Under the pieces are notes generated by a model that ran no database searches, was not told the origin of the DNA, and saw only the letters and a program-made list of their open reading frames with translations. This document shows positions 1-64,000 of a stretch of DNA of 64,000 nucleotides, in pieces. The position numbers and the translations under genes are program-made. This stretch comes from Antricoccus suffuscus. GTDB taxonomy: Bacteria; Actinomycetota; Actinomycetes; Mycobacteriales; Antricoccaceae. The number at the start of each line of letters is the position of its first letter. The first letter of the stretch is position 1. The stretch covers positions 1-64,000 of the forward strand of contig NZ_PVUE01000014.1 of assembly GCF_003003235.1 (NCBI RefSeq), written 5' to 3'.

Positions 1-146
1 GTGAGTTGTTGGTCGAAGATGTGTAGTGCGAACGCTTCGGTGGTGTGATCGAGGCGGTACTGGCGCGGTATTTCCTGCCCGACGGCAGCGGGCCGACCGG
101 GACCGGTGGTGGTGCCGGTGGGTGGTGGGTCCTGGGTCGTGGTCAT
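1..146 (-). CDS. Partial CDS cut by the left edge; unidentified, possibly DUF222/HNH type
   Basis: An open frame runs from an ATG at 146 off the left edge with no stop in its 48 visible codons. The protein starts MTTTQDPPPTGTTTG, a Thr/Pro/Gly-rich flexible tail, followed by a more ordered piece (QYRLDHTTEAFALHIFDQQ). A low-complexity tail before a helical segment is common at the start of actinobacterial DUF222/HNH (13E12-type) proteins, but nothing catalytic is visible, so the family is a guess. A near-palindrome lies 26 bases upstream of the start and could be its operator. Confidence 0.35.
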   Translation of the reverse strand, partial: MTTTQDPPPTGTTTGPGRPAAVGQEIPRQYRLDHTTEAFALHIFDQQL

Positions 147-171
147 GTCAATTATGGTAGGACATGTGTAC

Positions 172-189
172 GACAATTCCGGAGTTGTC
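172..189. promoter_or_regulatory. Near-perfect 18-bp dyad, possible operator
   Basis: The 18 bases GACAATTCCGGAGTTGTC form a dyad of GACAA and TCCGGA and TTGTC with only one mismatched pair. It sits just upstream of the minus-strand gene that begins at 146. Its spacing suits a repressor site, but no second copy was found in the window. It does not match the actinobacterial SOS box. Confidence 0.35.
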
Positions 190-325
190 CACAAGCCGAG
201 CCGGATGTCTCAGGACATCGGTGACAGTTCCAGGATTGTTGGTGGCGACACCTCCTCGGGGCGAATCCAACTGACCGACGCAGCGCGCCTAATCGCTGCG
301 AGGCGCGTCGAAGCCTCATGACACA

Positions 326-359
326 GAAATGCCCGCAACCTGAGGGTTGCGGACATTTC
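326..359 (-). terminator. Intrinsic terminator hairpin downstream of rbpA
   Basis: The arms GAAATGCCCGCAACC and GGTTGCGGACATTTC pair around a TGAG loop, giving a 15-bp stem with one mismatch. It lies 21 bases past the rbpA stop codon on the minus strand. The AT-rich stem base gives a short U-rich run after the hairpin in the rbpA transcript. Confidence 0.75.
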
Positions 360-379
360 TAAGTTGCTGCGTCTACCGG

Positions 380-730
380 CTACTTGCTGCTTTTGCCGCC
401 GCGACGGGCTGCGAGGACTTCGAGCCGCTCAGCTAGTACCTCTTCGAGGTCGGCAATCGTACGGCGCTCCATCAGCATGTCCCAGTGCGTGCGCGGAGGC
501 TTGACCTTCTTGGCCTCAGGCTCGCCGCCGCCGATCAACCGGGCGTTGACGCCGTCGTAGCGGCACTCCCACGTAAGCGGGGTTTCGGCGTCGTCGGCGA
601 ATGGCACGGTCGTGATGTGACCGTTGGGGCATTCGTAACGTGCCATGACCCGTGCGACTGGTTCGAAGTTGCGGTCGGTCTCGTAGCTGATGCTGCCAAG
701 ACGGCTACCGCGCAATGTGCGCTCGGCCAT
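380..730 (-). CDS. rbpA: RNA polymerase-binding protein RbpA
   Basis: RbpA is an actinobacterial transcription activator that binds the RNA polymerase beta subunit region and principal sigma factors and stabilises the open complex. The 116 residues match the usual length. The core domain (about residues 28-70) carries C34, H38 and C56; the fourth zinc position known from Streptomyces RbpA (C59) is Asp here, so metal binding may be lost as in mycobacteria. A basic linker (KKVKPPR, about 74-80) precedes the C-terminal sigma-interaction domain (about 81-110, THWDMLMERR). The ATG at 730 follows a GGAAGGA ribosome site. It is monocistronic, with a hairpin terminator downstream. Confidence 0.95.
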   Translation of the reverse strand: MAERTLRGSRLGSISYETDRNFEPVARVMARYECPNGHITTVPFADDAETPLTWECRYDGVNARLIGGGEPEAKKVKPPRTHWDMLMERRTIADLEEVLAERLEVLAARRGGKSSK

Positions 731-870
731 AGATAGTTCCTTCCGACAGGGAGTGCAAGGTGAGTCTTGTTCGTGTTACTGAATGAGTCTTCAGATACGT
801 ACATGTGGGGCGTTATCGGGTCCAACGCGCGACCCCGCCGAATAATTCCGGACTGCTAATTATGTCAGAC

Positions 871-1605
871 TCAACTCGGCGACATGGGCAGTACGTCCTG
901 TGCAGCCGAACCAGGACCAAGATCACCCGCGCGCCAGTGTCGGCGGCACAGCACCTGATAACGCACGTCGTCGTCTTGCCGTACGCCGTTCACGTCCCAC
1001 GCTTCGCCCGGGGCCGTGTCCGCAACCATCACCTGGGCGCCCTCTTTTACAAGGATCCGGCCGACTACGCGGCCGTTGAAGGCACCCAGTCGACCGCACC
1101 AGCACAACACCTCGACCTGGAGTCTGGTTACCTCATCAGCGAGTTCGAGCAGCCGTTTCGACCCGGGAAACAGTTGGCTGCGAAAGTCGGTGATCAAACC
1201 AAACGCGTAGACATCCACGTCAGAACCATCGACGAGTTCGGCGAGCTGATCGATCTGGCATACCTGTAGAAACTGGGCCTCATCAACGATGATGTAGTCC
1301 ACTCGTTGGCCCTGCGCCCAGAGGTCGCGGACAACTCTTCTTACGTCCATTTGGTCTGTGACATCGATCGCCGGCCTGCCCATACCCATCCGGCTAGAGA
1401 TGACGGGAGCGGCTGAGCGGTCGTTCTGAGTGAGCAACAGGCCGTGTCGGCCCTGGCGCGCGTGATTGTGGTCGATCTGTAAGGCGAGCGTCGATTTGCC
1501 GCAGTCCATCGGTCCGTAGAAGTAGCGCAACTGGGCCGACGCCGGCAGGCCACGGCGGGCGCCTGCGGCCGGCACAGAAGACAGTGCGGAGGGGTTCTCG
1601 GACAT
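871..1605 (-). CDS. tdk: Thymidine kinase (TK1 family)
   Basis: This cytosolic enzyme phosphorylates thymidine to dTMP in the nucleoside salvage pathway. The 244-residue protein has the P-loop GPMDCGKS at 31-38, the DEAQF segment at 108-112 that holds the catalytic region, and lasso-domain zinc ligands C168, C170, C220 and probably H223. The start was set at the ATG at 1605 (MSENPSAL) because longer reading frames run into the divergent aminotransferase and add a non-conserved tail. The two genes start 70 bases apart, so they share a short divergent promoter region. The long N-terminal segment (about 25 residues) before the P-loop is somewhat unusual. Confidence 0.93.
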   Translation of the reverse strand: MSENPSALSSVPAAGARRGLPASAQLRYFYGPMDCGKSTLALQIDHNHARQGRHGLLLTQNDRSAAPVISSRMGMGRPAIDVTDQMDVRRVVRDLWAQGQRVDYIIVDEAQFLQVCQIDQLAELVDGSDVDVYAFGLITDFRSQLFPGSKRLLELADEVTRLQVEVLCWCGRLGAFNGRVVGRILVKEGAQVMVADTAPGEAWDVNGVRQDDDVRYQVLCRRHWRAGDLGPGSAAQDVLPMSPS

Positions 1606-1675
1606 GAGACGAAATCGTACGCGGTGTGCAAGGATCGGACTGTTCGGTGTCCTGCGCAGAAAGGCGATAAACGAG

Positions 1676-2980
1676 ATGGGCGAGCACAGCAAACTACACG
1701 AACGGCATAAGGCGGTCATGCCTGCGTGGCTGGGTCTCTACTACAACGATCCGATCGAGATCGCCAGCGGTCAGGGCTGCAGAGTCACTGACGCAGAGGG
1801 CAACGAATACATCGACTTCTTTGCCGGCATCCTCACCAACATGCTTGGTTATTCGATCCCTGAGGTCAATGCGGCGATGAAGGAACAGATCGACGCTGGA
1901 GTACTGCACTCGTCGACGCTCTACCTCATCCGCCAGCAGATCGAGTTGGCCGAACGCATCGCAAAGCTGTCCGAGATCCCAGATGCCAAGGTATTTTTTG
2001 TAAATTCCGGCAGCGAGGCCAATGAGGCTGCGTTGCTGATGGCCACCCAAAAACGCGCTAGCAACCAGATCCTGGCCCTCCGCAACAGCTATCACGGGCG
2101 TTCCTTCGGCACGATGGGCGTGACCGGCAACCGCGGGTGGTCGGCGTCCTCGCTGACGCCGGTTAATACCCGTTACGTGCATAGCGGCTATCGGCTTCGT
2201 AGCCCATTTAAGGACTATTCCGACGAGGCATTCATTGCCGCTTGCGTCGACGATCTCCGCGACGTGATTGCGACCCAGACTGCGGGCGACGTGGCCGCAA
2301 TGATCGCCGAGCCGATCCAGGGGGTCGGTGGATTCGCTACTCCGCCCGACGGATTCTTCAAGGCATTCAAAGAGGTGCTCGACGAGAGCGGCATCCTGTT
2401 CATCTCGGACGAGGTCCAGACCGGCTGGGGCCGCACTGGAGAGCATTTCTGGGGAATCCAGGCGCACGACATTGTGCCGGACGCGATGACCTTCGCCAAG
2501 GGCCTTGGCAACGGCGTCGCAATCGGCGGCGTGGTTGGAAAGCCGGAGTTCATGGATTCGATCAGCGCGCTGTCGATCTCGACGTTCGGCGGCAACCCGC
2601 TCGCCACGGCTGCGGCCCGCGCGACACTCGATTACGTCACCGACCACGACCTGCAGTCGCACGCTCACAAGATCGGCTCGTACCTGTTCGATGGCGTACG
2701 CCGGATTGCCGACGAGGTGCCCGGCATCATCGACGTACGCGGTCGCGGGCTGATGCTCGGAATCGAGCTGGGGGATCCCGGCGATCTCAGGCCAGACACC
2801 GAACTTGCCGGTCAGATCCTTGAGGCAACACGGGAGCGTGGCCTGCTGGTCGGTAAGGGCGGCCTTTACGGCAACGTCATCCGGATGGCCCCGCCGCTGA
2901 CGCTGTCGGAGGACGAGGCCAAAGACGGACTCGCAATCCTTGCCGACGCGGTAACGGCGGTTTCGGCCCGAAAAAGCTGA
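1676..2980 (+). CDS. Class III PLP-dependent aminotransferase (aspartate aminotransferase family)
   Basis: This 434-residue enzyme belongs to the class III transaminases that include GABA, ornithine and alanine-glyoxylate aminotransferase 2. The family hallmarks are present: NSGSEANEAA near residue 110, the cofactor-contacting D245 in SDEVQTGWGRTG, and the Schiff-base lysine K275 in TFAKGLGNG. The substrate cannot be told from sequence; beta-alanine, GABA or alanine-glyoxylate are the likely choices. The ATG at 1676 (MGEHSKL) was preferred over the ATG at 1604 because the family starts close to HERHKAVMPAW and the longer start overlaps tdk. It is convergent with the acyltransferase, four bases apart. 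Confidence 0.88.
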   Translation: MGEHSKLHERHKAVMPAWLGLYYNDPIEIASGQGCRVTDAEGNEYIDFFAGILTNMLGYSIPEVNAAMKEQIDAGVLHSSTLYLIRQQIELAERIAKLSEIPDAKVFFVNSGSEANEAALLMATQKRASNQILALRNSYHGRSFGTMGVTGNRGWSASSLTPVNTRYVHSGYRLRSPFKDYSDEAFIAACVDDLRDVIATQTAGDVAAMIAEPIQGVGGFATPPDGFFKAFKEVLDESGILFISDEVQTGWGRTGEHFWGIQAHDIVPDAMTFAKGLGNGVAIGGVVGKPEFMDSISALSISTFGGNPLATAAARATLDYVTDHDLQSHAHKIGSYLFDGVRRIADEVPGIIDVRGRGLMLGIELGDPGDLRPDTELAGQILEATRERGLLVGKGGLYGNVIRMAPPLTLSEDEAKDGLAILADAVTAVSARKS

Positions 2981-2984
2981 CTGG

Positions 2985-3809
2985 CTAAGGGATGTCGTCG
3001 GGTACGACGCCACCCGGGAACGCCGCGACACGCCGTTCGCTGAGCGGGCGCGTCTCGTCGACGTACCTGGGCGCGCGAAGTTCGGTGGCTCGTAACGGTC
3101 TCAGGTTGCGGGTAATCGCGGCCGCGATACGGTCCCGCGCCTTGACGGCGTCTCCCCGGCGGTCTGCCCGCAGGTCGTCGAGACTGACTGGTTGACCGAA
3201 GTGAACCCTGAGTTTCGGCTGTCGCCATACCGACGACAATCCGGACCGCAGCATTGCCTTGTTGTCTTCGTATTTCACGACCTCATGCGCGCCCCATTGG
3301 GACACCGGAATGACCGGGATCCGATGGGCAAGTGCAATACGGGCGAGGCCGGTCTTGCCGCGTTCGGGCCACAAACCGGGATCCAGACTGACTCGGCCCT
3401 CGGGATAGATGATCAAATGCGCCCCGTGCGCAATGGCTAGGTCGACGAGAGCGGTCGAGTTGTGCGCGTCGGACTGACCGCGATTTACTCGCAGACTGCC
3501 GGATTTCTCTAACAACCGGCCGACGACGGGGGCCGTCATGATGCCTGCCGTCACCAGAAACCTGGGGGACAGGCCTAAACGCCGGCACGCCACCGTGAGG
3601 ACCATCGCGTCGAAATTGCCTATGTGATTGGGCGCAAGGAGGATCGGGCCGCGCATCAGGCGTTCGTCGATCGATCCGGTGATCTCGATCCGGCCGAACA
3701 GGCTGATCAGTCCGTATCCGTATCTGGTCGCGAATTGCCAGAACCACCACGGTTCCCGGACTGCGGTCACCTGTTGCCGACCGAACCAGTCGTCGTCCTG
3801 CGTTGCCAT
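2985..3809 (-). CDS. 1-acyl-sn-glycerol-3-phosphate acyltransferase family protein (PlsC-like)
   Basis: A membrane-associated acyltransferase expected to move an acyl chain onto a lysophospholipid or glycolipid acceptor. The 274-residue protein has the catalytic HX4D motif (H62 to D67 in NHIGNFD) and the acceptor-binding EGR motif (137-139 in YPEGRVS). The ATG at 3809 (MATQDDDW) has an AGGGA ribosome site; an ATG at 3845 would add 12 residues and cannot be excluded. The acceptor is unknown. It is divergent from the sugar transferase at 4021, so a shared cell-envelope role is possible. Confidence 0.87.
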   Translation of the reverse strand: MATQDDDWFGRQQVTAVREPWWFWQFATRYGYGLISLFGRIEITGSIDERLMRGPILLAPNHIGNFDAMVLTVACRRLGLSPRFLVTAGIMTAPVVGRLLEKSGSLRVNRGQSDAHNSTALVDLAIAHGAHLIIYPEGRVSLDPGLWPERGKTGLARIALAHRIPVIPVSQWGAHEVVKYEDNKAMLRSGLSSVWRQPKLRVHFGQPVSLDDLRADRRGDAVKARDRIAAAITRNLRPLRATELRAPRYVDETRPLSERRVAAFPGGVVPDDIP

Positions 3810-4020
3810 TGAGTCCCTAGTCGATACGAAAAATTTGCTGAGCATAAGCCCTTGACAGGGTAGCGAATCAAATCGTCCGCGAAGATGCGGCGAGAATTCT
3901 CAAATCGGCGTGGTCAACACGGTGTTACATCTGGCAATTGGTTGGTACGCTGTAGTCGGCTCACGCGTAGCAATCGGGGGATTGGCACGCAACAGCCGCA
4001 ATACTGGGGGGTATTGGGGG

Positions 4021-5718
4021 ATGCAACGCTTTTTGCGTGCAGCCACGCCTTCTGAAGATGGGGATCTTCAGGCCAACCACGAACACTCGCCTGATCTGGG
4101 CGGCGCTGTTCGGGTTCTCGTGCGTGGCGACGAGTACGACGATATTAATGACGTGGCGGGCTCAACCGTCGATGACGTCACGCCGCGGTTGACTGATGCG
4201 CCTTTGGGCGTGCCGACGCCGCAGCCAACGCGCGAGACGGCATCACCGCCTTCGGTCGCGTCGATTCTTGCGTCTATTGGGGCGCGCCGAGTCAAGACGA
4301 GATCGACAAGGGTGCGCGTTGTCGCGATCATCGGTGTAGATCTTCTGGCACAGATCCTCGCGATCGCTGCTGTCATTGGGATCCAGTTCGGCGCCGTGAC
4401 GACCGCGAGCATCGCGTCGATGTCGCTGCTGGCCGCCGCGCTGCCGGTTGGCTGGGTGGTCATACTTGCGCTCACCGGCGGTTATAAGGCCGGATTGCTG
4501 AGTAGTCGCCACGGCGAACTGCGCCATGTTTTCCGAAGTGCGCTCTATGCAGCCGCCATCGGATGCATCGCGTTCAACTCGTTCGCATCGGGAGTCTCCC
4601 AGCTGACCGTCTTCGCGACCGTCGGAATCGCGTTGCTACTAATGATCCTGGGCCGACTTCAGATCCGCCGCATCGTTGCTCGTGCTTGGCGCGCCGATGC
4701 AGCAACCACAGGAGTGGTATTGGTCGGTTCCCTCGCGTCTGTACTCGATTCCGCCACGCGAATGAGCGAGTCGCCCGACAGTGGACTGCGCGTCGTTGGG
4801 CTATGCGTGTCGACTCCTGAGTTCGAAGACCGGGAGTCCATGCGTCCGATGGCGCTGCCAGATTCTTATCCGATCGCATCCGACGCCGACCTCCTACACA
4901 TCGTCACCGAGCACAACGCCGGGATGGTCATCGTGACCTCGCCGGGGACGCTAGGTGCGAACCGGATTCGTGAAATTGCGTGGATGCTCGAGTCCACCGA
5001 CGCGGAACTGATGCTGTCGACTGGGCTCGGACAGGTCGCCGACCACCGGATGCGGCTGCAGCGGATTGGCGGCGGCTCTTTTGTGTCGGTTGACCAGCCT
5101 CGCTACACCGGCGTACGTCGGGTTGCCCTCGACATCGGGGAGCGCGCGATCGCCGCGCTCGGACTGATAGTTCTATCGCCGATCATCGGGGCTATCGCGC
5201 TCGCCGTTCGGCTTGACAGCAAGGGAAAGGCGTTCTTCGTCCAGACTCGCGTCGGACGTGGCGGTAAGACCTTCCGGATGTTCAAGTTCCGGTCGATGGT
5301 CACGGACGCCGAGGTACTTCGGGACGCGGTCGTCGCCGCCGAGAATGAACCCGACCGCGGCCCGATGTTCAAGAGCCGCAACGATCCACGCGTTACGAGG
5401 ATCGGCCGGCTGCTGCGCAAGTCGTCACTCGACGAGCTACCGCAGCTGCTCAACGTGGTGTCGGGCTCGATGGCGCTGGTCGGCCCTCGTCCGGCACTGC
5501 CCGACGAGGTTGCGCAGTACAAAGGCCCCGAGATCCGTCGTCTGCTCGTCAAACCTGGAATCACCGGACTGTGGCAAGTCAGCGGACGTAGCAACCTGAG
5601 TTGGGAACAGACGGTCAACCTCGACTTGGAGTACGTCGAGAACTGGTCGCCGGTAATGGATCTCTCGATCATGTCGCGCACGCTCGGTGCGGTCACCCGG
5701 TCGGCCGGCGCCTACTAA
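4021..5718 (+). CDS. Exopolysaccharide polyprenyl glycosylphosphotransferase
   Basis: Enzymes of this family transfer a sugar-1-phosphate from a nucleotide sugar to undecaprenyl phosphate, starting assembly of a surface glycan. The 565-residue protein has a soluble N-terminal stretch of about 100 residues, four predicted membrane helices, a CoA-binding-like central region, a fifth membrane segment (ALGLIVLSPIIGAIALAV) and the C-terminal bacterial sugar transferase domain with FRMFKFRSM, SLDELPQLLNV, LVGPRPALP and GITGLWQVSGRS. The ATG at 4021 lies behind a G-rich ribosome site; an upstream in-frame start at 3910 would add a non-conserved stretch. No glycosyltransferase cluster follows, so it is an orphan initiator here. 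Confidence 0.9.
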   Translation: MQRFLRAATPSEDGDLQANHEHSPDLGGAVRVLVRGDEYDDINDVAGSTVDDVTPRLTDAPLGVPTPQPTRETASPPSVASILASIGARRVKTRSTRVRVVAIIGVDLLAQILAIAAVIGIQFGAVTTASIASMSLLAAALPVGWVVILALTGGYKAGLLSSRHGELRHVFRSALYAAAIGCIAFNSFASGVSQLTVFATVGIALLLMILGRLQIRRIVARAWRADAATTGVVLVGSLASVLDSATRMSESPDSGLRVVGLCVSTPEFEDRESMRPMALPDSYPIASDADLLHIVTEHNAGMVIVTSPGTLGANRIREIAWMLESTDAELMLSTGLGQVADHRMRLQRIGGGSFVSVDQPRYTGVRRVALDIGERAIAALGLIVLSPIIGAIALAVRLDSKGKAFFVQTRVGRGGKTFRMFKFRSMVTDAEVLRDAVVAAENEPDRGPMFKSRNDPRVTRIGRLLRKSSLDELPQLLNVVSGSMALVGPRPALPDEVAQYKGPEIRRLLVKPGITGLWQVSGRSNLSWEQTVNLDLEYVENWSPVMDLSIMSRTLGAVTRSAGAY

Positions 5719-5786
5719 GTCGTTCTTCTTTCACGTGTGCTTTATGTATCACGTGCGCTTTGTGCCAGCGCTGATAATGTGGACAG

Positions 5787-6851
5787 GTGATCGAACGCGT
5801 ATCCACTCGCGTTGATCGGGCGGTGACCTCCCTCGCGCCAGGCTACTTCGCGATCACGATGGCGAGCGGGATTATCTCGGTTGGTAGCCACCTCGAAGGC
5901 TACGAGGCGATCTCGCTTTGCCTGATGTGGTTTGCGATCGCGTCATTTGTCGTCGTCCTGGCCCTCACCGCAACGCGTTTCGTTCGCCACCGGCCTGAGT
6001 TCTTGGCCGATTTCACCGACGCCCGTCGGGGTTTCGGCTATTTCACGTTCATCGCGGCAGCAAACGTACTCGCCGTGCGGGTGGGCATGCACGGCGAGCG
6101 CACGCTGATGATCGTGCTGTTCACGATCGCGGCGATAACCGGGCTGGGGCTGTCCTACGCGCTGCCGTGGAGCGCCGTACTGGGGCAGACGATGCGCCCC
6201 GTGCTTGCCTCGGCCAATGGCAGCTGGTTTGTCTGGGTCGTCGCCAGCCAATCCGTTGCTACCGTCGCGGCAGTCATCGAACGCGACGCCGGTTCCGGTC
6301 GTGACGCACTGTCTTTGGTGGCGATGCTCAGTTGGTCGGTTGGGCTATTCCTGTACGGCGCCGCGGGAATCCTTGTGGCACTGCGGATGTTGCTGTACGA
6401 CCTGCGCCCGGCCGACCTGACCGAGTCATACTGGGTTGCGATGGGTGCCTGCGCCATTACGGTGTTGGCCAGCACCCGGATCCTCATCATGACCGACGCT
6501 CCCGTCGTACGGGCCGCCGCCGGACTGATTGCAGGCGTGGCAGTCGTGTTCTGGGCATTTGCGACCTGGTTGGTGCCGGTCCTCATCGCCGAGACGTGGT
6601 GGCGCTACTGGCATCACCGGGTGCCGTGGCGGTACGACGAGGCGTTGTGGAGCATGGTCTTCCCGCTCGGGATGTACGCCGTGGCAGCGATCGACCTTGG
6701 CCGCGTCGAACGACTGCCCGTCATCGAAAATATCGGATCCGTCGAGTCATGGGTAGCGCTTGCGGTGTTCGTCTATGTCTTCGGCGCGATGTGCGTGCAC
6801 GTGACCAACACCGTGTTTCGCGGCCACACCGTCAATCCCGGCGCCGACTAG
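5787..6851 (+). CDS. Tellurite-resistance/dicarboxylate transporter (TDT, TehA/SLAC1 family)
   Basis: A 354-residue integral membrane protein with about ten hydrophobic segments, starting with the family signature SLAPGYFAITMASGIISVG. TDT proteins include TehA, SLAC1 anion channels and Mae1 malate carriers; the cargo here is unknown. The start is a GTG at 5787 with only a weak upstream ribosome site. Its TAG stop lies in the tetranucleotide CTAG that also supplies the stop of the convergent ClC gene. An anion transporter facing a ClC gene may be meaningful or chance. Confidence 0.85.
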   Translation: MIERVSTRVDRAVTSLAPGYFAITMASGIISVGSHLEGYEAISLCLMWFAIASFVVVLALTATRFVRHRPEFLADFTDARRGFGYFTFIAAANVLAVRVGMHGERTLMIVLFTIAAITGLGLSYALPWSAVLGQTMRPVLASANGSWFVWVVASQSVATVAAVIERDAGSGRDALSLVAMLSWSVGLFLYGAAGILVALRMLLYDLRPADLTESYWVAMGACAITVLASTRILIMTDAPVVRAAAGLIAGVAVVFWAFATWLVPVLIAETWWRYWHHRVPWRYDEALWSMVFPLGMYAVAAIDLGRVERLPVIENIGSVESWVALAVFVYVFGAMCVHVTNTVFRGHTVNPGAD

Positions 6852-8674
6852 TCGTCCTCGACCGTCGGTCGGCGTACCAATAAATGTCGCTCGCGGACGT
6901 GTTCCTCACCCAGGTCGTGCTTACGTGCATGCAGCAAGTCATCTAGTGAGATGACGCCGAGCAGCCGATCCGGCGCCATACGATCGACGACCGGCGCCCG
7001 GGTGACGCCGTGTTCGGCGAAGACATTGGCGACGTGCCGGAGGGTGTCGTTGTCGAACACGGTGGTCACGTCCGTGCTCATCAGGTCCGATATGAGCGGC
7101 CCCGAGTCTCCTCGATGTAGGGCCGTCATGACCCGGCCTATCGTGACGACAGAGGCCAGCTGACCATCCTTGCCCATGACCGGTATCAGTCGCTGAGTGT
7201 GCGCATGCGGATCGACCGTCAGCCGTGCGGCAACTTCGGCGACCGTGTCGTCGGGTGTCAGTGTCAGCGGGTCGATGTCCATAACCTCGTTGACGAAGAA
7301 CGTCTCCAGCGGATCCGTCGAGTACTCCCGGGTCAGATGGAGTCCGTGGCGGGCGATCTTCTCGGTGAGCACCGAGCGCTTAAGGATGAGGCAGGAGACG
7401 GCGTACGCCGTAGTCGCCGCGATCACCAAGGGCAAGATGACACCCCAGACATGCGTGAGCTCAAGAGTGAAGATCACTCCGGTCAACGGCGAGCGCATTA
7501 CCCCACCGACGACCGCGGCCAGCCCCATCATCGCCCAGAATCCGGGGAAGACGTGCGGCAGCACCTGCCCTTGCAGCGCGCCGAGCGAGCCGCCGATCAT
7601 GAACACCGGGGCCAGTACGCCGCCAGACGTCCCAGAGCCGAGCGACAGCGACCAGATGATGGTCTTCACGATCAGGATGCCGAAGATCAGTGACAGGCCC
7701 GCCTTTCCAGTGAGGAGCTGGTCGATGACGTCGTAGCCGACCCCGAGCGCCCGAGGCTCGATCAGACCCCCGATGCCGATGATCAGACCACCAATTGCCG
7801 GCCACCACATCCAGTGCACCGGCAGTCGCTTGAACCCGTCCTCGGCGAGGTAAACGAGGTAGGTCGCGCCGACTGCCAGCAAGCCGCCGGTGAGCCCGGC
7901 GATGACACACAAGGCGTCGACGCCCGCGTTCAGGTGGAAATCGCCGGGATTCACGGGAAAGATCGGACCGCTGCCCAGGATCGGGGCACGCACGAGCACC
8001 GCAACGCAGACCGACGCGACAACGGGGATGAAACTGCGCGGCCGCCACTCGAACAGCAGTAGTTCGACGGCTAGCAGAATCGCGGCGAGAGGAGAGTTGA
8101 ACGTCGCCGCCATGCCTCCGGCCGCCCCCGCGACGAGCAGCGTCTTACGCTCGTCGGCCGTCATTTTCGTCAACTGCGCGAGCATCGAGCCAACCGCGCC
8201 GCCGGTCATGATGATTGGCCCCTCGGCGCCGAATGGTCCACCGGTGCCGATGCTGACCGCCGCCGAGATCGGCTTGAGCACGGCGATCCGAGGAGCGACG
8301 CGGCTTCCGCCGGTCAGGATCGCCTCGATTGCTTCGGGCATTCCGTGGCCACGGATTTTCTCGGACCCGAATCGGGCCATCAGGCCGACGATCAGCCCGC
8401 CCGCGACGGGCGCGAGCAGGATTAGCCAGGCACTGTGGTGCTCAAGGCCCGGCGCGACTAATTTGGAGTCGACCCGCTGATAGAAGACCAGATTCGTGAT
8501 CAAGCCGATCAGCGACAACAGGGCCCATGCAGTCAGCGCGCTTATTGCCCCGACGATCACCGCATATGCGGTGATGACGAGCACACGCGGAGTCAAGGTG
8601 AAGTCGCCTAAGTGGGCGGTACGCCGGGGAAGCGCATCGTCGGTCGGTTTCGTGATCCGCGATTGTTTGCTCAT
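6848..8674 (-). CDS. ClC-family chloride channel or transporter with tandem CBS domains
   Basis: A 608-residue membrane protein for chloride movement. Selectivity-filter motifs are GHGMP (109-113), GAEGP (149-153, with gating glutamate E151) and GGVLAP (351-356). The region FNSPLAAILLAVELL aligns with E. coli ClC-ec1 FNAPLAGILFIIEEM, putting Leu205 where the internal proton glutamate E203 would be. This favours a channel-like or uncoupled protein over a strict H+/Cl- exchanger. Two CBS domains, likely nucleotide sensors, fill about residues 465-600 (VNEVMDIDPLTLTPDDTVAE and ISDLMSTDVTTVFDNDT). Confidence 0.92.
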   Translation of the reverse strand: MSKQSRITKPTDDALPRRTAHLGDFTLTPRVLVITAYAVIVGAISALTAWALLSLIGLITNLVFYQRVDSKLVAPGLEHHSAWLILLAPVAGGLIVGLMARFGSEKIRGHGMPEAIEAILTGGSRVAPRIAVLKPISAAVSIGTGGPFGAEGPIIMTGGAVGSMLAQLTKMTADERKTLLVAGAAGGMAATFNSPLAAILLAVELLLFEWRPRSFIPVVASVCVAVLVRAPILGSGPIFPVNPGDFHLNAGVDALCVIAGLTGGLLAVGATYLVYLAEDGFKRLPVHWMWWPAIGGLIIGIGGLIEPRALGVGYDVIDQLLTGKAGLSLIFGILIVKTIIWSLSLGSGTSGGVLAPVFMIGGSLGALQGQVLPHVFPGFWAMMGLAAVVGGVMRSPLTGVIFTLELTHVWGVILPLVIAATTAYAVSCLILKRSVLTEKIARHGLHLTREYSTDPLETFFVNEVMDIDPLTLTPDDTVAEVAARLTVDPHAHTQRLIPVMGKDGQLASVVTIGRVMTALHRGDSGPLISDLMSTDVTTVFDNDTLRHVANVFAEHGVTRAPVVDRMAPDRLLGVISLDDLLHARKHDLGEEHVRERHLLVRRPTVEDD

Positions 8675-8764
8675 AGGAGATCAATTTTCCCATTAGAGAC
8701 AGGTCACATAGGTGTCGGCTTAGGAGAAAACCGCTGCCGTTAAGGGGAAGTAAAGGAATTGCGG

Positions 8765-9535
8765 TTAGTCGGCGTCGTCGGTCGTCCAGAAGCCGCGCTT
8801 CTGCAGGACCTGTTTGAGCACCTCGGGCCTGTCAGTCATGATGCCGTCGACCTGCATGTCGATCAACCGGGACATCTCGTCCGGATCGTCGATTGTCCAC
8901 ACGTGCACTTGCTTGCCCAACTCATGTACGAGAGTCACGAATCGCGCGTCGACTAGCGTCTTACCCCGCACCGTGACTGGCACCTGCACGCAGTGTCCGG
9001 GCGTCTGAAGCATGGTGCCGCGGCGTCCGGCGTACGACGCGGCACGCAGTAGACCGACGCCTGCACGCCCGACGCCGGTAATGGCGTCCGGCCCCACTAG
9101 GGTTCGCAGGCGAGCGATCCGTGCGTCGCTGAACGACGTCAGGCAGACTCTCGACTGTGCGGATCGGCGTACGACCAGATCCGCAAGCGGCTCAACGACG
9201 TCGGCCGTTTTGGCGTCGATGTTGAGGTTGATCTGCGGCCATGTATCCAAAATGTCGTCCAGCCGCGAAATCGCGGGCACCGTGTCGTTCTTAATCTCGG
9301 CCAGTTCGTCCCACCTCGTGTCGGCGATGCGACCGGCCAATCCGGTGAGCCGGTTCAGCGACAAGTCGTGGAAGGCGACCACGACTCCGTCGGCAGTCAG
9401 TTGCACATCGGTTTCCAAGTAGCGGTAGCCAAGATCGACGCAATACTGAAACGCGGCCATCGAGTTTTCGTGCATGTGCGTCGCGCCGCCCCGGTGCGCG
9501 AACGCAATTGGTAGCGGTCCGTTCAGGTAACCCAC
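8765..9535 (-). CDS. Glycerophosphodiester phosphodiesterase
   Basis: Hydrolyses glycerophosphodiesters to glycerol-3-phosphate and an alcohol. The 256-residue TIM-barrel protein has HRGGATHMHENS near residue 14, ETDVQLTADGVVVAFHD with metal and acid/base residues, and the late VHVWTIDDPDEM and VDGIMTDRP elements. No signal peptide is present, so it is cytosolic. The GTG at 9535 was chosen: it stands about 12 residues before the conserved HRG and behind an AAGG ribosome site. Any longer frame would run through the divergent gene at 9584. Confidence 0.9.
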   Translation of the reverse strand: MGYLNGPLPIAFAHRGGATHMHENSMAAFQYCVDLGYRYLETDVQLTADGVVVAFHDLSLNRLTGLAGRIADTRWDELAEIKNDTVPAISRLDDILDTWPQINLNIDAKTADVVEPLADLVVRRSAQSRVCLTSFSDARIARLRTLVGPDAITGVGRAGVGLLRAASYAGRRGTMLQTPGHCVQVPVTVRGKTLVDARFVTLVHELGKQVHVWTIDDPDEMSRLIDMQVDGIMTDRPEVLKQVLQKRGFWTTDDAD

Positions 9536-9583
9536 CGGCCCAGCCTTCCCCGTTATCCGCCCCGTTGGCCGTACTCTCGCGCC

Positions 9584-9919
9584 GTGGCTAGTGAAACGCG
9601 TTGTAAGTGGTGCAGCAAGAAGATCGTCGACCAGACGTCCATTGGACGACGAAAACAGTACTGCGGTCAAGCATGTCGCCAACGTGCCTACGAGAAACGT
9701 CGTGAGCAGGGTGGTGGGATGCACGTAGACACCGACGCGGTAGTGGTACGTCGTATCGAGCTCGAATACCTGCAGGATCGGCTTTATGTACTGCGTTCGG
9801 CGGTCGAAGAACTCGACCGTTCGGTGAAAGAGAAGGCCTCGTTGCAGGAGATGACCACAGTCGCAAAAGAGGTAGTCGCGGCCACCGGTGATCTCGACAA
9901 GCTGTGGATCGTGCCCTAA
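9584..9919 (+). CDS. Conserved small protein with N-terminal zinc-finger-like Cys motif, function unknown
   Basis: A 111-residue protein starting at a GTG 48 bases from the divergent glycerophosphodiesterase. Residues 7-31 form a compact Cys pattern (CKWC, then YCGQAC) in a very basic stretch with RRKQYC and YEKRREQ, reminiscent of nucleic-acid-binding zinc ribbons. The C-terminal half (about 50-108) is predicted to be a charged helix or coiled coil. I do not recognise the family by name. Its TAA stop overlaps the stop of the convergent TetR gene by four bases. Confidence 0.7.
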   Translation: MASETRCKWCSKKIVDQTSIGRRKQYCGQACRQRAYEKRREQGGGMHVDTDAVVVRRIELEYLQDRLYVLRSAVEELDRSVKEKASLQEMTTVAKEVVAATGDLDKLWIVP

Positions 9920-10545
9920 CGACCGCGGTACGCTGCTAGCTCGGAAAGCCGGTGATCGAGCATGGTGGACCACGCATCCAGGACGGGCCGGCGCCGGCGC
10001 GAGTCGTCACTGAGTAAGTTGGCCAGGGCAAGCCCACGCAAGAAGTCCAGTGTGGCCTGGATTGTGGCACGCACTCCGGGGATCGATTCGTCAACTTCCA
10101 GTAGCGACACGGCCAGCTTATGGACATCGCGACCGAGCCGCGCCTCGAAGGGTCGGACCCGTGTCAGGAGGTCCGCATCGGTCGACGCGATCGACCACAC
10201 TGCGACCGAAGCCCGGAAACTGGCCCCGTTGTAGAGCACAAACAGATGGTCCAGGACTTTGCGAGTGCGCTGCGGGCCGCGCTCTGGGAGCGCATGTACA
10301 ACGGCCTCCACTTCCTTCGATCGTGCCGCTACTAACCGGTCGATCGCTGCGGTGAAAAGCACGTCGCGAGTAGGGAAGTGGTGCTGCGCCGCGCCACGCG
10401 AGACACCTGCCCTCTCGGCGACTAGTCCGACGGTAGTCGCGCTCCAACCGTGCTCAGCGAGGGCTTCGACCGCAGCGTCGAGTAGCCGGTCTTGGGTGAT
10501 CCGGCTCCGATCCTGTTGCGGCGGGCTCGCTGCAGACTGTGTCAC
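9916..10545 (-). CDS. TetR/AcrR-family transcriptional regulator, likely of the acyl-CoA carboxylase operon
   Basis: A 209-residue repressor with an N-terminal helix-turn-helix (about residues 18-62: ITQDRLLDAAVEALAEHGWS, then VAERAGVSRGAAQHHFPTRD) and a helical ligand-binding C-terminus. It is the last gene of the minus-strand operon that holds enoyl-CoA hydratase, acyl-CoA carboxylase and AtuA-like genes. The inferred ligand is an acyl-CoA or its acid. The GTG start overlaps the TGA of a 21-codon mini-ORF (GTGA), so translation is probably coupled. A candidate target site is the palindrome at 17644-17655. Confidence 0.88.
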   Translation of the reverse strand: MTQSAASPPQQDRSRITQDRLLDAAVEALAEHGWSATTVGLVAERAGVSRGAAQHHFPTRDVLFTAAIDRLVAARSKEVEAVVHALPERGPQRTRKVLDHLFVLYNGASFRASVAVWSIASTDADLLTRVRPFEARLGRDVHKLAVSLLEVDESIPGVRATIQATLDFLRGLALANLLSDDSRRRRPVLDAWSTMLDHRLSELAAYRGR

Positions 10546-10607
10546 TGGGCTACCCCCACTGACCCCTCTGGGATTTTGTGTCCACGTGCCACTGCGAGCT
10601 CGGTCAT
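10542..10607 (-). CDS. 21-residue mini-ORF translationally coupled to the TetR gene
   Basis: Between the enoyl-CoA hydratase stop and the TetR start lies a complete mini-ORF beginning MTELAVARG at an ATG (10607) preceded by GAGGAGACTTCC, a better ribosome site than TetR itself has. It ends at a TGA overlapping the TetR GTG start by the GTGA tetranucleotide. The peptide is hydrophilic and resembles no family I know. A leader or coupling peptide that sets TetR translation is the simplest reading; chance is possible. Confidence 0.45.
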   Translation of the reverse strand: MTELAVARGHKIPEGSVGVAQ

Positions 10608-10618
10608 GGAAGTCTCCT

Positions 10619-11389
10619 CTAGTCGGTTGCCCACCGGGCCGGCCGACGCTCCAGGAACGAGCGCATGCCTTCGTGGGCCTCCTCGGTCGCGAACAGGTTC
10701 ATCGACAGTTCCGTGAGTTTGTCGGCGTTCTCGTCGAAACCGGCAAGCATCTGCGCACTCTGAAGCTTCTTCGATTCGCGCAGTCCTTGCGGCGACGCTT
10801 TGCGCAGCTGCGCGGTCAACGCGTCGAGCTCTGCATCGAGATCGTCGGCTGCCGTGGTGATCAACCCGATGCGCTCTGCTGTTTTCGCGTCAAACACTTC
10901 TCCGGTCAGAAAGTACCGATTCGTGGCGCGGGAGGTCATCCGCGGGATCGTGGTCAGCGAAATGACCGCCGGTGCGAGCCCGAGAAGCGACTCTGAGAAT
11001 GCGAAAGTGCCCTTATCGCTGGAGATGACGATGTCGCATGCGCCGACGATCCCCGTGCCTCCGGCCCGCACATGTCCGTCCAGACGTGCAATTACAGGTT
11101 TTGGTGCCTCGATGATGCGCCGTAGAATATCCGGCAGATTGACGGGCGCGGCTTTTTTCGAATCGCTGCTGGCCTCACTGAGGTCGGCTCCCGCGCAGAA
11201 CGTACCGCCCGTGTGGGTGAGCACGATCGCACGCACAGCGTCATCGGCGATCGCGGCATCCAGCGCCGCAGCGAACTCGCCCACCAACTGACGGGAGAGG
11301 GCATTGCGGTTATGCGGCGCATCGAGAGTAATGGTGCAAATGCCTTTATCTGTCGCGGTGTGCACGACCTCGTCGGGATTCTCACTCAT
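10619..11389 (-). CDS. Enoyl-CoA hydratase/isomerase (crotonase family)
   Basis: A 256-residue crotonase-fold enzyme. Oxyanion-hole segments are visible: HTGGTFCAGADLSEAS near residue 60 and GHVRAGGTGIVGACDIVIS near 105. It is the fifth gene of the operon, 39 bases after the carboxylase alpha subunit. In leucine and acyclic terpene degradation an enzyme of this fold hydrates the carboxylated enoyl-CoA (methylglutaconyl-CoA or isohexenylglutaconyl-CoA), which is the inferred job here; the exact substrate is not shown by the sequence. Confidence 0.88.
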   Translation of the reverse strand: MSENPDEVVHTATDKGICTITLDAPHNRNALSRQLVGEFAAALDAAIADDAVRAIVLTHTGGTFCAGADLSEASSDSKKAAPVNLPDILRRIIEAPKPVIARLDGHVRAGGTGIVGACDIVISSDKGTFAFSESLLGLAPAVISLTTIPRMTSRATNRYFLTGEVFDAKTAERIGLITTAADDLDAELDALTAQLRKASPQGLRESKKLQSAQMLAGFDENADKLTELSMNLFATEEAHEGMRSFLERRPARWATD

Positions 11390-11428
11390 GCGTGCGGTCC
11401 TTTCGTTTCGATGGGTACAGGTGTTGAG

Positions 11429-13426
11429 TTAGCTTGCCGCGCCGGCGTCCTCTGCCGTCTTCTCAACGACGGCGAGCGCAGTGCCGACATCCACCTGAGT
11501 GCTGACCTCGACCAGTATCTCGGTAATGACGCCGTCGTACGGCGCGACAATCTGATGTTCCATCTTCATCGCTTCGAGCCACATGAGTGGCTGCCCGCTC
11601 ACCACCGGATCGCCTACAGCACAGGCGATCCGCAGAACTGACCCGGGCATCGGGGCGATCAATGAGCCCTCGGCGACCTGGTCGGCCGGGTCGACGAACC
11701 GAGGATGACGCTGCAGCGTCGTCGTTCCGCGTGGTCCGCTGACATAGAACAGCGAGTCGTATCGCGTGACCTCCAGCGTCTGACGTACACCGGCCACCTC
11801 TGCCAGCACCCGTTCGGCGTCGTACGCAAGGACTCGCACGTCGTCGCGTCCCTCAAGCACCGGACCGGAACGCTCAGGCATGTAACGGATCGCGACCTCC
11901 TGTCCGCTGACGGTGAAGATATCTGCGATCGGTTCGCCGAGCACATTTCGCCATCCCTGGGGCAGGGTGCCATTGACCGGTGAGCGACCGTGTAGACCCG
12001 CGCGATAGGCCAGCGCGGCAGCGAACCCGGCCAGCGTCGCGTCTCGTTCGTCGTAGACCAACGCAAGCACCTGGTCGGCGTACTTCGTGAGGAAGGAAGT
12101 GTCGGTGTCACCGGCGACGAATGCCGGATGCGTCAGGATGCGCACCAGCGAGTCTCGGTTGGTGGTGACTCCGTGCAGCTTCGCCCGCCGCAGCGCATCG
12201 GCGAGAATGGCCGCGGACTCCGTGCGCGTCGGCGCCCAGCTGATCACTTTGGCAAGCATCGGGTCGTAGTCGGTGCCGATCACCGATCCCGCGACCACTC
12301 CGGAGTCCAGCCGGACCCCGGCTCGGTCTAGCACGCCGAACTCGCGCTGCACCGCGGGCACCTCGAAAGCGCGCATTACGCCGGCTTGTGGTTGATAGTC
12401 GTGCGCGGGATCCTCGGCGTAGAGGCGAACTTCGATAGATGAGCCGCGAGACGGTGACGGTTCGCCCTCGAGGCGTTCGCCCTGTGCGACCTCGATCTGA
12501 AGGCGCACTAGGTCGAGTCCGGAGGTGCATTCGGTGACCGGATGCTCCACCTGGAGTCGAGTATTCATCTCGAGAAAGTAGAAATGCCCGTCATCGTCTG
12601 CCAGGAACTCGACGGTGCCCGCGCCCACGTAGCTGATCGTCTTTGCCGCAGCCCGAGCAGCCTCGAACAGTTCTTCACGCATCCCGGAAATACGCTCGAC
12701 GAGAGGGGAGGGCGCCTCCTCAACAACCTTTTGATAGCGCCGTTGGATAGAGCATTCACGTTCTCCGACAGCCCATATCGTGCCGTGCTGGTCGGCCATG
12801 AGCTGCACTTCGATGTGATGCCCGGTCGGAATGTAACGCTCGCAAAAGACCGTGTCATCACCGAATGCCGAACCGGCTTCCTGCTGAGCGGAGGCGATCT
12901 GATCCTTGAGCCGATCGAGCGTCTCGACGATGCGCATGCCGCGACCGCCACCGCCGGCCGATGCCTTGACCAGCACAGGGAGGTCGTCATCGGTGACATC
13001 TGCTGGATTCAGTTTGTCCAGGATGGGTACGCCGGAATCGGCCATCATCCGCTTGGACTCGATCTTCGAACCCATGACTTTGATCGACTCCGGAGGCGGT
13101 CCTATCCAGACGAGACCAGCGTCGGACACGGCTTGGGCGAATGCGGCGTTTTCCGAGAGGAAACCGTATCCGGGATGGATCGCCGTCGCGCCGGTGCTCT
13201 TAGCGGCGGCGAGAATCAGATCGGTGCGTAGGTATGTTTCGCTGGGCGTCGCGCCGGGCAGGTGCACGCTCAGGTCGGCCTCTGCCACAAACGGGGCGTC
13301 TTCGTCGGCGTCGGAGAACACCGCCACTGTCGAGATGCCCATGGTGCGGCACGTCGCGAAGACCCGACGTGCGATTTCGCCGCGGTTGGCGACCAGGATG
13401 CGCTCAATGCGCTGTGGGGTAGTCAT
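11429..13426 (-). CDS. Acyl-CoA carboxylase alpha subunit (biotin carboxylase plus biotin carrier)
   Basis: Catalyses ATP-dependent carboxylation of biotin for transfer to an acyl-CoA. The 665-residue protein has a biotin carboxylase N-terminus (RIERILVANRGEIARRVF), the ATP-grasp glycine loop KASAGGGGRGMRIV, EMNTRLQVEHPVTE, and a C-terminal carrier domain with the biotinylated lysine in LEAMKMEH about 50 residues from the end. The start is the ATG at 13426 behind GAGGAA. It lies 14 bases after the beta subunit, so the two form one enzyme. Length and order match methylcrotonyl- and geranyl-CoA carboxylases. Confidence 0.93.
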   Translation of the reverse strand: MTTPQRIERILVANRGEIARRVFATCRTMGISTVAVFSDADEDAPFVAEADLSVHLPGATPSETYLRTDLILAAAKSTGATAIHPGYGFLSENAAFAQAVSDAGLVWIGPPPESIKVMGSKIESKRMMADSGVPILDKLNPADVTDDDLPVLVKASAGGGGRGMRIVETLDRLKDQIASAQQEAGSAFGDDTVFCERYIPTGHHIEVQLMADQHGTIWAVGERECSIQRRYQKVVEEAPSPLVERISGMREELFEAARAAAKTISYVGAGTVEFLADDDGHFYFLEMNTRLQVEHPVTECTSGLDLVRLQIEVAQGERLEGEPSPSRGSSIEVRLYAEDPAHDYQPQAGVMRAFEVPAVQREFGVLDRAGVRLDSGVVAGSVIGTDYDPMLAKVISWAPTRTESAAILADALRRAKLHGVTTNRDSLVRILTHPAFVAGDTDTSFLTKYADQVLALVYDERDATLAGFAAALAYRAGLHGRSPVNGTLPQGWRNVLGEPIADIFTVSGQEVAIRYMPERSGPVLEGRDDVRVLAYDAERVLAEVAGVRQTLEVTRYDSLFYVSGPRGTTTLQRHPRFVDPADQVAEGSLIAPMPGSVLRIACAVGDPVVSGQPLMWLEAMKMEHQIVAPYDGVITEILVEVSTQVDVGTALAVVEKTAEDAGAAS

Positions 13427-13440
13427 GTGGTTGAGTTCCT

Positions 13441-15039
13441 CTACATCCGGAAGATGCCATAGCCACTGGCACCTTCGACGGGGCCGTTGTGGATAGCCGA
13501 CAGGCAAAGCCCCAGCACGGTACGGGTGTCACGCGGATCGATGAGGCCGTCGTCGTACACGTGGCCCGACATGAACATCGGTAGTGACTCGGCTTCGATC
13601 TGGGCCTCGACGGCTGCTCGCATCGCCGCGTCTTGCTCCTCGTCGTACACCTCGCCGCGTCCCTGGGCCGATGCCCGGCCCACGATGGACAGCACGCCCG
13701 CAAGCTGCGCCGGACCCATCACCGCCGACTTTGCGCTCGGCCAGGCGAATAGGAACCGCGGGTCGTAGGCCCGGCCGCACATTCCGTAGTTGCCTGCGCC
13801 GTACGACGAACCCATGATCAGTGAGATGTGTGGGACGGTTGAGTTGGAGACCGCGTTGATCATCATCGAGCCGTGTTTGACGATGCCGCCTTGCTCGTAT
13901 TTCTCTCCGACCATGTATCCGGTCGTGTTGTGCATGAAGATCAGCGGCGTATTTGCACGGTTGGCCAGCTGGATGAACTGCGTGGCCTTGTGTGCCTCCT
14001 CGCTGAAAAGTACGCCGCGGGCATTGGCAAGTATCCCGATCGGGTAACCGCCCAACTGCGCCCATCCGGTGACCAGGCTTGTGCCGTATAGCGGCTTGTA
14101 CTCATCGAAGTCGGAGTCGTCGACGAATCGCGCCAGCACTTCCCTGGGATCAAAGGGAACCTTGAGGTCGCTGGGCGCGATGCCAAGCAACTCCTCTTCG
14201 TCGTACCGCGGCGGCAGACCTTCGCCGATCGGCGCCGGTCCCTTCTTCTTCCAGTTCAGTCGCTTGACGATGTTGCGGCCTATGCGCACGCAGTCATGCT
14301 CGTCCACGGCGAAGAAGTCCGCCAGTCCGGTTGTCCGGGCGTGCATCTGTGCGCCGCCGAGCGACTGCTCGTCGGCATCCTCGCCGGTGGCCATCTTCAC
14401 CAGAGGCGGACCGCCGAGAAACACTTTTGCCTGTTGGTCGACCATGACGACAAAATCGGACATGCCGGGGATGTAGGCGCCGCCGGCTGTCGAGTTGCCA
14501 AAAACCAATGCGATTGTCGGGATGCCGGCCGCGGACAACCGGGTCAGGTCTCGGAAGCTTTGGCCACCCGGTATGAAGATGTCCTTCTGAGTAGGCAGAT
14601 CCGCGCCGCCCGATTCGACCAGACTGATCAGCGGCATGCGATTCTTCAGTGCGATGTCGTTGGCGCGCAGCGACTTCTTCATCGTCCACGGATTCGTCGT
14701 ACCGCCCTTGACCGTTGGGTCGTGCGCGACGAGAACGCACTCGACGCCCTCGACGACACCGATCCCGGTAACAACACTCGCCCCGACGGTGAACTTGCTG
14801 CCGTACCCCGCGAGTGGCGAGAGCTCTAAGAATGCCGAGTCCTCATCGAGAACGAGGTTGATCCGCTCGCGTGCCAGCAGGCGCCCGCGTTTGCGGTGCC
14901 GCGCGATGTAGCGCTCACCGCCGCCCGCGACAGCGATATCGTGCTGCTCGTGCAGTTGACGTAGCTTGTCCTCCATAGACTCGCGATTTGCCTGGTACAG
15001 ATCAGACTTATCGTCGATCGCGGTGCGGATAACGCTCAT
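13441..15039 (-). CDS. Acyl-CoA carboxylase beta subunit (carboxyltransferase)
   Basis: Carries the carboxyltransferase half-reaction of a biotin-dependent acyl-CoA carboxylase. The 532-residue protein shows the tandem crotonase-like domains, with LVESGGADLPTQKDIF, VFGNSTAGGAYIPGMSDFVV, GGPPLVKMATGED and, late, GSSYGAGNYGMCGRAYDPRF. These fit methylcrotonyl-CoA or geranyl-CoA carboxylase beta subunits better than propionyl-CoA ones. The ATG at 15039 (MSVIRTAID) has an AAAGGA ribosome site and stands 28 bases after the AtuA-like gene. Which substrate fits its pocket cannot be read by eye. Confidence 0.92.
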   Translation of the reverse strand: MSVIRTAIDDKSDLYQANRESMEDKLRQLHEQHDIAVAGGGERYIARHRKRGRLLARERINLVLDEDSAFLELSPLAGYGSKFTVGASVVTGIGVVEGVECVLVAHDPTVKGGTTNPWTMKKSLRANDIALKNRMPLISLVESGGADLPTQKDIFIPGGQSFRDLTRLSAAGIPTIALVFGNSTAGGAYIPGMSDFVVMVDQQAKVFLGGPPLVKMATGEDADEQSLGGAQMHARTTGLADFFAVDEHDCVRIGRNIVKRLNWKKKGPAPIGEGLPPRYDEEELLGIAPSDLKVPFDPREVLARFVDDSDFDEYKPLYGTSLVTGWAQLGGYPIGILANARGVLFSEEAHKATQFIQLANRANTPLIFMHNTTGYMVGEKYEQGGIVKHGSMMINAVSNSTVPHISLIMGSSYGAGNYGMCGRAYDPRFLFAWPSAKSAVMGPAQLAGVLSIVGRASAQGRGEVYDEEQDAAMRAAVEAQIEAESLPMFMSGHVYDDGLIDPRDTRTVLGLCLSAIHNGPVEGASGYGIFRM

Positions 15040-15067
15040 TGGCGTCCTTTCTGTCGACGTACGCCGC

Positions 15068-16774
15068 TCATAGCAGCGAGTCCGGGATGTCCACGACTCG
15101 GGAACGAAGCCATTCGCCAATCGCTTTGGCTTGCGCGTCGAAGCGTGCTTTCTGCGCGACGCCGAGGCCGAGGATGCCCTCGATGACGAAGTTGACGGCA
15201 TTCAGGTTGGGTAGCGGCTGCCGGCGGATTGTCAGGTCGGCCGCTTCTGGAAGCAGTTCGCGAACTTTGTCGACGGTCAGGGTCTGCGCGAGCCAGGGCC
15301 AGGCTTCTTCGCGACGTACCCACACGCCCACGTTGGCTGAACCGCCCTTGTCACCGCTGCGGGCGCCGGCAATCGTCCCGAGTGCGGCGCGTGTCGTCGG
15401 CTGGTCGCTGAGCGGCGGCGCGCTGTAGTCGTCGGGTACGTCGACTAGTTCGAGAGTTGTGGTGGTTGGTTCGATGATCTTCGTTGTTCCGTCTGGCAGC
15501 AGGGCCTGGTGCTCGATCTCGGTCGCCGGGATTGTCGCTGGAACGAGCACGCCGTACGGCTGCGAACCTTGCGGCGGGGCCGTGGTGTGGAACCCGGGAA
15601 TGCTCGCCAACGCGATCTCGACACCGGTGTTGGAGAATGACCGGCCGATGAGCTTGGGATCCGGATCGCGCGCATCGAGGTGCAGGAACGCGCTGGCTTC
15701 CTCCTCGCTTGCGCTGTCCGAGTGGTCGGTGCGTGCGAGGGTCCAGGACATCTCCGCGGGACGCTTTTGCAGGTGCGCCTCGAACTGGTTCTTGATCAAC
15801 TCGGCCTTCGCGTCGATGTTGAGTCCGGTCAAGATGAAGCTCATCTCGTTGCGGTGGCCACCGATGATGTTGGCGCACACCTTGTACGTCGGCGGTGGCG
15901 CCTCACCTCGCACGCCGCTGACCTCCACCCGGTCTTTGCCGTCTTGGCGCAACTTAATGGAATCCAGTCGCAACGTTGCGTCGGGGTTCGCATAGCGGGC
16001 GTTGCCTACTTCGTAGAGCAGCTGGGCAGTCACCGTTTCGACGGTGACTGCCCCGCCGGTCCCGTCGTGCTTGGTGATGATGCATGAGCCGTCCGCGCGT
16101 ACCTCCGCAATCGGGTAGCCCGGGCTAGTCATGTCCTCGATCTCGTCGAAGAAGGAGAAGTTGCCGCCGGTCGCCTGCGTACCGCACTCGATGATGTGTC
16201 CTGCCGCGATGGCACCAGCAAGCTTGTCGAAGTCATCACGCTGCCAGTCGAACCGCCAGGCCGCTGGTCCGACAACAAGCGACGCGTCGGTTACCCGGCC
16301 GGTAACCACGATGTCCGAGCCCGCTGCGAGGCACTCGGCGATGCCCCAGCCACCCAGGTAGGCATTCGCGGTCAAAGCATCGTGTACGCCGAGGTCCTCG
16401 GCGCGGTCCATCACGTCATCGCCGTATACGACGCCGATCTTCGGCGACAAACCGAGCTCGGCGGCGACCTTGTGCAACGCCTCGCCGAGGCCCTCGGGAT
16501 TGACCCCGCCGGCGTTGACGACGATCTTGGTATTGCGATCCAGCGCCGTGCCCATCGAACTTTCCATCTGACGCAGGAAAGTCTTGGCGTAACCGGTGTC
16601 GGCGTCCTTGAGCTTGTCGCGCCCGAGGATCAGCATCGTCAGCTCGGCGAGGTAGTCGCCGGTCAATACGTCGAGGTCTCCACCGGTCAGCATCTCCTCG
16701 AACGCCGATAACCGATCGCCGTAGAACGCCGAGCAGTTGCCGATTCGAATCACGTCGGGTGTCGACGTACTCAT
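15068..16774 (-). CDS. Acyclic terpene utilisation AtuA-family protein (DUF1446)
   Basis: AtuA proteins are required for growth on citronellol or geraniol in Pseudomonas, but their biochemical role is unknown. The 568-residue protein begins IRIGNCSAFYGDRLSAFEEM, the family start, and has GGVNPEGL and GWGIAECLAAGSDIVVTGR further in. The C-terminal part (from about 465, ALGTIAGARSGDKGGSANVG) matches the extra AtuA C-terminal domain. Its ATG overlaps the TGA of the upstream gene (ATGA), so both are translated together. Next to carboxylase and hydratase genes it points to degradation of a branched or terpenoid acyl-CoA. Confidence 0.9.
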   Translation of the reverse strand: MSTSTPDVIRIGNCSAFYGDRLSAFEEMLTGGDLDVLTGDYLAELTMLILGRDKLKDADTGYAKTFLRQMESSMGTALDRNTKIVVNAGGVNPEGLGEALHKVAAELGLSPKIGVVYGDDVMDRAEDLGVHDALTANAYLGGWGIAECLAAGSDIVVTGRVTDASLVVGPAAWRFDWQRDDFDKLAGAIAAGHIIECGTQATGGNFSFFDEIEDMTSPGYPIAEVRADGSCIITKHDGTGGAVTVETVTAQLLYEVGNARYANPDATLRLDSIKLRQDGKDRVEVSGVRGEAPPPTYKVCANIIGGHRNEMSFILTGLNIDAKAELIKNQFEAHLQKRPAEMSWTLARTDHSDSASEEEASAFLHLDARDPDPKLIGRSFSNTGVEIALASIPGFHTTAPPQGSQPYGVLVPATIPATEIEHQALLPDGTTKIIEPTTTTLELVDVPDDYSAPPLSDQPTTRAALGTIAGARSGDKGGSANVGVWVRREEAWPWLAQTLTVDKVRELLPEAADLTIRRQPLPNLNAVNFVIEGILGLGVAQKARFDAQAKAIGEWLRSRVVDIPDSLL

Positions 16775-17556
16775 GCGTGTGCCTCTTCTCGTTTTGCGCC
16801 GGGCGGACCGGCGAACGCTTGGATGATCTCGAGCCAGTGATCGGCCTCGGCGCCGTTGGCCGTGACGTCGCAGTCATTGCGGTGCCGACGTTGAACGGCA
16901 AGCAGACAGAAGTCGAGTGCGCTGCCCTTGACCGACTGGTCGTCGTGAGGGTCACCCCACGTCCACAGCTCGCCGGACGGACCGGCGAGCTCGAGGTACA
17001 CAGTGCTGTCCGGCGGCGTCAGGTTGTTAGTCATATACGCGAAACCCCGTGCGCGGTATGCGATGTGGGCGACATTCTTGAGTCGATCGGTCGGCGTGCG
17101 CTCAAGGCCGAGCCCGTCGGCGACGTCTTGCCCGTGTGCCCAGGTTTCCATCAGTCGCGCTGTCGCCATGGATACCGCGTTCATCGGCGGGCCGAACCAG
17201 GGAAGCTTCTCGCCGGATTTCGTCGCCAGCAGCACATCGGCGATGTCTCGGCGAGTCTCACGCCACGTCGCCAGTAGCTCGGCAGGATCTTCTCTCGCGC
17301 CATTTGCAGCGTCGACATCGACGAGGTTGGGCTGCGATTGCGACTGGGTCAGGATCTCCTTGAACGCGTCGGGATCGGTCGCCGCCTTGACGCTGGCGCG
17401 ATCGGTCCACCGAAGATGGGCGATCTGGTGCGCGACGGTCCACCCGGGCGCAGGAGTCGAGGTACGCCATTGGTCGGGTTGTAGTCCTGCCACGATGCTA
17501 TCGAGATCGTCGCCTTCAGCGACGAGGTCATTAACAATGCTGGCGAGATCTGCCAT
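16771..17556 (-). CDS. TIGR03084-type metal-binding DinB-fold protein (mycothiol maleylpyruvate isomerase-like)
   Basis: The 261-residue protein has the DinB/MDMPI helical bundle with PAPGWTVAHQIAHLRWTD (metal-binding His) near residue 38 and LMETWAHGQDVADGLG near 145, features of mycothiol-dependent or related enzymes in actinomycetes. It is the first gene of the carboxylase operon; the ATG at 17556 follows GGGAGGACG. TIGR03084 genes are often found beside AtuA-like and acyl-CoA carboxylase genes, but no reaction is established, so its role is open. Confidence 0.82.
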   Translation of the reverse strand: MADLASIVNDLVAEGDDLDSIVAGLQPDQWRTSTPAPGWTVAHQIAHLRWTDRASVKAATDPDAFKEILTQSQSQPNLVDVDAANGAREDPAELLATWRETRRDIADVLLATKSGEKLPWFGPPMNAVSMATARLMETWAHGQDVADGLGLERTPTDRLKNVAHIAYRARGFAYMTNNLTPPDSTVYLELAGPSGELWTWGDPHDDQSVKGSALDFCLLAVQRRHRNDCDVTANGAEADHWLEIIQAFAGPPGAKREEAHA

Positions 17557-17643
17557 CGAGCGTCCTCCCTGACGTCGGTACCACCGAATCGTCGCATCAC
17601 CACACGACAAAAGCAAGCACGCCTGATTGTTTTATCCGCGCGC

Positions 17644-17655
17644 TTAGATATCTAA
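17644..17655. promoter_or_regulatory. 12-bp perfect palindrome upstream of the carboxylase operon, putative operator
   Basis: TTAGATATCTAA is a perfect AT-only-core palindrome in a GC-rich region, flanked by CGCGC and, a few bases later, GCGCG. It lies about 88 bases upstream of the first gene of the operon (start 17556), a normal place for a TetR-family operator. The operon-terminal TetR gene is the obvious candidate repressor. That link is inferred. Confidence 0.4.
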
Positions 17656-17674
17656 TCGATGCGCGGAGGCCGAC

Positions 17675-18814
17675 CTACGCGCGTCGCAGCGTGATCAGCG
17701 CGATCTCCGGTGGCGCGCCAATCCGAAACGGCGGTCCCCAAAAGCCCGTACCGCGACTGATGTACAGCTGGGTGCTCGGCCCAGGACGAGATAGTCCAGA
17801 CAATGCGCCTTGCTCCGCGCGCACCAGATAATGGAACGGCCAGATCTGACCACCATGTGTGTGGCCCGACAATTGAAGGTCCAGCTCCTGGTGTACGGCG
17901 TCTCGTACTTGCTTCGGCTGATGCGCCAGCAAAACCGTTCGAGTGCCCGCCGGGATACCTTGTACGGCCTTGTCGATATCCGGACGGTCCGATGCGGCGT
18001 CGTTACCGGGAGCTGTCAGGTCGTTGATGCCGACCATCGCCAGATTCGCCTCACCGATGCGCACCATTGCGTGCGCATTCTGCAGGACCGTCCAGCCGAG
18101 CTTGCGCATGTGCGCGACCCAGTAGGCGGCGTCGGACAGGTATTCGTGGTTTCCGGTGATGTAGAACCGGCCTAGGGGAGCGCGGATCTCGCCGAGCGCG
18201 CTGACCGCGTCCGTACGTCGGGCAACATCGCCGTCCGCGAGATCGCCGGTGTGGCAGACGATGTCGGGGGAGAGTGAATTGACCTGCTGGACGATGCGCG
18301 TCATCCAGCGCTCACCGAGCGCTAGTGACAGATGCGTATCAGTAATGTGCGCGATCGTGCGGCCGTCGAATTCTTGGGGGAGCCGATCCAATCGTATCGT
18401 CACGTGACGAATGCCGACGCGTCCAAGGGCAGTAATTGCGCCGCCGGCCAGCAGTCCTGCGACGATTACCACGCACGCCAGGGCGACGTATCGTTCGCGG
18501 GCGCCATGATCCGCGCCGAACGCCCATGCGATGAATCCAACGAACTCACAGATGACGGACCACACGAAGAACTGCCAGACCGCACCGAGCCAGACATCAC
18601 CGATCAGTGCCGGCAGATCGCGTTTCTGCCCGTGCCCGAAAATCATCAGTATCGGCATAGCCAATGCGCCGACACACAGAATGACGATGCCGGCGACTTT
18701 CACCGGAGTCGACCAAATCGGTGCAAGTACGACGATCCATAGAGGCATGACATGCAAGATGGCCGACACGATGAAGAGGACACCGATAAAGATCAGCAAC
18801 CGGCCGCGTGTCAT
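17675..18814 (-). CDS. Membrane-anchored metallophosphoesterase
   Basis: A 379-residue protein with about four or five N-terminal membrane helices (first 140 residues, beginning LLIFIGVLFIVSAILHVMPL) and a calcineurin-like phosphoesterase domain. Metal-site motifs are HITDTH, HTGDLAD, TGNHEY and SGHTHGGQIWPFH. The family includes YkuE-type proteins that act at the membrane; the substrate is unknown. The ATG at 18814 has AGAGG five bases upstream and is preferred over a GTG two codons earlier. Confidence 0.9.
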   Translation of the reverse strand: MTRGRLLIFIGVLFIVSAILHVMPLWIVVLAPIWSTPVKVAGIVILCVGALAMPILMIFGHGQKRDLPALIGDVWLGAVWQFFVWSVICEFVGFIAWAFGADHGARERYVALACVVIVAGLLAGGAITALGRVGIRHVTIRLDRLPQEFDGRTIAHITDTHLSLALGERWMTRIVQQVNSLSPDIVCHTGDLADGDVARRTDAVSALGEIRAPLGRFYITGNHEYLSDAAYWVAHMRKLGWTVLQNAHAMVRIGEANLAMVGINDLTAPGNDAASDRPDIDKAVQGIPAGTRTVLLAHQPKQVRDAVHQELDLQLSGHTHGGQIWPFHYLVRAEQGALSGLSRPGPSTQLYISRGTGFWGPPFRIGAPPEIALITLRRA

Positions 18815-19489
18815 TAACACCTCTAACTAAGTACCTACAGGTCTCCACAAAGAGTACGGCGATTCGAGTGTGAGCCGCGTCGAGTTTCCACCAGGTCGCG
18901 CCGCAACGGGCCAGCGATTCACAACAGCCGGTCCGGTGGGCGTATGCGCACGCGTCAGACTTGGGTCATCGGGCCATCCAACCGGCCTGCCCGACAACTC
19001 GACCTTGACCCATGATTCTGTCGATCAAACCGGGTCACCTAGATACGTCACAGTGACGTATCTAGGTGACCCGGTTTGATCTAGGTCGGACACCCTCGGT
19101 GGCGAAGTTCTGCCGGCGGCGCGACATCCGCGTCGGAAGGCCTTGCGATGCAGCCATCGCATTCGGCCACGGCGCCGAATCGAGCTGAGGCGCCGAGCCG
19201 AGCGCCCGGTAGCAAGCCGAGGCGATCCGACAACTCGAAGGTCAACACGTCAGTCTGGTCATCGCCGCAAGAGGCTCGGCGTCATCGGCTAAGGACGGCA
19301 CAAAGTGACGGAATGATGAATCGGACCGCTTTGCGCCTGCGTATGAAGTACGCCGATAATCGACATTATGACATTCAAACTGGATACTATTGCATCTGTT
19401 GCACGATTCAGCGCCACCACTGCCGGGGGCTTTCTTGCATCTGCCGTCAGCGTGGCAGCCATGGTCAGAATTTGTGCCAGACTATTGCC
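18815..19489. other. 675-bp intergenic region with a large inverted repeat
   Basis: This region separates the minus-strand metallophosphoesterase from the plus-strand HD-GYP/LuxR gene. No convincing gene was found: the frames that cross it have no ribosome site and one is created by the inverted repeat itself. Its notable content is the 59-bp inverted repeat at 19023-19081. The last 170 bases, just before the LuxR gene, are more AT-rich and probably hold its promoter. Confidence 0.6.
19023..19081. repeat. 59-bp perfect inverted repeat (29-bp arms, 1-bp spacer)
   Basis: The left arm begins GATCAAACCGGGTCACC and the right arm ends GGTGACCCGGTTTGATC; all 29 base pairs match around a central A at 19052. 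The centre reads CGTCACAGTGACG. It lies between two divergent genes, not between converging ones, so a simple bidirectional terminator is unlikely. It could extrude as a cruciform, bind a dimeric regulator, or be the remnant of a small mobile or REP-like element. No second copy was seen in the window. Confidence 0.9.
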
Positions 19490-21070
19490 ATGGTGGCACG
19501 AGGTTCACCGAGTTCCGAGGCTCGCCGGGCCGAGGTCCTGGCGGCTCTCTCGATCTCTATCGACCTGGGGCTCGGGTTGCCGATGGAACACGTTTTGCGA
19601 TCGTCGTTGCTTGCCTCGATGCTCGCAGACGAGTTGAATCTCTCCGACGACGAACGCGCCACGGTCTACTACACGAATCTGGTGCTGTGGATCGGTTGCC
19701 ATGCGGACTCGCACGAGTTCAGTCGATGGTTCGGTGACGACCTCGCCATGCGGCGGGATAGTTATCAGGTCGACTGGTCCGGCCTGCCCTACATGAGATA
19801 TCTGCTGCAGCGCACCGGTTCTGCACAGCCCATCGGCACGCGCGCGCTACTGCTGTTCACCCTGCTGATGGCTCCCCGCGCCCAGATGGCCGCGCTGATC
19901 CACTCGCATTGCTTGTCCGCGGGCCTCATGGCGCAGCGGATCGGGCTTGATCGTACGGTCGCAGACGCCGTCGCGTGCGCCTTCGAACGATGGGATGGCA
20001 GCGGGCTTCCGAGTGGGCTGCGCGGCGACCAAATCCCCCTACCGACACGGATCGTCCAGTTGGCGGAGACCTGCGAGGTACATCTGCGGACACGCGGTAC
20101 GTCCGGTGCACTCGCAATGGCCCGGGATCGCAGCGGTCGGCAATTCGACCCGCTGCTGGTGCATGCACTTGCAAAATGTCGGGACCGGATCAACGCGCTC
20201 CCCGACCAGGACGTGTGGGCGCGAGCTCTTGAGCTCGCGCCGGACGACGGTGTGGTGCTCCGTGGCGCGGACCTGGACTCGCTGCTCGGCGCCATCGGTG
20301 ACTTCGCCGACCTGAAGTGCCCATTCACCGTTGGGCACTCGCGCGCAGTTGCCGAACTGGCCGCGGCCGCGGCGACACGCATGGGACTTGGCTCTGCCGA
20401 TACGGACGTCGTACGTCGGGCCGGGCTCGTACACGACCTCGGGCGCATGGGTGTGCCGAACTCGCTATGGGAGAGGTCGGCGCCGCTGTCCGAGTCCGAC
20501 TGGGAAAGGATCCGGCTGTATCCATATCTGACCGGGCGAGTCCTCAATCGAGTTCAAGGTCTAAAGAGCGTAACCGCCGTCGCCGAGGCACATCGCGAAC
20601 GTCTCGATGGGTCAGGCTATCCCCGCGGCCTGCACGGATCCGCTCTGCCGATTACCCACCGCATTCTCGCTGCCGCGGACAGCTATCGCGGCTCGCTCGA
20701 GCACCGACCGCATCGGCCCGCGCGAGCGGCCGAAGCCGCCGCGACGCGGCTTCGTGGCGAGGCTGATGCCGGACGGCTCGACCCAACGGCTGTTGACGCC
20801 GTCCTCTCGGTCGCGGGCCACCGCACTGGCCGGCGTACGTCGGGCCCGGCCGGGCTGACCGCGCGCGAAGTCGAGGTCTTGGGTCTACTCGCGCAAGGCT
20901 TCACGAACTCCCAGATCGCCCAACGCTTATGCATCAGCGCCAAGACCGTGCGCAACCACCTCGAGCATGTCTACCTGAAGGCCGGGGTTACCAACCGCAC
21001 CGGCGCCGTACTCTTCGCGCTCGAGCGAGGCATCGTTGGCACGATCGAAGATGGGGCAACTGCCCCATGA
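19490..21070 (+). CDS. Tandem HD/HD-GYP-like phosphohydrolase with C-terminal LuxR DNA-binding domain
   Basis: A 526-residue predicted one-component regulator. Two HD-type regions are visible: an N-terminal one with DGSGLP at 169-174 and a second with HDLGR (H315, D316) and DGSGYP at 373-378, the second closer to active HD-GYP domains. A LuxR helix-turn-helix occupies about 456-515 (LTAREVEVLGLLAQGFTNSQ). Some HD-GYP proteins hydrolyse cyclic di-GMP, but the active site here is partly changed. The ATG at 19490 lacks a clear ribosome site; upstream frames look non-coding. It heads a likely operon with DsrE and SnoaL-like genes. Confidence 0.82.
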   Translation: MVARGSPSSEARRAEVLAALSISIDLGLGLPMEHVLRSSLLASMLADELNLSDDERATVYYTNLVLWIGCHADSHEFSRWFGDDLAMRRDSYQVDWSGLPYMRYLLQRTGSAQPIGTRALLLFTLLMAPRAQMAALIHSHCLSAGLMAQRIGLDRTVADAVACAFERWDGSGLPSGLRGDQIPLPTRIVQLAETCEVHLRTRGTSGALAMARDRSGRQFDPLLVHALAKCRDRINALPDQDVWARALELAPDDGVVLRGADLDSLLGAIGDFADLKCPFTVGHSRAVAELAAAAATRMGLGSADTDVVRRAGLVHDLGRMGVPNSLWERSAPLSESDWERIRLYPYLTGRVLNRVQGLKSVTAVAEAHRERLDGSGYPRGLHGSALPITHRILAAADSYRGSLEHRPHRPARAAEAAATRLRGEADAGRLDPTAVDAVLSVAGHRTGRRTSGPAGLTAREVEVLGLLAQGFTNSQIAQRLCISAKTVRNHLEHVYLKAGVTNRTGAVLFALERGIVGTIEDGATAP

Positions 21071-21121
21071 CTGGATGCTCCCTCCCCTGCCACGATCGGT
21101 GGTGAGAAAAGGGAGTTGCAC

Positions 21122-21487
21122 ATGAAGACCAAGTCAGTGATCAGTCTTAGCACCGGGCTGGAGGACGCGGAGAAGGTTGCCGTTGCCTTCCTCGTCGCCG
21201 TCGGGTCGGCCGAAGGCGAGCGCCCTACGCTGATGTTCCTCACCAAGGAGGCCGTGCGTCTTGCGGTCAGCGATGTCGCCCGCGGCACGGCGTGCGAGGG
21301 ATGTCCACCGCTGGAGGACCTGATGCGGAGGTACTCCGAAGCCAGGGGCGAGTTCCTTGTCTGCCCGATCTGTTTCGACGCCAAGCACCTTGACAAGGGA
21401 GATCTGGTAAGTAACGCAGAACTCGGTGGCAGTGTGCCGATGTGGGGGTGGATCGGCGATGAACCAGCCAACACATTCAGTTACTGA
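21122..21487 (+). CDS. DsrE-family protein
   Basis: A 121-residue protein with the DsrE/YchN-type fold pattern: an early strand and helix (TGLEDAEKVAVAFLVAVGSA), a central MFLTKEAVRLAV element and a late Cys-rich part (ACEGCPP and FLVCPICFD). The family takes part in sulfur relay or sulfur redox work, but many members are unassigned. AGGGAG precedes the ATG at 21122. It starts 51 bases after the LuxR gene and overlaps the next gene by 29 bases. Confidence 0.78.
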   Translation: MKTKSVISLSTGLEDAEKVAVAFLVAVGSAEGERPTLMFLTKEAVRLAVSDVARGTACEGCPPLEDLMRRYSEARGEFLVCPICFDAKHLDKGDLVSNAELGGSVPMWGWIGDEPANTFSY

Positions 21488-21848
21488 CCGCGCTCTTGGA
21501 GCCGAAATCGCATACGCGATAGCCGCGCAGGACGCCGAAGCGCTTCGCCGCGTGCTGTCGACGCCCGTGACATTCCGAGCGGTCACACCACGCCGGTTCT
21601 GGGATGCCGAGACCGCGGTGGGAGCGGTCGACATCATTCTGGGCACCTGGTTCGGACCCGACAAACAGGTCACCGAGATGACCTCGCTGGCGACTGACAG
21701 CGTGGGTGATGTGAAGAAGGTCAGCTATCGGCTAAGCGTCGAGCTCGAATCGGGTCCGTCGGTGATTGAGCAGGTTATCTACTACGCCGAGACAGACGGC
21801 CAGATTACAGACCTGCGACTGGTGTGCAGCGGTTTCCGACCGAGCTGA
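21459..21848 (+). CDS. SnoaL/NTF2-like small protein
   Basis: A 129-residue protein with an NTF2-like pattern: a first helix with AIAAQDAEALRRVLSTPVTF, a middle FWDAETAVGAVDIILGTWF, then strands with VIEQVIYYAETDGQI. NTF2-like proteins bind small ligands or catalyse isomerisations; no active-site residues are obvious. The ATG at 21459 lies inside the end of the DsrE gene, indicating translational coupling. With the LuxR and DsrE genes it forms a likely three-gene unit whose role is unknown. Confidence 0.65.
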   Translation: MNQPTHSVTDRALGAEIAYAIAAQDAEALRRVLSTPVTFRAVTPRRFWDAETAVGAVDIILGTWFGPDKQVTEMTSLATDSVGDVKKVSYRLSVELESGPSVIEQVIYYAETDGQITDLRLVCSGFRPS

Positions 21849-21977
21849 GCAAGCCAAAATGCGATGCCAGGTCCCGGCCGCGAACGACGCGGACGATTCA
21901 TAGTTCCTTTGCCCTAGCAAATTTACTTCGTGTGGTTAAGAATCAAACAGAATTGTCCGTCGGAAGGAGCTCAGCCA

Positions 21978-23504
21978 ATGACCTGGTATTCGTACGCCGA
22001 GAGTGACCCGGATCGTCTCGCGATCGTCGGAGACGAGGTGCGCCTCACCTTCGGAGAATTGTCGAACCAGGTGAACCAAATTATTCACGCGCTCGACGAG
22101 CTGGGTGTGGGGCGCGGCGACGCCGTCGCGATAGTCCTACCCAACGAGTGGGAGTACCTTCCCCTTGAGCTCGCCTGTCTCAGCACCGAGCGCTACGTCG
22201 TACCGGTGAACCGACATCTCACCGCGCCCGAAATCGCCTACATCCTAGGAAACTCCGAACCGAAGCTCGTGCTGACGAACGCCGATCTGCTCCCGACGGT
22301 CCGGGAGGCCGCCGACGAAGCGGGGCTCCCCGGCTCTGATCGGATCTATACGACTGGGGATCCTCAGTCCGAATCCGCCTGGTCGAAGGTCTGGGCCGCT
22401 AAACCGACAGATCCGCCGCAGCGCCGCCTGAGCGGTTCGGTGATGTTCTACAGTTCCGGCACCACCGGCAAGCCAAAGGGGATCAAACGCGCACTCTCCG
22501 GTCTCACACCGCAGGCCGAATCCGAACTCGGCCGCGAGACCTGGGAGATGCTCAACCTCACCACCGAGCCGGGTGTACATGTCGTCGCCGCGCCGATGTA
22601 TCACTCGGCGCCCAACGCGCTGACCCTCAGTGCTCTCGGGCGCGGTGTCACCATCGCGTTCCCGCCTGCGTCCCGGTTCGATGCCGAGACGTTCCTTGAG
22701 TTCGCACAGCGGATCGGTATGACCGAATCATTCATGGTGCCAACCATGTTCCAGCGGTTGCTGCGGCTCCCAGACGACACGCGGAAACGATTCGATTCCT
22801 CGACGATTCGTGCCGTGGTGCATGCGGGCGCCCCGTGTCCGGTCTCGGTCAAGCAAGCAATGATCGAATGGTGGGGCCCGGTGCTCGAGGAGTTTTACGG
22901 TTCGACCGAGAGTTCTGTGGTCACCACCGTCAATTCCAAGCAATGGCTTGACGCGCCAGGGACGGTTGGCGCGGCACGACCGGGCTGGCAGATCCAAATC
23001 AGGGGTGCGGACGGCGAGCCCGCCGAGCCCGGTGTCGAAGGGTTGATCTACAGCCTCGGCAGCACACCGTTCGATTACGTCAAGGACCCGGACAAGACCG
23101 CGGCGACCTGGGACGGCAATGCCCTCCTCATCGGTGACATCGGCAAACTCGACGAGCAAGGGCGGCTGTTCGTCCTGGATCGGCGTACCGACCTGATCCT
23201 GTCCGGCGGCGTGAACATATATCCTGCCGAGATCGAATTCGTCCTCGTGGAGCATCCGTCGGTCGTCGACGTCGTCGTCATCGGGGTACCTGATGAGGAG
23301 TGGGGCCAGCGGGTTGTCGCCATCGTGCAACCGACGGACGAGGCTGAGTGGGGCGAGCTTTCTGAGGAACTGATGCGGTTTTGTCAGGGCAGGTTGGCGA
23401 AGTACAAGCAACCGAGCCGGATCGAGATCACTGAGGAACTGCCGCGCATGGCCACGGGAAAGATCAGCCGGTCAAGGGTCAGAGAGGCGTACGTCGGCAC
23501 CTGA
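21978..23504 (+). CDS. Acyl-CoA synthetase (AMP-dependent ligase)
   Basis: Activates a carboxylic acid to its CoA thioester through an acyl-adenylate. The 508-residue protein has the adenylation core motifs: FYSSGTTGKPKGIKR near residue 157, YGSTESSVVTT near 310, GDIGKLDEQGRLFVLDRRTD near 390, and the C-terminal catalytic lysine in PRMATGKISRS. The start is the ATG at 21978 with the strong site GGAAGGAG. The nearby crotonase and MBL genes suggest fatty or aromatic acid use, but the acid is not known. Confidence 0.92.
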   Translation: MTWYSYAESDPDRLAIVGDEVRLTFGELSNQVNQIIHALDELGVGRGDAVAIVLPNEWEYLPLELACLSTERYVVPVNRHLTAPEIAYILGNSEPKLVLTNADLLPTVREAADEAGLPGSDRIYTTGDPQSESAWSKVWAAKPTDPPQRRLSGSVMFYSSGTTGKPKGIKRALSGLTPQAESELGRETWEMLNLTTEPGVHVVAAPMYHSAPNALTLSALGRGVTIAFPPASRFDAETFLEFAQRIGMTESFMVPTMFQRLLRLPDDTRKRFDSSTIRAVVHAGAPCPVSVKQAMIEWWGPVLEEFYGSTESSVVTTVNSKQWLDAPGTVGAARPGWQIQIRGADGEPAEPGVEGLIYSLGSTPFDYVKDPDKTAATWDGNALLIGDIGKLDEQGRLFVLDRRTDLILSGGVNIYPAEIEFVLVEHPSVVDVVVIGVPDEEWGQRVVAIVQPTDEAEWGELSEELMRFCQGRLAKYKQPSRIEITEELPRMATGKISRSRVREAYVGT

Positions 23505-23632
23505 GTTCCGCGAACAACGTAGATTCCGCGCGACCACGACGGGAGCAGCTGGTACGCCGGCGGCCGGGCAAGAAGCGACCGTTTGATAACCGCGCCGCGG
23601 GTGTACACGAACGTTGATTCTGTTGAAACCGG

Positions 23633-24412
23633 TTAGTGCTTGTCGCGGACGCGTTGCATGTACTTCTGCCGGGACGCCTCGCATTCGTCGTCGCTCAATC
23701 CAGACAAAAGACCGTCGCCGTCTGCCCAGCTGCGTGCCGTGCCGACCATCGACTCGGTGACGGCATTGGTGTGGACCTTGGTGGCGAGTAGCGCGAGCTT
23801 AGGCATGCGGAGCAGGTTATGTACCAACTTCTCGACCTCGTCGTCCAGCTGGTCCGGCTCGACGACGCGGTTGAGGAATCCGGCCGCCTTTGCCTCGTCC
23901 GGCCCGAACTCGCGACACGTCATGACCAACTCTTTGGTCAGTGCCGGACCGATCTCACGCACTAACCGTGGGATACCGCCCCATGCCAATGGGATGCCTA
24001 ACTCCACTTCGGGAATCGAGAATCGAGTGTCACTCGCGGCAACGCGCAGGTCGCACACACCGGCGAGGACAAGGCCGCCACCGACGCACCATCCACGGAT
24101 CTTGGCGACCGCAACGGCCCGCATCTCGTCCATCGCGCGCGCCATCCGCCAACCGTTGTCGGCGTCGTCGCGCGGCGTTCGTCCGGTATTCTTCGCGAGC
24201 CCGAATGCGGCGACATCCGCACCGGCCGAAAACGCGCGCCCTCGACCGGACACGACGACGACTTTCAGGTCGTCATGCTCATCGAACCAACGGGCTGCCC
24301 GCTCGATCTCACGAAGCGTCAACGGCGAGAGCGGGTTGAGTTTGTCCGGGCGGTTCAGGGTTAATGCACCCCGTGGGCCGTCAATTGATACGTCGATTGT
24401 TTCGAATTCCAT
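23633..24412 (-). CDS. Enoyl-CoA hydratase/isomerase (crotonase family)
   Basis: A 259-residue crotonase-fold protein with GRGRAFSAGADVAAFG near residue 57 and RGWCVGGGLVLAGVCDLRVA near 104, forming the oxyanion hole, and VELGIPLAWGGIPRLVREIG after that. It is convergent with the acyl-CoA synthetase and could act in the same beta-oxidation-like path. Substrate unknown. No terminator hairpin is visible in the 128-base gap to its neighbour. Confidence 0.88.
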   Translation of the reverse strand: MEFETIDVSIDGPRGALTLNRPDKLNPLSPLTLREIERAARWFDEHDDLKVVVVSGRGRAFSAGADVAAFGLAKNTGRTPRDDADNGWRMARAMDEMRAVAVAKIRGWCVGGGLVLAGVCDLRVAASDTRFSIPEVELGIPLAWGGIPRLVREIGPALTKELVMTCREFGPDEAKAAGFLNRVVEPDQLDDEVEKLVHNLLRMPKLALLATKVHTNAVTESMVGTARSWADGDGLLSGLSDDECEASRQKYMQRVRDKH

Positions 24413-24598
24413 TAACGGACCCTACGACCTCGGGCAGTTCTGACCAAGTCGGCATCCGCCCGAGCATCGGTGCTGGGGCCGCGGGATGAGCCAAGGCGCC
24501 GTTACCCGATATCCATGTCTCCGCTGTCCCCCAGCCGCACGCGACACGTGAGCCGCCGCGGTACGGTCGCTAGGTGAGATGCAATCCGGGAAACCCTC

Positions 24599-25456
24599 AT
24601 GAAAGGTTCCACGTTGCACACAGCTAATGTTGGCGCTGCCGACGTCACGGCCCTGCTCGATGCACCGTTCCTGCAGGATCTTGCGTTCCTGTCCCCCGAC
24701 CACGCCGCCGAGCTGAAGGCGGAGTACCGCGACACTCTCAACGAACGCGGTCTGTGCACCGGTGCTGTCACCTGCTACCTCGTGAAGACCCCTAAAGGTC
24801 TCGCCCTGATTGATTCCGGAATCGGCCCGAGAAAGCGCAAGGGCTTCCCCACTGGGCGACTGGATGCAGCCCTCGAAGAGGCAGGCGTTCGGCCGGGTGA
24901 CATCGACCTCGTCATCCACACCCACCTACACGTCGATCACGTCGGCTGGAATACCTACCCGAACGCGAACGGCCATGCGGAGATCTTCTTTCCGAACGCG
25001 CGATTCGCCGTCCAGCGCGACGAATGGGACTACTGGATGGCGCCCGAAAGGCTCGACGATCCGGGAAATGTCGTATTGCGCGAATGCATGTTACCGGTTC
25101 GCGAGGCGGGACGACTACTGCTGATCGGCCCGGAAACTCGGTTCTTCGACACGATCGGGTTCATCGCCACACCTGGCCACACTCCTGGTCACGTCGCAGT
25201 CGTCATTGGCGACGGTCCGGAACGCGCCCTGATCATCGGCGACTTATGTCACCACCCGTTTCAAGTGACGCACTCCGACTGGGCATCACCGATGGACGTT
25301 GACACGGAACTGGCTAGCCGCACTCGGGACAAGCTTTATGACCTCGCGGCTGACGATCAACTGCTCGTGATGGGCGGCCATTGGCAGCACCCAGGGTGGG
25401 GTGAGGTCGTTCGGGTGGGCGAACGGCGGGAGTACCGGCCCGGACTGCGCCACTGA
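24599..25456 (+). CDS. MBL-fold metallo-hydrolase
   Basis: A 285-residue metallo-beta-lactamase-fold hydrolase. The metal motif is HTHLHVDHVGWN near residue 104, followed by PGHTPGHVAVVIG near 195 and the bridging aspartate in IIGDLCHHP. The closest known groups are lactonases and thioesterase-like MBL enzymes; the substrate is not evident. The ATG at 24599 follows a GGGAAA site. It is divergent from the crotonase gene with a 186-base gap. Confidence 0.87.
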   Translation: MKGSTLHTANVGAADVTALLDAPFLQDLAFLSPDHAAELKAEYRDTLNERGLCTGAVTCYLVKTPKGLALIDSGIGPRKRKGFPTGRLDAALEEAGVRPGDIDLVIHTHLHVDHVGWNTYPNANGHAEIFFPNARFAVQRDEWDYWMAPERLDDPGNVVLRECMLPVREAGRLLLIGPETRFFDTIGFIATPGHTPGHVAVVIGDGPERALIIGDLCHHPFQVTHSDWASPMDVDTELASRTRDKLYDLAADDQLLVMGGHWQHPGWGEVVRVGERREYRPGLRH

Positions 25457-25624
25457 TAGGTAGCTAATTAGGGGCTTTCTGGCGCCTTCGGACCGGTGAG
25501 CCCGGTGGATCCGAACGCGATGACAACACCCCGAATGGCTCCCATGCGTTGAGCCTATCGATCTCCTAAGTCAGACCTTCGCGCCAACTGGCCTTCGCTC
25601 TAACTGGCCTTGCACCGGCGGTAT

Positions 25625-25660
25625 TCAGTGTTACTATCTAGTGGTAGTCAGTAACACTGA
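25625..25660. promoter_or_regulatory. PadR operator, inverted repeat with 11-bp arms
   Basis: TCAGTGTTACT and AGTAACACTGA are perfect inverted arms 14 bases apart, ending 17 bases before the PadR start codon. Many PadR repressors control their own operon through such spaced dyads; the position implies autoregulation of the PadR/DUF1048/ABC operon. The repeat also overlaps the likely -10 region. Confidence 0.75.
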
Positions 25661-25677
25661 GTAGTGGAGGTGGGTCG

Positions 25678-26034
25678 ATGAGCAAGCAGATGACCGAGAT
25701 GCTCAAGGGCACGCTCGAAGGCGTCGTCCTCGCGATCCTGACTGTGCAGCCGGCGTACGGCTACGAGATCACGGCGCGGCTGCGCGAGCAGGGCTTCTCC
25801 GACATCGTCGAGGGCACCATTTATGCGCTGCTGGTCAGGATCGAGCAGCGCGGCCTCGTGGATGTGGCGAAGGTGCCGTCCGAGAAGGGACCGCCGCGCA
25901 AGGTTTACTCGCTGAACGTCTCAGGCGGCCAATATCTCGAGGAGTTCTGGAAGAGCTGGAGTTTCCTGGCCGAACGTATCGAGCTGCTCCGCCACCACAT
26001 CGACCACCCGAACGGAAAAGGACAGAAACCATGA
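25678..26034 (+). CDS. PadR-family transcriptional regulator
   Basis: A 118-residue winged-helix repressor with the PadR signature: MLKGTLEGVVLAILTVQPAY near residue 7 and GYEITARLREQG then VEGTIYALLVRIEQRGLVDV. GTGGAGG precedes the ATG at 25678. It heads an operon with a DUF1048 protein, an ABC ATPase and a permease, and its stop overlaps the next start (ATGA). Regulators in this setting usually answer to the exported drug or toxic compound. Confidence 0.92.
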   Translation: MSKQMTEMLKGTLEGVVLAILTVQPAYGYEITARLREQGFSDIVEGTIYALLVRIEQRGLVDVAKVPSEKGPPRKVYSLNVSGGQYLEEFWKSWSFLAERIELLRHHIDHPNGKGQKP

Positions 26035-26393
26035 CCGCCAAATGGATAGAGCAGATTACGGGCTCGTTCGAGGACAAGAAGCGTTGGCGCCAATATAAGG
26101 CGCGCAAGGAACAGCTCCCCGCTAGCTACCGAACTGCGATCGACGGACTCGAGCGCTACTTCATGTATGCAGGAGCAATCGTCAAGGGCGACGTACTCAT
26201 GCAAATGCTCGACGATCTCGCGGACCTCATCGAGCAGTCCGCCGCCGATGGCACCCCGATCCGCGCCATCGTCGGGGACGACCCGGTGGAGTTCGCGGAG
26301 ACATTCATCGCGAACTATTCGGACGGCCAGTGGGTCAACAAGGAACGTAAGCGCTTGACCGACGCGATAGATCAGGCCGCCGGCGATGCCTAA
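26031..26393 (+). CDS. DUF1048-family protein
   Basis: A 120-residue soluble helical protein (MTAKWIEQITGSFEDKKRWR at the start; a central AIVKGDVLMQMLDDLADLIE). DUF1048 proteins are commonly encoded between a PadR regulator and an ABC exporter; their biochemical job is unknown. The gene starts inside the PadR stop by a four-base overlap and is followed after 27 bases by the ATPase gene. Confidence 0.82.
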   Translation: MTAKWIEQITGSFEDKKRWRQYKARKEQLPASYRTAIDGLERYFMYAGAIVKGDVLMQMLDDLADLIEQSAADGTPIRAIVGDDPVEFAETFIANYSDGQWVNKERKRLTDAIDQAAGDA

Positions 26394-26420
26394 GCAGAGG
26401 GAGTATCAGGAGTATCGGAA

Positions 26421-27245
26421 ATGACCACCGACTTGGCCCTCGAGCCCGCGATCCGGGTGCAGGGCATCGCGAAGTCGTTCAAAGACCTGCGCGTGCTGCA
26501 GGGCGTCGACTTCGATGTGAAGGCGGGGAGCATCTTCGCGCTGCTCGGCTCGAACGGCGCGGGTAAGACCACGCTGGTCCGGATCCTCTCCACCCTACTG
26601 AAGTCCGACGCGGGCACTGCCACGGTGCACGGCTTCGACATCGCCGCTAAGCCCGGCAGCGTGCGCGAGTCGATCAGCCTGACCGGCCAGTTCGCGGCGG
26701 TCGATGAAATGCTCACCGGTCGAGAGAACCTCGTGCTGGTCGCCCGCTTGCGTCATTTGAAGAACCCGGGGGTGATTGCCGACGACCTGCTAGCCCGCTT
26801 CTCACTCACGGATGCTGGAAAGCGCAAGGCATCGGCGTACTCGGGCGGCATGAGACGTCGACTCGATATCGCGATGAGCCTGATCGGGAATCCGCCGATC
26901 ATCTTCCTTGACGAGCCTACGACGGGGCTCGACCCCCAGGGCCGCATCGACGTCTGGGAGACCATCAAGCAACTCGCCGGCAAGGGTACGACAGTGTTAC
27001 TGACGACGCAGTACTTGGACGAGGCCGAACAGTTAGCCGACCGGATCGCGATCCTGCACAAGGGCACGATCATCCAAAATGGAACCCTCACCGAACTCAA
27101 GGCGCTCCTGCCCCCTGCCAAGGTCGAGTATGTCCAGAAACAGCCCTCGCTCGAAGATGTGTTCCTCGCCCTCGTCGGCGACACGGACGTCGTCGACCAC
27201 GAGTCTGCCCACGACCAGGACCCAACGCGAACGGAACTACGATGA
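26421..27245 (+). CDS. ABC transporter ATP-binding protein (DrrA type)
   Basis: A 274-residue ATPase that powers a drug or lipid exporter. Walker A is LLGSNGAGKTTL near residue 45, the signature is YSGGMRRRLD near 143, Walker B is IIFLDEPTTGLDP near 158, and an H-loop equivalent TTQYLDEAEQ follows. The C-terminal tail is typical of daunorubicin-type ATPases. It overlaps the permease start by four bases. Confidence 0.93.
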   Translation: MTTDLALEPAIRVQGIAKSFKDLRVLQGVDFDVKAGSIFALLGSNGAGKTTLVRILSTLLKSDAGTATVHGFDIAAKPGSVRESISLTGQFAAVDEMLTGRENLVLVARLRHLKNPGVIADDLLARFSLTDAGKRKASAYSGGMRRRLDIAMSLIGNPPIIFLDEPTTGLDPQGRIDVWETIKQLAGKGTTVLLTTQYLDEAEQLADRIAILHKGTIIQNGTLTELKALLPPAKVEYVQKQPSLEDVFLALVGDTDVVDHESAHDQDPTRTELR

Positions 27246-28006
27246 CCACCCATGTCCTCGGCGATACCCGCGTCCTGACCGGCCGCTCGCTACGCCACAT
27301 TCTGCGCAGTCCCGACACCATCATCACCACCGCGATCACTCCGATCGCCATGATGTTGTTGTTTGTGTACGTGTTGGGCGGCGCGATCCGCACCGGGTCT
27401 GACGAGTCCTACATCAACTACATGCTCCCCGGCATCCTGCTGATCACGATCGCGTCCGGTATCGCTTACACGGCGTACCGACTATTCCTCGATATGAAGG
27501 GCGGCATCTTCGAGCGCTTCCAGTCCATGCCGATCGCGCGGTCGAGTGTGCTCTGGGCGCACGTGCTCACCTCGCTGGTCGCGAATGTCGTCGCGGTCGC
27601 GATCGTCACCGGCGTCGCTCTGATCATGGGGTTCCGCACTGGAGCATCAGTGCTCGCGTGGCTTGGCGTCGCCGGCATTCTGATCCTGGTCACCGTCGCG
27701 TTGACCTGGATTGCAGTCCTCGCAGGACTCTTGGCAAAGTCCATCGAGGGCGCTAGCGCGTTCAGCTACCCACTGATTTTTTTGCCGTTCATCAGCTCGG
27801 CGTTCGTCTCCACTGACTCAATGCCGGGCCCGGTCGCCTGGTTCGCCCAAAATCAGCCCGTGACCTCAATCGTGAACACCATCCGAGCGCTGTTCGCCCA
27901 GCAGGCGGTCGGTAGTGACATCTGGATCGCTCTGGCCTGGCTCCTCGGCATTCTCGTCATTGCCTACGCTTCCGCGATCGCCGTTTACCGTCGCAAAATC
28001 AGCTGA
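27242..28006 (+). CDS. ABC transporter permease (DrrB/ABC-2 type)
   Basis: A 254-residue membrane subunit with six predicted helices, including TPIAMMLLFVYVLGGAI near residue 35, ANVVAVAIVTGVALIMGF, ILILVTVALTWIAVLAGLLA and the last pair ending LAWLLGILVIAYASAIAVYR. The sequence PGILLITIASGIAYTAYRLF is characteristic of the ABC-2 export family. With the ATPase it forms an exporter for an unknown, likely hydrophobic, substrate. Confidence 0.9.
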   Translation: MTTHVLGDTRVLTGRSLRHILRSPDTIITTAITPIAMMLLFVYVLGGAIRTGSDESYINYMLPGILLITIASGIAYTAYRLFLDMKGGIFERFQSMPIARSSVLWAHVLTSLVANVVAVAIVTGVALIMGFRTGASVLAWLGVAGILILVTVALTWIAVLAGLLAKSIEGASAFSYPLIFLPFISSAFVSTDSMPGPVAWFAQNQPVTSIVNTIRALFAQQAVGSDIWIALAWLLGILVIAYASAIAVYRRKIS

Positions 28007-28042
28007 GGCTGAGTTGCGGAAATAGTGGCTCAGTGTGGCAGC

Positions 28043-29065
28043 CTAACGCCAGCCCAGCCCAGGAGCGACGTCCTTGATGATTGTCTCTAGGAGGTGAACG
28101 TTGTAGTCGACGCCCAGCTGGTTGGGGACCGTCAATAGCAACGTGTCTGCCGCGGCGATCGCCTCGTCTCCGGCAAGTTGCTCGATGAGCGCATCCGGCT
28201 CGGCGGCGTAGGTACGGCCGAAGACAGCACGCAGGTTCGCCTCGATCTGGCCGACTTGGTCCGTGCTCTCCCCCTCGCGGCCGAAGTAAGCGCGGTCTAG
28301 ATCAGTGGTGATCGGCATGATCGAACGGCTGACCGAGACGCGTGGCTCGTGGGCGTGGCCGGCTTCCGACCAGGCCTTGCGGAAGACGTCGATCTGCTTA
28401 CGTTGCTGGACGTGGAACGGCTCACCGCTCTCGTCGGCCTTCAGGGTCGAGCTCATCAGGTGCATGCCCTGCTTGGCTGCCCATCGGGCGGTCGCGTCGG
28501 ACGCCGCACCCCACCAGATCCGCTCGCGCAGTCCCTCGGAGTGGGGTTCGATGCGCAGCAGTCCGGGCGGGTTGGGGAACATCGGCCGGGGGTTTGGCTG
28601 CGCGAATCCCTTGCCCTGAAGTACCTGCAGTAGCACGTCGGTGTGTTGGCGCGCCATGTCAGCGTGCTCCTCACCATCGGCCGGCTCGTAGCCGAAGTAG
28701 CGCCACCCATCAATGACTTGCTCGGGTGATCCCCGGCTAATGCCGAGCTGCAGTCTGCCCCCGGCTATCAGATCGGCGGACCCTGCGTCCTCGGCCATAT
28801 AGAGCGGATTCTCGTAACGCATGTCGATCACGCCGGTGCCGATCTCGATCCGTGAGGTCTTGGCACCGACCGCGGCCAGCAAGGGAAATGGCGATGAGAG
28901 CTGGTTCGCGAAGTGGTGGACGCGGAAGTAGGCGCCGTCGGCGCCGAGTTCCTCGGTCGCGACGGCAAGGTCGATCGATTGGAGTAACGAGTCGGAAGCC
29001 GTCCGCACCTGCGAGTGGGGCGACGGCGTCCAATGGCCAAAGTTCAGGAACCCTATCTTTTTCAT
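28043..29065 (-). CDS. LLM-class (luciferase-like) flavin-dependent oxidoreductase
   Basis: A 340-residue protein of the bacterial luciferase fold, using FMN or F420. Visible features are MKKIGFLNFGHWTPSPHSQV at the start, EELGADGAYFRVHHFANQ near residue 40, IEIGTGVIDMRYENPLYMAE and GGRLQLGISRGSPEQVIDG. The organism type makes F420 possible but the sequence does not decide it. It is convergent with the exporter operon. Confidence 0.87.
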   Translation of the reverse strand: MKKIGFLNFGHWTPSPHSQVRTASDSLLQSIDLAVATEELGADGAYFRVHHFANQLSSPFPLLAAVGAKTSRIEIGTGVIDMRYENPLYMAEDAGSADLIAGGRLQLGISRGSPEQVIDGWRYFGYEPADGEEHADMARQHTDVLLQVLQGKGFAQPNPRPMFPNPPGLLRIEPHSEGLRERIWWGAASDATARWAAKQGMHLMSSTLKADESGEPFHVQQRKQIDVFRKAWSEAGHAHEPRVSVSRSIMPITTDLDRAYFGREGESTDQVGQIEANLRAVFGRTYAAEPDALIEQLAGDEAIAAADTLLLTVPNQLGVDYNVHLLETIIKDVAPGLGWR

Positions 29066-29197
29066 GTATTATTCAACTATTCGGTCCTAGGTTTTGTTCC
29101 ATCCTTGAGCCCCGGTGCATCCTGGTCAGTAACGCCGCCATTGCACTCCGGCGCCCGCGACCATGCGATCACTCAGTGTGTGCCCATGGGAGTTGCG

Positions 29198-29464
29198 TCA
29201 GCGACTCTTTTGGAGACTAGCGGTGGCAAGGCAGATGTGAGCGAGATCCTCAAGGGGCACTGTGAGGGCGCGCGCTAGTGCGGCGATAGTTGCAAACGCC
29301 GGAGTCGGCATTCGCCCGGTCTCGATTTTGCGCAAGGTCTCCGGTGAGATCCCTGCCGCTTGCGCCACTTCGACGATGGCGCGGTCGCCTCGAGTCTGGC
29401 GTAGATATGCGCCAAGACGCTGACCGGCCGCGTGTTGGGCGGGAGTGAGCGGAAGTCGCACCAT
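29198..29464 (-). CDS. XRE-family helix-turn-helix regulator
   Basis: An 88-residue single-domain DNA-binding protein. The helix-turn-helix spans about residues 30-72: VEVAQAAGISPETLRKIETG is the recognition part. It is divergent from map, with two operators in the 97-base gap at 29485-29500 and 29511-29536. The likely job is repression of its own gene and of map. The ATG at 29464 lies 21 bases from the nearer operator, which would block its promoter. Confidence 0.9.
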   Translation of the reverse strand: MVRLPLTPAQHAAGQRLGAYLRQTRGDRAIVEVAQAAGISPETLRKIETGRMPTPAFATIAALARALTVPLEDLAHICLATASLQKSR

Positions 29465-29484
29465 GCCAGTAGTCTACTCGAAGT

Positions 29485-29500
29485 CGGTATAAAAATACCG
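29485..29500. promoter_or_regulatory. XRE operator 1 (CGGTAT-AAAA-ATACCG)
   Basis: A perfect 16-bp dyad with 6-bp arms and an AAAA spacer. It shares the half-site GGTAT/ATACC with the larger dyad 11 bases away. It stands nearer the XRE gene, whose start lies 21 bases away. Confidence 0.75.
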
Positions 29501-29510
29501 TCCAGCCAAT

Positions 29511-29536
29511 TTTCCTGGTATTTTAATACCAGGAAA
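29511..29536. promoter_or_regulatory. XRE operator 2 (26-bp dyad upstream of map)
   Basis: The arms TTTCCTGGTATT and AATACCAGGAAA are perfect 12-bp inverted copies with a 2-bp spacer. It lies 26 bases upstream of the map GTG start, across the map promoter or leader. Two related sites in one short divergent gap argue for cooperative control by the XRE protein. Confidence 0.8.
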
Positions 29537-29561
29537 TCGCATTGTCGGAGAGGAAACCCTT

Positions 29562-30350
29562 GTGCTGGAACTGAAGACACCCCAGGAGATCGAGGCGATG
29601 GGGGTCACCGGCGCATTCATCGCCGAGCTGCTTGACGATCTCGCCGGCCGAGCCAAGCCAGGGGTCAACCTGCTCGACCTCGAAGAGCGCGCCCGCGACT
29701 TGGTTGCCGAACGCGGCGCCGAGTCCTGCTACTGGGATTACGCCCCGTCATTCGGCCGGGGTCCGTTCCGTAACGTCATCTGCCTTTCGGTCAACGATGC
29801 GGTGCTGCACGGACTACCGCACGATTACGCACTGCGTGACGCGGACCTGCTGACCATGGATATCGCGGTATCGATCGATGGATGGGTCGCCGACTCAGCT
29901 CGCAGTGTCGTCGTTGGCGTTCCGCGGCCAGAGGACGAGCGACTCATCGAATGCACCGAACGCGCCTTGGAAGCAGGGATTGCCGCTGCGCTGTCCGGCA
30001 ATCGTTTGGGCGACATCTCCGCTGCGATTGGCGCCGTGGCGACCGACTACGGGTACGGCATCAATACCGAGTTTGGTGGGCACGGACTCGGGCGCACCAT
30101 GCACGAGGATCCACACGTACCCAACACGGGACGTGCCGGACGCGGTCTGAGGCTGCAACCCGGATTGACTCTTGCGCTGGAACCCTGGTTCGCCTGCGGT
30201 ACCGACAAGATCATCTATGACGATGATGGGTGGACGATCCGTTCTGCCGACGGATCGCGGACCGCTCATAGCGAGCACACCATCGCGATCACCGATAGCG
30301 CACCACTTGTCCTGACTCGTCGAGATCACAACGCCGTGCCCGCACTGTAG
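29562..30350 (+). CDS. map: Type I methionine aminopeptidase
   Basis: Removes the initiator methionine from new proteins in the cytosol. The 262-residue enzyme has all five metal ligands: D100, D111, H174, E207 and E238, plus the substrate-binding H83. There is no N-terminal SH3 extension. GTG is the start at 29562, behind GGAGAGG. Having its own dedicated XRE repressor is unusual for a housekeeping enzyme, so this may be a second, inducible copy; the rest of the genome is not visible. Confidence 0.93.
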   Translation: MLELKTPQEIEAMGVTGAFIAELLDDLAGRAKPGVNLLDLEERARDLVAERGAESCYWDYAPSFGRGPFRNVICLSVNDAVLHGLPHDYALRDADLLTMDIAVSIDGWVADSARSVVVGVPRPEDERLIECTERALEAGIAAALSGNRLGDISAAIGAVATDYGYGINTEFGGHGLGRTMHEDPHVPNTGRAGRGLRLQPGLTLALEPWFACGTDKIIYDDDGWTIRSADGSRTAHSEHTIAITDSAPLVLTRRDHNAVPAL

Positions 30351-30405
30351 TTCGACCCGTCCACTTATCAATGCCGCCGACCCACGATCGCCTCGACGTA
30401 CCCGT

Positions 30406-31011
30406 CTAGGATCCGCCTCGGCTTGCCACGATCGCGCCATGGGGTCGCACACCAGCATCGGAGCGGGTCTCGATACGGACAATCTTGAACCCGGCCCGCT
30501 CCAGCAGACTAATTAGACGGGGTACGGGCCAGAAGTACGCCGTCGTCACAGCATGCTCAAATGACGCGAGTTCGGGTCCTTCACAGAACCCGAGACACAA
30601 TCCCCCGTTGGGCTGGATCGCGCGGGCGAACTCGGCTAAGACCGCGCCGATTCGCGCGGGCTCGATATGGATCAACGAATACCAGGCAAGGATCCCGCCA
30701 AGGCTTGCATCGCGAACTTCCAACCGTTCGGCTCGCCCGACAGAAAATCGGACCTGCGGATGCCGGTCCTTGGAGATCGCTACAAATTCCGGCGCAGGGT
30801 CCACACCTTCGATATCAATTCCGCGACCGTGAAGCCATCCGGTCCACTGCCCCGGACCGCAGCCGACGTCTAACAGGCGTCCGCTCAGCCCCGCGGCCCA
30901 ATTCCCGATCAGCTCCCGATCGGGATCTGCGGTCGCACTAATTGCCCCAAATAAGTCGGCATATTCCTGCGCACGCCGACTGTAGGCGCGGGCCGCGGCC
31001 GGACTCTCCAT
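30406..31011 (-). CDS. Class I SAM-dependent methyltransferase
   Basis: A 201-residue methyltransferase with the SAM-binding motif LLDVGCGPGQWTGWLHGRG near residue 46, IEGVDPAPEFVAISKDRHP (acidic loop after strand 2) and LAWYSLIHIEPARI. The substrate is unknown; this type is often small-molecule-specific. The ATG at 31011 was chosen; a GTG two codons earlier is also possible. It follows the yqeY-like gene on the same strand by 62 bases. Confidence 0.82.
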   Translation of the reverse strand: MESPAAARAYSRRAQEYADLFGAISATADPDRELIGNWAAGLSGRLLDVGCGPGQWTGWLHGRGIDIEGVDPAPEFVAISKDRHPQVRFSVGRAERLEVRDASLGGILAWYSLIHIEPARIGAVLAEFARAIQPNGGLCLGFCEGPELASFEHAVTTAYFWPVPRLISLLERAGFKIVRIETRSDAGVRPHGAIVASRGGS

Positions 31012-31073
31012 GCTCACCAGACTCGCATATGTCGAGGAAGGCCCGCCGCACCCATTCGGACGGTCGGTAAATG

Positions 31074-31448
31074 CTAGCTCGCTAGAGCGTCGCGAATCGC
31101 GGTGGCCTCAGCGCGAAGCCGATCCGCTTGGTCCTGGCTTCCACGCGAGGCATAGCCTTCGGCTGCCTGCTCGCGCTCGGCAACCTCGGTCTCGAGGATC
31201 GCGTGAACGTCCGCGTGAGTGAGCATCCGTCGCGCGACCTCGGTCGACCCCACTCCCACAGGACTGGTCTCGATGGCTCCGGCTGGCGGAGCACCGGTGA
31301 TGTTGACTGCCTCAGCGTTTGCGATCGCGGCCATGGCCGATCGCAAACCGGAAACCGCTGCTCTATCGCGATGTCTCATCGCCGCCCGCAAAGCGGTGCG
31401 TAGGCGGGTAAGAGTCTTGTCGCTGTGGGATTCATCGGTCGCGTCCAT
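31074..31448 (-). CDS. GatB/YqeY domain-containing protein
   Basis: A 124-residue helical protein with the YqeY hallmark DKTLTRLRTALRAAMRHRDR near residue 10, followed by AVSGLRSAMAAIANAEA and a late ILETEVAEREQAAEGYASRG. YqeY proteins resemble the tail domain of GatB and may bind tRNA-like or aminoacyl-tRNA ligands, but the role is unknown. It is divergent from the LCP gene across a 243-base gap. Confidence 0.8.
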   Translation of the reverse strand: MDATDESHSDKTLTRLRTALRAAMRHRDRAAVSGLRSAMAAIANAEAVNITGAPPAGAIETSPVGVGSTEVARRMLTHADVHAILETEVAEREQAAEGYASRGSQDQADRLRAEATAIRDALAS

Positions 31449-31691
31449 GCCGCGATGCTATCGACACGGAGAGTGATGACGCACGGGATTTAACCGGCCA
31501 GCGACGCCTAGGTTGAAGGGGTCCTCACCTAGCCAACCGGGCAGCGTGCCCGCGGGTGTACGCGACGGGGGCCTTCGCAAAATTCATTTCGTTCATAATC
31601 ACCCCGTCACACGTCGAACGTGAAAAGGTGAAGCCACTAGACCGTCGCAATCGGACTCGGCGGCCTGTCTGTTCAGGAAAGTGGTCAACGA

Positions 31692-32948
31692 ATGGTCGCA
31701 AGCGGAGAGGAAGACGGCCCCGAGCTGCCTGCTCATCTCGATCCGCGCACGACGGATCAACGGACCACACGGGCCGGTCGTCGTCACCACCAGAGCAGAG
31801 CGAAACGCCTCGCGATCAACGCACTGCGCGCATTCGCTGGTGTGCTGGCGGTGGCCATTCTGGTGGCGTCCGGGGCGGCCCATTCCCTGTATACAACGGT
31901 GAGTGCTAAATCTGGCAACCTTCCTGCGGTCGACGCTGGCACGCACAACGCTGATGCGAGTGGAGTCAATGGCGAGGACCTGAACATTATGGTGGTGGGC
32001 GACGATTCCAGAGACGGTTACACCCCTGAACAGCTCGCCGAACTCAGCACCCAGGACGACGGCGGAGGGCAAAACACCGACACGATCATGCTCATTCACG
32101 TGCCTGCGAACGGTAAGTCCGCAACGGTTGTGTCATTTCCCCGTGATAGTTACGTCTCGATACCCGGTCAGGGAATGGGAAGGATCAATTCGGCGTACGC
32201 CGACGGCTACGCGAGTGTCGACGGAACAGATGCCGACAAAAGCGCGGCAGGACAGAAGCTCCTGATCGAAACCGTCAGCCAGCTCGCCGGCGTACAGATC
32301 GATGGGTACGTCGAGGTCAGGCTGTTGGGGGTCGTTGAACTGACCGACGAACTTGGCGGGATTGAGGTTAACCTCTGCCAGGCAGCGAAAGATCCGTACT
32401 CCGGAACCGATTTGCCCGCCGGCAAGTCCGTCCTCGACGGAAAGCAAGCCCTGAGCTTCGTCCGCCAGCGGCACGGACTCGACGATTTCGGCGGAGACCT
32501 GGCGCGGGTCCAACGACAGCAATACTTTTTCGGGTCCGTCATTCGCAAGATCCTCAGCGCGAACCTGCTGGACTTCGGGAAAGTGACCGGGCTAGTCAGC
32601 GCCTTGTCGGGAACCATTCATTACAGCAGCGGTCTTGACCCAATCACTCTTGCAAAGCAAATGCAGGACATTGCCGCGGGCGCGGTGAAGTTTGCGACTA
32701 TTCCCCTCGCGCCTGAGAAGTTCGGCAAGGTCGACGGCCAGGACATCGTGGTGACGCAGACCCCAGACCAGATAAGACAGTTCATGATTGACCTAAACAA
32801 GGACCCGGCGACGCCTCCGTCCTCGGAATCCAGTGCACCCTCACCCGCGCCGTCGAACCCGAGTACTGGCGGCGACGCAAGCGCTCCCGCCGGCAGCGAA
32901 CCCGCGACACCCACCACGACGGCCGCCGACACCGGCTGCATCAACTAG
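31692..32948 (+). CDS. LytR-CpsA-Psr (LCP) family cell-wall glycopolymer ligase
   Basis: LCP enzymes attach arabinogalactan or teichoic-type polymers to peptidoglycan at the outer face of the membrane. The 418-residue protein has a basic N-terminus, one membrane helix (about 44-65, NALRAFAGVLAVAILVASGA), then the LCP domain with NIMVVGDDSRDG, NTDTIMLIHVPA, VVSFPRDSYVSIPG and LSFVRQRHGLDDFGGDLARV. A Ser/Pro/Thr-rich tail (about 375-410) ends in a lone Cys. GGAAAGTGG precedes the ATG at 31692. Confidence 0.9.
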   Translation: MVASGEEDGPELPAHLDPRTTDQRTTRAGRRHHQSRAKRLAINALRAFAGVLAVAILVASGAAHSLYTTVSAKSGNLPAVDAGTHNADASGVNGEDLNIMVVGDDSRDGYTPEQLAELSTQDDGGGQNTDTIMLIHVPANGKSATVVSFPRDSYVSIPGQGMGRINSAYADGYASVDGTDADKSAAGQKLLIETVSQLAGVQIDGYVEVRLLGVVELTDELGGIEVNLCQAAKDPYSGTDLPAGKSVLDGKQALSFVRQRHGLDDFGGDLARVQRQQYFFGSVIRKILSANLLDFGKVTGLVSALSGTIHYSSGLDPITLAKQMQDIAAGAVKFATIPLAPEKFGKVDGQDIVVTQTPDQIRQFMIDLNKDPATPPSSESSAPSPAPSNPSTGGDASAPAGSEPATPTTTAADTGCIN

Positions 32949-32957
32949 GTTGGACTT

Positions 32958-33854
32958 ATGAAACTTAGCCTGTGGCTTCCAGCGGACCGCTCATGGAATG
33001 ACTTGCGCAACTTGGCGACTCACGCCGAACAGTCAGGATGGAGCGGCCTGTGGCTGGCCGACCACTTCATGACCAACACGCCCGAGCCCAACGACGATCC
33101 GATGGGTGAATGCCTCGCTCAACTGGCCGCCCTCGCCGCCGTCGTGCCCCGCGTCCGCATCGGTTCGCTCGTCCTCGGTAATACCTACCGTCACCCGGCC
33201 GTCGTCGCGAAGGCCGCAGCAGCGATCGATGAGATCAGCCAAGGGCGATTCGTCCTCGGCGTCGGGGCAGGCTGGCAGATTAACGAACACGAGGCCTTCG
33301 GCATCGAGCTCGGCTCCGTTAAGGATCGTCTCGCCAAGTTCCGCGAGGCGTGCGACATCTGGACTTCCTTGCGGGACAACGACAGTACGACGTACGCCGG
33401 CTCCCACTACCAGCTGACGAATGCTGCCCTCAGTCCTAAACCCGTCGGGCCCCTGCCGATCCTGATCGGTGCTAGCGGCGAGAAGGTCATGCCAGGGATA
33501 GTCGCGCAGTACGCCGACGAGTGGAACACCTGGGCAACGCCGCAGATATTCGCACACAAGACCGCAGTCATGACGCGTGCATGTGAGAGCAGTGACCGCG
33601 ACCCGGCGACTCTGCACCGGTCGACCCAGGCTCTGGTGTTCGTCGGTCCCGATGCGGCCGCTAAGGCTGAGCACGTGAGCAAGACTCGCCCGGCCATCGG
33701 TGGTACGCCCGAGCAGATGACCGATATCCTCGGCGAGTATCGCGACGCGGGGGTTGACGAATTCATCGTGCCGACGTCCGGCATGGGAAGTGTCTCGGAG
33801 ATCAACGATTTCGCTGACCAGTTCGTGCATCAGATCGCCGCACCAATCGCATAG
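32958..33854 (+). CDS. LLM-class F420-type oxidoreductase
   Basis: A 298-residue TIM-barrel oxidoreductase with MKLSLWLPADRSWNDLR at the start, GLWLADHFM near residue 31, VRIGSLVLGNTYRHPAVVAK near 71 and GRFVLGVGAGWQINEHEAFG near 97. This fits the F420-dependent clade common in actinomycetes. The substrate is unknown. It starts only nine bases after the LCP stop and is co-transcribed with it, though functional linkage is not evident. Confidence 0.87.
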   Translation: MKLSLWLPADRSWNDLRNLATHAEQSGWSGLWLADHFMTNTPEPNDDPMGECLAQLAALAAVVPRVRIGSLVLGNTYRHPAVVAKAAAAIDEISQGRFVLGVGAGWQINEHEAFGIELGSVKDRLAKFREACDIWTSLRDNDSTTYAGSHYQLTNAALSPKPVGPLPILIGASGEKVMPGIVAQYADEWNTWATPQIFAHKTAVMTRACESSDRDPATLHRSTQALVFVGPDAAAKAEHVSKTRPAIGGTPEQMTDILGEYRDAGVDEFIVPTSGMGSVSEINDFADQFVHQIAAPIA

Positions 33855-33953
33855 CCCGGCGTCACCGCACGAAATCGCAACAGCGTTCCACGTTCGGAAC
33901 CGGCACGACTACGCTGACTTCTGCAACTGCTGATCTTGGAATGGACTAAAACT

Positions 33954-34349
33954 GTGGCCTCAACAGTACGCCGTGGACTGCGCAAGCTCCTTGGAATCTG
34001 GGTCGATGACGTCGTAGCCGGAGAGGCGGTCTCGCACCTGAAAGTCACGGAGGATCATCTCAACGGCGGCGGAATCCTGCACGGCGGTGCCATCGCGATG
34101 GTGTGCGACAGCGCCATGGGACATGCGGTCGGTTCGCTGATTCAGCCCGAACAGGGCGCATCCACCGCGACGTTGAACATCACGTTCCTCAACCGAGCTG
34201 AGCTCGGTGACGAGCTTGTCACTACGGCAAAGGTCCGTAAGCGCGGCAAGCGGATTGTCGTCGTCGATGCGTCTGTTGTGCGGACCTCAGACGATAAGCC
34301 GATCGCCGACGCGGTCGCCACCTTCGGCACCCGCGAGCGCCGTACCTAG
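33954..34349 (+). CDS. PaaI-type hotdog-fold thioesterase
   Basis: A 131-residue hotdog protein that would release acids from acyl-CoA. The catalytic loop is LNGGGILHGGAIAMVCDSAM near residue 39, with the core helix after it and ATLNITFLNRA as the next strand. The start is taken at the GTG at 33954; a TTG at 33936 would add six residues. Its stop shares the CTAG tetranucleotide with the stop of the convergent GNAT-Nudix gene. Confidence 0.82.
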   Translation: MASTVRRGLRKLLGIWVDDVVAGEAVSHLKVTEDHLNGGGILHGGAIAMVCDSAMGHAVGSLIQPEQGASTATLNITFLNRAELGDELVTTAKVRKRGKRIVVVDASVVRTSDDKPIADAVATFGTRERRT

Positions 34350-35515
34350 CCTTCGGTCATCAAGCGCGACTTGCGGGTCGGCCTGGGTCGTACGCCGGCG
34401 CGATCGTTGTGGACGGGAGTGACATCGGGATGCGCGCCAAGGACGGCAGACGCGCTGCCGAGGTGGGCTAGCTCTCGCAGAATGACCCGTGTCGGCGTCA
34501 TCAGTTGCAGATCTCCTCCATTACCGCGATCCAGTACCTCGCTCACTGGCAGCCATTCAGACTCAAACGCCTCTGTAGTTGTGTTGCGTGGCGAGCGGGG
34601 ATCGCTTGTCGGCAGGTGCACGACCATGAAATGAACCTGGAATCGTTTCGGAAATGCCGGTGGTGTTGTCCAGTCGTCCCACGGCAGCACTTCGGGCGGG
34701 CTCAGTTGGATCCCGGTCTCCTCAGCCATCTCCCGTATCCCGGTCGCCAATAGCACTCGAACTGCGAGACGCGGATCGTCGGAGTTGGATACGTAGCTTG
34801 AATCTCGCCAGATCTCAGCGAGCTCGTCGAGGTCTTCGTGAGCTACCTCAGGTGCGTTCGCGGTGTCGATCGGGTCGATCCGCCCGCCGGGGAATACCAC
34901 CACGCCGGGAGCGAAGTCCATGGTGTGCACCCGGTGTTGCACGTATACCTCCAGCCCGCGTTCGCCGTCGCGGATCGGAATGACACTCACCGCGGGCCGG
35001 GCCTCGACATGTGGCGAGATCGCACGTGCCATCGCTACGCGCGGGCCTCCCCGCTTGAGACCGATCCGCGTTTCCTCGGCGATCGCCGACGACAGATGGT
35101 CCGGCGCAGGGTCAACGACTTCGAAGCCAAGCTTCCGATAAAACGGCGCGTTCCACGGTACGTCGGCGAACGTCAGGAGGGTCATCGAATCTCCGCCGCG
35201 ATCGGCGATTGCCTCTGCGGCGGCGTACACGAGCTCTGTTCCCAGGCCGCGGCGTCCGTGGTCGGGATGCACGGCGAGCTGCTCCAGGTGGAAGTGGCCA
35301 TCAATCTCAGTGACGTGAGCGAATCCGACCGCGGGATCGCCGATCACGAAGAGCCGGCCGCCTGATTCGGCGCGCTTACGCCCAGTGGGCGGGGTGCCCC
35401 AGTGAGCGATCTCTATCAGTGGCGCGAACATCTGGTCGGCAGCCGCCTCGATATCTCCCAATAGAGCGAGATCACGCTCTTCGGCAACACGCGCACGCAT
35501 AGGCCCCACGCTCAT
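34346..35515 (-). CDS. GNAT acetyltransferase fused to a Nudix hydrolase
   Basis: A 389-residue two-domain protein. Residues 5-155 form a GNAT N-acetyltransferase: LEQLAVHPDHGRRGLGTELV (79-98) is the acetyl-CoA site and FYRKLGFEVVDP the late strand. Residues 173-345 form a Nudix domain with VVVFPGGRIDP (205-215) and REMAEETG (261-268). About 45 residues separate the box halves, as in NUDT7/NUDT19-like coenzyme A or acyl-CoA hydrolases. Both halves may act on CoA-like compounds, which is inference. Confidence 0.87.
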   Translation of the reverse strand: MSVGPMRARVAEERDLALLGDIEAAADQMFAPLIEIAHWGTPPTGRKRAESGGRLFVIGDPAVGFAHVTEIDGHFHLEQLAVHPDHGRRGLGTELVYAAAEAIADRGGDSMTLLTFADVPWNAPFYRKLGFEVVDPAPDHLSSAIAEETRIGLKRGGPRVAMARAISPHVEARPAVSVIPIRDGERGLEVYVQHRVHTMDFAPGVVVFPGGRIDPIDTANAPEVAHEDLDELAEIWRDSSYVSNSDDPRLAVRVLLATGIREMAEETGIQLSPPEVLPWDDWTTPPAFPKRFQVHFMVVHLPTSDPRSPRNTTTEAFESEWLPVSEVLDRGNGGDLQLMTPTRVILRELAHLGSASAVLGAHPDVTPVHNDRAGVRPRPTRKSRLMTEG

Positions 35516-35580
35516 TCAATCCCGCTTCCACTAGACGTCTCAAAGCCTCCGTCGGCCGGGGTGGTCGACCGCGAATAGCG

Positions 35581-36288
35581 TTACTGCACCCGATCGGCGG
35601 CCACCGCAGCAGTGTCCGGGAAGCCGACAAAACGCACGAAACTACCGATATCTTCGCGATCGGACCGCACGCTGTTCGCCGCGAAAGTCTCGTCCGGATA
35701 TCCCATCGCGATACACGTCATAATCACCTGATCGTCCGGGATGTCGGCCACCTCGCGTACTACATCCGAACGCTGAATTCCCTGGCCGTTAATCACCGCT
35801 CCGAGCCCGCGGGTCCACGCGGCCAGCACGAGGCCATAACTCAGCGCACCGAGATCAAATCGACATTCCGCGCCAATATCGAGCACCCGGTCGTAGGTCA
35901 ATACCAACGACACCGGAGCGTCGAACTGACGAAAGCCGCGTAGCACCCAGTCCTGTCGCATCGGGATGTCTTCCCGCGCGATACCCATCGCCGCAAAGAG
36001 CTTTTTCGCGATGCCGACCTGCCGGTCGCGATGCACGCCTTCGTACTTGCCATGCGACGGAATGTCGCGGCTCGGTTGGGCGCCGTCCATCATCGCCGTC
36101 ATGTTGCGGCTGCGGATCTCCTCCAGAGGCTCGCCAGTGACGACATGAATGTGCCAAGGCTGGGTGTTCATAGAGGAGGGCGCCCGTTTGGCCAGGTCGA
36201 TAATCTCCTCGATGACCGATTGCGGCACTGGTTGATCCTTAAATCCGCGCACACTCCGGCGCGCGTGTACCAACGTCTCGAAATCCAT
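35581..36288 (-). CDS. Nitroreductase family protein
   Basis: An FMN-dependent oxidoreductase of 235 residues with VHARRSVRGFKDQPVPQSVI at the start, RAPSSMNTQPWHIHVVTGEP near residue 37 (FMN contacts) and GLVLAAWTRGLGAVINGQG. The ATG at 36288 (MDFETLVH) has a GAGGA ribosome site and the normal family start; an ATG at 36333 would add 15 residues. A hairpin at 36351-36372 lies in its upstream region. Confidence 0.85.
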   Translation of the reverse strand: MDFETLVHARRSVRGFKDQPVPQSVIEEIIDLAKRAPSSMNTQPWHIHVVTGEPLEEIRSRNMTAMMDGAQPSRDIPSHGKYEGVHRDRQVGIAKKLFAAMGIAREDIPMRQDWVLRGFRQFDAPVSLVLTYDRVLDIGAECRFDLGALSYGLVLAAWTRGLGAVINGQGIQRSDVVREVADIPDDQVIMTCIAMGYPDETFAANSVRSDREDIGSFVRFVGFPDTAAVAADRVQ

Positions 36289-36350
36289 ACTCAGCGTCCT
36301 CGCTCGGTTTGGTGACTCAGTCTCATTCGACATCCCTAGCGAACCTTAGC

Positions 36351-36372
36351 GCGAGCGCATATCAGCGCTCGC
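36351..36372. promoter_or_regulatory. Hairpin/dyad in the nitroreductase upstream region
   Basis: GCGAGCGC and GCGCTCGC are perfect 8-bp arms around an ATATCA loop. The dyad lies upstream of the nitroreductase starts and just after the pckG terminator as read on the minus strand. It may be an operator or a secondary transcription stop. No known motif is recognised. Confidence 0.45.
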
Positions 36373-36423
36373 CGTACCGCGTCTGCAAGCCGGTGATGCG
36401 GGACGTGCATTGACGAACAAACG

Positions 36424-36474
36424 CCTGTGGGGCGGACTCATCGCCGACTACGGCAACAAGATCCGCCCCACAGG
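36424..36474 (-). terminator. Strong stem-loop terminator downstream of pckG
   Basis: CCTGTGGGGCGGA and TCCGCCCCACAGG are perfect 13-bp arms with a 25-base loop. The hairpin begins 18 bases past the pckG stop codon on the minus strand. No clear T run follows, as is common in actinomycete terminators. Confidence 0.75.
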
Positions 36475-36492
36475 ACCAACTAGTTTCTTCGC

Positions 36493-38334
36493 TTAACCCT
36501 CGGCCTCGAGGTCTGCGGTGATACGACGATGCGCTTCCCAGATCGACTCCGGGAGGCCATCGAACTGTTTGAGATGCTTCTCGCGGTGGCCCATCTCTTG
36601 ACGCCAACGGTCGTTATCGATCGTGAGAATCGTGTCGAGGTCTTCGGGCTTGATCTCAAGCCCGTCGAGGTTGAGCTCATCCTTGGTAGGAATGATCCCG
36701 ACCGGAGTCTGCCGGCCCTTGACCTCTCCATTCTTGAGTTCCATGAGCCACAGGAGCGGCCGAAGGTTTTCGCGGTATCCGGGCCACAGGAAGTGACCGT
36801 CCTCCGGGTCACGCTGGAACCAGTTGACATGCGCGAAGATCGGCTGGTCTTTCGCTTGGCCAATGACCTTGAGCCAGTGCGCGGCATACGCGCCTTCGGG
36901 ATAAGCCATGAACGGGCGCATCGACATTGGGTCGTAACGCAGCTGCCCGTCTACGCCCTCGGCCGCGAACGTCGCCTCCGCGCCAAGGGTAAGTCCGTCG
37001 TACACGCCCTCGGCAAGGTCGGTGATGGCGCGGATCAGCGGCTCGCGGTCGCGGGTGCGACCGCCGAAGATGACCGCATCGATCGGCACGCCCTTCGGGT
37101 TTTCGAAGTCTGCGGCGATATTGGGCACGTTGGCGAGCGTCGTCGTGAAGCGGCTGTTGGGGTGCGCCCACGGCGAGTCGTCCCCTTCTGCGCGCTCCGA
37201 GATCAGGTTGCCCTTCCAGTCGGCCCAGCCGGTGACATCGGCCGGCGGCTCCGGGGTCTTGCCCTCCCACCAGACTTCATTCGTGTCGGCGTTGTAGGCG
37301 ATGTTGGTGAACAGCGACTGGGTGCCCGGAGCAACGGAGTCCAGGGCGCCGGGGTTGGTGGCCGCGTTGGTGTCTTTGGCTACGCCGAAAACGCCGAACT
37401 CGGGGTTGATCGCGTAGATCTTGCCGTCCTCGGGATCGACCCGCAGCCAGGCGATGTCGTCGCCGTAGAACTCCACGTAGTATCGGTCGCCCAACGCGTC
37501 GGGGGCGAGCGTCATTGCCAGGTTGGTCTTACCGGAAGCGCTGGGGAAGCCGCCACAGATGTGGTACTTCTTGCCGGTCTTCTTGTCCGTGATGCCGACC
37601 AGCATGAACTGCTCGGCTAGGAATTCTCCCGAGGCCCAACCGTCGTACGCGGCCTGACGCAACCCGTGTGCGATCTTGCCGAGGAGTGCGTTGCCGCCGT
37701 ACGACGACCCGAAGTGCAAGATCGTGCGCTCGTCGCCGATCGTGACGAAGTAGCGCTGGTCCTCCGGCGTACCTTGTCCTAGGTTTTCCAGGTCGCCGGT
37801 GACGTGTACGGCGCGGACGAACGAGTTGGGATCGGCGAGGTTGTTGACGAAGTCGACTCCGACTCGGGACATCCGGATCATGTGCAGCGCGACGGTGCGG
37901 TGGTCGGTGAGCTCGACGCCGGCGGCGTACGCCTCCAGCGGTGAGCCGGGGGGCGCCATGAGATAAGGGATGACGTACATCGTCTTACCGGCCGACGCGC
38001 CGCGCATCTTGCCTTCAAGCAGCGGCCGCATCTCCTCGGCAGAACGCCAGTTGTTGTAAACGCCAGCGTCTGATGGATTGTTCGACGCGACGATCGTGCG
38101 CTCTTCCGAGCGAGCGGTGTCTTTGAAGTAGCTGCGCGAGTAGTACAGTCCGTCGCCGGCGGGCAGAATCTCGCCGGCTGCCAGCGACTCCTTAATGAGT
38201 CGGCTGTCGTCAGATGCGCTGACTACCTCGACACGTTCGGCGCCGGTGAGCTCCGCCCAATAATTCACATACTCCCGAACGTGCGGGTTCGTCAAACCTG
38301 CCGCGTCCATCGCCTGGTCGACCGCTGCCACCAT
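36493..38334 (-). CDS. pckG: Phosphoenolpyruvate carboxykinase (GTP)
   Basis: Converts oxaloacetate and GTP to phosphoenolpyruvate, the entry step of gluconeogenesis. The 613-residue length is right. Motifs include SRSYFKDTARSEERTIVASN near residue 77, the P-loop GGFPSASGKTNLAM with S267 where the family has a hyperreactive cysteine (FPSACGKTN), the metal-binding FYGDDIAWLR, and GRTRDREPLIRA. The ATG at 38334 has GAGAGGA upstream. Loss of the reactive thiol should keep activity but make the enzyme less sensitive to thiol oxidation, an inference from known cysteine mutants. Confidence 0.95.
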   Translation of the reverse strand: MVAAVDQAMDAAGLTNPHVREYVNYWAELTGAERVEVVSASDDSRLIKESLAAGEILPAGDGLYYSRSYFKDTARSEERTIVASNNPSDAGVYNNWRSAEEMRPLLEGKMRGASAGKTMYVIPYLMAPPGSPLEAYAAGVELTDHRTVALHMIRMSRVGVDFVNNLADPNSFVRAVHVTGDLENLGQGTPEDQRYFVTIGDERTILHFGSSYGGNALLGKIAHGLRQAAYDGWASGEFLAEQFMLVGITDKKTGKKYHICGGFPSASGKTNLAMTLAPDALGDRYYVEFYGDDIAWLRVDPEDGKIYAINPEFGVFGVAKDTNAATNPGALDSVAPGTQSLFTNIAYNADTNEVWWEGKTPEPPADVTGWADWKGNLISERAEGDDSPWAHPNSRFTTTLANVPNIAADFENPKGVPIDAVIFGGRTRDREPLIRAITDLAEGVYDGLTLGAEATFAAEGVDGQLRYDPMSMRPFMAYPEGAYAAHWLKVIGQAKDQPIFAHVNWFQRDPEDGHFLWPGYRENLRPLLWLMELKNGEVKGRQTPVGIIPTKDELNLDGLEIKPEDLDTILTIDNDRWRQEMGHREKHLKQFDGLPESIWEAHRRITADLEAEG

Positions 38335-38434
38335 CTGCCTGTCCTCTCGTTGGTAATCGTTCCGAACATAGCAGTTCATTAACTTGTAAAGTCGGTCCGC
38401 TCGGAGTATGGCGATGCAACGCACATGTCGGGTC

Positions 38435-38938
38435 CTAGCCGAACTGGTGACGAGTGTGAGTGAATGCGCCGAGACCGAAGGACAACACCTTGGTCGGCGC
38501 GACGCCGTACACGACCGCCTCGCCGCCAGCGTGGCGAAATACTCCGCCGACGACGTCGTAGCGCCAACTGCCATCCCACTTCGCTTCCCAGGCCTTAGCG
38601 AGTCGGCGCAGCCTGTCAGGCTCGGTCACCCGATGGGCATCACCTTCCACGACGATGTTCATTCCACCGTTCCAGTCTCCCCGTCCGGTCGCAAGGATGA
38701 CGTGCGGGTTGTCTCGCAGGTTGACCGACTTCTGCTCGTCCCTGCCGGTGCAGAAGTAGACGGCTTCGTCGAGCCAGACCGCTACGAGTGGCGTCATGTG
38801 CGGCCGCCCGTCGGATCGCACCGTGGTGAGCCAGAACATCTCTGCGCGTTGTAAGTCGCGCCGGGTCTCCGCCCACGGCGTGGCGGAACTGCCCGGGTCG
38901 CTGTATCGGTCGTCGATGGTCGTTGTTGGTCCCGGCAT
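38435..38938 (-). CDS. Pyridoxamine 5'-phosphate oxidase (PPOX)-like flavin/F420-binding protein
   Basis: A 167-residue split-barrel protein. FWLTTVRSDGRPHMTPLVAV near residue 35 and EAVYFCTGRDEQKSVNLRDN near 58 are the usual cofactor-contact strands, with PHVILATGRGDWNGGMNIVV next. Actinomycete members often use F420 and act on varied small molecules, so no substrate is assigned. It stands between pckG and the reductase on the same strand. Confidence 0.83.
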   Translation of the reverse strand: MPGPTTTIDDRYSDPGSSATPWAETRRDLQRAEMFWLTTVRSDGRPHMTPLVAVWLDEAVYFCTGRDEQKSVNLRDNPHVILATGRGDWNGGMNIVVEGDAHRVTEPDRLRRLAKAWEAKWDGSWRYDVVGGVFRHAGGEAVVYGVAPTKVLSFGLGAFTHTRHQFG

Positions 38939-38978
38939 CGGAAACTCCTTGACTGCGGATCGGTTATAGCGCGCAGCC

Positions 38979-39623
38979 TCAGCGTCGCGAGAAGAACATA
39001 TGGGTGGCGCCGCTGCTCGTGGTCACCGACTCAATGTCGAAGCGCGTCTCGATGCCTTCGAGCCCGTCCCACAGGCGTACCCCCCGACCGAGAATGATCG
39101 GGACGACGACAAGATGCATGCGGTCGACCAGGTCCGCGGCGAGGAAGTCGCGCACCGTGCTCGGACCGCCGCCGATGCGTACGTCGAGCCCGCCGGCGGC
39201 GTCGGTTGCCTGTTGAAGCGCCTCTTCTGGAGTGGCGTCGATGAAATGGAATGTCGTGCCGCCGTCCATCTCGAGTGTTGGCCGTGGGTGATGCGTCAGC
39301 ACGAACACCGGCGTATGAAACACCGGATCGTCGCCCCACCAGCCTTTCCATTCCTCGTCCGTCCATGGTCCCCGCTGGGGCCCAAATTTATTGCGTCCCA
39401 TGATCTCGGCGCCGATGCCAATTGGGAACGTCGCGAGGAATGTGTCGTCAGCTCCGCTGGTGCCGCCGACCTCTCCGTGTATTCGCTTCCCGAAAGTCGT
39501 CTCCGACAGCCAATCCATGAGTCGGCCGTCGGCATGCCCGAACGGCCGGTCGAGACTTTGCCCCTCCCCTGTCCCGAATCCGTCCAAGGACACCGTGAAG
39601 TGCTGCACGCGAGTCTGGCTCAT
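38979..39623 (-). CDS. RibD C-terminal/dihydrofolate reductase-like family protein
   Basis: A 214-residue reductase-fold protein with RVQHFTVSLDGFGTGEGQ at the start, IGAEIMGRNKFGPQRGPW near residue 71, and VRIGGGPSTVRDFLAADLVD (NADPH-binding glycine loop). This family is close to RibD and DHFR but is unassigned in most cases. The ATG at 39623 is used because AGGAG stands about 12 bases before it; a TTG four codons earlier touches that site. It is controlled with the divergent HxlR gene through two operators. Confidence 0.83.
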   Translation of the reverse strand: MSQTRVQHFTVSLDGFGTGEGQSLDRPFGHADGRLMDWLSETTFGKRIHGEVGGTSGADDTFLATFPIGIGAEIMGRNKFGPQRGPWTDEEWKGWWGDDPVFHTPVFVLTHHPRPTLEMDGGTTFHFIDATPEEALQQATDAAGGLDVRIGGGPSTVRDFLAADLVDRMHLVVVPIILGRGVRLWDGLEGIETRFDIESVTTSSGATHMFFSRR

Positions 39624-39644
39624 CAGATTTTTCAACTCCTAGGT

Positions 39645-39661
39645 GATTGCAGTGTGCAACT
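39645..39661. promoter_or_regulatory. HxlR operator, reductase side (imperfect dyad)
   Basis: GATTGCA-GTG-TGCAACT matches the half-site GATTGCA exactly on one arm and TGCAA on the other. It lies 22 bases before the reductase start, where binding would block transcription. It is centred 46 bases from the perfect copy at 39691. Confidence 0.6.
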
Positions 39662-39690
39662 GCAGCGAGTGTTCAAACCGTATAGGCTGC

Positions 39691-39707
39691 GATTGCAGAT
39701 TGCAATC
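39691..39707. promoter_or_regulatory. HxlR operator, regulator side (perfect dyad)
   Basis: GATTGCA-GAT-TGCAATC is a perfect 7-bp dyad with a 3-base spacer, ending 15 bases before the HxlR ATG. A related copy lies at 39645-39661, so the pair likely forms the binding region of the HxlR protein controlling both divergent genes. Confidence 0.72.
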
Positions 39708-39721
39708 ACTAAGGAGAACCC

Positions 39722-40225
39722 ATGAGAGACAGTCCACGCTCGGGCTGCCCTATCAACGCCGCCGTGGAGGCGTTCGGCGACCCGTGGAGTCTGATCGTGT
39801 TGCGCGACGTCATCTTCGGTAACCGGCGCTACTTCAGAGATCTGCTCGCTCGGTCCGAGGAGCGCATCGCCTCCAACATACTTTCCAGCCGACTCAAGTC
39901 ACTTGTCGAGGGCGGACTCCTCAGCAGGGCGGACGCGCCGCGCGGACACAAGATCGCCTATAGCCTCACCGAGGCTGGCATCCAGACCGTGCCGATCATG
40001 GCAGCGCTTGGATCGTGGGGGCTACAGCATCGTACGACGACGACAGAATTGCGAGTCCGCGCCGAACTCCTTCAGGACGGGGGTCCCGAACTGTGGGTCG
40101 ACCTCATGGACGAGCTACGAGAATTGCATCTTGGGACACCACGACCGACCACTACCAAGCGCCGCGCGTCGGAGCGGCTTCAGCAGGCCTATGACGACGC
40201 GGTCGCCAACAGGACAGTCAACTGA
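39722..40225 (+). CDS. HxlR-family transcriptional regulator
   Basis: A 167-residue winged-helix protein. The HxlR core is CPINAAVEAFGDPWSLIVLR (residues 9-28) followed by RYFRDLLARSEERIASNILS and SLVEGGLLSRADAPRG. C9 is the usual family cysteine that can sense oxidants or electrophiles. AAGGAG precedes the ATG at 39722. It likely represses itself and the divergent reductase through the two dyads between them. Confidence 0.9.
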   Translation: MRDSPRSGCPINAAVEAFGDPWSLIVLRDVIFGNRRYFRDLLARSEERIASNILSSRLKSLVEGGLLSRADAPRGHKIAYSLTEAGIQTVPIMAALGSWGLQHRTTTTELRVRAELLQDGGPELWVDLMDELRELHLGTPRPTTTKRRASERLQQAYDDAVANRTVN

Positions 40226-40257
40226 CGATGCAACATAACGCATTTCATGAAGAGTAC

Positions 40258-40291
40258 GAGGTCGCGACCCAGTCGTTTGGATCGCGGCCTC
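40258..40291. terminator. Bidirectional terminator between convergent genes
   Basis: GAGGTCGCGA and TCGCGGCCTC form a 10-bp stem with one G.U-type mismatch and a 14-base loop. It lies between the HxlR stop (40225) and the stop of the convergent binding-protein gene (40300), as expected for a shared terminator. Confidence 0.6.
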
Positions 40292-40299
40292 GCCTCCGT

Positions 40300-41952
40300 C
40301 TACTTCCCGCTGCGCGTGGGCGCGGTCTTGTCCATCCACATATTCATGACGTGACGGTAGCCGTACTCCGGCTGCGGGTAGATGTCATGGATATAACCTG
40401 CATATAGCGTGAGCTGATTATACTGATAAAGCATTACCGGATTCATCACGTTGCTAATGATGTACTTCTGAATCTCCTTCAGTTCGGCAATGCGCTTGTC
40501 GGGATCAAGAATCTTGCGCTGATCGATAATCATCTGGTCTAGTTTCGGGTCATCGATGTTGTACCAGTTGCGCGGTCCGGTCGAGTAATACAGATTCATC
40601 AGGTAGTCATCGGCCGTTAACCCTGGCGTCTGCAGACCGGATCCCATCTGGTAGGTCTTGTTCGGCCAGCTCTTGGTGATGTAGGTCGCGTAGTCCTGCA
40701 CGTCGATTTTGGCCTTGATGCCGATCTTCGCCAGATCTTGCTGAATCCACTGAGCCTCGTTGACCACCGCCTCGCCGTAACCTGTGGTCGTCATCATCGA
40801 CGTCTCAAATCCATCAGGATATCCGGCCCCGGCGAGCAACTCTTTTGCCTTCTTCGGGTCGTACGGCTCGAGCGGGCCAAACTCCTTTTGGGACAGCGCG
40901 CCGGGAATGCTGCTCGCAATCGGGCCCATGAGCTTGCCGCCGGGCCGTACATTTTTCATCATCCCTTCGCGATCGATTGCCATCGCAATTGCCTTACGCA
41001 CACGGATGTCTTGAAACGGCTTCTCGCCCATGTTCATGAATACAAAGACAGGGCTGCCGAGCTCCTTAGACAAATAGACATCGGGGTTTGTCTTCAGCAC
41101 TGAATTTACGGTCTGCATATCCGAGATCGTGGCGACCACGTCCAGCTTGCCTGTTCGGAATCCGGCAATAGCGGCTGCGGTGTCTGGAATGAAGTCATAT
41201 TCGACGCCGTCGAGGTAGGGCTTCCCCGCTACGTAGTAGTCCGGATTCTTGACATAGTTTCGAACCTTGCTCTTTACCCATTGCTTCAGAATGAAGGGAC
41301 CGGTGCCAATTGCCTGCTCGGCCATGTTGAACTGACCAGTCGTGCCCTCACACGGCAGCATCCACAGGTTGTTGCCCGCCAGCTTGTAGGCCAGGTCGGG
41401 ATAAGGGCTATCCAGATGGAAGATCACTGTGTAGTCATCGGGTGTCTCCACTGATGACACAGCACTCACGTCAGCCTTCTGGTGACCTCGTTCTTTAATT
41501 GCTGAGATCGTGCAGGCGACATCCTTCGAAGTGAACTCGCGGCCGCTGACGGGCGCGACGTTTTGCCATTTCACGCCTTTGCGAAGGTGAAAAGTCCACG
41601 TCAGACCATCCTTGGACATATCCCACTTCTCAGCGAGATCACCTTCGAGCTGGTCTGTGCCGTACGGGACGTCTTTGCCGATCTTGTAGTCAACCAGCTT
41701 GCTGTAGGTGTAACCGATAGCAAACATGGTCTGGAACGACGAGTCTTTAATCGGATCAAGCGACGGCGGGTCGGATGGGGTCGGAATCCGCATGACACCG
41801 CCGGATTCCGGAGGGCCGGCGTCCTTCTGCTGATTGACATTCTTGTCGGTCTTGTCGCTGCTACTAGCTCCGCTAAAGCAACCTGCGGTCAGAAGAAGCG
41901 TGGCTGCGAAGATTCCTAGCAACCGAGCCGCTCGTGAATTCAAACTGTGCAC
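40300..41952 (-). CDS. ABC transporter substrate-binding lipoprotein (family 5, oligopeptide type)
   Basis: A 550-residue extracytoplasmic lipoprotein. The signal peptide ends in the lipobox LTAGC with the lipidated cysteine at residue 25; an Asp/Ser/Lys-rich linker follows. The domain matches family 5 solute-binding proteins: PSDPPSLDPIKDSSF, ISKDGLTWTFHLRKGVKWQN and RKAIAMAIDREGMMKNVRPG. Such proteins deliver peptides, nickel or opines to Dpp/Opp permeases. No permease or ATPase gene is next to it. The GTG at 41952 has AAGGGAAGG upstream. Confidence 0.9.
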   Translation of the reverse strand: MHSLNSRAARLLGIFAATLLLTAGCFSGASSSDKTDKNVNQQKDAGPPESGGVMRIPTPSDPPSLDPIKDSSFQTMFAIGYTYSKLVDYKIGKDVPYGTDQLEGDLAEKWDMSKDGLTWTFHLRKGVKWQNVAPVSGREFTSKDVACTISAIKERGHQKADVSAVSSVETPDDYTVIFHLDSPYPDLAYKLAGNNLWMLPCEGTTGQFNMAEQAIGTGPFILKQWVKSKVRNYVKNPDYYVAGKPYLDGVEYDFIPDTAAAIAGFRTGKLDVVATISDMQTVNSVLKTNPDVYLSKELGSPVFVFMNMGEKPFQDIRVRKAIAMAIDREGMMKNVRPGGKLMGPIASSIPGALSQKEFGPLEPYDPKKAKELLAGAGYPDGFETSMMTTTGYGEAVVNEAQWIQQDLAKIGIKAKIDVQDYATYITKSWPNKTYQMGSGLQTPGLTADDYLMNLYYSTGPRNWYNIDDPKLDQMIIDQRKILDPDKRIAELKEIQKYIISNVMNPVMLYQYNQLTLYAGYIHDIYPQPEYGYRHVMNMWMDKTAPTRSGK

Positions 41953-42268
41953 CGTTGAACCTTCCCTTTAGCATCGGGCACGGCTCATCGGCCGCGGTCA
42001 AGGTGAAATGTCGTACTAGAATTCCGTTTCAGGACACTAGCCCTCGGCGCTAGCCATGTCAACGCTCAAGCCGCACTCGCGGGCGTATCATCGTGCACTC
42101 GTAATGAATAGATCGCAGGTATATAAGCGATCCGCGAGGAAGTTAAGTATTAGCACACGGGCTGCATATATCTTCCTGGCGCGCTGCGCCACGACCCCTA
42201 TTCGCTGCGGCCGGAAGACTCGATAGCCAAGGAGCAAGTCGCCCGCTATTCGCGAGGACGAAGTGCAG
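41953..42268. other. 316-bp intergenic region, no gene found
   Basis: No convincing coding frame lies here. The region between the binding-protein start (minus) and the DinB-type gene stop is AT-richer than its surroundings around 42100-42170 and probably holds the binding-protein promoter. A small CTAGC to GCTAG hairpin at about 42039 is the only structure seen. No RNA gene is recognised. Confidence 0.5.
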
Positions 42269-42901
42269 TCAGGGCCATGCGGGCAGCTGCGGCAGGTCGT
42301 CGGACTGCGGACGACCGATCAGCCACGCCAACATCTGGGACGGCGGAAGGTCCGGCACTTCCACGCCTGGGGCTCGCTCGGACAGCAGCGGCAGCTCGGC
42401 TTCGAGTGTCTCTTCGACAAACGCAGGATCCCAATCGTCGACCGTGTAACCGGTCCCGAGGTCCACGTGGTGGATCTCCAGCTCGCGCCATCGCATCAGC
42501 GGCAATGACGCAGCAGTGACCGGGCGCCGCCACGGAATTTCCACCGAGAGCGCAGCGTCGGTCAGCCGGCGCAACTCAGCGATGGCTCGAGCGCCGCAAT
42601 ATTCCAAATCTGCAGCCAATAGCGCCACCGGTCGTTCGGCACCGTCCTCGATCGCGCTATTGCGTGCTTCTTGCCCGCCCGGATACATCTCGGTTTGCGC
42701 GGGACCACCAAGGACCGACCTAGTGATCCGGGTGATCGCATCGGCATTGCGGCACACGTGCGTGATGAGATGGCCGCGTGTCCAGTCCGGGAGTAGCGAC
42801 GGGGCATGTGCGTCCCGCTCTGAGAGGCCGCGCACTGAGGCGTTGATTGCGGCCTGCGACCGCTCGACGGCGTCGGTGACCTGCACATGAGACAAAGGCA
42901 T
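42269..42901 (-). CDS. Mycothiol-dependent maleylpyruvate isomerase-like DinB-fold protein
   Basis: A 210-residue helical-bundle protein. The motif LLPDWTRGHLITHVCRNADA near residue 36, with the metal-binding His, and LPLMRWRELEIHHVDLGTGY near 130 with two more histidines, are those of mycothiol-dependent maleylpyruvate isomerases. The substrate is not necessarily maleylpyruvate; the family is broad in actinomycetes. It is divergent from the epoxide hydrolase-like gene. Confidence 0.85.
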   Translation of the reverse strand: MPLSHVQVTDAVERSQAAINASVRGLSERDAHAPSLLPDWTRGHLITHVCRNADAITRITRSVLGGPAQTEMYPGGQEARNSAIEDGAERPVALLAADLEYCGARAIAELRRLTDAALSVEIPWRRPVTAASLPLMRWRELEIHHVDLGTGYTVDDWDPAFVEETLEAELPLLSERAPGVEVPDLPPSQMLAWLIGRPQSDDLPQLPAWP

Positions 42902-43016
42902 GCGACCACACTAGCGTGGCTACGGTGCGGCATGCCTAGTTGCGCTCGTCGACTCGATAGCGACGCGCCGTCGGTGGTTAGACTCCGGAGACCTACGGCG
43001 TACCGAGAGGGATGAC

Positions 43017-44060
43017 ATGCGCAACGCGATCACCGAGCACACGCTGAAGACCGCCCGCCACACGACGGGATATCTGCAAGCCGGCCCTGAAGAGGGTCCT
43101 CTGCTGATCTTCTGCCACGGCTGGCCCGAACTGTCTCGGTCCTGGCGCCATCAGCTGCCGACACTCGCCGCCCTCGGGTTTCGTTGTATCGCACCGGATA
43201 TGCGTGGCTACGGACGATCCAGCGTGTACGGCGAACACTCCGACTACCGGCAAGAGCTCATCGTCGCGGACATGCTCGAGTTGGTCGAGTCGACCGGACG
43301 AGACACGGCCGTGTGGATAGGGCACGACTGGGGTTCGCCGGTCGTCTGGAATGTCGCCGCGCATCATCCCGAGGTCGTCGCCGGGATCGTCTCGTTGTGC
43401 GTTCCCTACCTACCGCAGGGATTCACGCTCGACGGGCTGGTCGACTACGTCGACAGAACTATCTATCCCGAAGACAAGTACCCCGCCGGACAGTGGGACT
43501 ACCAATACTTCTACGAAGAGAGCTTCGAGTCCGCCAGCGAGGCATTCGACGCGGACGTCGCAGGCGTCGTCAAGGCACTCTTTCGGCGGGGCCGCGCGGA
43601 CCAAGTAGGCGCTCCCGCACCGACCGCGACCACCCGTCGCGATGGGGGCTGGTTTCGCGGTGGACCCGTACCCGACATTCCGCAGGACTTCGATGTCATC
43701 ACCGAACAGGACCTCGCGGCGTACACCGCCGCGCTGCAACGCAACGGGTTCTTCGGCCCTGACTCCTGGTACATGAACCACAGCGCGAACGGTGACTACT
43801 CGAAGAAGGCCAAGCATGGCGGGCGGCTTGAGATGCCAGTGTTGTTCCTCCACGGCCGCTACGACCAGACGTGCGAGACCGTCAACTCGACGCTCGCCGA
43901 CCCGATGCGCGGTGCCTGCCCGAACCTGACTGAGGCGATCGTGGATTCTGGCCATTGGATGGCGCAGGAGCAGCCGGTCGCGGTGAACGCCGCCGTCGCC
44001 AAGTGGCTCGCGACCGAGCTGTCCAGCATGTGGCCGGCGCCGTCTGATCCGGCTCAGTAG
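43017..44060 (+). CDS. Alpha/beta hydrolase, epoxide hydrolase-like
   Basis: A 347-residue hydrolase of the alpha/beta fold. The oxyanion motif HGWPELSRSW (near residue 38) and the nucleophile elbow GHDWGSPVVWN (catalytic Asp, near 102) match epoxide hydrolases and haloalkane dehalogenases. A cap domain follows, with the acid and base residues in LFLHGRYDQTCE and DSGHWMAQEQP. GAGAGG upstream of the ATG is a plausible ribosome site. Confidence 0.87.
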   Translation: MRNAITEHTLKTARHTTGYLQAGPEEGPLLIFCHGWPELSRSWRHQLPTLAALGFRCIAPDMRGYGRSSVYGEHSDYRQELIVADMLELVESTGRDTAVWIGHDWGSPVVWNVAAHHPEVVAGIVSLCVPYLPQGFTLDGLVDYVDRTIYPEDKYPAGQWDYQYFYEESFESASEAFDADVAGVVKALFRRGRADQVGAPAPTATTRRDGGWFRGGPVPDIPQDFDVITEQDLAAYTAALQRNGFFGPDSWYMNHSANGDYSKKAKHGGRLEMPVLFLHGRYDQTCETVNSTLADPMRGACPNLTEAIVDSGHWMAQEQPVAVNAAVAKWLATELSSMWPAPSDPAQ

Positions 44061-44094
44061 CCCGTTAGCTGGAAGGCGACGTAGGGTCTCTGGA

Positions 44095-45471
44095 CTAGGT
44101 GAATACCTTGCCGGGGTTGAGGATTCCGTGCGGATCCAGAGCCGCCTTCACCGCGCGGTGCATCTCCAGTACCGCAGGCGATAGCTCCCGACGTAGACCA
44201 TCCATCTTCAGCAGGCCCACTCCGTGCTCCCCCGTCACAGTTCCACCGAGGTCGAGTGCGTCTGAAACGATGTCCTCGAACGCCGCCTGGGCACGTCGGC
44301 GCGCGTCCTCGTCGCCGACGGGAGTGATCAGCAGCGGATGCAGGTTTCCGTCTCCGGCATGCGCGATATTGGCAATCTTCGTATTGTGCCGAATGGCAAT
44401 CCTCTCGATGCGGGCGAGCATCTCCGGCACGTGCGCCTTCGGTACGACGATGTCCTCGGTCAGCACCGGGCCCAACCGTTCGAGCGCCGGGTAGGCCAAC
44501 CGCCGCGCCGCGAACATCGCCTCCGCCTCGTCTGCGTCGGTTGACTGCGCGGCCCACGTCGCGCCGGACTGTCGGCAACATTCCAGTATCGCCGTTGCTT
44601 CCTCGTCGCCGGCCGCACCCGGAACGTCGCTACGGGCAAGCAGTACCGCGTTGGCATCGACCGACAGACCCATGTTTTTCCACGCATCGACCGCCTCAAG
44701 GCAATGCCGGTCGACCAGTTCTAGCGCGGCCGGCGTGAGGCCCGCTTCGGCGATCGCGCGCACCGCACGTCCGGCATCGACGACCGAATCGAAATAGCCC
44801 GCAACGGTCCGCGAGGCGGTCGGCAGCGGCCGCAGCTTGACGGTTACCTCGGTGACGATGCCAAGCGTCCCTTCCGAGCCGACCATGAGCCCGGTGAGAT
44901 CGAAGCCCGCGACACCTTTCGCCGTACGACGCCCCAGGCGCACGATCTCGCCGGTTCCGGTCACGACCTCCAGCGCAAGGACGTAATCACGGGTAACGCC
45001 GTACTTCACGCAACACAGGCCGCCCGCGTTGGTCGCCACGTTGCCTCCGATGGTCGACCACGGCGCGCTGGCAGGGTCCGGCGGGTACCAGAGTCCATGG
45101 GGTGCAACGGCCGCCCGCAGGTCGTCATTCACCACGCCGGGTTGTGCGACGGCGAGCCGTTCAAGCGGATTGATCTCGAGTACGTTGTTCATCCGCTCAA
45201 GCGAGAGTACGACGCAGCCATCGATCGCGTTGGCGCCACCAGACAAGCCGGTACCCGCGCCGCGTGCCACTACCGGTGTACGACAGGCGATGCACGCTTG
45301 CACGACCGCCTGCACCTCGGCGGTGTTAGTGGCTCGTACGACGACGGCCGGTATGCCGGATGGTGCCCATTCGGCGTCGTCCGCGCGATAGCTCTCGATG
45401 ATGTCGGGATCAAGAACTATCCGGTCGGCAGATAGCGCCGCCCGCAGCGCGGCAAGGAGTTCAGAAGGCAT
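44095..45471 (-). CDS. FAD-linked oxidase (GlcD/D-2-hydroxyacid dehydrogenase type)
   Basis: A 458-residue flavoprotein that oxidises a D-2-hydroxy acid such as glycolate or D-lactate. The N-terminal FAD-binding PCMH domain has VVARGAGTGLSGGANAIDG near residue 69 and STIGGNVATNAGGLCCVKYG near 138; the C-terminal domain has IANIAHAGDGNLHPLLI with metal-binding histidines and VTGEHGVGLLK. No iron-sulfur GlcF partner is adjacent. It is divergent from the PadR gene at 45556. Confidence 0.9.
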   Translation of the reverse strand: MPSELLAALRAALSADRIVLDPDIIESYRADDAEWAPSGIPAVVVRATNTAEVQAVVQACIACRTPVVARGAGTGLSGGANAIDGCVVLSLERMNNVLEINPLERLAVAQPGVVNDDLRAAVAPHGLWYPPDPASAPWSTIGGNVATNAGGLCCVKYGVTRDYVLALEVVTGTGEIVRLGRRTAKGVAGFDLTGLMVGSEGTLGIVTEVTVKLRPLPTASRTVAGYFDSVVDAGRAVRAIAEAGLTPAALELVDRHCLEAVDAWKNMGLSVDANAVLLARSDVPGAAGDEEATAILECCRQSGATWAAQSTDADEAEAMFAARRLAYPALERLGPVLTEDIVVPKAHVPEMLARIERIAIRHNTKIANIAHAGDGNLHPLLITPVGDEDARRRAQAAFEDIVSDALDLGGTVTGEHGVGLLKMDGLRRELSPAVLEMHRAVKAALDPHGILNPGKVFT

Positions 45472-45531
45472 GCTCCGACCCTAGCCCGCGGCCGGACGCA
45501 TCGGATTCATCGGACTACTTCCCGAACGTAT

Positions 45532-45547
45532 ACTCTCAGTGTAGAGT
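45532..45547. promoter_or_regulatory. Short dyad in the second PadR promoter, possible operator
   Basis: ACTCT-CAGTGT-AGAGT is a 5-bp-arm dyad just before the PadR start at 45556. Its core CAGTGT is shared with the operator of the other PadR operon (CAGTGTTACT at 25626). It may be the binding site of this PadR protein; the match is short. Confidence 0.45.
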
Positions 45548-45555
45548 CTCGATGC

Positions 45556-46080
45556 ATGACGGTTCCCTTAGCGATTCTGGGCCTACTCGAACGCGAGCCG
45601 AGCCATGGCTACGACCTCAAACGCGACTACGACACCTTCTTCGGGCGCGGCAAGCCACTGCCGTTCGGGCAGGTCTACGCGACCTTGGGCCGGCTGGCCC
45701 GTGATGGCAAGGTGATCGCCGCCGACGCCGAACCGGGCGGCGGCCCGGACCGCAAGCGCTACGTCATTACCGAGCAGGGCGTCAGCGAAGTCGAGACGTG
45801 GTTGGCCGAGCCCGTCGCGCCCGAACCGCATCTGCAGACCGTGTTATTTGTGAAGGTCGTCCTGGCGCTGATGTCCGGCCGCGACGCCGAGAACTATCTC
45901 GACACACAACGCGCCGCGCACATGCAGCGAATGCGGGAGTTGACTGACCTACGGCGTACTGGCGGCATGGTCGACGCACTGCTCGCCGACCACGGACTGT
46001 TTCACCTCGAGGCTGACCTGCGGTGGATCGAGCTCACCACGGCTCGCCTGGATCAACTCGCCAAGGAGATCAAGCTATGA
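45556..46080 (+). CDS. PadR-family transcriptional regulator (second)
   Basis: A 174-residue PadR protein with LAILGLLEREPSHGYDLKRD at the start, FGQVYATLGRLARDGKV near residue 38 and a longer C-terminal dimerisation part (Vir-like domain, about 95-170). It is a different PadR subfamily from the one at 25678 because of its length. It leads a three-gene operon with an ATPase and an FtsX-like permease, each overlapping the next start by four bases. Confidence 0.9.
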   Translation: MTVPLAILGLLEREPSHGYDLKRDYDTFFGRGKPLPFGQVYATLGRLARDGKVIAADAEPGGGPDRKRYVITEQGVSEVETWLAEPVAPEPHLQTVLFVKVVLALMSGRDAENYLDTQRAAHMQRMRELTDLRRTGGMVDALLADHGLFHLEADLRWIELTTARLDQLAKEIKL

Positions 46081-46793
46081 CCGTCGTGCCCGCATCTGAT
46101 TTAGCAACAAGGTCGGATACCGCGCTTGAGGCTCGTGAGATCTGTTTGTCGTTTGGGCAGACGCCCGCGCTACGAGGTGCCAGTGTCTCGATCTCTCGGG
46201 GCGAGATCGTGGCGGTGATGGGGCCGAGCGGGTCGGGAAAGTCGACCTTGTTGCATTGTCTGGCAGGCATTCTCACACCCGATAGCGGCGAGATTGTGTT
46301 CGCCGGCCGACGTCTCGACACTATGACCGAGAACGAACGAAGCGCCGTACGACGAGATCGGTTCGGCTTTGTCTTCCAGTTTGGGCAGCTCGTCCCGGAA
46401 CTGACGACAGAGGAAAACGTCGCGCTGCCGCTGTTGCTCAGCGGTGTACGGCGTACCGAAGCATTGCGCCGCGCTCGCCCGTGGTTCGAGCGGCTCGGTC
46501 TGCGCGGCATGGAACGGCGACGCTCCGGCGAGCTGTCCGGCGGAGAAGCTCAACGAGTGGCGCTTGCCCGCGGACTCGTCGCTGCGCCCGAGGTGTTGTT
46601 CGCGGACGAGCCGACCGGGTCACTCGACTCACTCACCGGCGAACAGGTCATGGAGCTCATGGTTGGTGCCGCGCGCGACCAGGGCACGACCGTCGTACTC
46701 GTCACGCATGATCCACGGGTCGCCGCGTACGCCGACCGCGAGATTAACGTCCGGGACGGCAAGGCCGCCGCCATCGACCAGGCCCGCCGGTGA
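46077..46793 (+). CDS. ABC transporter ATP-binding protein (MacB/LolD type)
   Basis: A 238-residue ATPase with VAVMGPSGSGKSTLLHCLAG (Walker A near residue 45), the signature SGGEAQRVALARGL near 155 and Walker B with LFADEPTGSLDS near 175. This subtype partners FtsX-like permeases in export of peptides, lipoproteins or antimicrobials. The ATG at 46077 overlaps the PadR stop (ATGA). Longer frames are excluded by the overlap. Confidence 0.92.
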   Translation: MTVVPASDLATRSDTALEAREICLSFGQTPALRGASVSISRGEIVAVMGPSGSGKSTLLHCLAGILTPDSGEIVFAGRRLDTMTENERSAVRRDRFGFVFQFGQLVPELTTEENVALPLLLSGVRRTEALRRARPWFERLGLRGMERRRSGELSGGEAQRVALARGLVAAPEVLFADEPTGSLDSLTGEQVMELMVGAARDQGTTVVLVTHDPRVAAYADREINVRDGKAAAIDQARR

Positions 46794-49054
46794 TCCGGCT
46801 CGGCGCACGACTGACGATGACCGGTGGGCGCGAGGCTATCGCCCGGCTAGCGCTCATCGCCATCGCCGTCGCTATCGGTGCGGGCCTACTGCTCACCACG
46901 ATCGCAAGCCTCAATGCAGTCCACACCCAGAACGATCGATACGCGTGGCTGGAGACCGGTTTCGTCGCGCAGGCAGCGCAGTCGGAGTCGACGACCGATC
47001 CGTTGTGGTGGGAGCTGCAGCCGGACTATTACCAGGGCCAGCTGATTGGCCGAGTCGATCTTGCAGCCACCGGTCCGGACTCCCCTATTCCTCCAGGCAT
47101 CAAAGCGCTCCCTGAGGCCGGCGAATTCTACGCCTCGCCGGCCTTGGCCGAACTGTTGGCGGCTACCCCGGCGGATCAGCTAGGCGACCGATATCCGGGG
47201 AAACAGATCGGCACGATCGGGGCGACTGGGCTGCCCTCACCGGACTCTCTCATCATCATCATCGGTCATAGCGCTGCGGACCTGTCCCAGAGCGGCCATG
47301 CACGACAGGTCTCCAGCATCAGCACGACCACTCCGGCCGAATGCGATGGAGGATGCGCCGCCCTCGTAGGCATCGACTCCAACGGCATCACGCTCATTCT
47401 GTCGGTCGTCGCCGTCACCTTGCTGTTTCCGGTGCTGATCTTCATCGGCGGCGCGACCCGCTTGTCCGCGGCACGACGAGAGCAGCGCTTCGCCGCAATG
47501 CGGCTCATCGGCGCCACTCCGAGGCAGATCTCCGTCATCTCGACGGTCGAGTCGTGCATCGCGGCCGCGGCCGGTGTACTGCTGGGCCTCGGGCTGTTCT
47601 ACGCCTTCCGACCGATGCTGGCGTCGATTCCGTTCACCGGGACTACCTTCTACACCAGCGATCTGTCGTTGACAGTCACCGACATAGCGCTGACCGTGAT
47701 CGGCATTCCAGCCGCAGCTGCGATCGCGTCCCGCATCGCCTTGCGAAGGGTCAACATTTCCCCGCTTGGCGTCACGCGGCGCGCGACACCGCGTCCGCCG
47801 CGCGCGTGGCGGGTGATACCTCTGATCATCGGCATTGCCGCTCTTGGGTATTTCGCATACTTCACGGATATCGGCGCGAGCAAAGACACTGGCGCACAGG
47901 TTGCGGCGTACCTGTCGAGCATTCTGGTGATCATGGCCGGTCTCGTGATCGCCGGACCGTGGGTCACGATGGTCGGCGCCCGACTCATGGCAAGGCGCGC
48001 CCAACGTCCGGCAAATCTGATCGCCGGGCGCAGACTGGCCGATAACCCCCAGGCGGGATTTCGTGCGATCAGTGGACTCGTTATCGCGCTGTTCGTCGGC
48101 AGCTTGATCATCGGCGTGATCTCGACCATCGTTTCGAACAATGCTGCTGGCGCTGCAGACAAGATTGGATCGACCGCATCGGCGGGCACGCTTGTGTACC
48201 GGTTCAGCTCCGCGGATCCCGACGCTCTCGCCACGTCTGTTCCGCCCGCTCTCCTGGACGATCTGGCCGGGATCCCCGGTGCGACGGGGGTATCGGTCCT
48301 TCGTCGTGTTGCAAGCGCGCAACCAGGGCCCGGGACAAGTGTCGTCTCGTGCGCTCAACTCGCCGGTACGCCGGCCTTCGGACGTTGCCCGGCGGGGGCG
48401 GAAACGGTGAAGATAGATACCAACTACGGTGGCGCGGTCGTCGAGCAAGGATCCACCATGGCCGACACCGTGTGGCCCGATGCGGGGCTGTCGGTTTCGC
48501 AGCTGCAGAGTCTCCCGATCAGCACGATCGCGGTCGGGACTGACGGGACGAGTGCTGCCGTCGAGCGGGCGCGCACCATACTGACCCTTGAGTTCCGCGA
48601 GAACACCGCGTTTCCTCCGCAAACCCTAGAAGAGTTCAAGGCGCGGGCCTCGAAGATGCTCAACGACTATCAACAGTTGGCCAACGTCGTACTACTCATG
48701 AGCTTGCCCATCGCAGGGTGCAGTCTCGCGGTGAGCGTCGCCGGCGGACTCGCTGATCGCAAGCGTCCGTTCAGTCTCTTGCGCCTCACGGGCACCCCGC
48801 TCGCGCTACTTCGTCGCATCGTGGCTCTCGAGGCCGTCGTACCGCTGTTGCTCTCGGCGCTAATCGCAGCGAGCGCTGGATTCCTGACCGCCTTCCTGTT
48901 CCTCCGCGCGCAGATGGGCCAAACCCTGCAGCCGCCTGGTACGTCGTACTACCTACTCGTCGGCGTCGGGGTCGTCATCTCACTCGCCGTGATCGCCTCG
49001 ACGTTGCCGCTGCTCAAGCGGATGACCGGACCCGAGACAGCACGCAACGACTAG
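46790..49054 (+). CDS. FtsX-like ABC permease
   Basis: A 754-residue membrane protein with an N-terminal helix (IARLALIAIAVAIGAGLLLT), a large extracytoplasmic domain, four or five helices in the middle (about 200-420) and two to three near the C-terminus. AAMRLIGATPRQISVISTVE near residue 230 is a typical FtsX-domain segment; PFSLLRLTGTPLALLRRIVA repeats it later. It forms the membrane part of the exporter run by the ATPase before it. The GTG at 46790 overlaps the ATPase stop (GTGA). Confidence 0.88.
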   Translation: MIRLGARLTMTGGREAIARLALIAIAVAIGAGLLLTTIASLNAVHTQNDRYAWLETGFVAQAAQSESTTDPLWWELQPDYYQGQLIGRVDLAATGPDSPIPPGIKALPEAGEFYASPALAELLAATPADQLGDRYPGKQIGTIGATGLPSPDSLIIIIGHSAADLSQSGHARQVSSISTTTPAECDGGCAALVGIDSNGITLILSVVAVTLLFPVLIFIGGATRLSAARREQRFAAMRLIGATPRQISVISTVESCIAAAAGVLLGLGLFYAFRPMLASIPFTGTTFYTSDLSLTVTDIALTVIGIPAAAAIASRIALRRVNISPLGVTRRATPRPPRAWRVIPLIIGIAALGYFAYFTDIGASKDTGAQVAAYLSSILVIMAGLVIAGPWVTMVGARLMARRAQRPANLIAGRRLADNPQAGFRAISGLVIALFVGSLIIGVISTIVSNNAAGAADKIGSTASAGTLVYRFSSADPDALATSVPPALLDDLAGIPGATGVSVLRRVASAQPGPGTSVVSCAQLAGTPAFGRCPAGAETVKIDTNYGGAVVEQGSTMADTVWPDAGLSVSQLQSLPISTIAVGTDGTSAAVERARTILTLEFRENTAFPPQTLEEFKARASKMLNDYQQLANVVLLMSLPIAGCSLAVSVAGGLADRKRPFSLLRLTGTPLALLRRIVALEAVVPLLLSALIAASAGFLTAFLFLRAQMGQTLQPPGTSYYLLVGVGVVISLAVIASTLPLLKRMTGPETARND

Positions 49055-49066
49055 CCGTCGAACCGA

Positions 49067-49396
49067 CTACTTCGTCGGGAGGTCGCCGACGGCGAGTGCC
49101 TCGACAGGATCGAGGAAGGTTGCCTCAATCGAGGCCGTCAACGAGCCGTCGACCTCGGAAGCCGACCTCGCAGCCACCCAGTCCGGATCGACTTTGAAGT
49201 CGGACCAATTCTTGGCCGGATCGCCTTCGTGCCAAAGAAGATAGACCAGCACCGACGGGTCGTCCTCGCGCAACCAGTAGCCAACGCTATGCATTCCGTG
49301 CCGCGCAAAGATAGCCAGCGTGTGGTCGGTGAACCGCGCCAGCAGGGCGGGCATCTTGCCGTCGGATGCACGGTAGGTCCGGAGCTCAAACTTCAC
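49067..49396 (-). CDS. NIPSNAP-family protein
   Basis: A 109-residue dimeric ferredoxin-like barrel protein. MKFELRTYRASDGKMPALLA at the start and HSVGYWLREDDPSVLVYLLW near residue 36 are the family core. No enzyme activity is established for it; some members bind small ligands. It is convergent with the FtsX gene, 12 bases apart. Confidence 0.82.
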   Translation of the reverse strand: MKFELRTYRASDGKMPALLARFTDHTLAIFARHGMHSVGYWLREDDPSVLVYLLWHEGDPAKNWSDFKVDPDWVAARSASEVDGSLTASIEATFLDPVEALAVGDLPTK

Positions 49397-49522
49397 GGGT
49401 GCCTCAATTCGTCATAGTGCGCATCAGCTCCACGATCGCCGGTGCGCCGATAGGTTTGGTCTGAAGCCTATCCTTACGGCACGCCGGCATTACTAAAGCG
49501 AGCCTGACAAGGACACCGACTC

Positions 49523-50080
49523 ATGGCCAAACTGATCTTCAGCGCGATCACGTCGCTCGACGGATTCATCGAAGACTCAACCGGTAACTTCGACTGGAGT
49601 ATGCCCGACGAAGAGGTACACACCTACGTCAACGACCTCGAACGCTCCGTCGGCACCTACCTCTATGGGCGGCGCATGTATGAGGTCATGGTCGCGTGGG
49701 AGACGTTCGAGGACGCCGACCTCGCACCGTTCGCGGTGGACTACGCGCGGATCTGGCGCGCCGCCGACAAGATCGTCTACTCGTCGACGCTGCAGGCGGC
49801 ATCCAGTGCGAATACCAGGATCACGCGGACGTTCGACCTGTCCGCGGTTCAGAAGTTGAAAGACACGGCACAACGAGACATCAGCGTCGGAGGACCCAAT
49901 TTAGCGAGTCAAGCCCTCAAGGCAGGGCTCGTCGACGAATGCCACCTGCTGCTGTCCCCTATCTCTGTTGGGGCAGGCAAACCAGCGCTGCCAAACGATT
50001 TCCGAGCCGAGTTCGAGTTGCTTGACGTACGCCGGTTTGGTAACGGCGTGGTCCACCTGCACTACCGGACGAGGACGTAG
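49523..50080 (+). CDS. RibD C-terminal/dihydrofolate reductase-like family protein (second copy)
   Basis: A 185-residue reductase-fold protein with LIFSAITSLDGFIEDSTGNF at the start, SVGTYLYGRRMYEVMVAWET near residue 43 and ISVGGPNLASQALKAGLVDE (NADPH-type glycine loop) near 120. It is a distant relative of the protein at 38979. A glyoxalase fragment starts at its stop codon in another frame, so the region has been rearranged downstream. The start is an ATG at 49523. Confidence 0.85.
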   Translation: MAKLIFSAITSLDGFIEDSTGNFDWSMPDEEVHTYVNDLERSVGTYLYGRRMYEVMVAWETFEDADLAPFAVDYARIWRAADKIVYSSTLQAASSANTRITRTFDLSAVQKLKDTAQRDISVGGPNLASQALKAGLVDECHLLLSPISVGAGKPALPNDFRAEFELLDVRRFGNGVVHLHYRTRT

Positions 50081-50265
50081 ACGGGGTCTTAGACTCCGTC
50101 ACATGGATCTCGCTCGCCGAGTACGACGGGATCATCGCCAGAGGCGGTAGTCCCGTCGGCGAACCGCGCGTGCTCGGCGACACGGTGCGTTTTGCGTTTG
50201 TCTGCGATCCGGATGGCAACCACATCGAGATTAGCCAGCGCGCGTCATTGACGGGAAGTCTCTGA
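50077..50265 (+). pseudogene. C-terminal remnant of a VOC (glyoxalase/bleomycin resistance) protein
   Basis: A frame overlapping the reductase stop encodes about 62 residues ending FVCDPDGNHIEISQRASLTG and a stop at 50265. The CDPDGNHIEI piece is the typical metal-binding C-terminal strand of VOC-fold proteins, and the preceding EYDGIIARGGSPVGEP is family-like. No start codon or N-terminal half exists in this frame, so the gene is a remnant left by deletion. It abuts the terminator at 50304. Confidence 0.6.
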
Positions 50266-50303
50266 CGCTGGGACAAGAAACCACAGAAGCACCATCCAGA
50301 CAC

Positions 50304-50345
50304 AAAAGTTGGGACCCAGCCAGGCTCGGCCGGGTCCCAACTTTT
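50304..50345. terminator. Strong bidirectional terminator
   Basis: AAAAGTTGGGACCC and GGGTCCCAACTTTT are perfect 14-bp inverted arms with a 14-base loop. The T-rich right end and A-rich left end make it a terminator in both directions. It lies between the plus-strand reductase/VOC region and the minus-strand calcium-repeat gene. Confidence 0.92.
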
Positions 50346-50357
50346 GGTGCGAGGTGT

Positions 50358-51011
50358 TTAGCTGTCGGCGTAGCCGTTCTGGTCGTAGTCGGTAACCACG
50401 GTGTCGGTGTACTGGTCGCCGTCGGTGTCGATCTCGTAGACGTCATCGATGCCGTCGCCGTTGGTGTCATAGCCGATCTGGTCGGCAACCCCGTCGCCAT
50501 CGCTGTCGTAGTAGGTCCCGCCGTCGGAGCCGGTCGCAGGGGCGGCGCTGGCGGACGGAGCGGTCGAGGCGGAGTTGCCGCCTTCGTACTGGTTGGCGTA
50601 CGGCGTGGCCGAACCAGAGTCGGCGATGCCGTCCTGGTTGTAGTCGGTCACCGTCGTATCGGTGTACTGGTCACCATCGGTGTCGATGTTGTAGACGTCG
50701 TCAATGCCGTCGCCGTTGGTGTCATAGCCGACCTGGTCGGCAACCCCGTCGCCGTCGCTGTCGTAGTTGGTGCCGCCAGCGGGCGTGACATCGCCTTCGG
50801 CGTAGTAGGTGCTGTCACCGGGAGCAGCAGGATCGGCGTACGACGCTTGCGTCCCGTCGGCGATGCCGTCCTGGTTGTAGTCGGTGACGACCGTATCGGC
50901 GTACTGGTCGCCGTTGGTGTCGATTTCGTAGTAGTCATCGACCCCGTCGCCGTTGGTGTCATAACCAACCGAGTCTGCAACGCCATTTCCGTCGATGTCG
51001 AAGTAGTCCAT
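50358..51011 (-). CDS. Acidic calcium-binding repeat protein (thrombospondin type 3/DxDGDG repeats)
   Basis: A 217-residue very acidic protein made of three near-identical units, residues 2-52, 81-131 and 166-216, joined by Pro/Ser/Ala-rich linkers. Each unit carries DxDGxG and DTNGDGxDD loops (for example YDTNGDGIDDVYEIDTDGDQ) spaced as in EF-hand-like calcium sites. No signal peptide or membrane segment is visible. GAGGGGAACATC precedes the ATG at 51011. The role is unknown; calcium buffering or an exported structural role are both possible. Confidence 0.85.
   Translation of the reverse strand: MDYFDIDGNGVADSVGYDTNGDGVDDYYEIDTNGDQYADTVVTDYNQDGIADGTQASYADPAAPGDSTYYAEGDVTPAGGTNYDSDGDGVADQVGYDTNGDGIDDVYNIDTDGDQYTDTTVTDYNQDGIADSGSATPYANQYEGGNSASTAPSASAAPATGSDGGTYYDSDGDGVADQIGYDTNGDGIDDVYEIDTDGDQYTDTVVTDYDQNGYADS
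50364..51008 (-). repeat. Three in-frame 153-bp coding repeats
   Basis: The three 51-codon units of the calcium-repeat gene lie at 50856-51008, 50619-50771 and 50364-50516. They remain similar at the DNA level (for example, GTCGGTGTCGAT and CCGTCGCCGTTGGTGTC recur). Units two and three are closer to each other than to unit one, suggesting a recent duplication. The linkers between units differ. Confidence 0.8.
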
Positions 51012-51228
51012 GATGTTCCCCTCGCAGGTGTGGATGTCCGAGTTTGTGGTTTAAGTCGTAAATTCAGGCCGTGCAACATAACGGACGCACAGGGTTCTCG
51101 ACCAGGTTCCCTAAATCCCGAAGAAGTCTCAAGACTTTTCCGAGAATGACTCAGAATCAGCGGCGACGGCCGCCACTCCCACGCGTAGATACCGGGGGCA
51201 CCATGAGGCTGGTCCCGACGCCGCGAGG

Positions 51229-53427
51229 TTACGACCAGGACAACTCGTCCGGCCCGGGCCTGCTGGAAAGTACGCCGAGCTCCTGAGTGCATCGCGTCAT
51301 CGCGACGTACAGCGCGTTCCAACCCCGTCGCTGCGCGATGACAGCGTGCGGCTCGACGATCAGGACGGCATCGAACTCCAGCCCCTTTGATTCGGCCGGG
51401 GTCAAGATCGCGACTTCAGCATCCACGTCTTCGGGGAAATCGCGCAGTTGCGAACAGGTCGAGTCTGCACCTATCACGGCGATCTGCCCGCCGCGGTAAC
51501 GGTCGGCCATCTCCCGGACCGCGCCAATGGTGTCCGCTCTTAGGCTTACCTCGCTGACGAAGCGTCGCCACGGCTGCACCCCGTTGGAGCGCACGGCGCG
51601 AGGTGGCGCGACCGTGCTGCCCGCTGCGGCGAGTACCGGACCAGTCCGTTCCATGATCTCGTGCGGCGTGCGGTAGCAGATCGTAAGTTCGCCACGTCTG
51701 AAACGGCGCCCGAACGACGGTTCGAGGGCCGTGTCCCAACTTGCCGAGCCGCCCGGCGACTCGGTCTGGTTGACGTCACCGACGACGGTGAAGGAGCGGG
51801 TCGGGCATCGGCGTACCAGCATCCGCCATTGCATCGCGGACAGTTCCTGAGCCTCGTCGACGACAACGTGCCCATACGTCCAAGTGCGGTCGGCCATCGC
51901 TCGATCCGAGAGCGTCTCCGAGTCACCGACGGTGTCAACTGCGGACGGCGTACCGACCAAGTCGGCTACCTCGTCCAACAGCGCGACATCCTGCTCCGAC
52001 CAGTCCGACGTATTTTCCTTCTGGATCGCACTTCTCTGATCCGGAGTCAGTTCGGGCGCGTACTCCGCGAGAAGGGCTGGCGACGACAGCAGTTCAGCGA
52101 GCACTCGCGTCGGCTCGAGGACGGGCCACAACTGGTCGAGCGCTGCGCTTACCTCCCCTGAGTGAGCGAGGTCCTGACGAAGAGCCGAGATATCGGCGGC
52201 GGTCGCGACGCCGTCGACGTCCACACCATCGCTGTCGACTCGCGACGGGAGGGCGTCATTCCCACGTGCCATCGCCGCGTCTACCCTGCTCAGCACGTCT
52301 TCAAAGCCGGCCTCGACCGTGCTGAGCATCTGCTTGCTGTGCTCGACCACCTGTCTCGTCAAGAGGTCGATCATGCGGAGCCGGAATGCGGCACGCGCGT
52401 CGTAGTGGCTGGTACCCGCGGCTCGCGCAGCCGCTAAAGCTTCGGCGACCTGCTCCTGGTCGAGGGACACCAGATCCTCACCGTGATGCACCTCGACCGT
52501 CGTGAGAACGGGGCTGCGCGCCTCCACGACGCGCCGGAGGATGACTGCCCACACCGCGCGACCCTTGATCTTCGCGACCTGCGCGTCATCGGACCATTTC
52601 GCATCGACGCCAGGCAGCAACCGGTCAACGGTGCTGGCGACGACTTGCGTTTCGCCAAGTGACGGCAGCACTTGCTCGATATACCGCAGGAATGTCGGCG
52701 ACGGTCCGACTACGAGAACGCCGCGTTCAGCCAACTGCGGATAAGTGAACAGCAGGTACGCCGCGCGATGCAGCGCGACTGCGGTCTTGCCGGTCCCGGG
52801 GCCGCCCTGTACGACGAGGCAGCCGCCGTGTGGCGCCCTGATCACCTCATCCTGCTCGCTTTGCAGGGTCGCGACGACATCGCCCATCGCGCCAGTTCGT
52901 CGAGCATCGAGCGCCTCTAACAGCGCCGCTTCGCCGACCAAGTCGCCACCGCGATCGTGACGATCGAATGCTTCGTCATCGACGCCCAGAACCGCGCGAC
53001 CCTCGGTGCGGATATGACGACGGCTGCGAAGTCCTTGAGGGCGGGCCGCGGTCGCGGTGTAGAACTTGCGCGCGATGGGTGCCCGCCAGTCCACCAGCAA
53101 CGGATCCGCCGAATCGTCCTCCCCCGGCAGGCCAACCCGACCGATGTGAAGGCGGACGCCGTTGAGCTCCTCGATCCGGCCAAAACACAAACCGCTGTCC
53201 GCGCGGTCCAACTCCGTTCTGCGTCGTACGAGCCCGGTAATCCGCGCCGCGGCCTCGGGGCTGTCGTCGATACCCGCCTGCTGTAGTTGCGATCGGACTT
53301 CATCGAGCAAGATCTCTCGACGGGCAAAGAGTCGGTCAAGGGTGTTCTGCTCGCGGGTTACTTCTTGGTGCAGGGCGCTGTCTTCTTGGCGGAAGGCGTT
53401 GGCGGTGGTGCGTGGACTGTTCGACAT
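51229..53427 (-). CDS. HelD-like UvrD-family helicase (RNA polymerase recycling motor)
   Basis: HelD-type ATPases pull stalled or drug-bound RNA polymerase off DNA. The 732-residue protein has an N-terminal helical region (1-80) for polymerase binding, Walker A QGGPGTGKTAVALHRAAYLL at 207-226, HVVVDEAQELSAMQWRMLVR (Walker B), VVGDVNQTESPGG and a final LYVAMTRCTQ. The ATG at 53427 lies 11 bases from the TetR-type operator. This is a class II-like (actinobacterial) HelD, possibly a HelR-type protein, but no rifamycin-associated element was seen upstream. Confidence 0.9.
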   Translation of the reverse strand: MSNSPRTTANAFRQEDSALHQEVTREQNTLDRLFARREILLDEVRSQLQQAGIDDSPEAAARITGLVRRRTELDRADSGLCFGRIEELNGVRLHIGRVGLPGEDDSADPLLVDWRAPIARKFYTATAARPQGLRSRRHIRTEGRAVLGVDDEAFDRHDRGGDLVGEAALLEALDARRTGAMGDVVATLQSEQDEVIRAPHGGCLVVQGGPGTGKTAVALHRAAYLLFTYPQLAERGVLVVGPSPTFLRYIEQVLPSLGETQVVASTVDRLLPGVDAKWSDDAQVAKIKGRAVWAVILRRVVEARSPVLTTVEVHHGEDLVSLDQEQVAEALAAARAAGTSHYDARAAFRLRMIDLLTRQVVEHSKQMLSTVEAGFEDVLSRVDAAMARGNDALPSRVDSDGVDVDGVATAADISALRQDLAHSGEVSAALDQLWPVLEPTRVLAELLSSPALLAEYAPELTPDQRSAIQKENTSDWSEQDVALLDEVADLVGTPSAVDTVGDSETLSDRAMADRTWTYGHVVVDEAQELSAMQWRMLVRRCPTRSFTVVGDVNQTESPGGSASWDTALEPSFGRRFRRGELTICYRTPHEIMERTGPVLAAAGSTVAPPRAVRSNGVQPWRRFVSEVSLRADTIGAVREMADRYRGGQIAVIGADSTCSQLRDFPEDVDAEVAILTPAESKGLEFDAVLIVEPHAVIAQRRGWNALYVAMTRCTQELGVLSSRPGPDELSWS

Positions 53428-53437
53428 CGCGTCCTAT

Positions 53438-53450
53438 CGTACGTTGTACG
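53438..53450. promoter_or_regulatory. TetR-type operator (CGTAC-GTT-GTACG)
   Basis: A perfect 5-bp-arm dyad with a 3-base spacer between the divergent HelD and TetR genes, 11 bases from the HelD start and 47 from the TetR start. Several actinomycete TetR regulators bind CGTAC-type dyads. Binding here would repress both genes. Confidence 0.65.
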
Positions 53451-53496
53451 GTTATCTGGCACGGCGTCCAACGCACAACGAATCGAGTTTGTTCCG

Positions 53497-54240
53497 ATGC
53501 CCCGAAAATCCACTCGCACGGCCGATCCGGCAGCCCTCACGGAGCTGCTGTGGTCGCCGGCGACGTCCGTCGGCCGGTCCGGCGTGACGCTGGCGGCGAT
53601 CACCGCAGCGGGAGTCAGGATTGGAGACGAGGAACGACTCGATGGGGTGACGATGCGCCGGGTCGCCGAGGCGGTGGGGGTCGCACCGATGACGCTTTAC
53701 AGCTACGTCCCTGGCCGGCCTGAGCTCCTTGAACTGATGCTGGACTCGGTCGCAGCCACGACGTACGCCGGCCGACCCAAGCCCCGCGACAAACCCGACT
53801 GGCGCGCCGCGATGGAGTACGTCTCCGAACGCAACTGGGAGCATGCACTCGCGCATCCGTGGACGGTCGAGGCGCCCCCCGGGCGGCCGATCCTCGGTCC
53901 CGGAGTGTGCCTCAAGTATGAGGATGAGCTAGCAGCGGTCGACGGTATCGGCCTTACCGACCAAGAGATGGACCATTTGATCACCACGGTGATAGGCATA
54001 TCGGCGTCTGCGGCGCGGTGGCGGATCAGCCTAGACCGCATCCGCGCCAACAGCGCGCTCACCGACGATGAATGGTGGCGACTGAGCGAGCCAGTCTTAT
54101 CCGAGTCCGCGCGCGGACTGGACCTGCATATCTCAACGCGGGTCGGGGAGTCCATGTCATCGGTGGGCGAACCTCACGTGTCCATGCGCTTTGGGCTCGC
54201 CTGTCTGCTGGACGGCGTCGCTAAGCGGATCGCCCGCTGA
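53497..54240 (+). CDS. TetR-family regulator divergent from HelD
   Basis: A 247-residue regulator. The DNA-binding domain lies at about 28-75 (SGVTLAAITAAGVRIGDEER, then VTMRRVAEAVGVAPMTLYSY) and the large C-terminal domain is of the tetracycline-repressor type (TetR_C). The position opposite HelD and the operator between them imply control of HelD. The inducer is unknown. The ATG at 53497 is preferred; the upstream frame would overlap HelD. Confidence 0.88.
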   Translation: MPRKSTRTADPAALTELLWSPATSVGRSGVTLAAITAAGVRIGDEERLDGVTMRRVAEAVGVAPMTLYSYVPGRPELLELMLDSVAATTYAGRPKPRDKPDWRAAMEYVSERNWEHALAHPWTVEAPPGRPILGPGVCLKYEDELAAVDGIGLTDQEMDHLITTVIGISASAARWRISLDRIRANSALTDDEWWRLSEPVLSESARGLDLHISTRVGESMSSVGEPHVSMRFGLACLLDGVAKRIAR

Positions 54241-54336
54241 CGCGCTAGTCCCCCGCGCCACATCCGCCTAGTACGGCGATAATCAACGAGAACACTGCCC
54301 GAGCAGTTTCAGCGCACCTTGACGAGGGGTTACCAG

Positions 54337-55488
54337 ATGAATCAGATCCTCACCGACGACCTACTTGAACGCATTCGCGGCCGGGCCGCCGACTACGACC
54401 GAGACAATGCATTCTTCGACGAAGATCTCGCCGAACTCATTGAGACCGGTTATCTCACCGCTCTTGTGCCCACCGAATTCGGTGGCCGCGGACTCACCCT
54501 CGAGCAGCTGACCCATGAGCAGATGCGGCTCGCCGGCGCCGCGCCGGCGACGGCATTGGCGGTCAATATGCACCACGTGTGGACCGCCGTCGCACGCGCA
54601 GTCAACGCTCGTGGCGATCACTCTGCCGACTTCATCCTCGAGGAGGCAGCCGCCGGCGAGATCTTCGCGTTCGGCATTTCCGAGCCAGGCAATGATCTCG
54701 TCCTGTTCGGCTCGCAAAGCGAGGCGCGTCCCGACGGCGACGGCGGCTTCTCCTTCTATGGCACCAAAATCTTCACGTCCCTCTCCCCTGCCTGGACGCG
54801 GCTTGGCACGTTCGGCGCTGACACCAGCGGCGACGATGGGCCTCAGTCGGTGTTCGGTTTCATCACCCGCGACGGCGGTGGGTTTGAGATCAAGCAGGAC
54901 TGGGACACGCTGGGCATGCGCGCCTCGCAGTCGTGTACGACGATCCTCGACGGCGCGCACGCGCCGGCAAACCGGATTGCGCGACGGCTCGCTCCGGGCC
55001 CGACGATGGATCCATTCGTATTTGGCATCTTCGCCAGCTTTGAGATTCTGCTTGCTTCGGTGTACACCGGGATCGCGCAGCGGGCACTCGACCTAGCCGT
55101 CGAGACGGTGCGCCACCGTACGTCGTTCAAGAACAAGGGTGCGCCGTACTCCAACGACCCTGACATTCGTTGGCGACTGGCCGATGCGGCGATCTCGCTC
55201 GACGGGATATTTCCCCAGATCGCGGCTGTCGCCCACGACATCGACAACCTCGTCGATCGTGGACCGCGATGGATGCCCCAACTGTCCGCGGTGAAGTCTC
55301 GCGCTACCGAGGTCGCGTTGTCCGTCGTAGAGAAGTCGATTCGCGCGTCCGGTGGTTCGTCGTACTTCAATTCGAACGAGTTGGCGCGGCTCTACCGAGA
55401 CGTGGTTGCTGGACTATTCCACCCAAGCGACGACGAGTCGGTGCATGGAGCGTGGGCTAATGCATTGCTTGGTCCGGTCGCCCTTTGA
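54337..55488 (+). CDS. Acyl-CoA dehydrogenase family protein
   Basis: A 383-residue flavoprotein. VPTEFGGRGLTLEQLTHEQM near residue 48, FAFGISEPGNDLVLF near 109 (FAD contacts) and TLGMRASQSCTTILDGAHAP near 190 fit the family, as does the late VEKSIRASGGSSYF. The protein is close to the acyl-CoA dehydrogenase group whose substrate can be acyl-CoA or small aromatic compounds. The ATG at 54337 has GAGGGG upstream. Its last 32 bases overlap the convergent response regulator gene. Confidence 0.88.
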   Translation: MNQILTDDLLERIRGRAADYDRDNAFFDEDLAELIETGYLTALVPTEFGGRGLTLEQLTHEQMRLAGAAPATALAVNMHHVWTAVARAVNARGDHSADFILEEAAAGEIFAFGISEPGNDLVLFGSQSEARPDGDGGFSFYGTKIFTSLSPAWTRLGTFGADTSGDDGPQSVFGFITRDGGGFEIKQDWDTLGMRASQSCTTILDGAHAPANRIARRLAPGPTMDPFVFGIFASFEILLASVYTGIAQRALDLAVETVRHRTSFKNKGAPYSNDPDIRWRLADAAISLDGIFPQIAAVAHDIDNLVDRGPRWMPQLSAVKSRATEVALSVVEKSIRASGGSSYFNSNELARLYRDVVAGLFHPSDDESVHGAWANALLGPVAL

Positions 55489-56152
55489 CCGGCCGACGAG
55501 GACGCAATTGCACGAAGCCGGATTCGTAGGCGGCAATGACCGCTTGAACGCGATCACGGACGCCTAGTTTTCCGAGGATCCTGGCTACATGTGTCTTTAC
55601 CGTCGTTTCGCCAAGGACCAGCTCGCTGGCGATCTCGCTGTTCGACTTCCCGTCTGCGAGGAGCCGCAGCACGGTCTGCTCGCGAGCCGTCAGCCTCTGT
55701 AACTCGGGCGTCTGGTCGCGTTCGAATGCCGGATGTTGCACGAAACGTTCGATGAGCCGCCGCGTGATTGCCGGTGCGAGCAGCGACTCGCCGCCGGCGA
55801 CGACTCGCACCGCGTGCACGAGTTGGTCACGCGGCGCGTCTTTCAACAGGAATCCGCGCGCGCCATCGCGCAGCGCCTGGTACACGTACTCGTCGGAGTC
55901 AAACGTTGTCAGCACGAGGATTGCTGATGTGGTGTGCGCTGCCGTCAGCCGCCGTGTCGTTTCGAGGCCGTCCATGACCGGCATCCGGATGTCGAGAAGC
56001 ACGACGTCCGGCCGCAACGCGGAGGTCAACGCCAGCGCCGCCTTGCCGTCGCCAGCCTCACCCACCACCGTGAGATCCGGTTCGAGGTTGAGCATCAGCT
56101 TGAAAGCGTCGCGAATAAGCTGTTGGTCATCGACGAGAAGAATCCTAATCAT
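55457..56152 (-). CDS. NarL/LuxR-family response regulator
   Basis: A 231-residue two-component regulator. The receiver domain has the phosphorylation site D54 in VLLDIRMPVMDG, acidic D8-D9 and the late K (FLLKDAPRDQ). The DNA-binding domain has LTAREQTVLRLLADGKSNSE near residue 152 and ETTVKTHVARILGKLG. It overlaps the sensor kinase gene by four bases and is co-transcribed with it. Confidence 0.93.
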   Translation of the reverse strand: MIRILLVDDQQLIRDAFKLMLNLEPDLTVVGEAGDGKAALALTSALRPDVVLLDIRMPVMDGLETTRRLTAAHTTSAILVLTTFDSDEYVYQALRDGARGFLLKDAPRDQLVHAVRVVAGGESLLAPAITRRLIERFVQHPAFERDQTPELQRLTAREQTVLRLLADGKSNSEIASELVLGETTVKTHVARILGKLGVRDRVQAVIAAYESGFVQLRPRRPVKGRPDQAMH

Positions 56153-57330
56153 GCTGGACTCGGGCTCTTGGGATCGCCAGCTCGCTCGGCGGGAAGCCGC
56201 GCTATGACGGCAAACCCACCGTCGGCGCGTGGACCGGCAGTCATGCTGCCGCCGAGCAGTTCTAGTCGCTCACGCAGCCCGCGTAGCCCGTAGCCGATGC
56301 CCTGCTGCGCTGTACATTCCGTGCCGGGCGAGTTCCCGATCTCCACGACCACGTCGGTCCCATCGCGCCGTACGGCGACATGAGTCGACACCATTCCCGC
56401 GTGTTTCATGACGTTTGTCAACGACTCCTGCACGACGCGATAGATCGTCAGACCGTACGCCGGGGACGGAACGAGAAGATCACTTTCGATCGACCTTGTC
56501 ACCGGGAGCCCGTTAGTCTCGGTGCGGTCCAATAACGCATCCACATCGAACAAACCTGGCGCCATGGCCGGAATATCCTCGGCGCCAGTCCCATCGTCGT
56601 CGTACCGCAGCATGTCGACCATTGCGCGAATCTCGGCCAGCGAGCCACGGGCTGTCGAGTGGATAACGTTGACCGGCTCCTTCGCCAGATCGGGCTCGCT
56701 TTCTAGGGCAGCGCCGGCAGCGTCGGCCTGCACCGCAATCACGCTCATGCTGTGTCCCAGCACATCGTGAAGCTCACGGGAAATTCGAAGCCGCTCCTGG
56801 GCAACGGCAAGGCGCGCAGCATCCTGTCCGTGTTGGTGCATGTAGACGATGCGCTCGCGCCAGACCCTCCCCGCTCGTCCTAGCAGCCAGACGCCGCCAA
56901 ACACCAGCACGATAAACAAATAGTCCGGTCCGCGCACAAGCCATTCGCCGACGAGGAGCGAGGCCACCAGGACCGCGCCGGCCAGCGCTGCCCATTGCTC
57001 GGAGCAGTACGACGCCGTCGAGTACATCGCGATGACCAGAGCCGCCAGGGACCATTGCGATCCCGGAGCCTGTGCCAGCGACGTTTGAAAGAGATCCGCG
57101 GCCGCACATGCGAAGGCCGGTACGAGCGGGAACCGACGTCGCCAGGCCAACGAACAGGTCATGACGACGGCAGTCGGGACGGTGACTATGAGTGGCCCTT
57201 CGTCCGGCTTGCCGGCCAGTGTCGAGGTAAATGCGATCGCCAGCATGAATACGCCCAGCGCGATGTCGGGGCCGAGTAGCCCGCCGAGCCTCAGTTGCCG
57301 CCATGCAGCAACACGCGTGCGCATGTCCAT
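56149..57330 (-). CDS. Sensor histidine kinase (HisKA_3 type)
   Basis: A 393-residue membrane sensor. About five membrane helices lie in the first 160 residues with no large extracytoplasmic loop, followed by the phosphorylated histidine H188 in RELHDVLGHSMSVIAVQA, and a C-terminal ATP-binding domain with YRVVQESLTNVMKHAG and GYGLRGLRERLELLGG. Signals sensed by such intramembrane kinases are often membrane stress or antimicrobials. The start is taken at 57330 (MDMRTR); 57324 is also possible. The divergent membrane gene at 57468 may be its target. Confidence 0.9.
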   Translation of the reverse strand: MDMRTRVAAWRQLRLGGLLGPDIALGVFMLAIAFTSTLAGKPDEGPLIVTVPTAVVMTCSLAWRRRFPLVPAFACAAADLFQTSLAQAPGSQWSLAALVIAMYSTASYCSEQWAALAGAVLVASLLVGEWLVRGPDYLFIVLVFGGVWLLGRAGRVWRERIVYMHQHGQDAARLAVAQERLRISRELHDVLGHSMSVIAVQADAAGAALESEPDLAKEPVNVIHSTARGSLAEIRAMVDMLRYDDDGTGAEDIPAMAPGLFDVDALLDRTETNGLPVTRSIESDLLVPSPAYGLTIYRVVQESLTNVMKHAGMVSTHVAVRRDGTDVVVEIGNSPGTECTAQQGIGYGLRGLRERLELLGGSMTAGPRADGGFAVIARLPAERAGDPKSPSPA

Positions 57331-57467
57331 GATCTTAGATCGGTCGGGCCCCGTCGTCGTCCTCCCTTTGGCGGACACCCGCACCAGAAGTTGGCCCTAG
57401 CGGAGGACGCGACCGAACCGGTTCCGGAGTGACGCTGAGACTCCAACAACCGCTGAAGGAGACTTCG

Positions 57468-58160
57468 ATGTACATTCCGTGGCTCACCCGAAATATTGCC
57501 GCCGGCAGCATGCTGACCGGGGCAGTGGCGCTGGCCGTTGGCAACATCCTGCCGCTCGTGAATCATCCGGCCGACGACAGTTTCGCCGCCATGCTTGCGA
57601 TGGTATCCAGCAGCCCGTCGCTGTGGCTGTTCGCCGCCATTCTGGCGATCGCGGGACCGATCCTATGGCTGCCAGGTATTCTGGCGACCGCTCAAAGCGC
57701 GCAGGATCGCGGCCGTCGTCTGACGTCGATCGGTTCCATCCTTATGGCCGTCGGTTTGGTAATCGGCGTCGGGCATTTCGCGTTGTACTTCGGTGTACTC
57801 GGTTCGGCAGTGTCCGGCGGTCTTCCTCTGGACGCGGCACAAAAGATGACTACCGCCGAAGACAGCTACATCGTGGGCAGCGTGCTGCTCTGGGCGTTCC
57901 TCGTGGGGCTGACCGTCGGGGTTCTCCTGCTTACGCTAGGAATGCGGATGTCGCAGTCGGTCCCGATCTGGGTCCCGGTCGCGGCGCTCGTCTTCGTGCT
58001 CAGCACCTTCTTGGGCGGTCCGGTGGCGACCCTCGTCGGCGTAGCGGCGCTGCTTCTCACGTTCGGATCAATCGCCATTGCATTGTTGCGAACTACGCCC
58101 GCGGGGGCCACCGCGACCGAGGCTCGCATGCTGGAGTCAAAGAGGCCGGTCTCGCCATAA
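57468..58160 (+). CDS. Uncharacterised integral membrane protein, possible target of the adjacent two-component system
   Basis: A 230-residue protein with six to seven hydrophobic segments (the first GSMLTGAVALAVGNILPLV, the last VATLVGVAALLLTFGSIAIA). No conserved charged residues or family signature are recognised. GAAGGAGACTTCG before the ATG at 57468 is a strong ribosome site. It is divergent from the sensor kinase across 137 bases, so control by that system is a reasonable guess. Confidence 0.7.
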   Translation: MYIPWLTRNIAAGSMLTGAVALAVGNILPLVNHPADDSFAAMLAMVSSSPSLWLFAAILAIAGPILWLPGILATAQSAQDRGRRLTSIGSILMAVGLVIGVGHFALYFGVLGSAVSGGLPLDAAQKMTTAEDSYIVGSVLLWAFLVGLTVGVLLLTLGMRMSQSVPIWVPVAALVFVLSTFLGGPVATLVGVAALLLTFGSIAIALLRTTPAGATATEARMLESKRPVSP

Positions 58161-58237
58161 CGAACGCAAAAAGAATGAAGTCGCGTTAGCGCCGGGGACA
58201 ATGCGATGATTCCTTCAACAATTGTGGAGGGCCCTAC

Positions 58238-59029
58238 TTGTCATCAGTTCCACTCAGCGAGGAGGTCGTCACCGCGCGACTGCGCGCGGCTGGCTGCGTC
58301 TTCGCTGAGGAGGAGGCGCAGATGCTGCTAGCCGAGGCTGGGACGCCGGCCGACCTGGTGGCCATGCTCGCTAGCCGCGAGTCGGGCGCGCCGCTGGAGG
58401 TCGTGCTGGGCTGGGCGGAATTCTGCGGTCTGCGAATCTTGGTCGACTCAGGAGTGTTCGTGCCCCGTCGACGCACTGCGCTGCTCGTCCAGGAGGCCAT
58501 CGCGCTGATAACGCCACACGACGTCGTCGTCGATATTTGCTGTGGCTCAGGCGCAATCGGCGCGGTACTCCTGAAGCGGCAACCCCGCATCGACCTCCGC
58601 GCCGTGGACAACCACGCCGCCGCCGTCCGCTGCGCCCGACGCAACTGCGGTCCAGACGGACAAGTGCTTCTGGGCGACTTGTACGAACCGCTGCCGGTCA
58701 CCTTGCGCGGCCGCGTCAACCTCATCACCGCGAATGCGCCGTACGTCCCCACCGACTCGATCAGCACGATGCCGCCTGAGGCTCGCCTCTACGAGCCGAT
58801 GGTGGCACTGGATGGCGGGCCCGACGGGCTCGACATGCAGCGCCGGATCGCAGGCGGAGCACCAGAGTGGCTGGCTCCTGGCGGATCGCTCATCATCGAG
58901 ACCAGCAGACAGCAGGCACCACGGACAGCCGACCTCGTACGCGCCAGTGGCATGCAGGCACGCGTCGTACGATCGACCGAACTTGACGCCACCGTCGTCA
59001 TCGGCGCTATGTCAACCTTTGCGCGTTAG
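58238..59029 (+). CDS. Putative protein N5-glutamine methyltransferase (PrmC/HemK-like)
   Basis: A 263-residue SAM-dependent methyltransferase of the HemK family, related to the enzymes that methylate release-factor glutamine. The SAM motif VVDICCGSGAIGAVLL lies near residue 91. The catalytic NPPY is NAPY here (LITANAPYVPTDSI), a variant known in a paralogous subfamily with unclear targets. The start is a TTG at 58238 behind GGAGGG. It is not next to a release factor gene. Confidence 0.83.
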   Translation: MSSVPLSEEVVTARLRAAGCVFAEEEAQMLLAEAGTPADLVAMLASRESGAPLEVVLGWAEFCGLRILVDSGVFVPRRRTALLVQEAIALITPHDVVVDICCGSGAIGAVLLKRQPRIDLRAVDNHAAAVRCARRNCGPDGQVLLGDLYEPLPVTLRGRVNLITANAPYVPTDSISTMPPEARLYEPMVALDGGPDGLDMQRRIAGGAPEWLAPGGSLIIETSRQQAPRTADLVRASGMQARVVRSTELDATVVIGAMSTFAR

Positions 59030-59097
59030 CCCGGGCCGCTCGTACCGACGGGCTACCCCCCGCGACGATCGCTGGTAGAAGGGGTTCAATAGGCCGT

Positions 59098-59568
59098 ATG
59101 AGGGCAAGCACTCAAGATGTCTCATACGCCAACAAACAGCTCGGATTCGCCCGCGGCGCTCATCTGTTGCGAGTGAGCCTGAGTTACTCACCCGGTACGA
59201 CGTTGCACTTCGAGAGCTATGAACGGACGAACCGGGAGTTCGAAATCCGGCTCGCCAATATCGAAATCACGCACGGCACAGGACATGTGTGGCCCAGCGC
59301 CGATCACGATGATGCGCACCAGGCCGGCCAGCTCTGGCGCGGGGACTCGCAGGCAGGTGACGCGGCCGCACATCTGATTGCGCTACTCCGGGCTGGACCA
59401 GTGCGGGGTGCGGTCGCGAGTACGGACGGCATACTCGCGATCACGTTTGCGAACAAAGCGCGGATCAGAGCCCTGCCGGAAGATAACTACGAAGGTTGGG
59501 AACTTGACGGGCCGAAGGGTCTGAAAATAATCAGTTGCCCCGGCGGTGAGCTCGCGATCTGGACGTAA
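59098..59568 (+). CDS. Uncharacterised small protein (possibly DUF6188-like)
   Basis: A 156-residue soluble protein. LGFARGAHLLRVSLSYSPGT near the start and the C-terminal GWELDGPKGLKIISCPGGEL with terminal W-T resemble a small actinobacterial family I would place near DUF6188, with low certainty. The composition suggests mixed alpha/beta. No motif for catalysis is recognised. It stands 20 bases before the next gene on the same strand. Confidence 0.6.
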   Translation: MRASTQDVSYANKQLGFARGAHLLRVSLSYSPGTTLHFESYERTNREFEIRLANIEITHGTGHVWPSADHDDAHQAGQLWRGDSQAGDAAAHLIALLRAGPVRGAVASTDGILAITFANKARIRALPEDNYEGWELDGPKGLKIISCPGGELAIWT

Positions 59569-59588
59569 GCGGCAGGTATGGTCGCCGG

Positions 59589-60155
59589 GTGACTGCGTCC
59601 AGCTTCTACGACCTCGACGTCCGCGCGGCCGATCGACTCGGTCGCCGCGCCGGGGTGCTCCTCACCGTGAATCGCCCCGCACGGGTACCCGAAGAACTCC
59701 TTCACGCCGCATGTTCCGCGCTTCTGAGCAACGCCGCCCCCGAGTCCTGCCTGGATGTCGTGGTGCGTAGTCCGGTCGCTGATGTTCGCGACCGGGAGCT
59801 ATTTGCGAACCTACGGTTCGCCGACAAGGCGGAGATCGACGCGGCCATCGCGACCTATCTCGGTCGGCACGGCTACGACGCCACGCCATTTGGTGCGTTC
59901 TGTGCACTCACCACCGCTCGCTACGTGTTGCTACGGAACGGCTCGACGCCGGCGGTTCTCACCGCGCAGGACATCATCTTCTGGCGACATCACCTGCACC
60001 ACGACGATCGGCATGTGCTGGACGATCTGTCCGGTCTATACCGGACCTGGATAGACTGCCGCGCGCAGCGGCGGTCTATCGACGCGACAATTGCCCGGTT
60101 AGGGGACGCGTGGCTGGGCACTCACCCATCGGTCCCCATGGTCGACTTCAACTGA
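59589..60155 (+). CDS. Uncharacterised protein
   Basis: A 188-residue soluble protein beginning at GTG 59589 and not recognised. It has regular helix-like segments (PEELLHAACSALLSNAA; AEIDAAIATYLGRHGYDAT) and an interesting cluster DIIFWRHHLHHDDRHVLDD near residue 135, with several histidines that could bind a metal. It shares the strand with the genes before and after and could form an operon with the gene at 59098. Confidence 0.55.
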   Translation: MTASSFYDLDVRAADRLGRRAGVLLTVNRPARVPEELLHAACSALLSNAAPESCLDVVVRSPVADVRDRELFANLRFADKAEIDAAIATYLGRHGYDATPFGAFCALTTARYVLLRNGSTPAVLTAQDIIFWRHHLHHDDRHVLDDLSGLYRTWIDCRAQRRSIDATIARLGDAWLGTHPSVPMVDFN

Positions 60156-60235
60156 CGTGAGTCACGGAGAATGGGGTATGGACTCAAGATCGTCGCGCAA
60201 CCACGACCGTCAAGCAACAATGAGCGGAGACACCG

Positions 60236-61096
60236 ATGGCGCAGGATGCCGTTACGCCACCGAGCCTCGTCGCTGACTGCGGAAGCTGTTTTGGCCTGTG
60301 CTGTGTTGCACTGCGACTGGATGAGTCCGCCGACTTCCCCGTCGACAAGCCGGCCGGCGAACCGTGCCACAACTTGCAAGAGGATTTTGGCTGCGCTATT
60401 CATGCGCGCCTGCGCCCCACGGGATGGAAGGGCTGCACGGTCTTCGACTGTTTCGGCGCCGGGCAGCAGGTCTCGCAGGTGACGTTCGCCGGTGTTTCCT
60501 GGCGCGATGCTCCCGAGATCGAACACTCGATGTACGCCGCGCTACCGGTCATGCGTCAACTGCACGAGATGCTCTTCTATCTACACGACGCGCGCAGAGT
60601 CTCGCCCGACGGTGCGTTGGCGGCGGCGTACGACGAGACGGTCGCGCACACGGCCGATCCGCCCGAACGACTACTCGCGCTCGACGTCACGGCGCTACGT
60701 GCTCGGGTCTCGCCCCTGCTGCGCAGTGCGAGCGCGGCGTATCGACGTACGGTCCGGCGGCGCCTCTCCAACGTCGTACCGCGCAAGGTCCATCCTGGTG
60801 CAGATCTGATGGCCGCCGACCTCCGCGGCATGGACCTGCGCGCTGCCGATCTACGTAACGCCTACCTCATTGGCGCCGACCTCCGCAGGAGTGATCTGCG
60901 CCACGTGGACCTCCTCGGCGCGGACCTGCGCGACGCCGATCTACGCGGGTCAGATCTCCGCGGGGCGATATTTTTGACCCAGCCTCAGCTCAACGCAGCG
61001 GCAGGCGACGCCAGCACCGAGATTTCGCCGGCACTGGTACGACCCTCGCATTGGATTGAACGCGGCGAATTCGCACCGGGTTCGGCGGAAATCTAG
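60236..61096 (+). CDS. Fusion of a Cys-rich YkgJ-like domain and pentapeptide repeats
   Basis: A 286-residue protein. The N-terminal 75 residues hold eight cysteines, with a C-x2-C-x3-CC core (C15, C18, C22, C23) plus C44, C53, C67 and C72, as in YkgJ/FliB-like putative zinc- or iron-chelating domains. Residues about 194-247 form eleven pentapeptide repeats (ADLRG, ADLRR, SDLRG and so on), which fold as a right-handed helix that in other proteins mimics DNA. A middle helical part links them. Target unknown. Confidence 0.82.
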   Translation: MAQDAVTPPSLVADCGSCFGLCCVALRLDESADFPVDKPAGEPCHNLQEDFGCAIHARLRPTGWKGCTVFDCFGAGQQVSQVTFAGVSWRDAPEIEHSMYAALPVMRQLHEMLFYLHDARRVSPDGALAAAYDETVAHTADPPERLLALDVTALRARVSPLLRSASAAYRRTVRRRLSNVVPRKVHPGADLMAADLRGMDLRAADLRNAYLIGADLRRSDLRHVDLLGADLRDADLRGSDLRGAIFLTQPQLNAAAGDASTEISPALVRPSHWIERGEFAPGSAEI

Positions 61097-61169
61097 CGTT
61101 TTTAGCGGTAGCGTCGGACGAAGTAGTCAGCGTGCGTCGGTATACAGGCCCGTCGCCGGAGGTATCTGG

Positions 61170-61198
61170 TTACATCGGCCATGGTCAACCGGTATACT
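61170..61198 (+). promoter_or_regulatory. Putative promoter of the LuxR-type gene
   Basis: TTACAT at 61170 and TATACT at 61193 are 17 bases apart and would start RNA near 61205, which fits a coding start at 61244 rather than at the ATG 61181. The word GGTATAC covers the -10 and is repeated at 61139, suggesting a regulator-binding repeat. Not supported by experiment. Confidence 0.4.
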
Positions 61199-61243
61199 CG
61201 CAGGTTGAATACACTATTGCTCCTCGTCGATGGGTGGTGTCCG

Positions 61244-62116
61244 ATGAGCCCTGTTGCGTCCGCGAGTTCGGCACGCTCGCAGTCGATGTCGGATCTTCAT
61301 CGTTGGGCTCTCGAGAGCGCTCGCTATCGCTCGGCTAACTCCGACGCCCACGCGGCAGTACGTGAGCTGAGCCGTCACCGTGAGCGTGCGACCCGTCAAC
61401 AGGACGAAGTTCTCGGCGGACGGGTGGCCCTTGATCGTCTGCTTGTCGACGACGAGCCCGATCATCGCCTGCGCGTGCAGAAGGTCGTCGACCTGCCGCT
61501 ATTACAGAACAAGCTTGTTCAGATCGCGCAACGCACCCGTCACGAACTGCTCAGTCTGCACTCCGGCGACGCGCCGTCCGAGGAAGCGTTTGTATCGGCG
61601 CAACGAACCGATCGTGAGCTCGTCGATCGCGGTGTCCGGCTCCGGATCGTCTATCCGCTCGAGTTCGCGCAGCTGCCCCGGGTCCGCGACTACACCGAGA
61701 CCATGCAAAACCATGGCGCCGAGTTTCAGTTCGCCGATGCGGTGCCCTACCGGATTATCGTATCCGATGCGGCGCGCGCGGTCGTGCCGATCGTTCGCGG
61801 CCACCGCAGTGAAGGCGCCATCATTACCGGCGAACCGGCACTCGTCAGTGGTTTGCGTCACCTCGCCCGCGGCATCTTTCGCAGCGGCCGCAACCTGCGC
61901 GATATCGATCTCGGCGCGGCCAGTGGCCGTCCAACCGAGCTTGAGCTCGAGGTCATTAGGGCGATGAGTCTAGGGTTGGCCGACGATGCCGCTGCGCGGC
62001 GACTGGCGGTCAGCGAACGCACTTTTCGCCGCTACGTCGCCCAAGTCTTCGAGCGCCTTGGCGCGACGAGCCGATTCCAGGCCGGCGTGCGAGCCGTGGA
62101 GCGCGGCTGGCTCTAG
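61244..62116 (+). CDS. LuxR-type transcriptional regulator with TrmB/PLD-like sensor domain
   Basis: A 290-residue regulator. The middle (about 80-225) resembles sensor domains of TrmB-like regulators (LPLLQNKLVQIAQRTRHELL; RELVDRGVRLRIVYPLEF). The C-terminal LuxR helix-turn-helix spans about 230-285 (LELEVIRAMSLGLADDAAAR, then VSERTFRRYVAQVFERLG). The ATG at 61244 has GGTGG upstream. It is followed after 201 bases by a small exported-peptide gene, so it may control or sense that peptide; this is inference. Confidence 0.82.
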   Translation: MSPVASASSARSQSMSDLHRWALESARYRSANSDAHAAVRELSRHRERATRQQDEVLGGRVALDRLLVDDEPDHRLRVQKVVDLPLLQNKLVQIAQRTRHELLSLHSGDAPSEEAFVSAQRTDRELVDRGVRLRIVYPLEFAQLPRVRDYTETMQNHGAEFQFADAVPYRIIVSDAARAVVPIVRGHRSEGAIITGEPALVSGLRHLARGIFRSGRNLRDIDLGAASGRPTELELEVIRAMSLGLADDAAARRLAVSERTFRRYVAQVFERLGATSRFQAGVRAVERGWL

Positions 62117-62164
62117 GCCTGCCTATACACGGTTTTCCGATACAAAGCAAGACTTTGATTCACA

Positions 62165-62192
62165 TTGGCCGGAATAGGACAAGTCCGGCCAA
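62165..62192. terminator. Hairpin after the LuxR-type gene
   Basis: TTGGCCGGA and TCCGGCCAA are perfect 9-bp arms with a 10-base loop. It stands 49 bases after the regulator stop and before the peptide gene. It is likely a terminator or attenuator separating the two. No strong T run follows. Confidence 0.6.
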
Positions 62193-62317
62193 GGAGATGG
62201 CACAAGGTGGTCCCGGTAGGTTTTCATAGACACACGCCGGTGAACCGCCACTCCCCCCGTAAGCGGTTGATCGTCGTGAGGACAAGCTAGAACCGTAGAC
62301 GACAAAAAGGATCAGCC

Positions 62318-62440
62318 ATGAAGCGACTCATCGCAGGAATCTTCGCGATCGCGACCGTTTTCGGAATCGGCGTCGCCGTTACGGCTCCACCAGCCCAATC
62401 GCAGAGCTCCCCCATCGCATGCGGAATTTGCTGGAAGTAG
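62318..62440 (+). CDS. 40-residue exported small peptide, cysteine-containing
   Basis: A complete short gene with ATG at 62318 behind AAAGGATCAGCC and a stop at 62440. The first 23 residues form a signal peptide: MKR, then a hydrophobic core (LIAGIFAIATVFGIGVAVTA). Cleavage near PPAQS would leave a tail of 10-14 residues ending PIACGICWK, with a Cys-x2-Cys pair. A hairpin terminator follows 19 bases after the stop. No match to a known peptide family is recalled. The divergent-looking leader at 62243-62268 also has a hairpin (AACCGC/GCGGTT). It may be a signalling or antimicrobial peptide. Confidence 0.7.
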   Translation: MKRLIAGIFAIATVFGIGVAVTAPPAQSQSSPIACGICWK

Positions 62441-62458
62441 TTAGCTAGTCCTCACCTT

Positions 62459-62494
62459 CACAAGGACCGATCCTCTCGAGGACCGGTCCTTGTG
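62459..62494. terminator. Terminator hairpin after the peptide gene
   Basis: CACAAGGACCG and CGGTCCTTGTG are perfect 11-bp arms with a 14-base loop. It stands 19 bases past the peptide stop, supporting the view that the peptide gene is a separate transcript. It is the strongest structure in this stretch. Confidence 0.85.
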
Positions 62495-62648
62495 GCGTGT
62501 GCGGGCGTCGGCCGGCCTCGGGCGCCAGAATTTGAGGTAGTTCGACCTGCTCACGGCCAAGCTCACGGGTGTCGGCCGCGAAGTACGTAGACTCGTACGA
62601 CGAGACCTGAAACTGCGTGATTTTGCGCCGTACACAGGAGGTCGATCT

Positions 62649-63260
62649 ATTCCCACCGCAACGTCCGCTCGCCTTCGTCAGCGTCGACTGGTCGTGACAC
62701 TTTCCGTCCTCGGGCTCCTGGTCGTATTGCTATATCTGGCGTTTCGACCAGCCGCCACGGACGGGCATCGGATGTCGGCACCTTCGCTGCCTGCCCAGTT
62801 CATCAAGGCCGCAGTCGGCCCGGCGCAAGCAAGCGAACGCGAGTACGGCGTACCGACGTCTGTCGCACTGGCGCAGGCGATCTTGGAGTCCAATTGGGCG
62901 CAGTCCGAACTGACAAGAGAGGGCAACGCCTACTTCGGTATCAAGTGCGGAAAGGACAACGGGAAGTACGCAACCGGCTGCCTGAAAAAGCCGACGAGCG
63001 AATGTCAACCGGATGGCACCTGCACGAAGGTCATCGACTCCTTTCGCACTTACGCCACGGCGACGGACTCCTTCCGGGATCACGGGCTGTTCCTGGCAAG
63101 CAACGACCGCTACGCGAAGGCGTTTCTCTACTCCGCAAATCCGGACCAGTTCAGTCGCGAAATCGCGCTTGCCGGTTATGCAACGGATCCTGGGTACGCC
63201 GACAAGTTGATCGCGCTGATGACGAAGTTCAACCTTTATCAGTACAACAACCCGAAATAA
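62649..63260 (+). CDS. Membrane-anchored or secreted glucosaminidase (FlgJ-like); likely ATT start
   Basis: A peptidoglycan hydrolase of the glucosaminidase fold (SVALAQAILESNWAQSELTR and NAYFGIKCGK are the catalytic-region motifs; two later cysteines fit a disulfide, TGCLKKPTSECQPDGTC). The usual start candidate, GTG at 62694, has no ribosome site and no charged residues before the hydrophobic segment. An ATT at 62649 lies seven bases after AGGAGGT and adds TATSARLRQRRLVV, giving a normal basic N-region. So the start is most likely ATT, making 203 residues. Confidence 0.78.
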   Translation: MPTATSARLRQRRLVVTLSVLGLLVVLLYLAFRPAATDGHRMSAPSLPAQFIKAAVGPAQASEREYGVPTSVALAQAILESNWAQSELTREGNAYFGIKCGKDNGKYATGCLKKPTSECQPDGTCTKVIDSFRTYATATDSFRDHGLFLASNDRYAKAFLYSANPDQFSREIALAGYATDPGYADKLIALMTKFNLYQYNNPK

Positions 63261-63305
63261 TCGTCGACCACAAGACTCTTCGGTCGGATTTAGGCGCACA
63301 CTGTA

Positions 63306-63315
63306 ATTACGTAAT
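63306..63315. promoter_or_regulatory. Perfect palindrome ATTACGTAAT upstream of the RHH-like gene
   Basis: A 10-bp perfect palindrome in a TGTAATTACGTAATCATGTAA context, 21 bases before the start at 63337. TGTAAT-type half-sites repeat in this stretch. The downstream gene ends with a ribbon-helix-helix-like region, so autoregulation through this site is a fair guess. Confidence 0.5.
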
Positions 63316-63336
63316 CATGTAAGCAGGAGGCGCGAG

Positions 63337-63882
63337 ATGAACAATTCACGACGAGGACCCGGGCGGCCCGGCGGCTGGCAACACGCGAATCTGCCAGACG
63401 CTAGCGATGCGGGTGACTGGCTGACCGGTCGCCTTCCCGCCGACTGGTTTACCACCCCACCTGAAGTGACCACCGATCGCGAAGAGATCCTCGTGATCGG
63501 CGCCCTACCGATGCCAGGCGATACCTCTCAGGCCGCTGGTGAAGGCCGAGCGGCCCGATTTCGTGAGGACACCAGGACGCAGCGTATGCAGATCGCAGAC
63601 GAGGCGGAGGAACGCTACGGACGCAAGGTCGCCTGGGGGGTCCGGGTGGGAGACAAGCGAATAATCTTCACGCATCTGGCAGTTCCGGTCATGACCCGGC
63701 TGCGCCAGCCCGAACGACAGGTGCTCGACACGTTGGTGGATGCTGGCGTCGCGCGGTCCCGATCCGATGCGCTGGCATGGTGTGTGCGCCTTGTCGGCGA
63801 ACACACCGAGGAGTGGCTGGTCAAGCTGCGCGAGGCGATGGCGAACGTCGATGACGTTCGCAGCGAGGGCCCTGCTGTCTAG
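63337..63882 (+). CDS. Conserved protein with ribbon-helix-helix-like C-terminus, function unknown
   Basis: A 181-residue protein. An acidic/Pro-rich N-terminus (DWLTGRLPADWFTTPPEVTT) is followed by EEILVIGALPMPGD and a C-terminal helical part: VLDTLVDAGVARSRSDALAW CVRLVGEHTEEWL, the pattern of RHH-type small DNA-binding proteins. AGGAGG precedes the ATG at 63337. The palindrome just upstream hints that it controls itself. I do not recall a name for the family. Confidence 0.68.
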   Translation: MNNSRRGPGRPGGWQHANLPDASDAGDWLTGRLPADWFTTPPEVTTDREEILVIGALPMPGDTSQAAGEGRAARFREDTRTQRMQIADEAEERYGRKVAWGVRVGDKRIIFTHLAVPVMTRLRQPERQVLDTLVDAGVARSRSDALAWCVRLVGEHTEEWLVKLREAMANVDDVRSEGPAV

Positions 63883-63905
63883 CCAAGGACATATGGCAAC
63901 CTTGG
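63883..63905. terminator. Weak hairpin after the RHH-like gene
   Basis: CCAAGG and CCTTGG form a 6-bp stem around an 11-base loop, right after the stop at 63882. The stem is short; termination is possible but not certain. Confidence 0.4.
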
Positions 63906-63947
63906 GTTTCGACGTTTACATTCAAGGCTCGCCCGGGGGTTTCATCC

Positions 63948-64000
63948 ATGCCCATCCTTCATGTCGGCGCACGCACGCTCGACAGCCACGACCTCACCGA
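63948..64000 (+). CDS. Partial CDS at the right edge, product unknown
   Basis: An ATG at 63948, behind GGGGGTTTC, opens a frame that runs off the window with no stop: MPILHVGARTLDSHDLT. Seventeen codons are too few to name a family. The ribosome site is plausible. Confidence 0.3.
   Translation, partial: MPILHVGARTLDSHDLT

Follow-up and report, generated by a model that had tools for sequence, protein, structure and literature searches.

A small exported precursor gene with a Trp-containing tail beside a PLD/TrmB-like, LuxR-type regulator: a candidate peptide signalling pair recurrent in actinomycetes

The window, a stretch of 64,000 nucleotides from Antricoccus suffuscus, carries a regulator gene followed by a very small gene on the same strand. 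The small gene has 40 codons (62318–62440, forward strand) and its translation, MKRLIAGIFAIATVFGIGVAVTAPPAQSQSSPIACGICWK, reads as an exported precursor peptide. A ribosome-binding site, AAAAGGA (62305–62311, forward strand), ends 6 nt before the ATG and aligns with AAGGA in all three relatives. The N-terminus is basic, then hydrophobic, and signal-peptide-like by composition. The C-terminal tail is SSPIACGICWK, with the CGICWK codons at 62420–62437; frame and tail are kept in two other genera. These observations bear out the initial annotation, which had described a 40-codon gene with ribosome site, signal peptide and CGICWK tail. Its claim of an own terminator held for a strong terminator-like stem of 16 pairs 3′ of the gene (62458–62495, forward strand; z −4.6); this stem is without a T-run, and the terminator scan listed none after the peptide gene. 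The DNA of the gene is single-copy in its own genome, and the precursor contains its motif unit once.

Pfam had no match to the window peptide, and all its NCBIfam matches were below cut-off. Identity with the BLB8/JUQZ-1 ‘ocin’ was rejected (E 0.006, 16.8 bits with a cut-off of 40; residues 1–32, the signal-peptide part), as was identity with NprX (E 0.12; residues 1–17, also signal-peptide part). Two PHROGs of unknown function matched weakly (E 0.03 and 0.11). Nine peptides of relatives gave nothing above cut-off in NCBIfam. The initial annotation knew no described family with such a tail, and the peptides tried fell into no curated family. A conserved structure of the leader RNA was also rejected, as folding of the three family leaders was not clearly better than that of shuffles (z 0.21, −0.78 and −1.57). 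The three family peptides all have C-rich stem-loops with CCCCC loops in their leaders (window 62233–62270, L048 and L049), with a folding energy that is not significant. The next gene after the peptide (62667–63260, forward strand) encodes an exported glucosaminidase near the model of the sporangiospore-maturation hydrolase GsmA (232.5 bits, cut-off 240).

The regulator gene (61244–62116, forward strand; alternative start at 61181, the first ATG) ends 201 nt upstream of the peptide gene. Its C-terminus is a LuxR-type HTH (PF00196, 26 bits with a cut-off of 23.5, E 7e-6). Pfam matches to this protein comprised HTH families only; a TrmB match was absent, including the N-terminal TrmB-type winged HTH PF01978. 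Several relatives have an N-terminal TrmB-type HTH, and PF01978 is above cut-off in L118 and L062. The AlphaFold model, built on 19 relatives, has a mean pLDDT of 82.8 and a pTM of 0.62, with residues 1–70 of low confidence. Its layout is an N-terminal helix in the low-confidence part, a PLD-like domain (about residues 78–214) and the HTH. One Foldseek neighbour was the archaeal TrmBL2 (5bpd, E 1e-8, TM-score only about 0.4); others were small PLD nucleases (1byr, 6ehi) and the sugar-binding domain of TrmB (2f5t). In this model, the predicted middle domain is of the PLD-like kind that serves as ligand domain in the TrmB family. Residues invariant in a 19-row alignment of regulators include R129, G158 and D175; R170 is nearly so. 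P168-x-R170-x4-D175 resembles a lost HxKx4D motif of PLD enzymes. The initial description as a TrmB-sensor/LuxR regulator is thus upheld by the HTH and the TrmB/PLD-like fold, and not by a Pfam match to TrmB. The regulator was also said to lie outside the Rgg/RRNPP type, in agreement with the PLD-like plus HTH layout and with a Pfam search that gave no TPR domain at E values up to 1. The sensor part had no Pfam match to an autoinducer-binding domain; an NCBIfam match to autoinducer-binding regulators covered residues 198–288, the HTH end, far below cut-off. The gene before the regulator (60236–61096, forward strand) encodes a protein with terminal pentapeptide-like repeats (ADLR..DLR..; label by eye).

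The family comparison covered five genomes of three genera, including the window's own (G000). With the window peptide as sole query, the search of relatives that had been proposed with the initial annotation found like peptides, frame intact, in two of the four other family genomes (G004, E 1.2e-6; G001, E 0.027). Each belongs to another genus and adjoins, downstream, a regulator 52% identical to that of the window. The peptide ORF is more than chance because of these like peptides beside 52%-identical regulators. The two tails are CGVCWSPR and CAFCWPTNR, and strong hairpins follow both peptide genes (z −7.3 and −8.3). At E 1e-20, a regulator was missing from G002; the one in G003 is weaker, and no peptide was found beside it. 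Nucleotide differences at codon positions one to three were mostly in third positions for L068/L072 (4, 9, 24) and L048/L049 (11, 9, 23). No third-position excess was seen for L062/L063 (9, 3, 9) and L142/L157 (27, 23, 25); both DLPWT copies are intact. Judged by these comparisons, the 40-codon gene is a real, conserved coding gene for a predicted exported precursor with a constant Trp-containing C-terminal tail (here ACGICWK). A profile of the three peptides gave only weak matches beyond the family in 397 genomes of the order (the family three match by construction), and only L043 among 27 fetched profile-matched loci has an adjoining regulator. The window's genome encodes two paralogous regulators, L078 (G000:C1:188732-189541) and L079 (G000:C18:1067-1843). 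No recognisable peptide was found near them; they might respond to the window's own peptide.

Between the two genes lies the inverted repeat TTGGCCGGAATAGGACAAGTCCGGCCAA (62165–62192, −153; z −4.0), unique in the window. It is the hairpin initially noted after the regulator, and represents a candidate operator or an end-of-transcript hairpin of the regulator gene. Related half-sites occur at the same place in compact palindromes of G004 (TGACCGGTTCCGGTCA, −174) and G001 (GGTGGCCGGAACCGGTCACC, −155). The window repeat has a longer spacer than these palindromes and lies outside their pattern TGRCCGGWWCCGGTCA. Across the five genomes, its only occurrences without mismatch are these two promoters, one in G001 and one in G004. 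Palindromes were found between several pairs in a scan without control. In one branch, GGACGG-N18-CCGTCC occurs six times without mismatch, spread over 5 of 70 loci (286 kb), and is absent from 400 kb of control; with one mismatch, there are 17 versus 9 in the same lengths. It lies between regulator and peptide in four loci, and the fifth, L148, is without a peptide found. The repeat was first seen in L131, L139 and L149, so that only L148 and L153 are independent cases.

At E 1e-20, 68 of the 298 order genomes searched have regulators of the window's kind; across the class, 183 of 394 sampled genomes have one at E 1e-30 or better. CxxCW tails beside such regulators were detected in four further families of the order: f16 (L052 LCLVCWL), f8 (L053 DCGNCW, L054 ICGGCW), f3 (L068 ACGTCW, L072 ACGSCW, L081 LCMQCW) and f12 (L101 VCGSCW). 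They occur once in another order (f41, L175 PCIGCW). Three f3 loci (L064, L071 and L082) have CxxC tails more than 1 kb away in which W does not directly follow. CxxC was rejected as the defining feature, as a scan for C..C only missed most relatives, which the Trp tail covers. Regulators of this type often adjoin an exported peptide of about 40–120 residues with a Trp-containing tail. In family f2, DWWW-like tails (L074, L076, L077, L085, L090 and L108) occur, with DGFHW and DGLHW at two other loci; f15 has DGFGW, and DDLGWQ is a further form among the relatives. The large-genome genus g102, which we take to be Streptomyces, has VIGWD, DMGWQ, DSLGWG, DMIWG, DNIWM, DDVTWG, DLPWT and TTAWE. Gene order is variable, with the peptide downstream on the same strand, divergent or convergent.

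Precursors of the relatives carry two to eight repeats, in units of 5–12 residues with a Trp core. Two copies are found in L118, L123, L131, L142 and L143, three in L121, four in L145, L146 and L164, and eight copies of GTTWD in L163. The L163 copies encode GTT variously as GGCACCACC, GGCACCACG or GGCACTACC; codons vary, therefore the amino acids are kept and not the DNA. The recurrent feature, as read from the translated tails, is a Trp-containing tail, often repeated, of which CxxCW is one branch. The L163 peptide weakly resembles a sequence on a Natribaculum plasmid (H32, NZ_CP095398.1:198326-198568; 36%, E 5e-5), which may be a low-complexity similarity. A short-motif search of contigs yielded three Streptomyces regulators. 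Shorter regulator relatives lie just upstream of succinate dehydrogenase-like genes (label by eye) in the Streptomyces loci L016, L017 and L018.

As a control for the pairing, large ORFs were taken from genomes of the same sample, in 20 stretches of 20 kb each. A first criterion asked for 35–100 aa, a hydrophobic N-terminus with K/R, a Shine-Dalgarno-like stretch and a W after residue 25, within 900 nt. Of 139 regulators, 46 adjoin such a peptide, and of 177 control ORFs, 9 do (Fisher P 4.6e-11); the regulators were mostly chosen best-scoring first and are not a random sample. A strict criterion, which asked for a W among the six C-terminal residues or for a repeated W motif, within 1 kb, was fixed after the first peptides had been seen, and its 139 loci include those of pattern discovery. 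It selected 38 of 139 regulators, three of them doubtful by eye (L057, L083 and L187), versus 4 of 175 control genes, anchors that represent three ORFs (P 2.8e-11). The remaining 101 regulators had no peptide by this measure. Tail residues were most enriched over control for D (13.9-fold) and W (11.8-fold), with 1.4- to 7.2-fold for the others (Y 1 versus 0). The controls are generic large ORFs, so some of this excess comes from the longer gaps that flank regulators.

Plasmid-borne Streptomyces regulators served as an outside check, in which some peptides still resemble one another. They were found via the L118 regulator, and 20 were chosen from 30 records listed among 83 matching, with near-copies left out. 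The unchanged strict criterion gave a peptide for 10 of the 20, one of them (L236) probably spurious. Inspection of small genes by eye gave 14, with none recognisable at L230, L236, L239, L241, L247 and L249. Examples are L231 (6× GAGWD, 1.7 kb away), L232 (3× GIGWD), L234 (3× DGFGW), L244 (2× DPTWD) and L238 (2× DLPWT, S. clavuligerus pSCL4). Twelve of the 14 are annotated, every one as hypothetical protein. A g102 peptide with 2× DMGWQ had weak matches in 11 others of 150 genomes of the genus (E 1e-4 to 0.01). Two of these are repeat precursors, L210 (3× DPGW) and L212 (2× DAGWQ), and only these two have a family regulator in the fetched stretch; the other nine have none. On these counts, the pairing of a predicted exported Trp-tail precursor with a PLD/TrmB-LuxR regulator is recurrent across genomes.

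Tail type was also mapped on the tree of the 47 paired regulators, with seven classes assigned by eye. They need 14 changes, compared with a mean of 30.8 for shuffled tails (none of 200 as low). Nine of the 11 CxxCW regulators cluster, with L164 in their group; the branches of L101 and L175 are long and uncertain. Taken singly, GWx and xIWx do not cluster (as few changes in 53 and 78 of 500 shuffles, respectively). Tail type thus appears to follow the regulator tree partly, which indicates co-inheritance, a property distinct from ligand specificity.

Within about 1.5 kb, the 47 paired loci have no widely shared modification, transport or immunity gene in a crude comparison, which missed the EH gene described next. 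An EH motif (MYLVH...LEHV..H) marks a gene of about 90 aa that was seen in none of the 20 control stretches of 20 kb. It adjoins 35 of the 149 regulators scanned, among them six that supplied the seeds of the EH model. Examples are L231:1633-1965, L234:1112-1402, L124:674-937 and L153:1040-1363. For the examples tried, Pfam and NCBIfam gave nothing above cut-off and no enzyme match. The gene is absent from the eleven CxxCW loci and confined to one branch; its product may be a modulator of the same peptide-regulator system. On Streptomyces plasmids, the regulators L235, L240, L244 and L249 lie beside genes for an oxygenase, a MupA-type monooxygenase or ketosynthase/acyl carrier proteins. Three of these four have a Trp-tail peptide, and the regulators are placed as if controlling biosynthetic clusters.

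The link between the two genes, an inference in the initial annotation, is well supported because of the conserved pairing, the co-inheritance and the palindromes between the genes. From the genomic pattern, we consider it probable, with moderate confidence, that the pair is a minimal two-gene peptide signalling module in which the regulator is receptor and controller of its peptide. The precursor would leave the cell by the Sec route, and a protease would free the tail as a short signal peptide. The two to eight repeats per precursor in many relatives would resemble yeast alpha-factor precursors. Mature peptides of the CxxCW branch may carry a disulfide between their two cysteines. The peptide would re-enter the cell, probably through an oligopeptide permease. 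We infer ligand binding by the regulator: the re-imported peptide would bind the degenerate PLD/TrmB-like domain. The LuxR-type HTH would bind the palindrome between the two genes and control the peptide gene as a feedback loop, probably together with other genes. Cell-surface sensing or mere co-regulation would give the same genomic picture as cytosolic signalling.

The exported peptide may act as an antimicrobial, metal-binding or envelope effector whose expression is set by a regulator that does not sense it. Cys-x2-Cys tails are capable of metal binding or disulfide formation, peptide genes commonly adjoin their own regulator, and the intergenic palindromes are compatible with simple control. 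However, a constant part of a few residues and tandem repeats with a Trp core are more readily explained by short released peptides than by a single folded effector, and the crude comparison of neighbours gave no widely shared gene for immunity or transport. We regard an effector as rather unlikely. A new signalling or bacteriocin-like module had been proposed initially; signalling is favoured and widened to Trp tails, and a bacteriocin, without positive evidence in that crude comparison, is a less likely reading. Trp- and Cys-containing repeated cores are also typical of some RiPPs, and some pairs lie beside biosynthetic genes, among the four plasmid loci named above. The tail would then be the core of a modified peptide with Trp/Cys as modification sites, enzymes encoded elsewhere, and a natural product or modified signal as the product. 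This is quite improbable, given 47 paired loci with no common modification enzyme within about 1.5 kb and an EH gene that is limited to one branch and has no enzyme match.

Most regulators are without a detectable adjoining peptide, short ORFs are common in GC-rich DNA, and the genomes of the order outside the family provided no strong peptide match. A chance or lineage-specific exported ORF that lies beside the regulator without a functional link would agree with these facts. Yet frame, length and CxxCW tail are conserved in three genera and the pairing recurs far above control, and we give such a coincidence hardly any credence.

If the pairs are peptide signals and their receptors, the genome sequence may be enough to synthesise a ligand for the regulators in 183 of 394 class genomes. 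A control of biosynthetic clusters or development would become directly testable; actinomycetes are the main source of antibiotics. We see an even chance that actinomycetes hold a large undescribed class of Trp pheromones, often derived from tandem repeats and sensed by a degenerate PLD-like receptor domain fused to a LuxR-type HTH. Streptomyces would have several channels per genome, with tail and receptor changing together, and CxxCW would be one dialect. The open-access literature searched held nothing on this regulator-peptide pairing; work could exist in subscription journals and preprints, which were outside the search. To our knowledge, no such widespread system is known in actinomycetes.

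RRNPP systems have a two-gene layout with the propeptide gene adjacent to the receptor gene (PMC10075063). The window shares this layout of a small exported propeptide gene adjacent to a regulator gene. It differs in an actinobacterial regulator with a PLD/TrmB-like domain and a LuxR-type HTH, in which no TPR was found, and in a Trp tail that is often repeated. The RRNPP members Rap, Rgg, NprR, PlcR and PrgX are from Firmicutes, and their propeptides carry the signal at the C-terminus; re-import of the peptide and its binding by the receptor, a mark of these systems, would also apply to the window's pair. With LuxR/LuxI systems and LuxR solos, the window regulator has the C-terminal LuxR-type HTH (PF00196) in common; unlike LuxR/LuxI, it has no match to an autoinducer-binding domain and its partner is a peptide gene. 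TrmB binds sugars. Archaeal TrmB and TrmBL2 share the PLD-like fold of the middle domain and, in several relatives, the N-terminal TrmB-type HTH; the window protein has no match to the latter and possesses the extra C-terminal LuxR-type HTH. Yeast alpha-factor precursors contain several copies of one short unit. Exported precursors of relatives such as L163 and L231 do likewise, whereas they are bacterial, far smaller and of another motif, and the window copy has a single unit. Peptide pheromones sensed by cytosolic regulators are well known in Firmicutes; the comparison suggests that the present system also joins a peptide pheromone to a cytosolic regulator, but differs in the types of receptor and precursor.
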